38,324 nucleotides of DNA, from the NCBI GenBank assembly GCA_003552185.1, contig PUOW01000420.1, positions 1 to 38,324 of the forward strand, written 5' to 3'. Both the position numbers and the translations under genes were made by a program. This document shows positions 1-38,324 of this stretch, piece after piece. The DNA comes from Spirochaetaceae bacterium (GTDB lineage Bacteria; Spirochaetota; Spirochaetia; DSM-27196; SLAA01). Under the pieces are notes generated by a model that saw only the letters and a program-made list of their open reading frames with translations, did no database searches and had not been told where the DNA came from. Position 1 is the first letter of the stretch. Every line of letters begins with the position of its first letter.

Positions 1-2
1 AC

Positions 3-347
3 GTGGAGGGCATCTTCAACCTGCGGGGCGAGATCATTCCGGTCATCAATCTGCATCGTCGTTTTCATCTCAAGCGCGCAGAACTCAGCGAGGAAGAGCA
101 GCTTCTGAGCGGCTTCGTGATCATCTCGCTGGACGACGTGCATCTCGCGGTGATCATCGACAAAGTCTCTCGTGTCGTTACGATCGGCGGCGAAGAGGTT
201 CAGGCTCCTCCTCAGATGATCTCCGGTATCGGCGCAGAGTATATACAGGGGGTCGTGAACCGCGACGACGGCTATCTCATCATACTCGACGTTCGGCGCC
301 TGTTCAGCACGCGAGAGCTACGGCAACTCGAGGGCATGGGGCGCTGA
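3..347 (+). CDS. cheW: CheW-like chemotaxis coupling protein (5' truncated by window)
   Basis: MEGIFNLRGEIIPVINLHRRF...VVIDKVSRVV-type CheW pattern; the real start probably lies upstream of the window. Confidence 0.85.
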   Translation: MEGIFNLRGEIIPVINLHRRFHLKRAELSEEEQLLSGFVIISLDDVHLAVIIDKVSRVVTIGGEEVQAPPQMISGIGAEYIQGVVNRDDGYLIILDVRRLFSTRELRQLEGMGR

Positions 348-360
348 GGCGCGTGCGCAG

Positions 361-1386
361 ATGATTCCATTCAGCAAACCCTCAATAAGACGAGCCGAGA
401 TGAACGCCGTGTTGAGTTGCATGGTCTCCGACAGCCTTGAACACGGCAAAGAGGCACAGGAGCTTGTAGGGCTTGCGTCCGAGGCGCTGTCGCGCTCCGG
501 CGGCTCCGCGGTGCGCGAGTACCAACGTGCGATCGAGCTTGCGTTTGCGGCGCTCAACCTTGAGCCCGGCGCAACGGTGGCGATCTCGGCGCTCTGCCCG
601 CAGGCGTACTATGAGGCGGCGCTTCGCTTTGGGCTTACGCCTCTGTTGTTGGACGTGGAACCGGACACCGGCTTGTTGAACCCCGAATCGGTCGTGGCGC
701 GTCACGCCGAAACGCCGTTCGCGGCGATCTGCGTCGCCGACCTGCTCGGGCAACGGCAGCCGTTGGCTGCCGTCGCAGAGCTGGGCGTTCCGATAATCGA
801 GGATCTTGGCGAGGCGGTCGGCGCCGAGCCCGAGGACGGGGTGCAGGGTGACTACACCATCGTCTCGCTCGAACCCGAGATGGTTGTCACCGCCGGCGGC
901 GGAACCCTTGTGCTCGCTGCAGCGAAGAAGCAACTGCGTGCGCTCCGTAAGCCGGTTGAGCTGCTGTCGCCTGAGCAGTTACTGCCCGATATGAACGCCT
1001 CGCTCGCGTTGACGCAGTTTCGTAAGCTCGAGGAATTGCTCAGACGCCGCCACGAGATACGCGAGTATTACGCGCGGGCATTGCACACCCACCGCACGCT
1101 CCCATACCCGGGGCCTGGGTTAGCGGTTGCGTTCAGCATGCCGGTGGTGCTCGAGACCGATATGCGCAGTGTGGTAGAGTACGCACGCAAGCACGGGGTC
1201 AGTACTAAGGCCGCGTTTGCACGGACCGCGGTGGCGGTGGAAGATGCCGAGCGCACGCACGCCGCCACCGGTGGGGTAGCCTCTGCGCGGGGTTTGCTCC
1301 TGCGTTGCGTGTTGTTTCCTATATATCCCACGCTGACGAATGCGCAGATAGAGAAAATCGGCAAAGTTCTCTCGACGATTCCGTAA
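361..1386 (+). CDS. DegT/DnrJ/EryC1/StrS aminotransferase-fold protein lacking the PLP lysine
   Basis: PIIEDLGEAVGAEPEDGVQGDYTIVSLEPEMVVTAGGGTLVL matches the family's ED..HA-G...-SFH..K..T..GG core, with Met in the Lys position. Confidence 0.75.
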   Translation: MIPFSKPSIRRAEMNAVLSCMVSDSLEHGKEAQELVGLASEALSRSGGSAVREYQRAIELAFAALNLEPGATVAISALCPQAYYEAALRFGLTPLLLDVEPDTGLLNPESVVARHAETPFAAICVADLLGQRQPLAAVAELGVPIIEDLGEAVGAEPEDGVQGDYTIVSLEPEMVVTAGGGTLVLAAAKKQLRALRKPVELLSPEQLLPDMNASLALTQFRKLEELLRRRHEIREYYARALHTHRTLPYPGPGLAVAFSMPVVLETDMRSVVEYARKHGVSTKAAFARTAVAVEDAERTHAATGGVASARGLLLRCVLFPIYPTLTNAQIEKIGKVLSTIP

Positions 1387-1453
1387 AATTTTGCGTTAAG
1401 CGAAGCTCTACGGAACCGAAGGCGGTAATATAGGGTAGGGAGCCTTTTAGCGA

Positions 1454-2308
1454 ATGACGGTCGATATCCGGCGTGTGCTGCTGGTCGCCAACTACCAGAA
1501 AGCGGCCGCGAGGGCACTCGTCGACGAGATCCGCTCGTATCTCGAGGCGCAGCAGATCGCTGTGGTGGTGTTCGGGTTCTCCGGCAAAACCGCCCCGCCC
1601 GAGGTAGATTCATTCGATCTCGCGATCTCGCTCGGGGGCGACGGCACGGTGCTGTTTGCCTCACGCTTTCTCTCCTCGCGCCGCATCCCAATTCTGGCGG
1701 TAAACCTCGGAGACTTCGGGTTCATCACCGAGGTGACACGAGACGAATGGCAGGCCGCTTTTGAGAAGTTTCGCGACGGCAAGCTCGCGGCCGGCGACCG
1801 GTTGGTGCTGGCGGTTGAGGTGTTTCGGTGCGGCGCGAAGGTCGCGGAGTTTCAGGGCTTGAACGACGCGGTGGTCGCCGCTCAAGGGATCTCGAAGATC
1901 GTGAAGCTCTCGCTGGCACTGCTGGAAGACCGGCTCGGTCCTTATCGCGCCGACGGCATGATAATCGCAACCCCAACCGGCTCCACCGCCTATTCCGCCG
2001 CGGCCGGCGGCCCGATCCTGCACCCGGAGATGGAAGCCATTATAATCAACCCGATCTGTCCGTTTACGCTTTCGCACCGCCCGATCGTGGTTCACGCTCA
2101 AGAGCACGTAACGATCACGATCGAGCCCGAGCAGCGTACCGGTGTCATTCTCACGATCGACGGACAGACGGTGTATACGCTTGAGCCGGGTGACGAGGTG
2201 CGCGTCTGTCGCTCGCCCGACAAGGTTCGCATCATCCGCTCCGACAAGCGCACCTTTTATGAGGTCCTGCGCTCCAAACTCAACTGGTCAGGAGGCCCCG
2301 ATGCTTGA
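1454..2308 (+). CDS. nadK: NAD kinase
   Basis: SLGGDGTVLFASRF, ADGMIIATPTGSTAYSAAAGGPILHP motifs. Confidence 0.95.
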   Translation: MTVDIRRVLLVANYQKAAARALVDEIRSYLEAQQIAVVVFGFSGKTAPPEVDSFDLAISLGGDGTVLFASRFLSSRRIPILAVNLGDFGFITEVTRDEWQAAFEKFRDGKLAAGDRLVLAVEVFRCGAKVAEFQGLNDAVVAAQGISKIVKLSLALLEDRLGPYRADGMIIATPTGSTAYSAAAGGPILHPEMEAIIINPICPFTLSHRPIVVHAQEHVTITIEPEQRTGVILTIDGQTVYTLEPGDEVRVCRSPDKVRIIRSDKRTFYEVLRSKLNWSGGPDA

Positions 2309-3998
2309 GGAGTTGAGTGTACGAAACTACGCCTTGATCGAACAGGCGCACCTAAGTTTTGAACGCGGATTCAATGTGCTGACCGGCGAGACCGGGGCCG
2401 GAAAGTCGATTCTTGTCGGGGCGTTGTCGTTGCTGTACGGGGGCAAAGCCGATACCGAGGCTATTCGTACCGGATCGGATGAAGCGGTTGTGTCGGGGGT
2501 TTTTGTGGTCGACGGTAACGCCGAGGTCGAACAATGGTTGACCGCCCGAGGTATAGAAGCGGAGGACGGGCGAGTGGTGGTTCGGCGAACCGTCAAGCGC
2601 GCCGGACGCGGGCCGATCTATCTGCAGTCAACTCCAACCACACGTGCCGAGTTGGCCGAGTTCAGTAGTATGCTGCTCGATCTGCACGGTCAGCATGAGC
2701 ATCAGTCGTTGCTGTCCGAGGATCAGCACCGTCGCTTGCTCGATCGTTATGCCGGCATTGAAGGCGAGGTCGATGATCTTCAGGGCCGCTTTCAGGAGAT
2801 GACCGCGGCGAAGCGGCGCTACGACGAGCTGATCTCGGCGGAGCAGAACCGGGAGCGAGAACGCGAACTGCTGGAGTTCGCGGTGCAGGAGATTGCCGAG
2901 GCCGAGCTCAAACCCGGCGAGGAAGAGGAGCTCGAGCAGGAGCGGCGAATTCTGTCTCAGCACGAAAAGCTGTTCGCGCAGCTCGATCACAGTTACGCCG
3001 CGCTGGCCGAGAGTAACGCCGGGGCGCTGCTGCGAATGCGTGAGGCTCGCGTAGGGCTCGCCGGGGCTGCCGAGATCGACGAATCGCTCGCGGAGGCTTC
3101 CCAGAGGCTCGATTCGCTGTTCTACGATCTCGAGGATCTCGCCGAAGAGGTTCGGGGACATCGGCAAACCATCGAGTTCACGCCCGAGCGGCTGGAGGCG
3201 TGCGAAGATCGGCTTGCGCTCATTCATCGGCTCGAGAAGAAGTACGGAGCCGAGATCGCGGATGTGCTGCAGTATCACGACGAGGCGCAGCAAAAGCTCG
3301 CCGCGCTCGAGAACTTCGAGGCCGAAAAGGCCTCGCTTGCCGACGAGATCGCCGAGCGCGAGCGCGAGGTACGCGCGGCCGCGCAACGCATCTCGAAAGC
3401 GCGCGCGGAAGCCGCCGAGCGCATCTCGCGCGCAATTCTCGAGGTGCTGCACACGCTCGGGATGGCGGCCGCACAGTTTGAGGTGCGCCTCACGCGTAAG
3501 CAATCGGCCGACGGTAAGCCGGTATGCGGTCCCACCGGTCTCGACGCTGTCGCGTTCATGATCGCCCCCAACACCGGCGAGCCGCTCAAACCGCTTCGCA
3601 GCATCGCAAGCGGCGGCGAGATCTCGCGCGTCATGCTCGCAATTAAAACGATCCTGGCGGCCAGCGACTCTATCGGCTGTCTCGTGTTCGACGAGGTGGA
3701 TGCCGGCATCGGCGGCGAAATCGCGGTAGCGGTCGGCGAGCACCTCCAGGCGCTCTCCGGATTCAAGCAAGTACTTTGCATAACGCATCTTGCCACGATA
3801 GCCGCACGTGCCGATAATCATATACGCGTTGAAAAGCGCGTGGAGGGTGAGCGCACCGTTACGCGTATAGGGGAGATTAGTGGCGAACAGCGCAAACAAG
3901 AGATCGCACGCATGCTCGCAGGCGATCGCGAGGCCGAGGTCTCGTTGTCGCACGCCGAAGAGCTGCTGTCGCGCTACCGAGAGGCGGCCGGCGAGTGA
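2301..3998 (+). CDS. recN: DNA repair protein RecN
   Basis: MLEELSVRNYALIEQAHLSFERGFNVLTGETGAGKSIL...LDLHGQHEHQSLL...ASGGEISRVMLAIK...VFDEVDAGIGG. ATG at 2301 after GGAGG overlaps the nadK stop; the longer ORF from 2142 is not the likely start. Confidence 0.95.
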   Translation: MLEELSVRNYALIEQAHLSFERGFNVLTGETGAGKSILVGALSLLYGGKADTEAIRTGSDEAVVSGVFVVDGNAEVEQWLTARGIEAEDGRVVVRRTVKRAGRGPIYLQSTPTTRAELAEFSSMLLDLHGQHEHQSLLSEDQHRRLLDRYAGIEGEVDDLQGRFQEMTAAKRRYDELISAEQNRERERELLEFAVQEIAEAELKPGEEEELEQERRILSQHEKLFAQLDHSYAALAESNAGALLRMREARVGLAGAAEIDESLAEASQRLDSLFYDLEDLAEEVRGHRQTIEFTPERLEACEDRLALIHRLEKKYGAEIADVLQYHDEAQQKLAALENFEAEKASLADEIAEREREVRAAAQRISKARAEAAERISRAILEVLHTLGMAAAQFEVRLTRKQSADGKPVCGPTGLDAVAFMIAPNTGEPLKPLRSIASGGEISRVMLAIKTILAASDSIGCLVFDEVDAGIGGEIAVAVGEHLQALSGFKQVLCITHLATIAARADNHIRVEKRVEGERTVTRIGEISGEQRKQEIARMLAGDREAEVSLSHAEELLSRYREAAGE

Positions 3999-4064
3999 TC
4001 TCGGTATCGCCGGCCCGGTCGGCAACGGGTTGTGCGCCGAGTGTGCCGGCGGGAGAACGCGGTA

Positions 4065-4922
4065 ATGGCGAAGATTAGTCCGGAAGCAAAACATCGCTAC
4101 GCAGAAAAAGTCAAGGAATACAAGAAAGCGGCCGAAGCGATCGTGGAACGCGAAAAGAGCATCACCAAGACCATGAGTGAGGACGACGAGCGCGGCAACG
4201 TGCACAAGTCCATCACGTTGGCCGAGGAGCGGCTGAATCTGGCGTCCTACTACCTACTGCTCAACCGTGTGTCGCTCGCGTTACTCAATACGCGCAACGA
4301 GGGTTTCCTCAACGACGCTCGCAAGAGCTGCTACCAAGCGATCATCTATCTCGAGGAGGTGGTTACCGATTACCTCGATGTTCCGTACTCCGATTACGAA
4401 GACCGCCTCGAGTTGATGGGGCAGTACGACGACGAGCGACGGTGCTACCTTGCACGCAAGCTTGGGTTTACGATACAGCTGGTTAAGGACGCCTTCGGCG
4501 AGAACTCGAAATGGAAGTGGTCGTTTGTGGAGCTCGAGGGCCGGTACGCAACCGTCGTCAAGAACCTGATCGACCTCCGGCACGTCGTCGAAGGGCTTGA
4601 TCCGCGCGCGCCGGGCTACGAATCGCGCGTGACACTGGTAGCGCTATGCAAAGCGCGCCTCGCGCGCGCCGCCGATCGATACCGCGAACGTTACGAGCTC
4701 TCGACCGGCCGAATAGACGACTTCAAGCGCGCAATAGCGTATCTCTCGGCGTTGCGGCGTGTTCACGCGATTCTTAGCGAGAACGACGACGCCGAGCAGG
4801 TCAAGAAAAAACTCGAGGTCTGGAAGGCGAAGATGAACTCCGACGAACAGCGCTCCGAGGCAAGCAGCAAGAACGCCGAAGCGCAACGTCGGCAGGCGAA
4901 GTCGCAATCAGGCCGCCGCTGA
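4065..4922 (+). CDS. conserved hypothetical protein, helical, charged (spirochaete-type)
   Basis: Open frame with coding-like composition (MAKISPEAKHRYAEKVKEYKKAAEAIVEREKSITKTMSEDDERGNVHKSI...); no functional motif recognised. Confidence 0.7.
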   Translation: MAKISPEAKHRYAEKVKEYKKAAEAIVEREKSITKTMSEDDERGNVHKSITLAEERLNLASYYLLLNRVSLALLNTRNEGFLNDARKSCYQAIIYLEEVVTDYLDVPYSDYEDRLELMGQYDDERRCYLARKLGFTIQLVKDAFGENSKWKWSFVELEGRYATVVKNLIDLRHVVEGLDPRAPGYESRVTLVALCKARLARAADRYRERYELSTGRIDDFKRAIAYLSALRRVHAILSENDDAEQVKKKLEVWKAKMNSDEQRSEASSKNAEAQRRQAKSQSGRR

Positions 4923-4960
4923 ACCGCCCGGCCTTCGCATCTCGACAGCTCCGGTGGACG

Positions 4961-5389
4961 CTACCCGTCGGTTTCTCGGTCTCGGCTGCCGAGCCCGTGC
5001 AGCGAATCAAACGGCAGCAGCGCTCCGGCGGTGGTTTCGATGATCGCGGTGCCGGGATTCTCAGCATCCTCACAATACACCGGCATCTCCGGCGCCGCGA
5101 ACTCGCGAATCACCTGTCGACAGGCGCCGCACGGCCCCACCGGTTCGTGGGCATCAGGGGTCGCGATCGCAAGCGCGCGGAAGGCGGTGTGCCCGGCCGA
5201 TACCGCTCCCACGATCGCCGATCGTTCGGCGCAGATCGTCAAGCCGTACGACCTGTTCTCGACATTTGCTCCGGTAATCACGGTTCCGTCCTCGCACAGT
5301 AACGCTGCGCCGACCCGAAAGCCGGAGTACGGGGCATACGCGAAGGCCGCCGCGTTGTGCGCCATCTGCAGTAGCGTCTCTTTCGTCAC
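4961..5389 (-). CDS. cdd: cytidine deaminase
   Basis: AYAPYSGFRVGAALLCEDG...GANVENRSYGLTICAERSAI...PVGPCGACRQVIREF: complete zinc-deaminase signature. Confidence 0.95.
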   Translation of the reverse strand: MTKETLLQMAHNAAAFAYAPYSGFRVGAALLCEDGTVITGANVENRSYGLTICAERSAIVGAVSAGHTAFRALAIATPDAHEPVGPCGACRQVIREFAAPEMPVYCEDAENPGTAIIETTAGALLPFDSLHGLGSRDRETDG

Positions 5390-5435
5390 AATAGGCTCCT
5401 ATTCGTGGCCGGCCGGCCGATCCTCGTGCGCAACG

Positions 5436-5464
5436 TTGACAGCGCGGAAGGCCTTCGATAGGAT
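5436..5464 (+). promoter_or_regulatory. sigma70-type promoter, TTGACA-N17-TAGGAT
   Basis: Perfect -35 at 5436-5441 and good -10 at 5459-5464, upstream of the ATG at 5542. Confidence 0.55.
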
Positions 5465-5541
5465 ACCGCCGAGTGCCGCCATCGTACAAGCGGTTCAGTA
5501 CCGCAGTGGTACGGAAACAGCGGCCTGGGATCATCGGCGGT

Positions 5542-6729
5542 ATGCGAACAACCAAGACACTGTTGCTGCTCGTGACGCTCGCGTTGCTCTATGCCGTGAT
5601 CAGTCCCGTGCCGTTGAGCCTTGAACCGACCCAGCGCGTGCGCTTCGTCACCGCGCTTGAACCGCACGACGATCACGAAACCCCGGGCCAGAACCAGCCG
5701 GGCCAGAACCAGCCGGGCGAGGACCAGCGCGCGCCGGCGACCGAGGAGCTGCGCGGCGACGAGAGGGTGCCGGGAGCTGAGCTTCGGCCGTTTCGGGGCC
5801 CCGGCCGCTTCGGGTATCTCCGGCACGACGGAACGGTCAAACAAAGCGAGCCGATATCGTACGGTGTCACGATTACCGACAGTCATTACCTCACCTACGA
5901 CCGCGCACCACAAGAGTTGGTGGTGCGCGCTCCGGGCGGGGCCGAGGTTGCGGCCTTGCCGCGCAGCGGTTACCCGATTGCCGCACAGGAACGAGTGTAC
6001 GTTCTCGATCGCTTCCAGGACGGCGTCACGGCCTACGAGCTCCAGTTCGGCAGCTCCGGTGGGGCGAGCGCCGAGCCGCGGGAGCTCTGGAGCCGACGGT
6101 TTTCATCGCCGGTTACCGATCTTGACGCCGCCGCCGACGGCTCGCTGTTGCTCGGATTGCTCGACGGGACCGCCGAGTATATCAGCCCCGACGGTGAGAC
6201 CGTGCAGTTCGGTCGTGGGCACTCGGGCGAGTCGAGAAGCGAGGTAGAGGCGGTCTACGCGGTCGCGTTGTCACCCGATGCCGGGATGGCAGCAGTTCTC
6301 ACCGGGCTGCGGCCTCAGCGACTGTTGGTGTACGAAATCAGCGCAGAGCGCGATCTTGAGCTGCTTCACACTCGCGAGCTCGAGCACGCGCGTCGCGGAC
6401 CGAGCCTGCTCCGCTTTGCGCCCGCCGGTGATCGCTTGGTGTACGAGCACGGCACGGTATTGACCGAGGTTTCGATGCGCAGCTTCGAGCACGCCGAGCT
6501 TGGGTTGCCTGCTGCGGTGGGCTCCCTTGAGCTGGGGACGCCGGACCGGCCGAGTGCGTTCGTGGTCCGCGGTGACGAGATGAGCGAGTTGCTGGTGCTC
6601 GCACCCAACCGCAGCACCGTGATGCAGTCTCGTTTGCCCGGGGAGGACGTATTCGTCACCGGTGGCGACGGCTGTTATGTTCTCGGAATCGAGGAGGTTC
6701 TCGTTTGCTTCGAGATTACCGACGGTTAG
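5542..6729 (+). CDS. exported/membrane-anchored beta-propeller-like hypothetical protein
   Basis: N-terminal hydrophobic segment MRTTKTLLLLVTLALLYAVISPVP, GQNQPGQNQPGE linker, then repeated blade-like segments. Confidence 0.6.
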   Translation: MRTTKTLLLLVTLALLYAVISPVPLSLEPTQRVRFVTALEPHDDHETPGQNQPGQNQPGEDQRAPATEELRGDERVPGAELRPFRGPGRFGYLRHDGTVKQSEPISYGVTITDSHYLTYDRAPQELVVRAPGGAEVAALPRSGYPIAAQERVYVLDRFQDGVTAYELQFGSSGGASAEPRELWSRRFSSPVTDLDAAADGSLLLGLLDGTAEYISPDGETVQFGRGHSGESRSEVEAVYAVALSPDAGMAAVLTGLRPQRLLVYEISAERDLELLHTRELEHARRGPSLLRFAPAGDRLVYEHGTVLTEVSMRSFEHAELGLPAAVGSLELGTPDRPSAFVVRGDEMSELLVLAPNRSTVMQSRLPGEDVFVTGGDGCYVLGIEEVLVCFEITDG

Positions 6730-7673
6730 CGCGCCGAGTATCGCGCCGAGTAGCACCGGCGATTCTGCTGTGTTGGTGCGCGGTGGTGGTGCCTTCGCTG
6801 CTGTCGGCTTGGCACTGGCCGATCGACGAGTTCGAGATGCTGCGGAGCTTCGGCGCGCGCGTTGGGGAGTACATGTTGCCGGGCGTCGATCTCGTCGCCG
6901 ATCCGGGAAGCGAGCTGAGGCCGGTGGAGGACGGGGAGATCGTATATCGAAGCGGTGAGTACGACGGCCTGCGTGGACTGCATTCGCCGCTCGGCAGCGT
7001 GGTGGCTCTGGAACACGAGCGCGGTTTTCGCACGCTCTACACGTATCTATCGCCCCCACTAGTTGCTGAGCTCCCTCGCGAGCTAACTCGTGCCGATACG
7101 CTCGGGACGCCCGGCGAAACCGGGTTCGGCGAGCCGGGCGCGCTCTTGCTGCAGGTTTACGACCAAGAGCGTCGCGGCCGCGTGAACCCGGAGCTGTTGC
7201 TGCCGCACTACCGCGTCGAGCAGGCACCGGTTATCGAGCGTGTTGCGCTGCTTGTAGATGGTGACACGATTGCGCCGGAGGAGGCTTCCGATCTGCCGGC
7301 CGGCTCCTATACCGTGTTGGTTGAAACCCACGACACCGCGCACACCGCCGCCGGTGCGCCCCGCCTGAGCCCGTATCGCATCGTCCTCGAGAGCCTAAAC
7401 GGAGATCTGCGCCGGCAGGTGGCGCTTGAGTTCGAGCGCGTGCGGGATCATCGGCAGTGGATCAACGCGCAACCGGCAGTCGAGCTGGTGCGGGGCGAGT
7501 CGCTATACGCAGTGGGTGAGGTCGAGCCTGCGGACGAGGCGCGCGAGTATCGTGTCACGGTGGTCGACCATCTTGGAGGTCTTGCGTCGCGCGATTTCAC
7601 GCTGCCGCCCGCGCAGGTGCCGGACGAGGCCGAGAATCGAGCCGGCCCCGATCAAGTCGGCGGGCAGCAATGA
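6705..7673 (+). CDS. LytM/M23-like domain protein, probably catalytically dead; membrane anchored
   Basis: TTG start inside the upstream gene; signal/TM segment; LPGVDLVADPGSELRPVEDGEIVY...SVVALEHERGFRTLYTYLSPP...GETGFGEPGALLLQVYD...VNPELLLP follows the LytM scaffold. Confidence 0.6.
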   Translation: MLRDYRRLARRVSRRVAPAILLCWCAVVVPSLLSAWHWPIDEFEMLRSFGARVGEYMLPGVDLVADPGSELRPVEDGEIVYRSGEYDGLRGLHSPLGSVVALEHERGFRTLYTYLSPPLVAELPRELTRADTLGTPGETGFGEPGALLLQVYDQERRGRVNPELLLPHYRVEQAPVIERVALLVDGDTIAPEEASDLPAGSYTVLVETHDTAHTAAGAPRLSPYRIVLESLNGDLRRQVALEFERVRDHRQWINAQPAVELVRGESLYAVGEVEPADEAREYRVTVVDHLGGLASRDFTLPPAQVPDEAENRAGPDQVGGQQ

Positions 7674-8545
7674 AAACCTTTTCGAAGCGACCGAACGACG
7701 GCGAGCGTCGAGAGCGCGTACCCTGCATCGTGTGCGGCGGCGAACGGTTTGTGCCGCACTGGGATTGTGGCGAGTTCGGCTTTGTTCGCTGCGGTGGGTG
7801 TGGGCATATCTGTCAGAATCCGCTGCCGATTGCTGAGGATGTGCAGCAACGCTACGACGAAGAGTACTTCGAGTATGAACGCGAAAACGATCGAGCCTTC
7901 CTGGGTCTCATGATCCGTGGGCTCGAGGACGTATCGTGGGAGCGATGGGCGCCCAAACTCCCTCAACCGGTGCGCCTGCTCGACATCGGGTGCGCCACCG
8001 GAGCATTACTCGAGTACGCGCGAGGTCGCTACGGCTGGGCGGTACAAGGAGTTGAGGTATGCCGGCCCGCCGCTCGATACGGGATAGAGCGACGCGGTGT
8101 GCCGATCACGATCGGGACGCTCGAACAAGCCGGGTTCTCGGACGGGCGGTTCTCGCTGATCCATTTTTCGCACCTCATCGAGCATCTGCCGGACCCGCGC
8201 AGCTTCCTCCATGAGGTTTACCGGGTTCTCGCGCCGGGGGGAAGGATAGTGGTGGTCACCCCCGATACCGCAGGGCTGCAGGCGCGGCTGTTCGGGTCGC
8301 GCTGGCGATCGGCTATCGCCGATCATCTGCATCTGTTCTCGCGACGTGGGCTACAGCGGCTTCTCGCCGAGTCGGGCTTCGAGACGCTGCAGCGAGCGTT
8401 TTGGGGAGGGCTTGCCGCGGGAACCGCACCGGCGCCGCTAAAGCGGCCGGCCGACTGGGGTGCGAAACGCTTCGGGTTCGGCGACGTTATGCTGCTGCTT
8501 GCCGAGCGACCGCGCGAAGCCGAGCGACCGTGCCAAAACCGGTAG
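7670..8545 (+). CDS. class I SAM-dependent methyltransferase with N-terminal zinc ribbon
   Basis: CIVCGGERF...CGGCGHICQNP zinc ribbon; LLDIGCATGALLEYA motif I; HLPDPRSFLHEVYRVLAPGGRIVVVTPD. Confidence 0.85.
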   Translation: MKTFSKRPNDGERRERVPCIVCGGERFVPHWDCGEFGFVRCGGCGHICQNPLPIAEDVQQRYDEEYFEYERENDRAFLGLMIRGLEDVSWERWAPKLPQPVRLLDIGCATGALLEYARGRYGWAVQGVEVCRPAARYGIERRGVPITIGTLEQAGFSDGRFSLIHFSHLIEHLPDPRSFLHEVYRVLAPGGRIVVVTPDTAGLQARLFGSRWRSAIADHLHLFSRRGLQRLLAESGFETLQRAFWGGLAAGTAPAPLKRPADWGAKRFGFGDVMLLLAERPREAERPCQNR

Positions 8546-8607
8546 GGCAGGGTGCAGCAGTTCGTGCGTAGGCTCCGCGTTTGCCCTGTCTGCGATTGCG
8601 TGGCGGC

Positions 8608-8636
8608 TTGACAGTAGTTATCGCTTTTCCTACGAT
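8608..8636 (+). promoter_or_regulatory. sigma70-type promoter, TTGACA-N17-TACGAT
   Basis: Perfect -35 at 8608-8613, 17-nt spacer, -10 at 8631-8636. Confidence 0.55.
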
Positions 8637-8646
8637 GCGAGTGCAT

Positions 8647-9432
8647 ATGATTCGAGAACGGCTTCAAGAGCTAACCGCAGAACAACTGCACCGGTTGGCC
8701 GATCGGTACGAGCTCGATGGATCGGGCGAGATGGCTCGCGATGAGCTGATCGAGGCGGTGGCCGAGGCGATCGAAGAGCATCGCCTCGAGCGTGAAGCAG
8801 GCAACAACCATCCGGTTGCCGTGCAAGAAAAGAAGTATGAGTTCTACATTGATGCGGTGCTCGACGGGGCCGAGGAACGCGCGCTTGAGGTAGACGATTG
8901 GGAGCTGCCCGAGCAGTACAACGAGACGCGCATCGTGTTGTTGTTGCGAGACCCGTCCTGGGCATATGTATACTGGGAAATCAACGAGTCACATTTGGCG
9001 AAGCTTGCCGAGGATTGCGCCTGCGTCGATGCCGAGGAGTCGTCGGACGAAGACGAGGAGGAGTCCGCTCTCCGGTTCGACGGGCTCGCGCTGCGCGTGC
9101 ACGAGATACCGCACCCGAACGCCGAGTACACGCAAGCGTTGTATACCTTCACGATTCCGGTGCAGCTCGAGGATCGCAGCTGGTACATTAACCTGCCGAA
9201 GGTAGGAACACACTACTGCACCTCGGTAGTCGCGCATACCGCCGATTGCGTCCAGACGCTCGCGGTTTCGAACGCGGTCTCGGTACCGCCGGGAGATCTT
9301 GAGTCCCCGATCGAGGAGAACCCCGAAGCACCGGCCAATCGTGTCCTTTCGCTGAGCAACCTCGACCGCATGCCGGTAGAAACGTACTCCAACCGAATGC
9401 CGCAGCGTCTGATCGCGCTACAGGACGAATAA
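8647..9432 (+). CDS. DUF4912 domain protein with Rho-N/SAP-like N-terminus
   Basis: IRERLQELTAEQLHRLADRYELDGSGEMARDELIEAVAEAIEE followed by NETRIVLLLRDPSWAYVYWEINESH, typical of DUF4912. Start at 8647 or 8635. Confidence 0.75.
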   Translation: MIRERLQELTAEQLHRLADRYELDGSGEMARDELIEAVAEAIEEHRLEREAGNNHPVAVQEKKYEFYIDAVLDGAEERALEVDDWELPEQYNETRIVLLLRDPSWAYVYWEINESHLAKLAEDCACVDAEESSDEDEEESALRFDGLALRVHEIPHPNAEYTQALYTFTIPVQLEDRSWYINLPKVGTHYCTSVVAHTADCVQTLAVSNAVSVPPGDLESPIEENPEAPANRVLSLSNLDRMPVETYSNRMPQRLIALQDE

Positions 9433-9435
9433 TCA

Positions 9436-11067
9436 ATGCCGAATGGATACCTGCTTCTGGTTTTGCATGCGCACCTGCCGTTTGTGCGCCATCCCGAGCA
9501 TGACTGGTTTCTAGAAGAGAACTGGCTGTTCGAGGCCATCTCCGAGACCTATCTGCCGTTGCTGCGTGTTATGGAGCGCCTGGAAAACGACGGGGTTCCG
9601 TTTCGCCTGAGTATATCGGTCTCGCCGACGCTTTCGGCTATGCTGCAGGACGAGCTTCTGCAGCAACGCTATCTGCGTCATCTTGAGCTCATGTGTGATC
9701 TCGCCGATCGAGAACTTGATCGCACACGTGACGACGAGCGCTTTCACAAGGTCGCTCGCATGTACAAGCGGCTGTTTAGCGAAAACCTGAGCGACTTCGT
9801 CGACAAATACGATCGTAACGTCCTCAAGGGCTTCGATTACTACTCGAAGCGCGGTAAGCTCGAGCTGCTCACTACAGCGGCCTCGCACGCGTATTTACCG
9901 CTCTACCAGCACTATCCGGAAACCATCAGGGCGCAGGTGCAGGTGGCGGTAGATCAGCATCGAAAGGTGTTCGGAAAGCCGCCGAAGGGCTTCTGGCTTC
10001 CCGAGTGCGGGTATTTCCCCGGGCTCGAGGAAGAACTCAAGGACCAGGGGCTGCGATACTTCTTCTCGGCAAGTCACGGCACCCTCTACGGCTACACAAA
10101 GCCCGAGAACGGTGTGTACAAGCCCACTCGCTGCCCCAACGGTTTGGCGGTGTTCGGTCGTGACGTAGATTCGGCAAACGCCGTGTGGTCGTCCGAGGAG
10201 GGCTACCCCGGTGACCCCACCTACCGCGATTTCTACCGCGATATCGGGTTCGATTTACCGCTCGAGTATATCGGCGATTACATCCATGAGGACGGTATCC
10301 GCATTCATACCGGGTTCAAGTATCACGCAATCACCGACAAGAGCGACCCAAACAAAAGGCCCTACGACCCCGATGAGGCGGCCCGCACCGTCGACGCGCA
10401 CGCCGAGAACTTCATCTATAACCAGAAGAAGCAGTTCAAAAGGCTTGGCAAGGTTATGTCTGAGCCGCCGGTAATCACCGGCCCGTTTGACGCCGAGCTA
10501 TTTGGGCACTGGTGGTTCGAGGGGCCACAATGGATCGAGAGCGTCATCCGCAAGCTGCATGCCGAGGACACCGGCATCGAGATGCTCACCGGCTCGGAGT
10601 ATCTGAAGCAGCACTCGGAGTTGCAGGAGGTGCAGCCCGCGTTCTCGAGCTGGGGCAATAAGGGCTATTCCGAGGTCTGGCTCGACAGCTCAAACGACTG
10701 GATCTATCGCCATCTCCACAAGATCGTGGAGCGTATGATAGATCTCGTCGATCGGTTCCCGAACGAGACCGGGCTCAAGAAGCGCTTTCTCGATCAGGCC
10801 GCGCGCGAGGTTCTCCTCAGCCAGGCCTCCGACTGGCCGTTCATCATGCGTGCCGGAACGAACGTGGCGTACGCGGTTCGGCGCATTAAGGAGCACGTGA
10901 AAAACTTCACCACGGTCTACGACTCCTTAAGCCGCGGTGAGGTCAGTACCGAGTGGCTTACCTCGGTCGAGCGTCGGCACAATATCTTCCCGGATATCGA
11001 CTACCGTGTGTTTGCGCGAGCCGGCAAACCGCATGAATACTCATCACAGCTGAAGCACCGCAGCTGA
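9436..11067 (+). CDS. glycoside hydrolase family 57, 1,4-alpha-glucan branching enzyme
   Basis: LLVLHAHLPFVRHPE N-terminus; GFWLPECGYFPGLEE nucleophile motif; GPFDAELFGHWWFEGP acid motif. Confidence 0.9.
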   Translation: MPNGYLLLVLHAHLPFVRHPEHDWFLEENWLFEAISETYLPLLRVMERLENDGVPFRLSISVSPTLSAMLQDELLQQRYLRHLELMCDLADRELDRTRDDERFHKVARMYKRLFSENLSDFVDKYDRNVLKGFDYYSKRGKLELLTTAASHAYLPLYQHYPETIRAQVQVAVDQHRKVFGKPPKGFWLPECGYFPGLEEELKDQGLRYFFSASHGTLYGYTKPENGVYKPTRCPNGLAVFGRDVDSANAVWSSEEGYPGDPTYRDFYRDIGFDLPLEYIGDYIHEDGIRIHTGFKYHAITDKSDPNKRPYDPDEAARTVDAHAENFIYNQKKQFKRLGKVMSEPPVITGPFDAELFGHWWFEGPQWIESVIRKLHAEDTGIEMLTGSEYLKQHSELQEVQPAFSSWGNKGYSEVWLDSSNDWIYRHLHKIVERMIDLVDRFPNETGLKKRFLDQAAREVLLSQASDWPFIMRAGTNVAYAVRRIKEHVKNFTTVYDSLSRGEVSTEWLTSVERRHNIFPDIDYRVFARAGKPHEYSSQLKHRS

Positions 11068-11088
11068 AGCACCACCGCTGAAATAGCG
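11047..11088 (+). repeat. 14-bp tandem repeat (2 near-perfect copies plus one degenerate) spanning the GH57 stop codon
   Basis: cagctgaagcaccg / cagctgaagcacca / ccgctgaaatagcg. Confidence 0.75.
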
Positions 11089-11204
11089 CGGCTGCCCCGG
11101 TTCGGCGCGTACAGGCGCCGTGCGCGCAGACCTCGTGTACTACACGCCTGTTAAGCTTTTACGGAAAATTTGGTAATTCGCTTCTCCCGATTCTGTCCAC
11201 TGAG

Positions 11205-11232
11205 TTGACATCGGCGTAGTTTGCACTAAAAT
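11205..11232 (+). promoter_or_regulatory. sigma70-type promoter of the division cluster, TTGACA-N16-TAAAAT
   Basis: TTGACA 11205-11210 and TAAAAT 11227-11232, directly upstream of the TGGGN array and mraZ. Confidence 0.7.
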
Positions 11233-11242
11233 GGTGCATCAG

Positions 11243-11277
11243 TGGGTAATTGTGGGAAAAATTAGGAAATGGTGGGC
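11243..11277 (+). promoter_or_regulatory. MraZ-type operator: TGGGN boxes with 10-bp period
   Basis: TGGGT(11243)-AATTG-TGGGA(11253)-AAAAT-TAGGA(11263)-AATGG-TGGGC(11273). Confidence 0.75.
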
Positions 11278-11285
11278 AGTTGGGG

Positions 11286-11726
11286 ATGATAACCGGCCAG
11301 TTTCACAACGCGTTGGACGAGAAAGGCCGGCTGTCGGTGCCGCAACGGCTCCGGTCGGCGATCGCCGGCACGCAACTGGTGATCACCCGAGGTATCGACA
11401 ACTGCCTCTGGGTCTTTCCGCCGGACGAATGGCAGGGGATCTCCGACAGTCTCATGGACGCGGCTTCCCCGTTCACCAAGAAGGCTCGGCTTCTGCAGCG
11501 GCGCATTATCGCTCCCGCTCAGGAGATCGAGATCGACAAGGCCGGGAGGATCACGGTTCCTCAAGCGCTCAAGGAGGCGGTCGGGCTCAAGAAAGACTGT
11601 ATTATTCTTGGAATTAAGAAGTACATCGAGATCTGGGACGTAGAAGAGTATGACCGGTATCTCGCGGAGCATGAAAACGATTTCCAGGAAGCGGCGGAAG
11701 AACTGGGAGGGCTCGTCTCCTTCTAA
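11286..11726 (+). CDS. mraZ: transcriptional regulator MraZ
   Basis: MITGQFHNALDEKGRLSVPQRLR...EIDKAGRITVPQALKEAVGL: two MraZ/AbrB-like repeats. Confidence 0.95.
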   Translation: MITGQFHNALDEKGRLSVPQRLRSAIAGTQLVITRGIDNCLWVFPPDEWQGISDSLMDAASPFTKKARLLQRRIIAPAQEIEIDKAGRITVPQALKEAVGLKKDCIILGIKKYIEIWDVEEYDRYLAEHENDFQEAAEELGGLVSF

Positions 11727-11757
11727 CGATCGCTGCTAAGATCGAACCGGGGCACAT

Positions 11758-12687
11758 ATGAATATTAGTCATGCATCGGTACTACCCGAGGAAGTGTTGC
11801 ACTACCTCGGGGTCGACGATACCGAGCATTTGTTGCTCGACGCCACGGTGGGAGAAGGCGGGCATTCGTACGCATTCCTGGAACGCTTTCCGAATCTTCG
11901 AGTTATCGGGTTGGACGCGGATTCACGAATCTTGGGCCGAGCGCGAGAGCGCTTGGCCCGATTCGGTGATCGGGTTGAGCTGCTGCATACCTGGTTCGAC
12001 GCGTATTTCGAGCGCGAGCCGGAGGCGGGGCGCCCGACGCGAATCCTGTTCGACCTCGGCGTTTCTTCGTTTCATTTCAAGGCATCCGGCGGTGGGTTTA
12101 GTTTTCGTGAAGACGAACCGCTGGATATGCGCTTGAACCACGACGAACTCGAGGACGCCGCCGATCTGGTCAACAATCTTCCCCAAGATGAGCTTGCCGC
12201 GGTGATCTATCGCTACGGAGAAGAGCGCTACTCGCGACGGATCGCCGCCGCGGTCGTGCGCCGACGCGCCGAAAGTCCGCTTCGAAGCAGCGCCGAGCTC
12301 GCCGATCTCGTGTACCACGCGGTTCCGGCGCCCTACCGGCACGGCAGGATACACCCTGCTACGCGGACGTTTCAGGCGCTTCGCATCGCGGTGAATCGGG
12401 AGCTCGAGCGAATCGAGCGGGCGCTTGCAGGAGCGATCGATCAGCTCGTACCCGGCGGCGTTATCGGAGTGATTGCATTTCACTCGCTTGAGGATCGCAT
12501 CGTGAAACGGATGTTTCGTGAGAAGAGCAAGGCATGTACCTGCCCGCCGGAGATGCCGATCTGTAAATGTGAGGGCGTGCCGGTTCTTGAGTTGATAACC
12601 CGCAAGCCGGTGTTCGCATCAGAGACCGAGCGTGAGCACAATCCCGCTTCCCGGACCGCACGGCTTCGGGTGGCGCGAAAGTGCTGA
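11758..12687 (+). CDS. rsmH: 16S rRNA (cytosine(1402)-N4)-methyltransferase
   Basis: HASVLPEEVLHYL...LLDATVGEGGHSYAFLE...FDLGVSSFHF...IAFHSLEDRIVKRMFRE. Confidence 0.95.
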   Translation: MNISHASVLPEEVLHYLGVDDTEHLLLDATVGEGGHSYAFLERFPNLRVIGLDADSRILGRARERLARFGDRVELLHTWFDAYFEREPEAGRPTRILFDLGVSSFHFKASGGGFSFREDEPLDMRLNHDELEDAADLVNNLPQDELAAVIYRYGEERYSRRIAAAVVRRRAESPLRSSAELADLVYHAVPAPYRHGRIHPATRTFQALRIAVNRELERIERALAGAIDQLVPGGVIGVIAFHSLEDRIVKRMFREKSKACTCPPEMPICKCEGVPVLELITRKPVFASETEREHNPASRTARLRVARKC

Positions 12688-13019
12688 CGCCGAGCAAAAA
12701 AGGGTGGCTACGCGCGATGAAAACCTCGGTATTGTTGGGGCTGGCGGCATTGGTACCCGCACTTCTGTTTGCAAACGTGTTGCAAGGCTTTCGTTTCGAG
12801 CAGCAAGAACGCGCGATCGCGACTCTGCAACGTGAACAGCGCGAGTTGTTCGAGGAGAATAAGCGTGCGATCACCGGAATTGCGATGCTTCGGTCGCCGA
12901 CACGCCTGCGGGAGATCGCGATTGAGGACCTTGAACTTGAACGGATTACGCCGGAGCGAATCTTGACGATAGAACTGCCGGGTGGGAGGCACAATGGCGA
13001 CGGCGCGCAGTTCAGATAA
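12681..13019 (+). CDS. ftsL: cell division protein FtsL-like
   Basis: Small single-TM plus coiled-coil protein between rsmH and murF; start GTG 12681 or ATG 12717. Confidence 0.75.
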   Translation: MLTPSKKGWLRAMKTSVLLGLAALVPALLFANVLQGFRFEQQERAIATLQREQRELFEENKRAITGIAMLRSPTRLREIAIEDLELERITPERILTIELPGGRHNGDGAQFR

Positions 13020-14523
13020 CCCGGTACACGATGCCCGCTTTCCCGCGTACCGCGCAGACGAGCTTGCGTTTCAGTGCGGAGGTAGGCTCCTCGGCTCGGA
13101 TACCGTCGAGATTGCGCGATTCGAGATAGACTCGCGCTCGTGTGGCCCGGGGGCGCTGTTCGTAGCGCTCGCCGGGGAGCGCCAAGACGGGCACGATTTT
13201 GTGGAGCACGCGTTTGCCGAAGGAGCCGCCGCCGCGCTGGTGAAGCACGAGTTCGTGCGCGAGCGACCCGAGCCCGTTGCACGCATCCTCGCGCGCCCCG
13301 ACGATGCCGACTGTGAGCCGGCGCGAGCGCTGATCGCGGTCGATGACCCGCTCCGCGCCATTCAAGAACTCGCACGCGAGCGGTTGAACGGCTTCCGCGA
13401 CCTCGTCCGTATCGCGGTAACCGGCAGCAACGGAAAAACCACGACCAAGGAGCTGATCGGGGGAATCCTCGCGCAAACCGCTTCGACCTACCGCAGCCGG
13501 GGCAATTTCAACTCCGAGATCGGTGTACCGCTGTCGGCCTTCGAGGTCACATCCGAGCATCGCTACGCGGTGTTCGAGTGTGCGATGAATCATCCGGGCG
13601 AGATCGCGGTGCTCTCCGATATCGTACGGCCCGAGATCGCGCTCATCACGAACATCGGCCCCGCGCATATCGGGTTTCTCGGTAGCCTCGAAGCGATAGC
13701 GGCCGAGAAGAAAGCGATCTTCGCGAGCTTCACCGGCCGGCAGCACGGCTTGGTGTTCGAGCGCGATCGCTTCGAGAGTTACCTCGTCGAGGGCGTAAAC
13801 GGAACGGTAGAGCGTTTCGGAGAGCGCTCTACTCCGGGGTACGAGGGCTACGAGCTCAAGGGTCTGCTCGGAAGCACGATCCGCTGGCGCGGGCGGGAGA
13901 TTCGGGTTCGGCTGCCCGGGTTGCATAACGTTCATAATGTACTCGCGGCGATCTCGGTGGCGCTGAAGCTCGGGTGCTCCGACGACGCGATCGTGCGCGG
14001 TATCGAGGAGACCACGGCGCTGTTCGGTCGGGGTGAGCTCGTTACGGTCCGGCGAGACCACGGCGTGATAACGGTGCTGCAGGATTGCTACAACGCGAAT
14101 CACCACTCGGTGGAGGCGGCGATCGAGCTGCTCGACGGCACCGAGTGGGACGGACGGAAGGTTTTGGTGCTCGGCGCGATGAAGGAACTCGGGGAGTTCT
14201 CGGACGAGCAGCACCGCGCGGTGCTGGAACGCGCGCGGGCAAGCAGCGCCGATGTGGTCTATCTGCTCGGCGAGGAGTTCGTTGCTGCGCTGGAGACCGA
14301 GGGCGGCGCGCCCGCGAGGAGTACCCCCGCGGGGCCGCAAGCGGGGCCGAAGGCTGCGCCGAAAGCTGCGGGCCCGCAACAACTCGTTGCCGAGACCGAG
14401 TTCGAGCAGCTGGCGCAGCGCTTGCTCGCCGAGCTGCGCGCCGGCGACCTAATGCTTTTGAAAGCAAGCCGCGGCATGGCACTCGAGCGCGTTACCGCGC
14501 GGTTGGAGGCGGATCGTGTTTAA
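12994..14523 (+). CDS. murF: UDP-N-acetylmuramoyl-tripeptide--D-alanyl-D-alanine ligase
   Basis: IDSRSCGPGALFVALAGERQDGHDF, VAVTGSNGKTTTKELIGGIL, GNFNSEIGVPLSAFE, YNANHHSVEAAIELL. Confidence 0.93.
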   Translation: MATARSSDNPVHDARFPAYRADELAFQCGGRLLGSDTVEIARFEIDSRSCGPGALFVALAGERQDGHDFVEHAFAEGAAAALVKHEFVRERPEPVARILARPDDADCEPARALIAVDDPLRAIQELARERLNGFRDLVRIAVTGSNGKTTTKELIGGILAQTASTYRSRGNFNSEIGVPLSAFEVTSEHRYAVFECAMNHPGEIAVLSDIVRPEIALITNIGPAHIGFLGSLEAIAAEKKAIFASFTGRQHGLVFERDRFESYLVEGVNGTVERFGERSTPGYEGYELKGLLGSTIRWRGREIRVRLPGLHNVHNVLAAISVALKLGCSDDAIVRGIEETTALFGRGELVTVRRDHGVITVLQDCYNANHHSVEAAIELLDGTEWDGRKVLVLGAMKELGEFSDEQHRAVLERARASSADVVYLLGEEFVAALETEGGAPARSTPAGPQAGPKAAPKAAGPQQLVAETEFEQLAQRLLAELRAGDLMLLKASRGMALERVTARLEADRV

Positions 14524-15595
14524 AGAGTTCGTGTATCCGTTGGTTCAGTACTTCACGCCGTTTAACGTGTTTCGCTACATCACGTTTCGCGCCGCGTACG
14601 CAGCGGTGACGGCGCTATTGGTCTGCTTCGTGTTCGGCCCCAGCATTATAGAGATGCTTCGGCGTAAGAAGATGGGAGAAGAGATCCGCGGCGACGGCCC
14701 GGAGACGCATCTCTCGAAGTCGGGCACGCCTACGATGGGCGGCTTGATGATTATCCTCGCGATCACGGTCTCGGCGGTCCTCTGGATGAATGTACGCAAC
14801 CTGTACGCCTGGGTCGGCTTGCTCACGATCCTCGCGTTCGGCGCTATTGGGTTCATCGACGACATGCTGAAACACCGGCGGCGGAACTCGGCCGGGATGC
14901 GCGGTCGGATCAAACTGTTCGGGCAGATCGGGGTGTCCCTCGCGGTTGCCCTAACGCTCTACCACGGCGGAGGCGCGCACACCACGCTGCTGTATCTTCC
15001 GTTTCTTAAGCAGCCGGTGCTCGATCTTTCGTGGCTCTATATCCCGTTTGCGGTGTTGCTCTTGGTCTCAACTACCAACGCCGTGAACCTTACCGACGGC
15101 CTAGACGGCCTCGCCGCCGGCTTGGTGATCATGGCCGGCCTAACCTTCACGGTGCTTGCCTACCTCACCGGACGGGTAGACTACGCTGAGTATTTGCAGA
15201 TTCCGTACCTGGTTGGCGCGGGAGAGCTCGCGGTGCTGGGGCTCGGCGTGGTAGGCGCCGCGATCGGGTTCCTCTGGTACAACGCGCACCCGGCCGAGGT
15301 GATGATGGGCGACACCGGCAGCCTGGCACTCGGAGGCGCGTTGGGCGTCATGGCGCTGATGCTCAAGAAGGAAGTGCTCCTGATCGTGATCGGCGGTGTG
15401 TTCGTGATCGAGGTCATGTCGGTGATCATTCAAGTGGTATCGTATCGTAGGCGCGGGAAGCGTGTGTTCCTCATGGCGCCGCTGCATCATCACTTCGAGC
15501 TGAAAGGCTGGCACGAGTCGAAGGTAGTGTTGCGCTTCTGGATTCTTGGTGGATTGTTCGCGATTCTGAGTCTTTCGACGCTAAAACTGCGCTGA
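14516..15595 (+). CDS. mraY: phospho-N-acetylmuramoyl-pentapeptide-transferase
   Basis: GTPTMGGLMII, TTNAVNLTDGLDGLAAG, GDTGSLALGGALG, APLHHHFELKGW. Confidence 0.97.
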   Translation: MFKEFVYPLVQYFTPFNVFRYITFRAAYAAVTALLVCFVFGPSIIEMLRRKKMGEEIRGDGPETHLSKSGTPTMGGLMIILAITVSAVLWMNVRNLYAWVGLLTILAFGAIGFIDDMLKHRRRNSAGMRGRIKLFGQIGVSLAVALTLYHGGGAHTTLLYLPFLKQPVLDLSWLYIPFAVLLLVSTTNAVNLTDGLDGLAAGLVIMAGLTFTVLAYLTGRVDYAEYLQIPYLVGAGELAVLGLGVVGAAIGFLWYNAHPAEVMMGDTGSLALGGALGVMALMLKKEVLLIVIGGVFVIEVMSVIIQVVSYRRRGKRVFLMAPLHHHFELKGWHESKVVLRFWILGGLFAILSLSTLKLR

Positions 15596-15613
15596 GAAGG
15601 ATCGCGGCGCAGA

Positions 15614-16768
15614 ATGGACGGGGTAATGATGAGTCAGGTGTTCGTCGTTGAACAGGTAACCTCACGCAAGCGGCCGGTGGATCCGGTGATGCTCGCGGTA
15701 TTGGTGTTACTCGTGGGCGCCGGCGTCTCGATTCTGTTCTCATCCTCCTACTTCCGTGCCGAGCGGCTCTTCGCCGATCCGTATTACTTTCTGCGCAGAC
15801 AGACGCTTTGGATTGTGCTCGGCGCGCTGGTCGCGTTCGCGGCGTCGCGCGTCTCAACCGATTGGCTTCGAAGGCAGACGCCGATCCTACTCGCTATCGC
15901 GCTCGTCGCGATGCTGCTGAGTTTTGTCCCCGGCATAGGGGTGCAGTTTCTCGGCGCACGCCGCTGGGTGTTTGTGTTCGGGTTGTCGTTTCAGCCTTCT
16001 GAGCTCGTGAAGCTCGCGCTCGTGATATACCTTGCCCATATTCTCAGTCGCAAACAGGAGCAGCTCGAGGATCTCGTGAATGCGCTGCTGCCGCCGATTA
16101 TCGTGGTGGCGCTGTTCTCGGCGCTGATCTATTATCAAAACGATTTCTCGACCGCGGTATTCGTGATGGTTCTGTCGCTGGCGGTGTTCTTCGTGGCAGG
16201 AGTTCCGTTACGGTACTTCTTCAGCTTGGCTATCATGACCTTGCCGATCTCCACGATTCTGTTGCTCAGCCGCGAGCACCGCGTGAAGCGCATTCTCGCG
16301 TTTATGGAGCCGAGTCGCGATCCGGCCGGTACCGGTTATCAGATGCTCGCTTCACAGAGCGCCTTAACGCGCGGCGGGTTCTGGGGTGCCGGAATCGGCG
16401 GAAGCACGCAGAAGTTCGGCGGTTTGCCGGAGGCACACTCGGACTTTGTGTTCGCGATTCTCGCCGAGGAGCTCGGCTTCCTCGGTGTGCTCGCGGTCGT
16501 CGGGTTGTTCGGCGTGTTCGCGTACCGCGGGTACCGGGTCGCATATCTCCTCGAGGATTCCTTTCGATCGTACCTCGCGTTTGGGCTCACCTCGGCGGTG
16601 CTGCTGCAGACAATGCTCAATATGGCGGTTGTTTCGGGGTTGGTGCCGTCCACCGGTATTCCGCTTCCGTTCTTCTCTACCGGTGGGTCCTCGGTGTTTG
16701 TGACGCTGGTTATGTGCGGTCTCCTTCTCAACCTCTCGCGCGACGTGACGGAGGAAGCCCGTGGCTGA
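15614..16768 (+). CDS. ftsW: SEDS glycosyltransferase FtsW
   Basis: Polytopic; GARRWVFVFGLSFQPSELVKLALV, AHSDFVFAILAEELGFLG, GIPLPFFSTGGSS. Confidence 0.93.
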   Translation: MDGVMMSQVFVVEQVTSRKRPVDPVMLAVLVLLVGAGVSILFSSSYFRAERLFADPYYFLRRQTLWIVLGALVAFAASRVSTDWLRRQTPILLAIALVAMLLSFVPGIGVQFLGARRWVFVFGLSFQPSELVKLALVIYLAHILSRKQEQLEDLVNALLPPIIVVALFSALIYYQNDFSTAVFVMVLSLAVFFVAGVPLRYFFSLAIMTLPISTILLLSREHRVKRILAFMEPSRDPAGTGYQMLASQSALTRGGFWGAGIGGSTQKFGGLPEAHSDFVFAILAEELGFLGVLAVVGLFGVFAYRGYRVAYLLEDSFRSYLAFGLTSAVLLQTMLNMAVVSGLVPSTGIPLPFFSTGGSSVFVTLVMCGLLLNLSRDVTEEARG

Positions 16769-17582
16769 ACTGGTAATCGGGCGGCGACCGGCCGGAAAGA
16801 AGCGCAGGCGAACGCGCTCGGGGAACGCGGTTATGCGTTTGGTGCTGGCGGCGGGTGTGGCGCTGATTGTGATCGCGGCGGCCGAGGCCGTGTTGCAGTT
16901 TGCGCTCGCCGACCGCTTTGCGGTGACCGAGATAGCGGTGCGCAGCGACCTCGCGATCTCACGCGACAGACTGCTCGAGATTGCGGGGGTGCAGGAAGGC
17001 GTGAGTTATTTCGATCTTGATCTCGCGCGGATCGAGGAGCGTGTGGCTGCGCTCCCGGAGGTGCGGTCGGTGGCCGCAGAGAAGAGCTTCCCGAACCGCG
17101 TGAGTCTCACGGTGGAGGCTCGTACTCCGCTCGCGGTGGCCTTCGGCGAGCTGGGCGGAAGCCTTACGCCCTTGGTGATAGACGCCGACGGGGTGGTGTT
17201 CGATCGCTCCGCGGCGCGCGCCGACTGGGATCTGCCGATCGTCTCGGGACTACGCTTTGAAGGCGAACGGCTCGGCGCCCGTATGCCGGAACGGGTTCGC
17301 CCGTTTCTCGAGAGCCTCGGAACGCTTCAGGAAGAGGCTCCGCAGGTGCTGAACGAGTTCTCGGAGTTTCGGCTTTCCGGGACCGGCGGGGGTATCGAGG
17401 TGCTCGCGTATCCGACCTCGTTTCGCACTCCGGTACGGCTGGGTGACCAGATCACTGAGGATTTGCTAAAGTACGCTATTATGGTGTTGGAGTTGATTCA
17501 CGAAGACGAGAGTATCGGCAGCGACGTCGTGGAGCTCGATTTTCGCACCGGACAGGCCGTGTTGCGTTCGGTACAAGAGTGA
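16761..17582 (+). CDS. ftsQ: cell division protein FtsQ (POTRA)
   Basis: Single TM, then FAVTEIAVRSDLAISRDRLLEIAGVQEGVSYFDLDLARIEERVAALPEVRSVAAEKSFPNRVSLTVEARTPLA. Confidence 0.88.
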   Translation: MAELVIGRRPAGKKRRRTRSGNAVMRLVLAAGVALIVIAAAEAVLQFALADRFAVTEIAVRSDLAISRDRLLEIAGVQEGVSYFDLDLARIEERVAALPEVRSVAAEKSFPNRVSLTVEARTPLAVAFGELGGSLTPLVIDADGVVFDRSAARADWDLPIVSGLRFEGERLGARMPERVRPFLESLGTLQEEAPQVLNEFSEFRLSGTGGGIEVLAYPTSFRTPVRLGDQITEDLLKYAIMVLELIHEDESIGSDVVELDFRTGQAVLRSVQE

Positions 17583-17589
17583 GGCAGGT

Positions 17590-18819
17590 GTGGACGATAG
17601 CATTGTCGGCTTAGACATCGGCACGACAAAGGTCACCGCGGTGATCGGTGAGTTCGACGAGAACGACGAGGTCGAGATCGTCGGAGTCGGCGAGGCACCG
17701 TCCGACGGCCTGCGCCGTGGAGTGGTGATCAACATCGAGTCTACTCTGCGTTCGGTACATGCCGCGATCGAGGCGGCCGAGCAGATGGCCGGTCGCGAGG
17801 TGCAATCGGTGATCACCGGCATCGCCGGCGGACACATAGAAGGCTTGAACTCGCGCGGCGTGGTAGCGGTCACCGGTAAGGGGCGCGAGATCACGCAGAC
17901 CGACCTCGATCGGGTGATCGATGCCGCCAAGGCGGTCGTGATCCCGATGGATCGCGAGGTGTTGCACGTCATCCCGCAGGAGTTCATCGTCGACGATCAG
18001 GGCGGTATCAAGAACCCGCTCGATATGATCGGTGTTCGGCTCGAGGCCGAGGTGCATATCATAACCGGTTCGGTTACATCGGCCCAGAATCTCGTCAAAT
18101 GCGTAAACCGTGCGGGATTCAAGGTCTCGAGCTTCGTGCTCGACTCGCTTGCCTCGGCCCGCGCGGTGCTGTCGCGCGACGAGCAAGAACTGGGGGTGCT
18201 TTTGATAGACCTCGGCGGCGGCACCACCGATATCCTGATCTACCGCGACGGCGCGCCGTACTTCACAAGTGTGGTCCCGATCGGCGGCAGACAGGTGACC
18301 TCCGATATCTCGATCATGCTGAAGACCCCGACCGAGGCGGCCGAGAAGCTCAAGAAGCAGGCCGGGTGCTGTTACCAACCGATGGTTGAGCCCGGCGAAC
18401 CGGTCATTATTCCGGGAGTGGGCGGACGACCCCCGCTCTCGATAGACCGAACCAAGCTCAGCGCGATCATTCAGCCGCGTATGGCCGAGATTCTGAGTAT
18501 GGTGCGGGAGAAGATCGAGAAGAAGGGCTATCTTCAACAGCTCGGCGGCGGCGTGGTGCTTACCGGCGGCGGAGCGCTCCTGCCCGGAACGGTGGAGCTT
18601 GCGCAGGAAGTGTTCGGAACCGCGGCGCGCATCGGGCGGCCCGGCAATCACGGCGGTTTGACCGAGCAGTACCAAAGTGCCGAGTTCTCAACTGCGGTAG
18701 GATTAGTATTATACGGAGCCGGCGAGTTGACGCCGGAGAGCGGCGCGCGAGCCACGGCGCGCGACGGCGGGTCGCTACTCGGGGGGTTCAAACGCTGGAT
18801 ACGGAACTTTTTTGAGTGA
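17590..18819 (+). CDS. ftsA: cell division protein FtsA
   Basis: IVGLDIGTTKVTAVIGE...GGGTTDILIYRDG...LTGGGALLPG...; C-terminal amphipathic FKRWIRNFFE. Confidence 0.95.
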   Translation: MDDSIVGLDIGTTKVTAVIGEFDENDEVEIVGVGEAPSDGLRRGVVINIESTLRSVHAAIEAAEQMAGREVQSVITGIAGGHIEGLNSRGVVAVTGKGREITQTDLDRVIDAAKAVVIPMDREVLHVIPQEFIVDDQGGIKNPLDMIGVRLEAEVHIITGSVTSAQNLVKCVNRAGFKVSSFVLDSLASARAVLSRDEQELGVLLIDLGGGTTDILIYRDGAPYFTSVVPIGGRQVTSDISIMLKTPTEAAEKLKKQAGCCYQPMVEPGEPVIIPGVGGRPPLSIDRTKLSAIIQPRMAEILSMVREKIEKKGYLQQLGGGVVLTGGGALLPGTVELAQEVFGTAARIGRPGNHGGLTEQYQSAEFSTAVGLVLYGAGELTPESGARATARDGGSLLGGFKRWIRNFFE

Positions 18820-18936
18820 CGGGTGAGTAACGGAGGAACGGTGAAAACCGGATCGGCGGCGCGTTAGGCGTCCACGCCGGCTGTGGGGACGGTCGGCGCA
18901 TACAGGATATCGGATACTTCTTCTTGGGAGGGGAGT

Positions 18937-20121
18937 ATGAAGTTTGAAAAGTTCGACGAGAACGCCGGCCTGCAGGACTCGTGCGGGACACCGACCGTGA
19001 TCAAAGTGATCGGTGTCGGCGGCGGCGGTAGTAATGCGGTAAACCGCATGATCGAGGCAGGCGTCGAGAACGTCGAGTTCATCGCGGTGAACACCGATCT
19101 TCAGGCATTACAGCTCTCGAGAGCCGAGGCGCGTATTCCGCTCGGCTCCAAGCTGACCGGTGGGCTCGGTGCCGGCGGGGTGCCCGATGTCGGTGAGCAA
19201 GCGGCGCTGGAAGACAAGGAAGAGATCCAGAACATGGTTCGCGGCGCGGATATGGTGTTCATAACCGCGGGAATGGGCGGCGGAACAGGAACCGGCGCGG
19301 CCCCGGTTATTGCGCAGGCCGCGCGCGAGATGGACATTCTCACGGTCGCGGTTGTGACGAAGCCGTTTGATTTCGAGGGCCGCAAGAAGTCGCGCTTGGC
19401 CGACGACGGTATCGCGAAGCTCCGCGATGCTGTCGATACCTTGATCACGATTCCGAACCAGCATCTCTTGAAGATCGTGGAGCGACGAACTCCGATCAAG
19501 GAAGCGTTCCTGATCGCGGACGACGTCCTGCGGCAGGGTGTGCAGGGCATCTCGGATCTCATCACCAAGCCGGGCGAGATCAATATCGATTTCGCCGACG
19601 TGAAAACGATCATGAACGGCCAAGGTGACGCTCTTATGGGCATAGGCGCCGGGAACGGTGAGAACCGTGCGGTCGATGCCGCGACCAACGCTATAAACAA
19701 TCCGCTGCTCGAGGACGCGCGGATCGAGGGCGCGAAGGGCCTGCTGGTGAACGTCTCGGGAGGCATGGATTTCGCGCTTACCGAGTACGAGGAGGTCCTG
19801 AACATTATCACCGCGAACGCCGATGAGGATGCCTTGATCATCGCAGGCAGCGCGGTCGATGAGCTCATGGAGGACGAGGTTCGCGTTACCGTGATCGCGA
19901 CCGGCTTCGACAACTCGCGCTGGTCGGATAAGCCGCAGCCGGTGCAGCAGGAGAAGAGGCAAGAGCAGTTTATCTCGTTGGATGAGTGGGTACAGATGAC
20001 CACACCGTCCATCTCGAGTAGTGAAGACATGACCCGCGAGCACTACGGCGGATCGGACGAGCTTGGCGTTCCGGCCGTTCTCAGGTATCGCAACTATCAG
20101 ACCGGCAATGGCGGCGCGTGA
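18937..20121 (+). CDS. ftsZ: cell division protein FtsZ
   Basis: [46 protein letters not shown] 18937 after GGGAGGGG. Confidence 0.97.
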
Positions 20122-21022
20122 AGGGGCGGAATACGGAACGCTGCTCGAGCGTTTCCGGGACTATCTACTGATCGAGCTCAAACTCTCGCGGCGGACGGTC
20201 GAGACCTATATGCGATCCTGCAGCAATTTCATCGCGTACTGCGTTGAGAATGGTCTTGATCCGCAGGTCTTGACGAGCAATGAGGTCATCGCGTACCTCA
20301 TCGCGCGTCAAACCGCGCCGGAGAACGCGGTAGATCAGCGCACGGTCGCGAAGATTCTCTCGGCGCTGCGTTCGTTCTTCGGCTTCATGGTGATCGAGCA
20401 GGAGCGGGACTCGAACCCCGCGCTGCTGATCGAGACCCCAAAAGCCGAGCAACGCGTGCCGGGGGTGCTGCCGGTTGAGGATGTCGAGCGTTTGCTCGAC
20501 GCAATCGATACCGATACTCCGGCCGGGTTGCGCGATCGTGCGCTGTTTGAAGTAATCTACTCCTGCGGGTTGCGCATCTCGGAAGCGGTAGAGCTGTGCG
20601 TAGATCGTCTCTATCTGAAGGAAGGCCTGATTCGGGTCCTCGGGAAGGGAGAGCGCGAGCGGCTCGTCCCGATCGGCGATGAAGCGATTGTGTGGCTCGA
20701 GCGTTATCTCGAGCACGGGAGGCCGCAGCTGTTGAAGGCAAAAGTTCGCACACGGAAGCTGTTTCTCAATCATCGCGGTGAGGGGCTTTCGCGCAAAGGC
20801 ATGTGGAAACGCTTCCGCCACATCGCGGATCAACTCGGTCTCGATGCCAAGGTGCATACGCTGCGGCACAGTTACGCCACGCATCTGCTCGCCGGCGGCG
20901 CCGATCTGCGCGCGGTGCAGGAGTTGCTCGGGCACGCCGATATCAGCACCACGCAGATCTACACGCATGTGGGACGCGAGGATTTGAGGCGGTACCATGC
21001 CGATCATCATCCACGTGCGTAG
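20108..21022 (+). CDS. Xer-family tyrosine recombinase (XerD-like)
   Basis: [64 protein letters not shown] overlaps the ftsZ 3' end. Confidence 0.9.
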
Positions 21023-21096
21023 CGCGGGGCGAAGATGCGTAGCGCGGGGCGAAGATGCGTAGCGCGGGGCGAAGATGCGTAGCGCGGGGCGAAGAA
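21017..21096 (+). repeat. 20-bp tandem repeat, 4 copies, beginning across the XerD-like stop codon
   Basis: gcgtagcgcggggcgaagat x3 plus gcgtagcgcggggcgaagaa. Confidence 0.95.
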
Positions 21097-21154
21097 AAGA
21101 GAGAAATTTCCGGCTCAAGCGAAGCAACAGCTCGCCGAAGGCGGTGTTACTAGT

Positions 21155-21889
21155 ATGAGAAGGGTTCTTGTTTTTGCATTAGTTGCGGCTCTGCTGGTGA
21201 GCGCGGTTGTGTTTCTACCGATAACCTGCGATCGCGGCGGGGAGGATGCGCGCGTCGAGCAACTACTCGAGCTGGAAGAGGACCTGTACGAAGGTCAAGA
21301 ACCCTCGGATGAGCGGCTGGATGAGCTTCGCAGCGCGGTGCGCGAGTTGGAGTCTCGCGTTGAGCAACGAGTTCAGGACCACGAGCACCTCGGGCGATAT
21401 CACAAGATGCTCGCGATCGAGTATATCAATCGTGAGATGTACGGTCCGGCGTTGGAGGAGTTGGAGGCTGCGATCGCGATTCAAACCGAGAACGCGGTTT
21501 TGTTCTATTACGCCGCGGTCGCTGCGGCGCGACAGGCCAAATCCACGCGCGAAGCGGGCCGGCGGCAGGAGCTGTACGAGGATGCCGAGTGGTATTACAA
21601 GCGCGCGATCGAGCTGCGTCCGAGCTACCGCAGCGCGTTGTACGGCATCGCGGTGCTGTACTTGTTTGAGCTCGAGTTGCCGAACGAGGCCGAGCCGTAT
21701 GTCGAGCGTCTGCTCGAGCTCAGCCCAAGCCGGCGAGAGGCGCAGTTTTTGAAGGCCCGGATGCGCGTTATGCAGGGAAGAGCGGAAGAGGCCGCTGCAA
21801 TCTACGAGCAGATTGCGGATGAGGCCCGAAGCTCCGCGGATCGCGAAGCCGCGCGCCGTAACCTACGCGAGCTACGGGAGGCGATGTAG
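21155..21889 (+). CDS. exported or lipid-anchored TPR-repeat protein
   Basis: Signal segment ...VVFLPITC DRGG; tandem TPR-like helices (YYKRAIELRPSYRSALYGIAVLYL). Confidence 0.75.
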   Translation: MRRVLVFALVAALLVSAVVFLPITCDRGGEDARVEQLLELEEDLYEGQEPSDERLDELRSAVRELESRVEQRVQDHEHLGRYHKMLAIEYINREMYGPALEELEAAIAIQTENAVLFYYAAVAAARQAKSTREAGRRQELYEDAEWYYKRAIELRPSYRSALYGIAVLYLFELELPNEAEPYVERLLELSPSRREAQFLKARMRVMQGRAEEAAAIYEQIADEARSSADREAARRNLRELREAM

Positions 21890-22983
21890 TGAGTCGTGAA
21901 CAGGACCGCATGTTGTTGATGCTCGCGCTGAATCGTCGGCAGGCGTTCAGCTCGGCCGACAAGCGCTATCTCGCCGAGATACTGCGCGATACCGCCGACC
22001 TCGTGCGGTTGCCGGAGCAAGAGCTCAACGAGATGACCGAGGGCGATTTGCTGGACGAGCTCAGCAGCCCGTGGGATCCGGTAGAGCTGCTCGCCGAGGC
22101 CGAGGAGGAACTGAGCTTTCTCGAGCGCCGACAGATCGAGGGTGTGGTGTTCGGTCAACGCGAGTACCCGCCTCAGCTGCTCGAGCTCTACGATCCTCCG
22201 GCGGTGCTGTACCTACGCGGGCAGTGGCCTGCGCACAGTTGTCCGCAGGTTGCGATAGTGGGTACCCGCCGGCCGAGTCCGTGGGCCGAGCGTGCCGCGG
22301 TGTTACTTGGCCGCGGTTTGGCCGGCGCCGGGATTCCGGTGGTGTCCGGGCTCGCCCGGGGCATCGACGGCGCCGCGCATCGTGGAGCGTTGCAGCGTGG
22401 CGGGGCGACGGTTGCGGTGCTTGGATCCGGGATAGACCGGATCTATCCGCCGCAGCACGCGCTGCTCGCGGCGCGCATCGTTGAAGCGGGCGGCGTGGTC
22501 GTGAGCGAGTACCCAACCGGCTTCGATCCCGACAAGCTGCGGTTTCCGGAGCGAAACCGCATCATCAGCGGGCTCGCGCGCACCGTCGTGATCTGCGAGG
22601 CCCCCGAGAACTCCGGGGCTCTCATCACCGCCGAGTACGCGTTGGACCAAGGCCGCGATGTGGTTGTGCATGCCGCCGGCCTGCGCGGCGTGAAGGGAGC
22701 GGGCGCGCGTGCGCTCGCGACCGACGGAGCCGCGACGATCGAGTCGGCCGAGGATATTCTCCGCGACTGGGGCTTGGAGCGAAGCATAGCGACGCGGCTC
22801 GCGTCCGGCGTGGCCGGCTCGGCTGCTGCCGGGCCCTCATCGCCGGGCTGCGGCGCGCCGACGGTTGTCGGCGCCGAGCGCACCGCCGAGCGCTCGCCCG
22901 GCGCGCCGTCTCGCGTGGCCGGCTCGGCTGCGGTTGGCGAGGCGTTGGCCTTGGATCTTATGAAGGAGTTGCATCGCCCATGA
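21889..22983 (+). CDS. dprA: DNA processing protein DprA/Smf
   Basis: VAIVGTRRPSPWAERAA, SGLARGIDGAAHRGAL, VLGSGIDRIYPPQH, FPERNRIISGLARTVVICEAPENSGALITAEYALDQGRDV. Confidence 0.95.
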   Translation: MSREQDRMLLMLALNRRQAFSSADKRYLAEILRDTADLVRLPEQELNEMTEGDLLDELSSPWDPVELLAEAEEELSFLERRQIEGVVFGQREYPPQLLELYDPPAVLYLRGQWPAHSCPQVAIVGTRRPSPWAERAAVLLGRGLAGAGIPVVSGLARGIDGAAHRGALQRGGATVAVLGSGIDRIYPPQHALLAARIVEAGGVVVSEYPTGFDPDKLRFPERNRIISGLARTVVICEAPENSGALITAEYALDQGRDVVVHAAGLRGVKGAGARALATDGAATIESAEDILRDWGLERSIATRLASGVAGSAAAGPSSPGCGAPTVVGAERTAERSPGAPSRVAGSAAVGEALALDLMKELHRP

Positions 22984-23933
22984 AACGCGAGCTCGACCGG
23001 TACCTCGCCTATCTCTCGAGCGTACGCAACCTGAGCCCGAGCACGATTCGTGCCTACCGGGCCGATCTCCACGCGTTCTTCGACTGGGTCTCTCGCGAAG
23101 GACTTGCGTTCGAGCAGCTCGCGCTTCGCGATGCGCGCGCGTATGTCGCTCATTTGACGCGCAACAACGCGGCCGGAACCTCGGTGAACCGTGCGGTCTC
23201 GGCGCTCAAGGGCTTTTTTCGCCATCTTGTTCGCGTAGGCGCTCGCGAGTCATCACCGTTCGACGGCGTGCGCAGTCAAGCGAACCGGCGCAGATTGCCG
23301 GAGTTTCTGTTCGAGGAAGAGATGCGGCGAGTGCTCGAGATCGACGGCAGCGGTTTTGTAGATCTGCGAGACCGCATGCTGCTCGAGGTGCTGTACTCGG
23401 CCGGGGTACGCATCAGCGAATGCGTCGGCATCAACGTCACCGATCTCAACCTTGTTCGCGGGAGCGCGGTGGTGCACGGCAAAGGTCGGAAAGATCGAAC
23501 GGTGTTTCTCGGCGGCCCGGCCTTAACCGCGGTGAAGGAGTATCTGCCGATGCGCGAGGCCTTTTTGCGTCGAAAAGGGGCGCAGCAGGAGCAGGCGTTG
23601 TTGTTAAACACGCGAGGTGGTAGGCTGTCGGCGCGAGGGGCGGCCGAGATCGTGCATAAGCGTGTAGAGCGTGCCGAGACCGACAAGCATGTGACCCCGC
23701 ACACGTTCCGGCATAGTTTCGCCACGCATGTGCTCGAGCACGGCGCCGATATACGCGTGGTGCAGGAGTTGTTGGGGCACTCAAGCCTCTCGACGACGCA
23801 GATCTACACGCATATGGGGCTCGGGGCGTTGCGCGAGATCTACGCGCTGGCGCACCCGCACGGAACGCGACGCACGAAAAACGGAAACAAGGAAGCAGTA
23901 TGGGAACACAAGGGAACAAACGCCAAGAAGTAA
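22980..23933 (+). CDS. xerC: Xer-family tyrosine recombinase (XerC-like)
   Basis: [63 protein letters not shown] overlap with dprA. Confidence 0.9.
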
Positions 23934-24457
23934 GGTCTACAACGGTGATCGCGGTTCGCCACAACGGCGCGATCGCGATGGCCGGTGACGGACAGGTCAC
24001 GATGGGCGACACCGTGTTAAAGGGTACCGCACGGAAGGTGCGAAAGATCTACGACGACAAAATTCTGGTGGGCTTCGCGGGGGCCACCGCCGACGCGTTT
24101 ACGCTGTTCGAACGGTTCGAGGGCAAGGTCAAGGAGTACTCGGGAGATATAACGCGTGGTGCGGTTGAGCTCGCGAAGGAGTGGCGAACCGATAGGATGC
24201 TTCGCCGTTTAGAAGCGCTGCTATTGGTCGCCGACAAGGACAAGATCCTCGAGATCACCGGTAACGGCGATGTTGTTGAGCCCGATCACGGGGTGATCGC
24301 GATTGGATCGGGCGGGGCGTACGCGCAGGCTGCCGCGCGCGCCTACCTCGATGCCGCGTCGCTCACCGCGCGCGAGATCGCCGAGCGGTCGTTGCAGATC
24401 GCGGCCGATATCTGCATCTACACCAACTCCGAGATAGTGGTGGAGGAGATCACATGA
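23900..24457 (+). CDS. hslV: ATP-dependent protease peptidase subunit HslV
   Basis: [63 protein letters not shown]. Confidence 0.96.
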
Positions 24458-25914
24458 AACGCGAGCTTCAAAATTTGACGCCGAAAGAGATCGTGGCAGA
24501 GCTCGATAAATTCATAATTGGACAACACAAGGCCAAGAAGGCGGTTGCGATCGCGCTGCGAAACCGCATGCGCCGCCGCGGGCTCCCGGATGAACTACGT
24601 GACGAGGTCGCGCCGAAGAACATCATCATGATGGGACCAACCGGGGTCGGCAAGACCGAGATCGCACGCCGGCTTTCGAAGCTCACCGGCGCTCCGTTCC
24701 TCAAGGTCGAGGCTACCAAGTATACCGAGGTGGGCTACGTCGGGCGCGACGTTGAGTCGATGGTGCGCGACCTGGTCTCGGCTGCGGTCTCGATGGTGAA
24801 GGCTGAGCTGCAGGAAGAGGTCAAAGAAGAGGCCGAGAAACGCACCGAGGAAGGCCTGCTCGACCTGCTGCTTCCTGGGGTCAAACAACACGAGAGCGCG
24901 GGCGGCGATGAGCCCGGCGCGCCGATTCCGGTGAACGCCCCGGGATCCGAGTCCCATACCGGGAGATCCGACGAAACAGGAAGCGCGGCCGGCGCAGGCG
25001 GCGCGGCCGGCACAGCCGGCGGGAGCGAAGACTCGCGCAGCGCAACGCGCGAAAAGTTTCGACAGCGGTTGCGCGATGGAAAGCTCGACGACAAAGAGGT
25101 CGAGATTCAGGTTACCAAGAGCAACTTTCCGGCGATAGAGATCTTCTCCGGCAGCAGCTTCGAGGAGATGGATCTCAACCTCGGCAATCTCTCGAACCTC
25201 CTCGGGGGCAAGAAGAAGCGCAAGCGAACCACGGTGAAGCACGCGCGCGAGGTCCTGATGCAGGAAGAGATGGATAAACTCGTGGACTCCGACCGTGTCT
25301 CGGAGCTCGCGCGGCAGCGCGCCGAGGAGATGGGCATTATCTTCATCGACGAAATCGACAAGATCGCCGCCAAGGAGAACCGCGGCGGAGTCGATGTGAG
25401 CCGCGAGGGGGTGCAGCGAGACATTCTGCCGATCGTCGAGGGCGCCACCGTGAATACGAAACACGGCATGGTCGACACCTCGCATATTCTCTTCATCGCC
25501 GCGGGAGCGTTTCACTCGAGCAAACCGAGCGATCTCATACCGGAGTTGCAAGGGCGCTTCCCGCTGCGTGTGGAGCTCGAGGCGTTGCATGCCGAGGATT
25601 TCATCCGGATTCTCACGCAACCGCAGAACGCGCTTATTCGCCAGTACGTTGAGTTGCTGAAGGTGGAAGGCGTTGAGCTCGAGTTCACCGAGGAGGCGAT
25701 CAAGGAGCTTTCGGAGATCGCCGCCGGGGTCAACAGCAAGACCGAGAACATCGGCGCGCGGCGTCTGCATACCATTATGGAGCTTTTGCTCGAGGAGGTG
25801 TCGTTCAACGCGCCGGACTTGAGCGGGCAGAAAATCCCGATTACGCCGGAGTACGTCAAGGAACGTCTCGACGAGATCGTGCAGGATCAGGACCTCAGCC
25901 GCTACATACTGTAG
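24454..25914 (+). CDS. hslU: ATP-dependent protease ATPase subunit HslU
   Basis: [58 protein letters not shown]; ends RYIL. Confidence 0.97.
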
Positions 25915-26041
25915 CGTAGCGTTCCGGGAGTGAACCGGCAGGAGGAGGCACGGTGCCGAGCGCAAATAAGGGCTTAGCGTGCGTGCGATATCGGCCGAAA
26001 CTAGATAACGATGAAGACTCGTGAACGAGGAGCACACAACG

Positions 26042-26461
26042 ATGTTTAGCGGTAACACCTTCGGCCGAACCGCCGATATTCTACACCGATCGATGGACGT
26101 CAGCCTGATGCGCCAGGACGTGATCGCGGACAATATCGCGAACTCCGACACGCCGAACTTCCGGCGCAGCGTCGTGAACTTCGAGACGCAACTGCGCGAC
26201 GCGCTCGAGAGCGAACGCCCACCGCGGTTTCAGGAGCGTCTCACCAACGAACGCCACATTCCGTTTCAGCAGCCGACCGATTATCGCTCGGTCCGTCCGG
26301 TGCGGCAGCTCGATTACTTCACGCAGACGAAAAACAACGGTAACAACGTGGATATCGAGGAAGAAACCATGAACCAGCTGCAGAACCAGCTGATGTACAC
26401 CATGATGTCGAACTCCTTGAACTCCGAGTTCAGGCGCGTGAATCTGGTGTTACGGGGGTAG
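26042..26461 (+). CDS. flgB: flagellar basal-body rod protein FlgB
   Basis: LMRQDVIADNIANSDTPNFRRSVVNFETQL; ATG after GAGGAG. Confidence 0.94.
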   Translation: MFSGNTFGRTADILHRSMDVSLMRQDVIADNIANSDTPNFRRSVVNFETQLRDALESERPPRFQERLTNERHIPFQQPTDYRSVRPVRQLDYFTQTKNNGNNVDIEEETMNQLQNQLMYTMMSNSLNSEFRRVNLVLRG

Positions 26462-26474
26462 GGGGTAACCGAGT

Positions 26475-26933
26475 ATGGGCATGTTTTCGAGCATTAACAC
26501 CGCCTCGAGCGGGCTCACTGCACAACGCTTACGCCAGGACGTGATCGCGGACAACATAGCGAACGTCAATACCACGCGTACCACCGAGGGCGGGCCGTTC
26601 CGCAGAAGTCGGGTGGTGATGCGGCCGCGCGTCGACCAGCCCTACTGGAGGACGCCGTTTCTGCCGCGTCCGCTCGATCACGGCGTCGGCAACGGGGTGC
26701 GAGTAACGAGCGTTGAGAAGGATATGGACGCCGACCCACGGTTGGTGTGGGACCCCACGCACCCCGACGCGATTCAATCGGGACCGAACGAAGGCTACGT
26801 CGAGATGCCGAACGTCAACATCGTGAGCGAGATGACCGACATGATCTCGGCTTCGCGCTCGTACGAGGCCAATCTTTCGGTGATAGACGGGGCCAAGAAC
26901 ATGTTCGAGCGAGCGCTCGACATCGGTAGGTAG
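26475..26933 (+). CDS. flgC: flagellar basal-body rod protein FlgC
   Basis: FSSINTASSGLTAQRLRQDVIADNIANVNTTRT...VEMPNVNIVSEMTDMISASRSYEANLSV. Confidence 0.95.
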   Translation: MGMFSSINTASSGLTAQRLRQDVIADNIANVNTTRTTEGGPFRRSRVVMRPRVDQPYWRTPFLPRPLDHGVGNGVRVTSVEKDMDADPRLVWDPTHPDAIQSGPNEGYVEMPNVNIVSEMTDMISASRSYEANLSVIDGAKNMFERALDIGR

Positions 26934-26961
26934 AGGCGGTTCACGGAGCGGGAGGTAACGC

Positions 26962-27288
26962 ATGAACGTGTTTGGACCTGAACAGGCCGGAGGCCACATC
27001 ATAGAGCTGCACCGTACGCACCCAGGGCATCTGTCCGGGAAGTTCGACGCGGCGCCGAGCGAACGAACCGAGGATTTCGCGGGGATGCTGTTCGAAAGTC
27101 TTGGCGAAGTAAATAGCCGGCAGCATCAGCACGCCGACCTCTCGGTGCAGGCGATTGTGGACCCCGACTCGGTCAATCCGCACGATGTAACGATAGCGGG
27201 AGCGAAGGCAGAGATGTCTTTGAACATAACCAAGAACGTTGTTGATAGAGTGATTCGCGCGTACCGCGATATCACGACGCTCCGATAG
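26962..27288 (+). CDS. fliE: flagellar hook-basal body complex protein FliE
   Basis: FAGMLFESLGEVNSRQHQHADLSVQAIVDPDSVNPHDVTIAGAKAEMSLNITKNVVDRVIRAYRDI. Confidence 0.9.
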   Translation: MNVFGPEQAGGHIIELHRTHPGHLSGKFDAAPSERTEDFAGMLFESLGEVNSRQHQHADLSVQAIVDPDSVNPHDVTIAGAKAEMSLNITKNVVDRVIRAYRDITTLR

Positions 27289-27337
27289 GTAGCTGCCGAT
27301 GTAGACGGAGCTTTTTTGGAATACTGGGAGGGGAACA

Positions 27338-29044
27338 ATGAGAGAGTGGCTCAGAAAGGCGTTCGGCCAGATATCCGGCCTCTGGACGCAATGGAAGCCC
27401 GTACAAAAGGCGATTTTCGCGAGCGTCATCGGTGTCGCTGTTCTGGGGATCGTGCTGTTGGTAACCTTCAGCGCGCGCCCGAGCATGGTTCCGCTTCTCA
27501 GCAGACCGGTGACCGACGACGCAGTGCTCGACCGCATCGCGCTACGGCTCGATGAGGAGCGAATCGAGTACCGCATAACCGGCGACAACCTCGTCATGGT
27601 GGAGGATCAGCGCACCGCGCAGCGCGCGCGCTCGATCCTGGTGCGCGAGGACCTGGTTCCCACCGAGGCCGACCCGTGGGACCTGTTCGATGTGGAGCGC
27701 TGGACGCAGACCGATTTCGAGCGCAACGTAAACCTGCGTCGGTCGATCACGCGACAACTCGAACAGCATATCACCGCGCTCGAGGATATCGACTCCGCGA
27801 GCGTAACCCTGGTGCTCCCCGAGCGAGAGCTGTTTCTCGAGGATCAGGCGCCGGTCACCGCCTCGGTGATCGTGAGCCCGCGTCCCGGAAGCGATTTTCG
27901 CGAGAACCGGGCCAAGATCGAGGGCATCGAGCGGCTGATACAGCTTGCGGTCGAGGATCTGCAGCCCGAGAACATCACGATCACCGACCGGCGCGGCATC
28001 GTGCTCAACGACTTCGAGCGCATGCAGGACTTCGACGAGCTCGAGTTAACGCGCCGCGAGCTCGCGCTGATGCGCGACAAGGAGCGCGAGTACCGCGAAG
28101 CGATCATCGAGGCGCTGCGTCAGATCTACGGATCCGACCGAGTGAAGATTCTCAACATCGATGTAGACCTCGACCTCGGGAAACGCACGACCGAGACCGA
28201 GGAGCACTTCCCGATCATCACACGGCCGAACAATCCGCTCACCCCGTTCGACGACTCGGAGTTCGTGCTCTCGATTCCGCGCTCCTCGGAGCAGCTCAGC
28301 GAGGAGTACCGCGGAACCGGCTTCAATCCACAAGGACCTCCGGGGCAGGAAGGGCAAACACCTCCGGCGTATCGCGATCTCGAGGGCCTCATCGGCGAGT
28401 GGTCGAGCAGCGAGGATCGCACCAACTACGAAATCAACACCAGACGCATCCTCGAGCGCGGGAGCCCGAGCATCAGACGTATCAGCGCGAGCGTTGCGCT
28501 GGACGGTCGCTGGGAGCGCCAGTATACTGAAGACGGAGACATTGTATTTAATCCCGACGGGAGTATCGCGCGCGAGTACCTGCCGGTGGACGAAGATGAT
28601 CTCGAGACCGCCGAGGATCTCGTGCGTCATGCGGTAGGGTTTAGCGAGGAGCGCGGCGACAGCGTGACGGTGCGTAACGTGCAGTTCGACCGCAGCGATA
28701 TGTTCGCCGAGGAAGACGCCGAGTATCGGCGTCGCCGTCAGATTCAAATGATCATCCTCTATAGCTTGATCGGTATCGCCGCGGTTCTCGTGATCTTCAT
28801 CGCGTTTCGGCTCATATCGCGCGAGATCGAGCGTCGAAAACGGCTCAAGGAAGAGGAACTCGCTCGGCAACATCAGGCGATGCGTGAGGCGGCGTTGCGG
28901 AGCGCCGAGGAAGAAGGGACCGAGGTCGAGATGTCGGTCGAGGAGCGCGCTCGGCTCGAGATGCAAGAGAACGCCATCAACATGGCCCGCGAGCATCCCG
29001 AAGACGTGGCGCAGCTCATTCGTACCTGGTTGATGGAGGAGTAG
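27338..29044 (+). CDS. fliF: flagellar M-ring protein FliF
   Basis: Two TM segments; ARVSLVLPE-like ASVTLVLPERELF; C-terminal FliG-binding tail ...HPEDVAQLIRTWLMEE. Confidence 0.96.
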   Translation: MREWLRKAFGQISGLWTQWKPVQKAIFASVIGVAVLGIVLLVTFSARPSMVPLLSRPVTDDAVLDRIALRLDEERIEYRITGDNLVMVEDQRTAQRARSILVREDLVPTEADPWDLFDVERWTQTDFERNVNLRRSITRQLEQHITALEDIDSASVTLVLPERELFLEDQAPVTASVIVSPRPGSDFRENRAKIEGIERLIQLAVEDLQPENITITDRRGIVLNDFERMQDFDELELTRRELALMRDKEREYREAIIEALRQIYGSDRVKILNIDVDLDLGKRTTETEEHFPIITRPNNPLTPFDDSEFVLSIPRSSEQLSEEYRGTGFNPQGPPGQEGQTPPAYRDLEGLIGEWSSSEDRTNYEINTRRILERGSPSIRRISASVALDGRWERQYTEDGDIVFNPDGSIAREYLPVDEDDLETAEDLVRHAVGFSEERGDSVTVRNVQFDRSDMFAEEDAEYRRRRQIQMIILYSLIGIAAVLVIFIAFRLISREIERRKRLKEEELARQHQAMREAALRSAEEEGTEVEMSVEERARLEMQENAINMAREHPEDVAQLIRTWLMEE

Positions 29045-29047
29045 GGT

Positions 29048-30115
29048 ATGGCTAAAGCACGAGGTGGTGCGGCCGCCGGCGCCCAGCAGCAGCAGAAGAA
29101 AGGCAGTGGCCAGAAGAAGGAACTGAACGGTAGGCAGAAGGCCGCCATCTTCCTGGTTACGCTCGGCAGCGAGATCTCCTCCGAGATCTTCAAGCATATG
29201 CGCGAGGACGAGATCGAAACTCTGACCTTTGAGATCGCGCGGCTCGAGAGCATAGATTCCGAGGATCGCGACCGGGTCCTGCAGGAGTTCCAGGAACTCA
29301 TGATGGCGCAGGACTTCATCACGAGCGGGGGCATCGACTACGCGCGCGAGCTGCTCGAGAAGTCTTTGGGCTCGCAAAAGGCGGTTGATATCATCAATCG
29401 CCTGACCTCGAGTCTCCAGGTGCGGCCGTTCGATTTCATTCGGCGGACCGATCCGACGCATCTTCTGAACTTCATTCAGCAAGAGCATCCTCAGACGATC
29501 GCGTTGATTCTCGCCTACCTCGAGCCGCAGAAGGCGTCGATCATTCTCTCGAGCCTTCCGCACGATGTCCAGTCCGATGTCGCGAAGCGAATCGCTACGA
29601 TGGACCGCACCTCGCCGGAGGTGCTCCGCGAGGTTGAACGCGTGCTCGAGAAGAAGCTTTCGACGCTCTCGAGCGAGGACTACACCGCTGCCGGCGGTGT
29701 CGAGAGCATCGTCGAGATTCTGAACCTCGTAGACCGCTCAACCGAGAAGACGATCATCGAGAGTCTCGAGGAAGAAGATCCGGAGCTCGCCGAAGACATC
29801 AAGAAGCGCATGTTCGTGTTCGAGGACATCGTTATGCTCGACGATCGTGCGATACAGAAGGTGCTGCGGGAGGTCGATACCTCCGAGCTTGCGAAAGCGC
29901 TCAAATCGGTCGATACCGAAGTACAGGACAAGATCTTTCGCAACATGTCGAAACGCGCGGCGACGCTACTCAAGGAAGATATGGAGTACATGGGCCCGAT
30001 CCGCATGAAGGACGTCGAGGAGTCGCAGCAAAAGATTGTCTCGATCATCCGCAAGCTCGAGGAGCAGGGCGAGATCGTGGTTGCGCGCGCGGGCGAAGAC
30101 GAACTGGTGGTATAG
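29048..30115 (+). CDS. fliG: flagellar motor switch protein FliG
   Basis: NGRQKAAIFLVTLGSEISSEIFKHM, EHPQTIALILAYLEPQKASIILSSLP, MFVFEDIVMLDDRAIQKVLREVD. Confidence 0.97.
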   Translation: MAKARGGAAAGAQQQQKKGSGQKKELNGRQKAAIFLVTLGSEISSEIFKHMREDEIETLTFEIARLESIDSEDRDRVLQEFQELMMAQDFITSGGIDYARELLEKSLGSQKAVDIINRLTSSLQVRPFDFIRRTDPTHLLNFIQQEHPQTIALILAYLEPQKASIILSSLPHDVQSDVAKRIATMDRTSPEVLREVERVLEKKLSTLSSEDYTAAGGVESIVEILNLVDRSTEKTIIESLEEEDPELAEDIKKRMFVFEDIVMLDDRAIQKVLREVDTSELAKALKSVDTEVQDKIFRNMSKRAATLLKEDMEYMGPIRMKDVEESQQKIVSIIRKLEEQGEIVVARAGEDELVV

Positions 30116-30131
30116 GACATAGGAAAAGCGT

Positions 30132-31049
30132 ATGGCGAAGAACGTGTTCCGCTCAGGCGAGGTGGCAGTGTCTCAAAGCCGGGTCTTCATCCCGGCGCCG
30201 GAGCAACGCGCCGCTCCGGTTACGATCGACGAAGTTCCGGAGCCCGAAGAGTACAGCGGCCCCACGGCCGACGATCTCAGGCGAGAGGCCGAGGAGTTCA
30301 AGAAGCAGTGGGACGCCGAGCGCGAGAAAATGATCGCCGAGGCGCGCGAGGAAGCCGATCGTATTGTCTCGGAAGCCGAGCAGACCGCGTTCGACGAGGT
30401 CAAGAAAAAGAACGAACAAGCGCATCAGGTCAAGCAGGATGCCGAGCAGGAAGCGGAGCGCATCAAGCGGGAGGCGCAGCAGCAGGCTGAGCAGATTGTG
30501 CAGGACGCCGAGCAGAAAGCGCGCCAAACCGAAGCGGACGCGTTTGAGCGCGGTCGCAAGGAAGGGCACGAGCAGGGATTTCGGGAAGGGCACGCCGAGG
30601 CCGAGCGCGTGATCGAGCGGCTGCACACGATTCTCAACCGTGCGATAGACCGTCGAAAGCAGATTCTCGAAGAAAGCGAGTCTCAGATTGTGCACCTGGT
30701 GCTCGAGATCTCGAAGAAGGTCGTGAAGGTGCTCTCTGAAAACCAGAAGAACATCGTGATAAACAACGTAGTGCAGGCGCTTCAGAAGCTCAAAGCCAAG
30801 TCCGACGTTATTGTGCGCGTGAACTTCGCCGACCTCGAGATGACGAGCAAGCACGTAGAGACGATTGTTGAGCGTATCGAGCGGGTGGGCAATATCACCG
30901 TGGCCGAGGACTCATCGGTAGACCCGGGAGGGTGCGTGATAGAAACCGATTTCGGTGAGATCGACGCGCGAATCTCGTCGCAGCTGCGCGAGATCGAGGA
31001 CCGCATCCTGGAGCTCGCGCCGATTCGAACGTACCAGCGCCAGGAGTGA
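30132..31049 (+). CDS. fliH: flagellar assembly protein FliH
   Basis: Long E/Q/K coiled coil followed by ISKKVVKVLSENQKNIVINNVVQAL...DPGGCVIETDFGEIDARISSQLREIE. Confidence 0.92.
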   Translation: MAKNVFRSGEVAVSQSRVFIPAPEQRAAPVTIDEVPEPEEYSGPTADDLRREAEEFKKQWDAEREKMIAEAREEADRIVSEAEQTAFDEVKKKNEQAHQVKQDAEQEAERIKREAQQQAEQIVQDAEQKARQTEADAFERGRKEGHEQGFREGHAEAERVIERLHTILNRAIDRRKQILEESESQIVHLVLEISKKVVKVLSENQKNIVINNVVQALQKLKAKSDVIVRVNFADLEMTSKHVETIVERIERVGNITVAEDSSVDPGGCVIETDFGEIDARISSQLREIEDRILELAPIRTYQRQE

Positions 31050-31089
31050 TGCTCCGGCGCGCGCCGTGCACGGGAAGGAGGGGCCCGTC

Positions 31090-32508
31090 GTGAGCGTTTT
31101 AGATAAGTATACCGCGTTGGTAGACCGCATAGACCCGATCAAGCAGATCGGGCGGGTACAGCGCGCACAAGGACTCATCCTTGAAAGCAACGGTCCGCAA
31201 GCCTCGGTGGGCGAACTCTGTCAGATCGTGCTGAGCAGCGAAACCGTCTGGGCCGAGGTCGTCGGGCTGCACGGCAACAACGTACAGCTGATGCCGTTCA
31301 GCGAACTCTCCGGCGTGGCGGTGGGAGCGCCGGTCATCGCGACCGGCGATCGGTTACGTGTGCCGGTCTCGGATAAGCTTCTCGGAAGGGTGCTCGACGC
31401 ACGCGGCACTCCGATCGACGGCGGCCCCGATATCGGATCAAGCGAGTTCTACCCGGCGGTCGCCGATCCGCCCGAGGTGCTCGAGCGGAGCCGTATCGAT
31501 GAGCAGATGGTTACCGGGGTGCGCGCGATCGACGGATTTGTGGCAACCGGGAAAGGCCAGAGGCTCGGGGTGTTCTCCGGAAGCGGCGTCGGTAAGAGCA
31601 CCTTGATCGGTATGATCGCGCGTAACACCGCGGCCGATGTCAACGTTATCGCGTTGATCGGCGAACGCGGGCGTGAGGTGCGCGAGTTCATCGAGAACGA
31701 TCTCGGCGAGGAAGGACTCGCGCGCTCGGTGGTGGTGGTCTCTACCTCCAACACGCCCCCGCTCGCGCGTCTGCGCGGCGCGTACGTCGCGACCGCGGTG
31801 GCTGAGTACTTTCGTGACCGCGGAAAGGACGTCACGCTGCTGTTCGATTCGGTCACGCGCTTCGCGCGCGCCCAACGCGAGATAGGGCTCGCGGTCGGCG
31901 AAACCCCGGCGAACCGCGGGTTCCCTCCTTCGATGTTTTCGCTGCTTCCTAAGCTGCTCGAACGCAGCGGGACCTCCGGTACCGGAAGCATCACCGGATT
32001 CTACAGCATCCTGGTGGAGGGCGACGATATGGACGAGCCGGTCGCCGACACGGTCCGGGGTATCCTCGACGGGCATCTTGTACTCGCTCGTCGGCTCGCC
32101 GAACGGTATCACTATCCCGCGGTGGATGTGCTCGGCTCGGTCTCCCGGTTGGCGAACAAAATCCTGCCGAAAGACGTGCAGCACGCTGCGGGGCAACTGC
32201 GGCGGATGCTCGCGGTGTATCGCGACGCCGAGGATTTGATCAACGTCGGCGCCTACACGCGTGGCAGCAATCCGGAGATCGATGAAGCGATTGAGCGGGT
32301 GCCGTTGATCAACCAGTTCCTACGCCAGGATGTCGATGAGAAGGCGACTGCGGAAGAAACGCAGCGCCGCGTGCTCGAGCTCGCCGGCTTGGCCGAGCCT
32401 GCTCCTTCAGAGGCCGACGCTGATGCGGCGACGAGTGCTCCGCCACCGGTCTCGAGCGCGGCGGCGCTCATGAACGGCCTCGAGCCGATGGAGCGCGAAG
32501 ATGCGTGA
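31090..32508 (+). CDS. fliI: flagellar export ATPase FliI
   Basis: QRLGVFSGSGVGKSTLIGMIARN, ALIGERGREVREFIE, LLFDSVTRFARAQREIGLA; GTG start at 31090. Confidence 0.96.
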   Translation: MSVLDKYTALVDRIDPIKQIGRVQRAQGLILESNGPQASVGELCQIVLSSETVWAEVVGLHGNNVQLMPFSELSGVAVGAPVIATGDRLRVPVSDKLLGRVLDARGTPIDGGPDIGSSEFYPAVADPPEVLERSRIDEQMVTGVRAIDGFVATGKGQRLGVFSGSGVGKSTLIGMIARNTAADVNVIALIGERGREVREFIENDLGEEGLARSVVVVSTSNTPPLARLRGAYVATAVAEYFRDRGKDVTLLFDSVTRFARAQREIGLAVGETPANRGFPPSMFSLLPKLLERSGTSGTGSITGFYSILVEGDDMDEPVADTVRGILDGHLVLARRLAERYHYPAVDVLGSVSRLANKILPKDVQHAAGQLRRMLAVYRDAEDLINVGAYTRGSNPEIDEAIERVPLINQFLRQDVDEKATAEETQRRVLELAGLAEPAPSEADADAATSAPPPVSSAAALMNGLEPMEREDA

Positions 32509-32953
32509 GTTTCGTTTTCGACTCGAGCCGATTCTCTCGATACGCCGGCACAAGACCAAGGAGGCCGAGATCGAGCTTGCGCGCGTCGACGGAGAGTGCC
32601 TGCAGCTCGAACGCCAGATACACGAGCTGCAGGAAGAGCGCCGAACGGTGTACCATAGCGGCCTCGGCGCCGATCTCGAGTTCCGCGTTGCTCAGGCGGC
32701 ATACATCGCGCGACTAAACGCCGCGCTCGAGGAGGTCGGGCGTCGCTTGCAGGAGCGTTCCGCCGAGCGCGAGCGACTGCGCGAGCGCTATCGCGAGGTT
32801 GCGCGGGAGGAACAGGTGCTCGATAAGTTACGCGAGCGTCGCGCCGAGGAGCACTACCGTTGCGAGCGGGCCGATCAGCTTACCGAGATGAACGAAATCG
32901 GAGTGAACATCACCGCGAGGCGGAACAAGAACCGAGGAACACCGCTGAAGTAG
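32501..32953 (+). CDS. fliJ: flagellar chaperone FliJ
   Basis: FRFRLEPILSIRRHKTKEAEIELARVDGECL coiled coil, between fliI and flbB. Confidence 0.87.
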   Translation: MREFRFRLEPILSIRRHKTKEAEIELARVDGECLQLERQIHELQEERRTVYHSGLGADLEFRVAQAAYIARLNAALEEVGRRLQERSAERERLRERYREVAREEQVLDKLRERRAEEHYRCERADQLTEMNEIGVNITARRNKNRGTPLK

Positions 32954-32969
32954 GCACGGAGGAGCGCGT

Positions 32970-33593
32970 ATGCCTGAGTATAGACGCTTTGGACCATTAT
33001 TACAGATCCTGATGCTCGTGTTGCTGGTAGCGGTGCTGACGACCGGCGGCGCATTGTGGTTCGATTATCTCGGCGTCATCGATACCGGTCGTACCTTTGC
33101 TCCGATCCTTCGACTGGTCGGTGTCGATCGTCCCCCTCCGGTTGAGGAAGTGGAAGATCCCGATCTGCTCGAGGCCGAGCGTGCCGAACTACAGGCCGAG
33201 GCATTAGCCTTGCGCGAAGAAGAGCTCGAGGAGCGCCGGCGTGAGCTCGAACAGGAGCGCGCCGAGATCGACCGACTGCGCGAGGAACTCGAGACTCGCG
33301 AGCAAGAGATCGAGGATCGTGAATTTTCATTCAATGAGCGGGTCCGGCAGTACGAGAATAGAAGGGAGGCTGTGATTCAAAACTCACGGGATCTGACGAA
33401 CATACCGCCCGACCAGGCGGTGCAGATTCTTGAGAGTTATGATGATCAGGACTTAGTCGACCTGTTCCGGGTCACCGAGGAGCTCGCTCAGGAAGAGGGC
33501 ACCTTCTCGTTCGTGTCGCTCTGGTTGGCGCAGATGCCGCCGGATCGCGCGGCCGAGATTCAGCGCAAGATGACGGTGAGGGCGGAACAGTGA
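32970..33593 (+). CDS. flbB: FlbB / MotE-like periplasmic motor-associated protein
   Basis: N-terminal TM, long coiled coil, C-terminal MotE-like (IPPDQAVQILESYDDQDLVDLFRVTEELAQEEG...LAQMPPDRAAEIQRKM); fliJ-flbB-fliK order. Confidence 0.87.
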   Translation: MPEYRRFGPLLQILMLVLLVAVLTTGGALWFDYLGVIDTGRTFAPILRLVGVDRPPPVEEVEDPDLLEAERAELQAEALALREEELEERRRELEQERAEIDRLREELETREQEIEDREFSFNERVRQYENRREAVIQNSRDLTNIPPDQAVQILESYDDQDLVDLFRVTEELAQEEGTFSFVSLWLAQMPPDRAAEIQRKMTVRAEQ

Positions 33594-33608
33594 TCTGGAG
33601 GAGCCTGC

Positions 33609-35768
33609 GTGCTGCAACAGTATCAGTTGGGGCAGTTTGGACAGTTCGGAAAGACCACGGATCGCGGAACACCTTCGTCGTTCGATGCCGCCGGCGGGAA
33701 GGGGCCCGGAAGCATCGGGCAGTCCGCCCGCTTCAGCAATCTTGCCCCGCAGTCCGGAACTCAACCCCCCGATCTCTTCTCGTCCGAGCTCAACCGCGCG
33801 TTATTCCCGGCGCCGGGTGAGCGCCGCGGTGGGGCCTCGCGTGCCGACGGCCCTGAGATTCTTCATCGTCTGGGATTTGATCGAAACGGCGTAGACGAGC
33901 GGGTGCTCCACCGGACCGCCGACCGCCTCGTCGATCGCATGCGCGAGCTCGACGCCGGGATCGAGGAGCGCATCCGTGAGCGATTGCGCGCGCTCGAGCA
34001 CGACCGCAGCAGAGCGGCTCACGAGGCCGATGAGCGCTCACGAAACGCCGAGGTTGCCCGAGCCGCTCTCGAGGAAGAAGAGGATCAACGCTCGCGGAGT
34101 GCCGAGCGCGCCTCCGAGCAGTTCCGTGAGGCCGTCGCGGCGCTCCTCGTTCGGCTCGACCGCGAAACCGGCGACGAAAGCCGAGGGGCGGACGAGAGCC
34201 GAGGGGCGGACGAGAGCAATCGGCACGCCGGCGCCCGCGCGTCGACCGATGCCGCAGAGCTCGACCTGGAAGCACTCGAGCGAGTGCTGCACCTCATCGA
34301 GGCGCAACAGGACCGAGACCTTCAAATGCGGCCGGCGAACCGGGAACACCGGGCGGGCGCCGATCACGACCTCGGCGAGGGGCGGTCGCTTCGGACGGAA
34401 CGTGCGGTCGCCGGCGAAGGTGTGACGAAGCCGGCCGCGTCAGCCGATCACGCCGCGCGGTCTGCGCAGGCTAAGCTATCTGAAGAGCTCGAGCCGGCCG
34501 CGCAGGCCGAGTCCGGTGAAGCAGACGCACAGGCCTTGCGTCGGCTTCTCGCCTCGATCGAGCAGATCCTCACACAAGCGGCAAACGATGACACAACTGA
34601 AGCTCACGCCGGCCGCGCGGGCGGGGAGGCTTCCGAGGGTGCTTCAGAACTGAAGCGCACGATGGTGCTACGCCTCCTCGACGCCGATACCGACGCGCAA
34701 GGTGAAACCGGTGCCCGAGAGCGCGTGGTGGACCGCGAGGCGGTTCAAGAGCTCATCCGGCAGTTGCGAACGCTCGAGCGCGCGCCGGGCGGGGACGGTG
34801 AGCAACGTGCAACAGAGAGCTTGGCTCGGGAATCGCGCGCCGAAACGCTCGATCTTCAGCGGATCGCCGAGCTGGTGAAGCGCATGCGCGAAACCGGAGA
34901 CGCGAGCGCAACCGAGCGCGTACAGTCGGAATCCGTTGCCCGGCTCCGGGCGGCACTCGAGCGTGAGCAGGCCGACCGAGACGATTCCGAGCGCACCGGC
35001 TCCCGGCTCGCCGGGCGCGAAACCGACCGAGAGGACGAGGCGTCCGATCGTCGGATCCGGGTGCGCGACCTTCGCGCGCGGGGTGAAGCGCGTGGCGATA
35101 GGCGCGACGCGGCGGGCTCGCAGGCGCGCGAAGAGCGCTCCGAAGCGGTGCGCGGCGCGCGCGGCGCAGCCGAAAACGCCGGGCGCTCCTCCAGCGCGCG
35201 GGGCGAGGTCGGCAGAAGCGAGTTTCGCCTCGAGCGTTCCGAGGGCGGCGACGGCGCCGCCGACCGTGCCGCGGGACTCCGGTCCGGCGAGAGCGCGGCC
35301 GCAACCCGTCAGGCGCCGCTCACCCGCTTCGGGGCGCAGCAGCAGGCCGAGGCGCAGCTCGCGCGCCACATCCGGAACGAGTTGCCGGAGCAGGTACTGA
35401 AGCAGGCTCGCATGACGATCCGCGGTGACGGAGATGCCGAGATGCGCCTCAGTCTGAACCCGCCTGAGCTCGGAGGCGTTCGGGTGCGAATGCAGATGCA
35501 GGACAACCTAATCGCGGTGCGCTTTATTGTCGAGAATAATACTGTGCGCGATGTGTTCGAGCAGAACCTGCCGAGCCTGCAGCAACAGTTGGCCGAGAAC
35601 GGGTTCGAGAATGCCGGGATCGAGGTTTCGGTCGGCGGCAACTCGGATGCCGATCAGCAAGGCCACGCGACCGCCGGGGGCGGTCGAGGACTCGAGGAGC
35701 TCGATGCCGGCGTGCCGGCGGCGACCGAGTCGTATAGAGAAGAAACGCGCATCGATTTGATGGTGTAA
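33609..35768 (+). CDS. fliK: flagellar hook-length control protein FliK
   Basis: C-terminal IRGDGDAEMRLSLNPPELGGVRVRMQMQDNLIAVRFIVENNTVRDVFEQNLPSLQQQLAENG; GTG start. Confidence 0.9.
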   Translation: MLQQYQLGQFGQFGKTTDRGTPSSFDAAGGKGPGSIGQSARFSNLAPQSGTQPPDLFSSELNRALFPAPGERRGGASRADGPEILHRLGFDRNGVDERVLHRTADRLVDRMRELDAGIEERIRERLRALEHDRSRAAHEADERSRNAEVARAALEEEEDQRSRSAERASEQFREAVAALLVRLDRETGDESRGADESRGADESNRHAGARASTDAAELDLEALERVLHLIEAQQDRDLQMRPANREHRAGADHDLGEGRSLRTERAVAGEGVTKPAASADHAARSAQAKLSEELEPAAQAESGEADAQALRRLLASIEQILTQAANDDTTEAHAGRAGGEASEGASELKRTMVLRLLDADTDAQGETGARERVVDREAVQELIRQLRTLERAPGGDGEQRATESLARESRAETLDLQRIAELVKRMRETGDASATERVQSESVARLRAALEREQADRDDSERTGSRLAGRETDREDEASDRRIRVRDLRARGEARGDRRDAAGSQAREERSEAVRGARGAAENAGRSSSARGEVGRSEFRLERSEGGDGAADRAAGLRSGESAAATRQAPLTRFGAQQQAEAQLARHIRNELPEQVLKQARMTIRGDGDAEMRLSLNPPELGGVRVRMQMQDNLIAVRFIVENNTVRDVFEQNLPSLQQQLAENGFENAGIEVSVGGNSDADQQGHATAGGGRGLEELDAGVPAATESYREETRIDLMV
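34173..34208 (+). repeat. 18-bp in-frame tandem duplication within fliK (DESRGA x2)
   Basis: gacgaaagccgaggggcg / gacgagagccgaggggcg. Confidence 0.8.
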
Positions 35769-35786
35769 TACAAGGAGTATCCGCAG

Positions 35787-36221
35787 ATGGAACTTAATCC
35801 GACGATGGGCGGCAGCGAGCTGTCGCGTTTGAAATCGCAGATCGAGCAGTACAATCAGAGTCTGCATGAAGAACGAGCGCCGAAGCAGGAGTTGGGACGC
35901 GACGACTTTTTGAAGATCCTGATCACGCAGCTTCAGAATCAGGACCCGACCGCTCCGATGGAGGACAAGGAGTTCATCGCACAGATGGCGCAGTTCTCGT
36001 CGCTCGAGCAGATGACGAATATCTCGGACGAGTTCCGGAAACTTTCTTCTCTGGTGAACTCAGGGCACGCGTCGCAACTCGTCGGGAGAACCGTTGAGGT
36101 TCAGCAGGGCGAGAGCGTCGTCGAGGGCGTGGTTGAGCAGGTTACCACCGGTGAGTTTCCGCAGGTGAAGCTCAACGACCGGTTTTACGACTACGAAGAC
36201 GTTGTCCGCATTAGCAAGTAA
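35787..36221 (+). CDS. flgD: flagellar hook capping protein FlgD (short form)
   Basis: LGRDDFLKILITQLQNQDPTAPMEDKEFIAQMAQFSSLEQM. Confidence 0.95.
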   Translation: MELNPTMGGSELSRLKSQIEQYNQSLHEERAPKQELGRDDFLKILITQLQNQDPTAPMEDKEFIAQMAQFSSLEQMTNISDEFRKLSSLVNSGHASQLVGRTVEVQQGESVVEGVVEQVTTGEFPQVKLNDRFYDYEDVVRISK

Positions 36222-36235
36222 GGGGGCGTAACGAT

Positions 36236-37645
36236 ATGATGCGATCGCTGTACTCCGGTGTCTCCGGGCTTCAGAATCACCAGACAAGAATGGACGTGAT
36301 CGGTAACAATGTCTCGAACGTCAACACCACCGGGTTCAAGCGCGGACGGGTGAACTTCCAGGACATGATCTATCAAATGACGCAGGGCCCGGCGCGCCCG
36401 CGTGAGCAGGTTGGGGGGATCAACCCGCAGCAGGTTGGTCTCGGCATGCAGGTCGGATCGGTGGACACCATCCATACGCAAGGCTCGCTCGAGACCACCG
36501 GGGTGCGCAGCGACCTCGCGGTGCAGGGCAACGGCTTTTTCGTGATGCGCGACGGCGACGAGCAGCTCTACACCCGCGACGGTTCGTTCAATGTCGACTC
36601 GGAAGGCATTCTCGTCAATCCCGCGAACGGTATGCGGGTGCAAGGCTGGCAGGCCGAGACCGAGGACGGCGAGACGGTGATCAACACCGCCGGGCAGATC
36701 GGTGACCTCGAGATTCCGATCGGCGGCAAGGACCCGGCCCAGGAAACCACCGAGGTTCACCTCGCAAGCAATCTCAATAAAATGACGCCGGTGATTCCCG
36801 AGGACGCCACCGCCGAGCAGATCCGCGAGGGCACCTGGGTGGTTGAGCAAGACATCTACAACTCGTTCGGCGGAACGCATACGCTGCGCGTTGAGTTCAC
36901 GCGCGTGCCCGATGAAGAGAATCAGTGGCTTACCACGGTTCAGATAGACCCTGAGGGCGATGAAGAGGTGGAGCAAAACATCTCGGTCGGCGGCGTCACG
37001 AGCGCCGACGGTCAGAGTTTCATCCTAGAATTCGACAATGACGGCACGCTACGCCGGGCTTTTAATCCTGAAGGTGGTATGATGGATACCGACGAGGTGT
37101 TTGTGAATCTCGAGTTTGAGGTTCCCGAAACCTCGATTCCGGAGGACGAAGACACCGGGCTGCCGGGCGAAGCGGTGACGCAAGACTTCAACTTGAATCT
37201 CGGACAGGTCGGGGCGTTTACCGATTCCATGACACAGTACGCGTCCCAGAGTTCAACCAAGGTATTCAGCCAGAACGGAAATCCGATGGGCTACCTTGAG
37301 GACTATCGCATCGACCAGTCGGGAACGATAACCGGCGTGTTCTCGAACGGAACCAACCGTGAGCTCGGCCAGGTGGCACTTGCATCGTTTACGAACGTGG
37401 GCGGCCTCGAGAAGAGCGGAGAGAACAACTACCGCGAATCAATCAACTCGGGACTCGCAGACATTACGCCCGCCGGCGTGGCCGGCAAGGGCTCGGTTAT
37501 TTCAGGCGCATTGGAGATGAGCAACGTAGACCTGTCGCAAGAGTTCACCGATATGATCGTAACGCAGCGTGGCTTCCAGGCCAACTCGCGCACGATTCAG
37601 ACGGCGGACCAGATGCTACAGGAGGTCTTAACACTCAAGCGCTAA
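36236..37645 (+). CDS. flgE: flagellar hook protein FlgE
   Basis: MMRSLYSGVSGLQNHQTRMDVIGNNVSNVNTTGFKRGRVNFQDM...; C-terminal EMSNVDLSQEFTDMIVTQRGFQANSRTIQTADQMLQEVLTLKR. Confidence 0.97.
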   Translation: MMRSLYSGVSGLQNHQTRMDVIGNNVSNVNTTGFKRGRVNFQDMIYQMTQGPARPREQVGGINPQQVGLGMQVGSVDTIHTQGSLETTGVRSDLAVQGNGFFVMRDGDEQLYTRDGSFNVDSEGILVNPANGMRVQGWQAETEDGETVINTAGQIGDLEIPIGGKDPAQETTEVHLASNLNKMTPVIPEDATAEQIREGTWVVEQDIYNSFGGTHTLRVEFTRVPDEENQWLTTVQIDPEGDEEVEQNISVGGVTSADGQSFILEFDNDGTLRRAFNPEGGMMDTDEVFVNLEFEVPETSIPEDEDTGLPGEAVTQDFNLNLGQVGAFTDSMTQYASQSSTKVFSQNGNPMGYLEDYRIDQSGTITGVFSNGTNRELGQVALASFTNVGGLEKSGENNYRESINSGLADITPAGVAGKGSVISGALEMSNVDLSQEFTDMIVTQRGFQANSRTIQTADQMLQEVLTLKR

Positions 37646-37665
37646 AACGGTAGGATTTAAATTCG

Positions 37666-37866
37666 ATGATTAAGGTTACGCGGCTCGGGGGAACCAACAC
37701 CTACTATGTAAACCCGCACCAGATCGAGTACATCGAGACCAACCCCGATACGACCCTGGTGATGCTCTCGGGTAAACGCCTGATCGTCGCGGAGGACTAC
37801 CAAACCTTGTTTGACGAGATTGTCGCCTACCGCCGGCTGATCGGTGCATTTAAGAACGAGGAGTAG
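37666..37866 (+). CDS. flbD: flagellar protein FlbD
   Basis: MIKVTRLGGTNTYYVNPHQIEYIETNPDTTLVMLSGKRLIVAED, between flgE and motA. Confidence 0.93.
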   Translation: MIKVTRLGGTNTYYVNPHQIEYIETNPDTTLVMLSGKRLIVAEDYQTLFDEIVAYRRLIGAFKNEE

Positions 37867-37869
37867 GGT

Positions 37870-38324
37870 ATGGATCTCAGTACCATTATTGGCGTAGGCG
37901 CAGGCTTTCTGATGGTGTTCGTCGGAATCATCATTGGGGGTGCCGGGCTCGGTGTCTATGCCAGCCCGGAGTCGGTGCTGATTGTGTTCGGCGGATCGTT
38001 CGGAGCGATGATGGTTGCAAACCCGTTGTCGCGTATGCTCGGTATCATGCGCTATGTCAGTCATGCGCTCCGAACCGCCGATTGGCGCGAGCAGCAGCTG
38101 ATCAACGAGCTCGTCGGCTTCTCGGACCGCGCCCGCCGCGAGGGTCTTCTCGCGCTTGAAGACAACCTCGATCAGGTCGAAGACGAGTTCATGCGCAAAG
38201 GCGTGCAGCTGGTGGTGGACGGAACCGATCCCGAGATCATCAAGAGCATTCTCTACAACGACCTCAATCAGTTGCAGGAGCGGCACGAGACCGGCATCAA
38301 GCTGTTCGACGACTGGGGCAAGAT
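37870..38324 (+). CDS. motA: flagellar motor stator protein MotA (3' truncated by window)
   Basis: MDLSTIIGVGAGFLMVFVGIIIGGAGLGVYASPESVLIVFGGSFGAMMVANPL...; absent from the ORF track because it runs off the window. Confidence 0.95.
   Translation, partial: MDLSTIIGVGAGFLMVFVGIIIGGAGLGVYASPESVLIVFGGSFGAMMVANPLSRMLGIMRYVSHALRTADWREQQLINELVGFSDRARREGLLALEDNLDQVEDEFMRKGVQLVVDGTDPEIIKSILYNDLNQLQERHETGIKLFDDWGK

Follow-up and report, generated by a model that had tools for sequence, protein, structure and literature searches.

Lysinoalanine crosslinks have been proven in the flagellar hooks of Treponema, Borreliella, Brachyspira and Leptospira (Lynch et al., 2023, PMC10691653), and T. denticola and Borreliella that are unable to crosslink are non-motile, though hook and filament still assemble (PMC10691653). 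In most other bacteria the hook comes apart into monomers (PMC4032328). Cysteine has been described as the conserved crosslink residue of FlgE outside Leptospira, with S178 mentioned for Brevinema, whereas in L. interrogans FlgE it is Ser179 that yields lysinoalanine, both in vitro and in vivo, with Lys166 and also Lys145/Lys148 as partners (PMC10691653). The T. denticola variant C178S likewise crosslinks in vitro (PMC10691653). Leptospira FlgE needed pH 10-11 for crosslinking in vitro, and a clear lysinoalanine product was found in native Leptospira filaments despite this low in vitro reactivity, so that the authors suspect unknown cellular factors (PMC10691653). We found no later paper on serine-type hooks in the open-access literature. 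Serine-derived lysinoalanine is already known from Leptospira, and the FlgE analyzed here is a serine-type hook protein from a further lineage.

The flgE locus and its crosslink residues

The window, i.e. the whole stretch of DNA that was analyzed, comprises 38,324 nt of a Spirochaetaceae bacterium (DSM-27196; SLAA01), namely positions 1 to 38,324 of the forward strand of PUOW01000420.1 in assembly GCA_003552185.1; all features given below lie on its + strand. Translation, Pfam and PDB matches identify 36236..37645 as flgE, coding for a flagellar hook protein of 469 aa with the domains Flg_bb_rod, FlgE/F/G D1, FlgE_D2 and Flg_bbr_C, and the domain architecture, flgD and fliK upstream and a single genome copy make it a genuine FlgE. 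The hook cap gene flgD (35787..36221; Pfam FlgD, 1.4e-23) is located directly upstream of flgE and follows fliK for hook length control (33609..35768; Pfam Flg_hook, 5.6e-21), and downstream of flgE are found a probable flbD of 66 aa (37666..37866) and the first part of a motA-like gene that runs off the end of the window (37870..38322, an open ORF), both named from position and sequence without a database match. The whole order, consisting of hslV/hslU-like genes, flgB/flgC-type rod genes, fliF, fliG, fliH, fliI, fliJ, fliK, flgD, flgE and the flbD- and motA-like ORFs, is an ordinary flagellar cluster.

Within flgE, codon 165 is AAG (Lys, 36728..36730), codon 178 is AGC (Ser, 36767..36769) and codon 179 is AAT (Asn, 36770..36772), and there is no cysteine among the 469 residues in the translation of 36236-37645, exactly as an earlier note on this DNA had read them. 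The note had also placed Lys and Asn in register with the T. denticola crosslink site, which was borne out by a gap-free alignment with T. denticola FlgE (6ndx_B, E 7e-96), in which K165 falls on K165 and S178 faces a position where 6ndx_B has Ala; this alignment excludes misalignment at the site. By this register Lys165 is the predicted amine donor of a lysinoalanine crosslink and Ser178, replacing Cys, the predicted precursor of dehydroalanine. Ser340-Thr341-Lys342 (37253..37261) is the counterpart of T. denticola Thr334 to Lys336, which lie close to the crosslink site. The seven lysines of the protein are residues 35, 165, 182, 342, 393, 418 and 468.

A sequencing error at 36767, for which the note had allowed, is excluded as the source of Ser178 by the same residue in FlgE of the same genus at 98% and 90% identity and in 32 of the 33 FlgE of the order. 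Its other proviso, a second, Cys-bearing flgE elsewhere, found no counterpart in the 92% complete genome, where the remaining matches were FlgG/FlgF-type proteins on contig 317, and nearly all relatives have one flgE copy. One genome of another family (G178, family f68; 2% contamination) carries two different full-length serine-type flgE (L140 and L148), which may represent either a genuine second hook gene or an artefact of binning.

Several other features of the window were observed. A 207 aa ORF between fliJ and fliK (32970-33593) matched no curated family above the cut-off and gave a weak coiled-coil-like match; its position suggests a spirochaete FlbB/MotE-like protein. Three consecutive ORFs (4032-4922, 5031-5624 and 5473-6729) are without Pfam match and are flanked by RecN-like and M23 peptidase-like genes. 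A tyrosine recombinase gene follows ftsZ (20063-21022) and a second lies just before the hslV/hslU-like genes (22980-23933), a layout that resembles xerD/xerC-hslVU adjoining a flagellar operon. The calculated pI of the window FlgE is 4.2 (mean of the order 4.4; Cys-type FlgE overall about 5.1), and such a very acidic FlgE would be expected for a salt-adapted organism.

Serine and cysteine at position 178 across the spirochaetes

The alignment with spirochaete orthologues that the earlier note had proposed was carried out as a survey of FlgE from 67 families, mostly with one genome per genus, supplemented by named genomes and by a termite-gut family. In a first set of 144 sequences Lys165 and Asn179 were invariant and position 178 was occupied by Ser in 69 and by Cys in 75; at the family level, 34 of the 67 families had only Ser, 31 had only Cys and 2 were mixed. 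The enlarged set of 236 distinct spirochaete FlgE contained Cys in 159 and Ser in 77 sequences and nothing else at this position, totals that reflect the choice of genomes, those of the Treponema-like group being over-represented in this set. No different residue aligned at the crosslink site in any of the 236 sequences, a case the note had also considered, and Lys165, Thr171 and Asn179 were present in every one of them. The hydroxyl at residue 340 (T. denticola Thr334) was always kept (Ser 163, Thr 73), and residue 342 (T. denticola Lys336) was Lys in 213 of 236. A coupling of residue 342 to the Ser/Cys state was considered and rejected, as Lys in 74/75 Cys rows versus 53/69 Ser rows comes down to a difference in 1-3 of 5 independent pairs, which is not significant.

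Cys178 was the sole cysteine in 153 of the 159 Cys-type FlgE, and 74 of the 77 Ser-type FlgE were without any cysteine. In the order to which the window belongs, 32 of 33 FlgE read have Ser178, among them Salinispira pacifica (K165, S178, no Cys). The earlier note had treated cysteine as the universal residue of spirochaete hooks and Ser178, by implication, as a rarity. The former does not hold for Leptospira and Brevinema, whose FlgE carry Ser there (PMC10691653), and the latter is at odds with our survey, in which Ser is the rule in the window's order and is found in roughly half of the families sampled. Taken from these alignments, Ser and Cys would seem to be alternative states of a single site, both of them common throughout the phylum, suggesting that the serine form is not a peculiarity of Leptospira and is common in the phylum together with an invariant lysine partner, which is the new element here.

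A rather different picture was obtained for 39 alignable FlgE of Bacillota, Actinomycetota, Armatimonadota and others, where position 178 was Gly in 34, Lys in 3, Tyr in 1 and Asn in 1, and never Ser or Cys. Lys165 was found in only 4 of these 39 sequences and Asn179 in all 39. Asn179 is thus kept in all FlgE and therefore not specific to the crosslink, whereas the pair of Lys165 with Ser or Cys at 178 is a spirochaete feature whose members have been kept together.

Repeated interchange of the two residues

The changes at position 178 were counted on a FlgE gene tree from which column 178 had been masked; as this was a single tree from a short search, the counts are estimates and undirected. 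For the 144 sequences 9 Ser/Cys changes were obtained (5 forced by well supported branches), and for the 236 sequences the best estimate was 12 (7 forced by well supported branches), so that Ser and Cys have replaced each other at least 7 and, by best estimate, 12 times. One of these events apparently took place recently within the window's order, as a switch from Ser to Cys in L024 (G039), the only Cys178 FlgE found there, whose Cys178 is its sole cysteine. Conversely, further clear late switches are seen in the termite-gut family, which, with FlgE otherwise of the Cys type, includes a genus with Ser178 in four of four sequences (g231; L229-L232, G619-G622) and two g41 species with Ser178 (L293 in G579 and L295 in G577). 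Among the 33 Ser-type sequences of the window's clade (the order plus f22), at least 7 changes between AGY and TCN were counted for the Ser178 codon itself, compared to 1-5 at other well conserved Ser columns in the same clade, which is suggestive, though only that, of passage through Cys (TGY).

Constraint on Lys165 and structure of the D2 domain

Among the Ser-type sequences on the tree Lys165 did not change once, while columns 140-350 changed 17 times on average. Had the crosslink been given up in the Ser lineages, Lys165 would have been free to drift, and the lack of any such substitution makes the uncrosslinked hook that the earlier note had offered as one option unlikely, also because Ser and Cys can both give dehydroalanine and position 178 was always occupied by one of them. 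That this position, in spite of many switches, never left the choice of Ser or Cys would likewise be as predicted for a dehydroalanine precursor.

An AlphaFold2 monomer model of the window FlgE, built from an alignment of 50 FlgE, was confident for D1/D2 (about residues 90-420), whereas the terminal helices were poorly modeled. Its D2 domain matched the lysinoalanine-crosslinked T. denticola dimer 6ndx_B with a TM of 0.86 and the dehydroalanine intermediate 6ndt with a TM of 0.88 (both over the target), as well as the T. denticola wild type 6ndw and the K336A mutant 6ndv (TM 0.84 each), a comparison that concerns the fold only and, coming from a monomer, says nothing on distances between subunits. 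As modeled, the D2 fold that holds the crosslink site is present in the window FlgE, and by sequence the protein has the Lys at 165, the Cys-or-Ser at 178 and the Asn179 of crosslinking FlgE. It lacks the Cys178 that characterizes the cysteine-type lysinoalanine FlgE of Treponema, Borreliella and Brachyspira, and it also lacks the lysines at Li145/148 of the Leptospira type with its multiple partners, the stretch from residue 36 to 164 being free of lysine.

A probable serine-derived crosslink and its alternatives

The explanation that we favor, with a probability of roughly 0.65, is that the window FlgE, a spirochaete hook protein of the serine type, continues to form the lysinoalanine crosslink, self-catalyzed at the same site. 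Ser178 would lose water to give dehydroalanine, which would then be attacked by Lys165 of a neighboring FlgE subunit to form lysinoalanine, at a self-catalyzing site that would be the same as in the Cys proteins, with a first step slower from Ser. That this reaction occurs in the window FlgE we infer from Leptospira and T. denticola. Of the earlier note's second option, dehydroalanine made from Ser by another route, the serine origin remains a live option, whereas a separate route appears unneeded since the chemistry established for this site would suffice, although it is slower from Ser. The motility of the serine-type Salinispira pacifica, set against the non-motile T. denticola and Borreliella without the crosslink, also speaks for a serine-derived crosslink. 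Against it stand the poorer quality of Ser as a precursor and the pH of 10-11 that Leptospira FlgE needed in vitro, and Lys165 may owe its conservation to an ordinary contact unlike the one made in other phyla.

A first alternative is that the crosslink forms between Ser178 and Lys165, but that FlgE does not dehydrate the serine by itself and relies on a second protein to activate or dehydrate it in the periplasm. The contrast between low in vitro reactivity of Ser-type FlgE and clear product in native Leptospira filaments, for which cellular factors have been proposed (PMC10691653), fits such a helper, as does the growth optimum of Salinispira pacifica at pH 6.9-7.0 (range 6.5-8.4), well below the pH at which Leptospira FlgE reacted in vitro. 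However, recombinant Leptospira FlgE reacts alone at high pH (PMC10691653), and only ordinary flagellar genes surround the window flgE, so that we consider a helper unlikely. A search for lanthipeptide dehydratase families in 46 genomes of the order gave no matches, with the search controls being silent too. A broader version, which we hold to be doubtful but somewhat worth entertaining, is that serine-type hooks of free-living spirochaetes may form lysinoalanine at neutral pH through an unrecognized helper or through an altered active site that makes water, instead of hydrogen sulfide, the leaving group, in which case one and the same self-crosslinking residue would have alternated repeatedly between these two leaving groups in the history of the phylum.

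If the hook of this lineage were instead not covalently crosslinked, Ser178 and Lys165 would have to be kept for non-covalent contacts between subunits. Such a hook could well be built, given that T. denticola and Borreliella assemble hook and filament even when the crosslink is missing (PMC10691653), that in most other bacteria the hook falls apart into monomers (PMC4032328), and that Ser is a poor dehydroalanine precursor. A purely structural site should, however, accept Ala, Gly or Thr at position 178, none of which was found in the 77 Ser-type and 159 Cys-type FlgE, and the absence of Lys165 substitutions in the Ser rows as well as the non-motility of crosslink-less mutants of two species, compared to the motile serine-type Salinispira, also argue against purely non-covalent contacts, which we regard as a distinctly unlikely basis for the conservation of the site. 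An adaptation of Ser178 to alkaline habitats, in which a basic periplasm would ease Ser dehydration, is highly improbable: it could draw on the high pH needed by Leptospira FlgE in vitro and on two serine-type Treponema FlgE from termite gut compartments (P1 highly alkaline, P3/P4 moderately alkaline or circumneutral), but Leptospira, which are not known as alkaliphiles, are serine-type, and the rule suggested by the termite hint and by a soda-lake hint, a putative origin of the relative PLM2.Bin37, is contradicted in general by Salinispira pacifica, which is neutrophilic, motile and serine-type, so that habitat pH is not the rule.

The hook of the window organism is therefore, judging by its residues and their conservation, probably still crosslinked through Ser178. 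The finding that Lys165 is never lost alongside Ser or Cys at 178 predicts hook crosslinking in flagellated spirochaetes generally and bears on plans to target the crosslink via its Cys chemistry. Salinispira pacifica DSM 27196, as a cultured, motile, neutrophilic and free-living serine-type strain, is suited to asking how an unactivated serine dehydrates near neutral pH.

Comparison with known crosslinking hooks

In comparison with the characterized hook proteins, the window FlgE resembles that of Leptospira interrogans in its Ser at the crosslink position, its Lys in register and the lack of a crosslink Cys. Leptospira adds Lys145 and/or Lys148, whereas the window FlgE has nearby only the canonical Lys165 (or Lys182/Lys342), and the crosslink is proven in Leptospira, while the window FlgE is known from its sequence. 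With T. denticola FlgE (6ndx, 6ndt, 6ndw, 6ndv) it has in common the D2 fold, Lys165, Asn179, the hydroxyl and Lys at 334/336 and a gap-free site alignment, and it differs in having Ser178 where T. denticola has Cys178. Brevinema andersonii FlgE shares both Lys165 and Ser178 and represents another lineage of the phylum, likewise known from its residues (PMC10691653). Finally, the FlgE of L024 (G039), from the same order and 71% identical to the window FlgE, has Cys178 in place of the Ser178 of the window.
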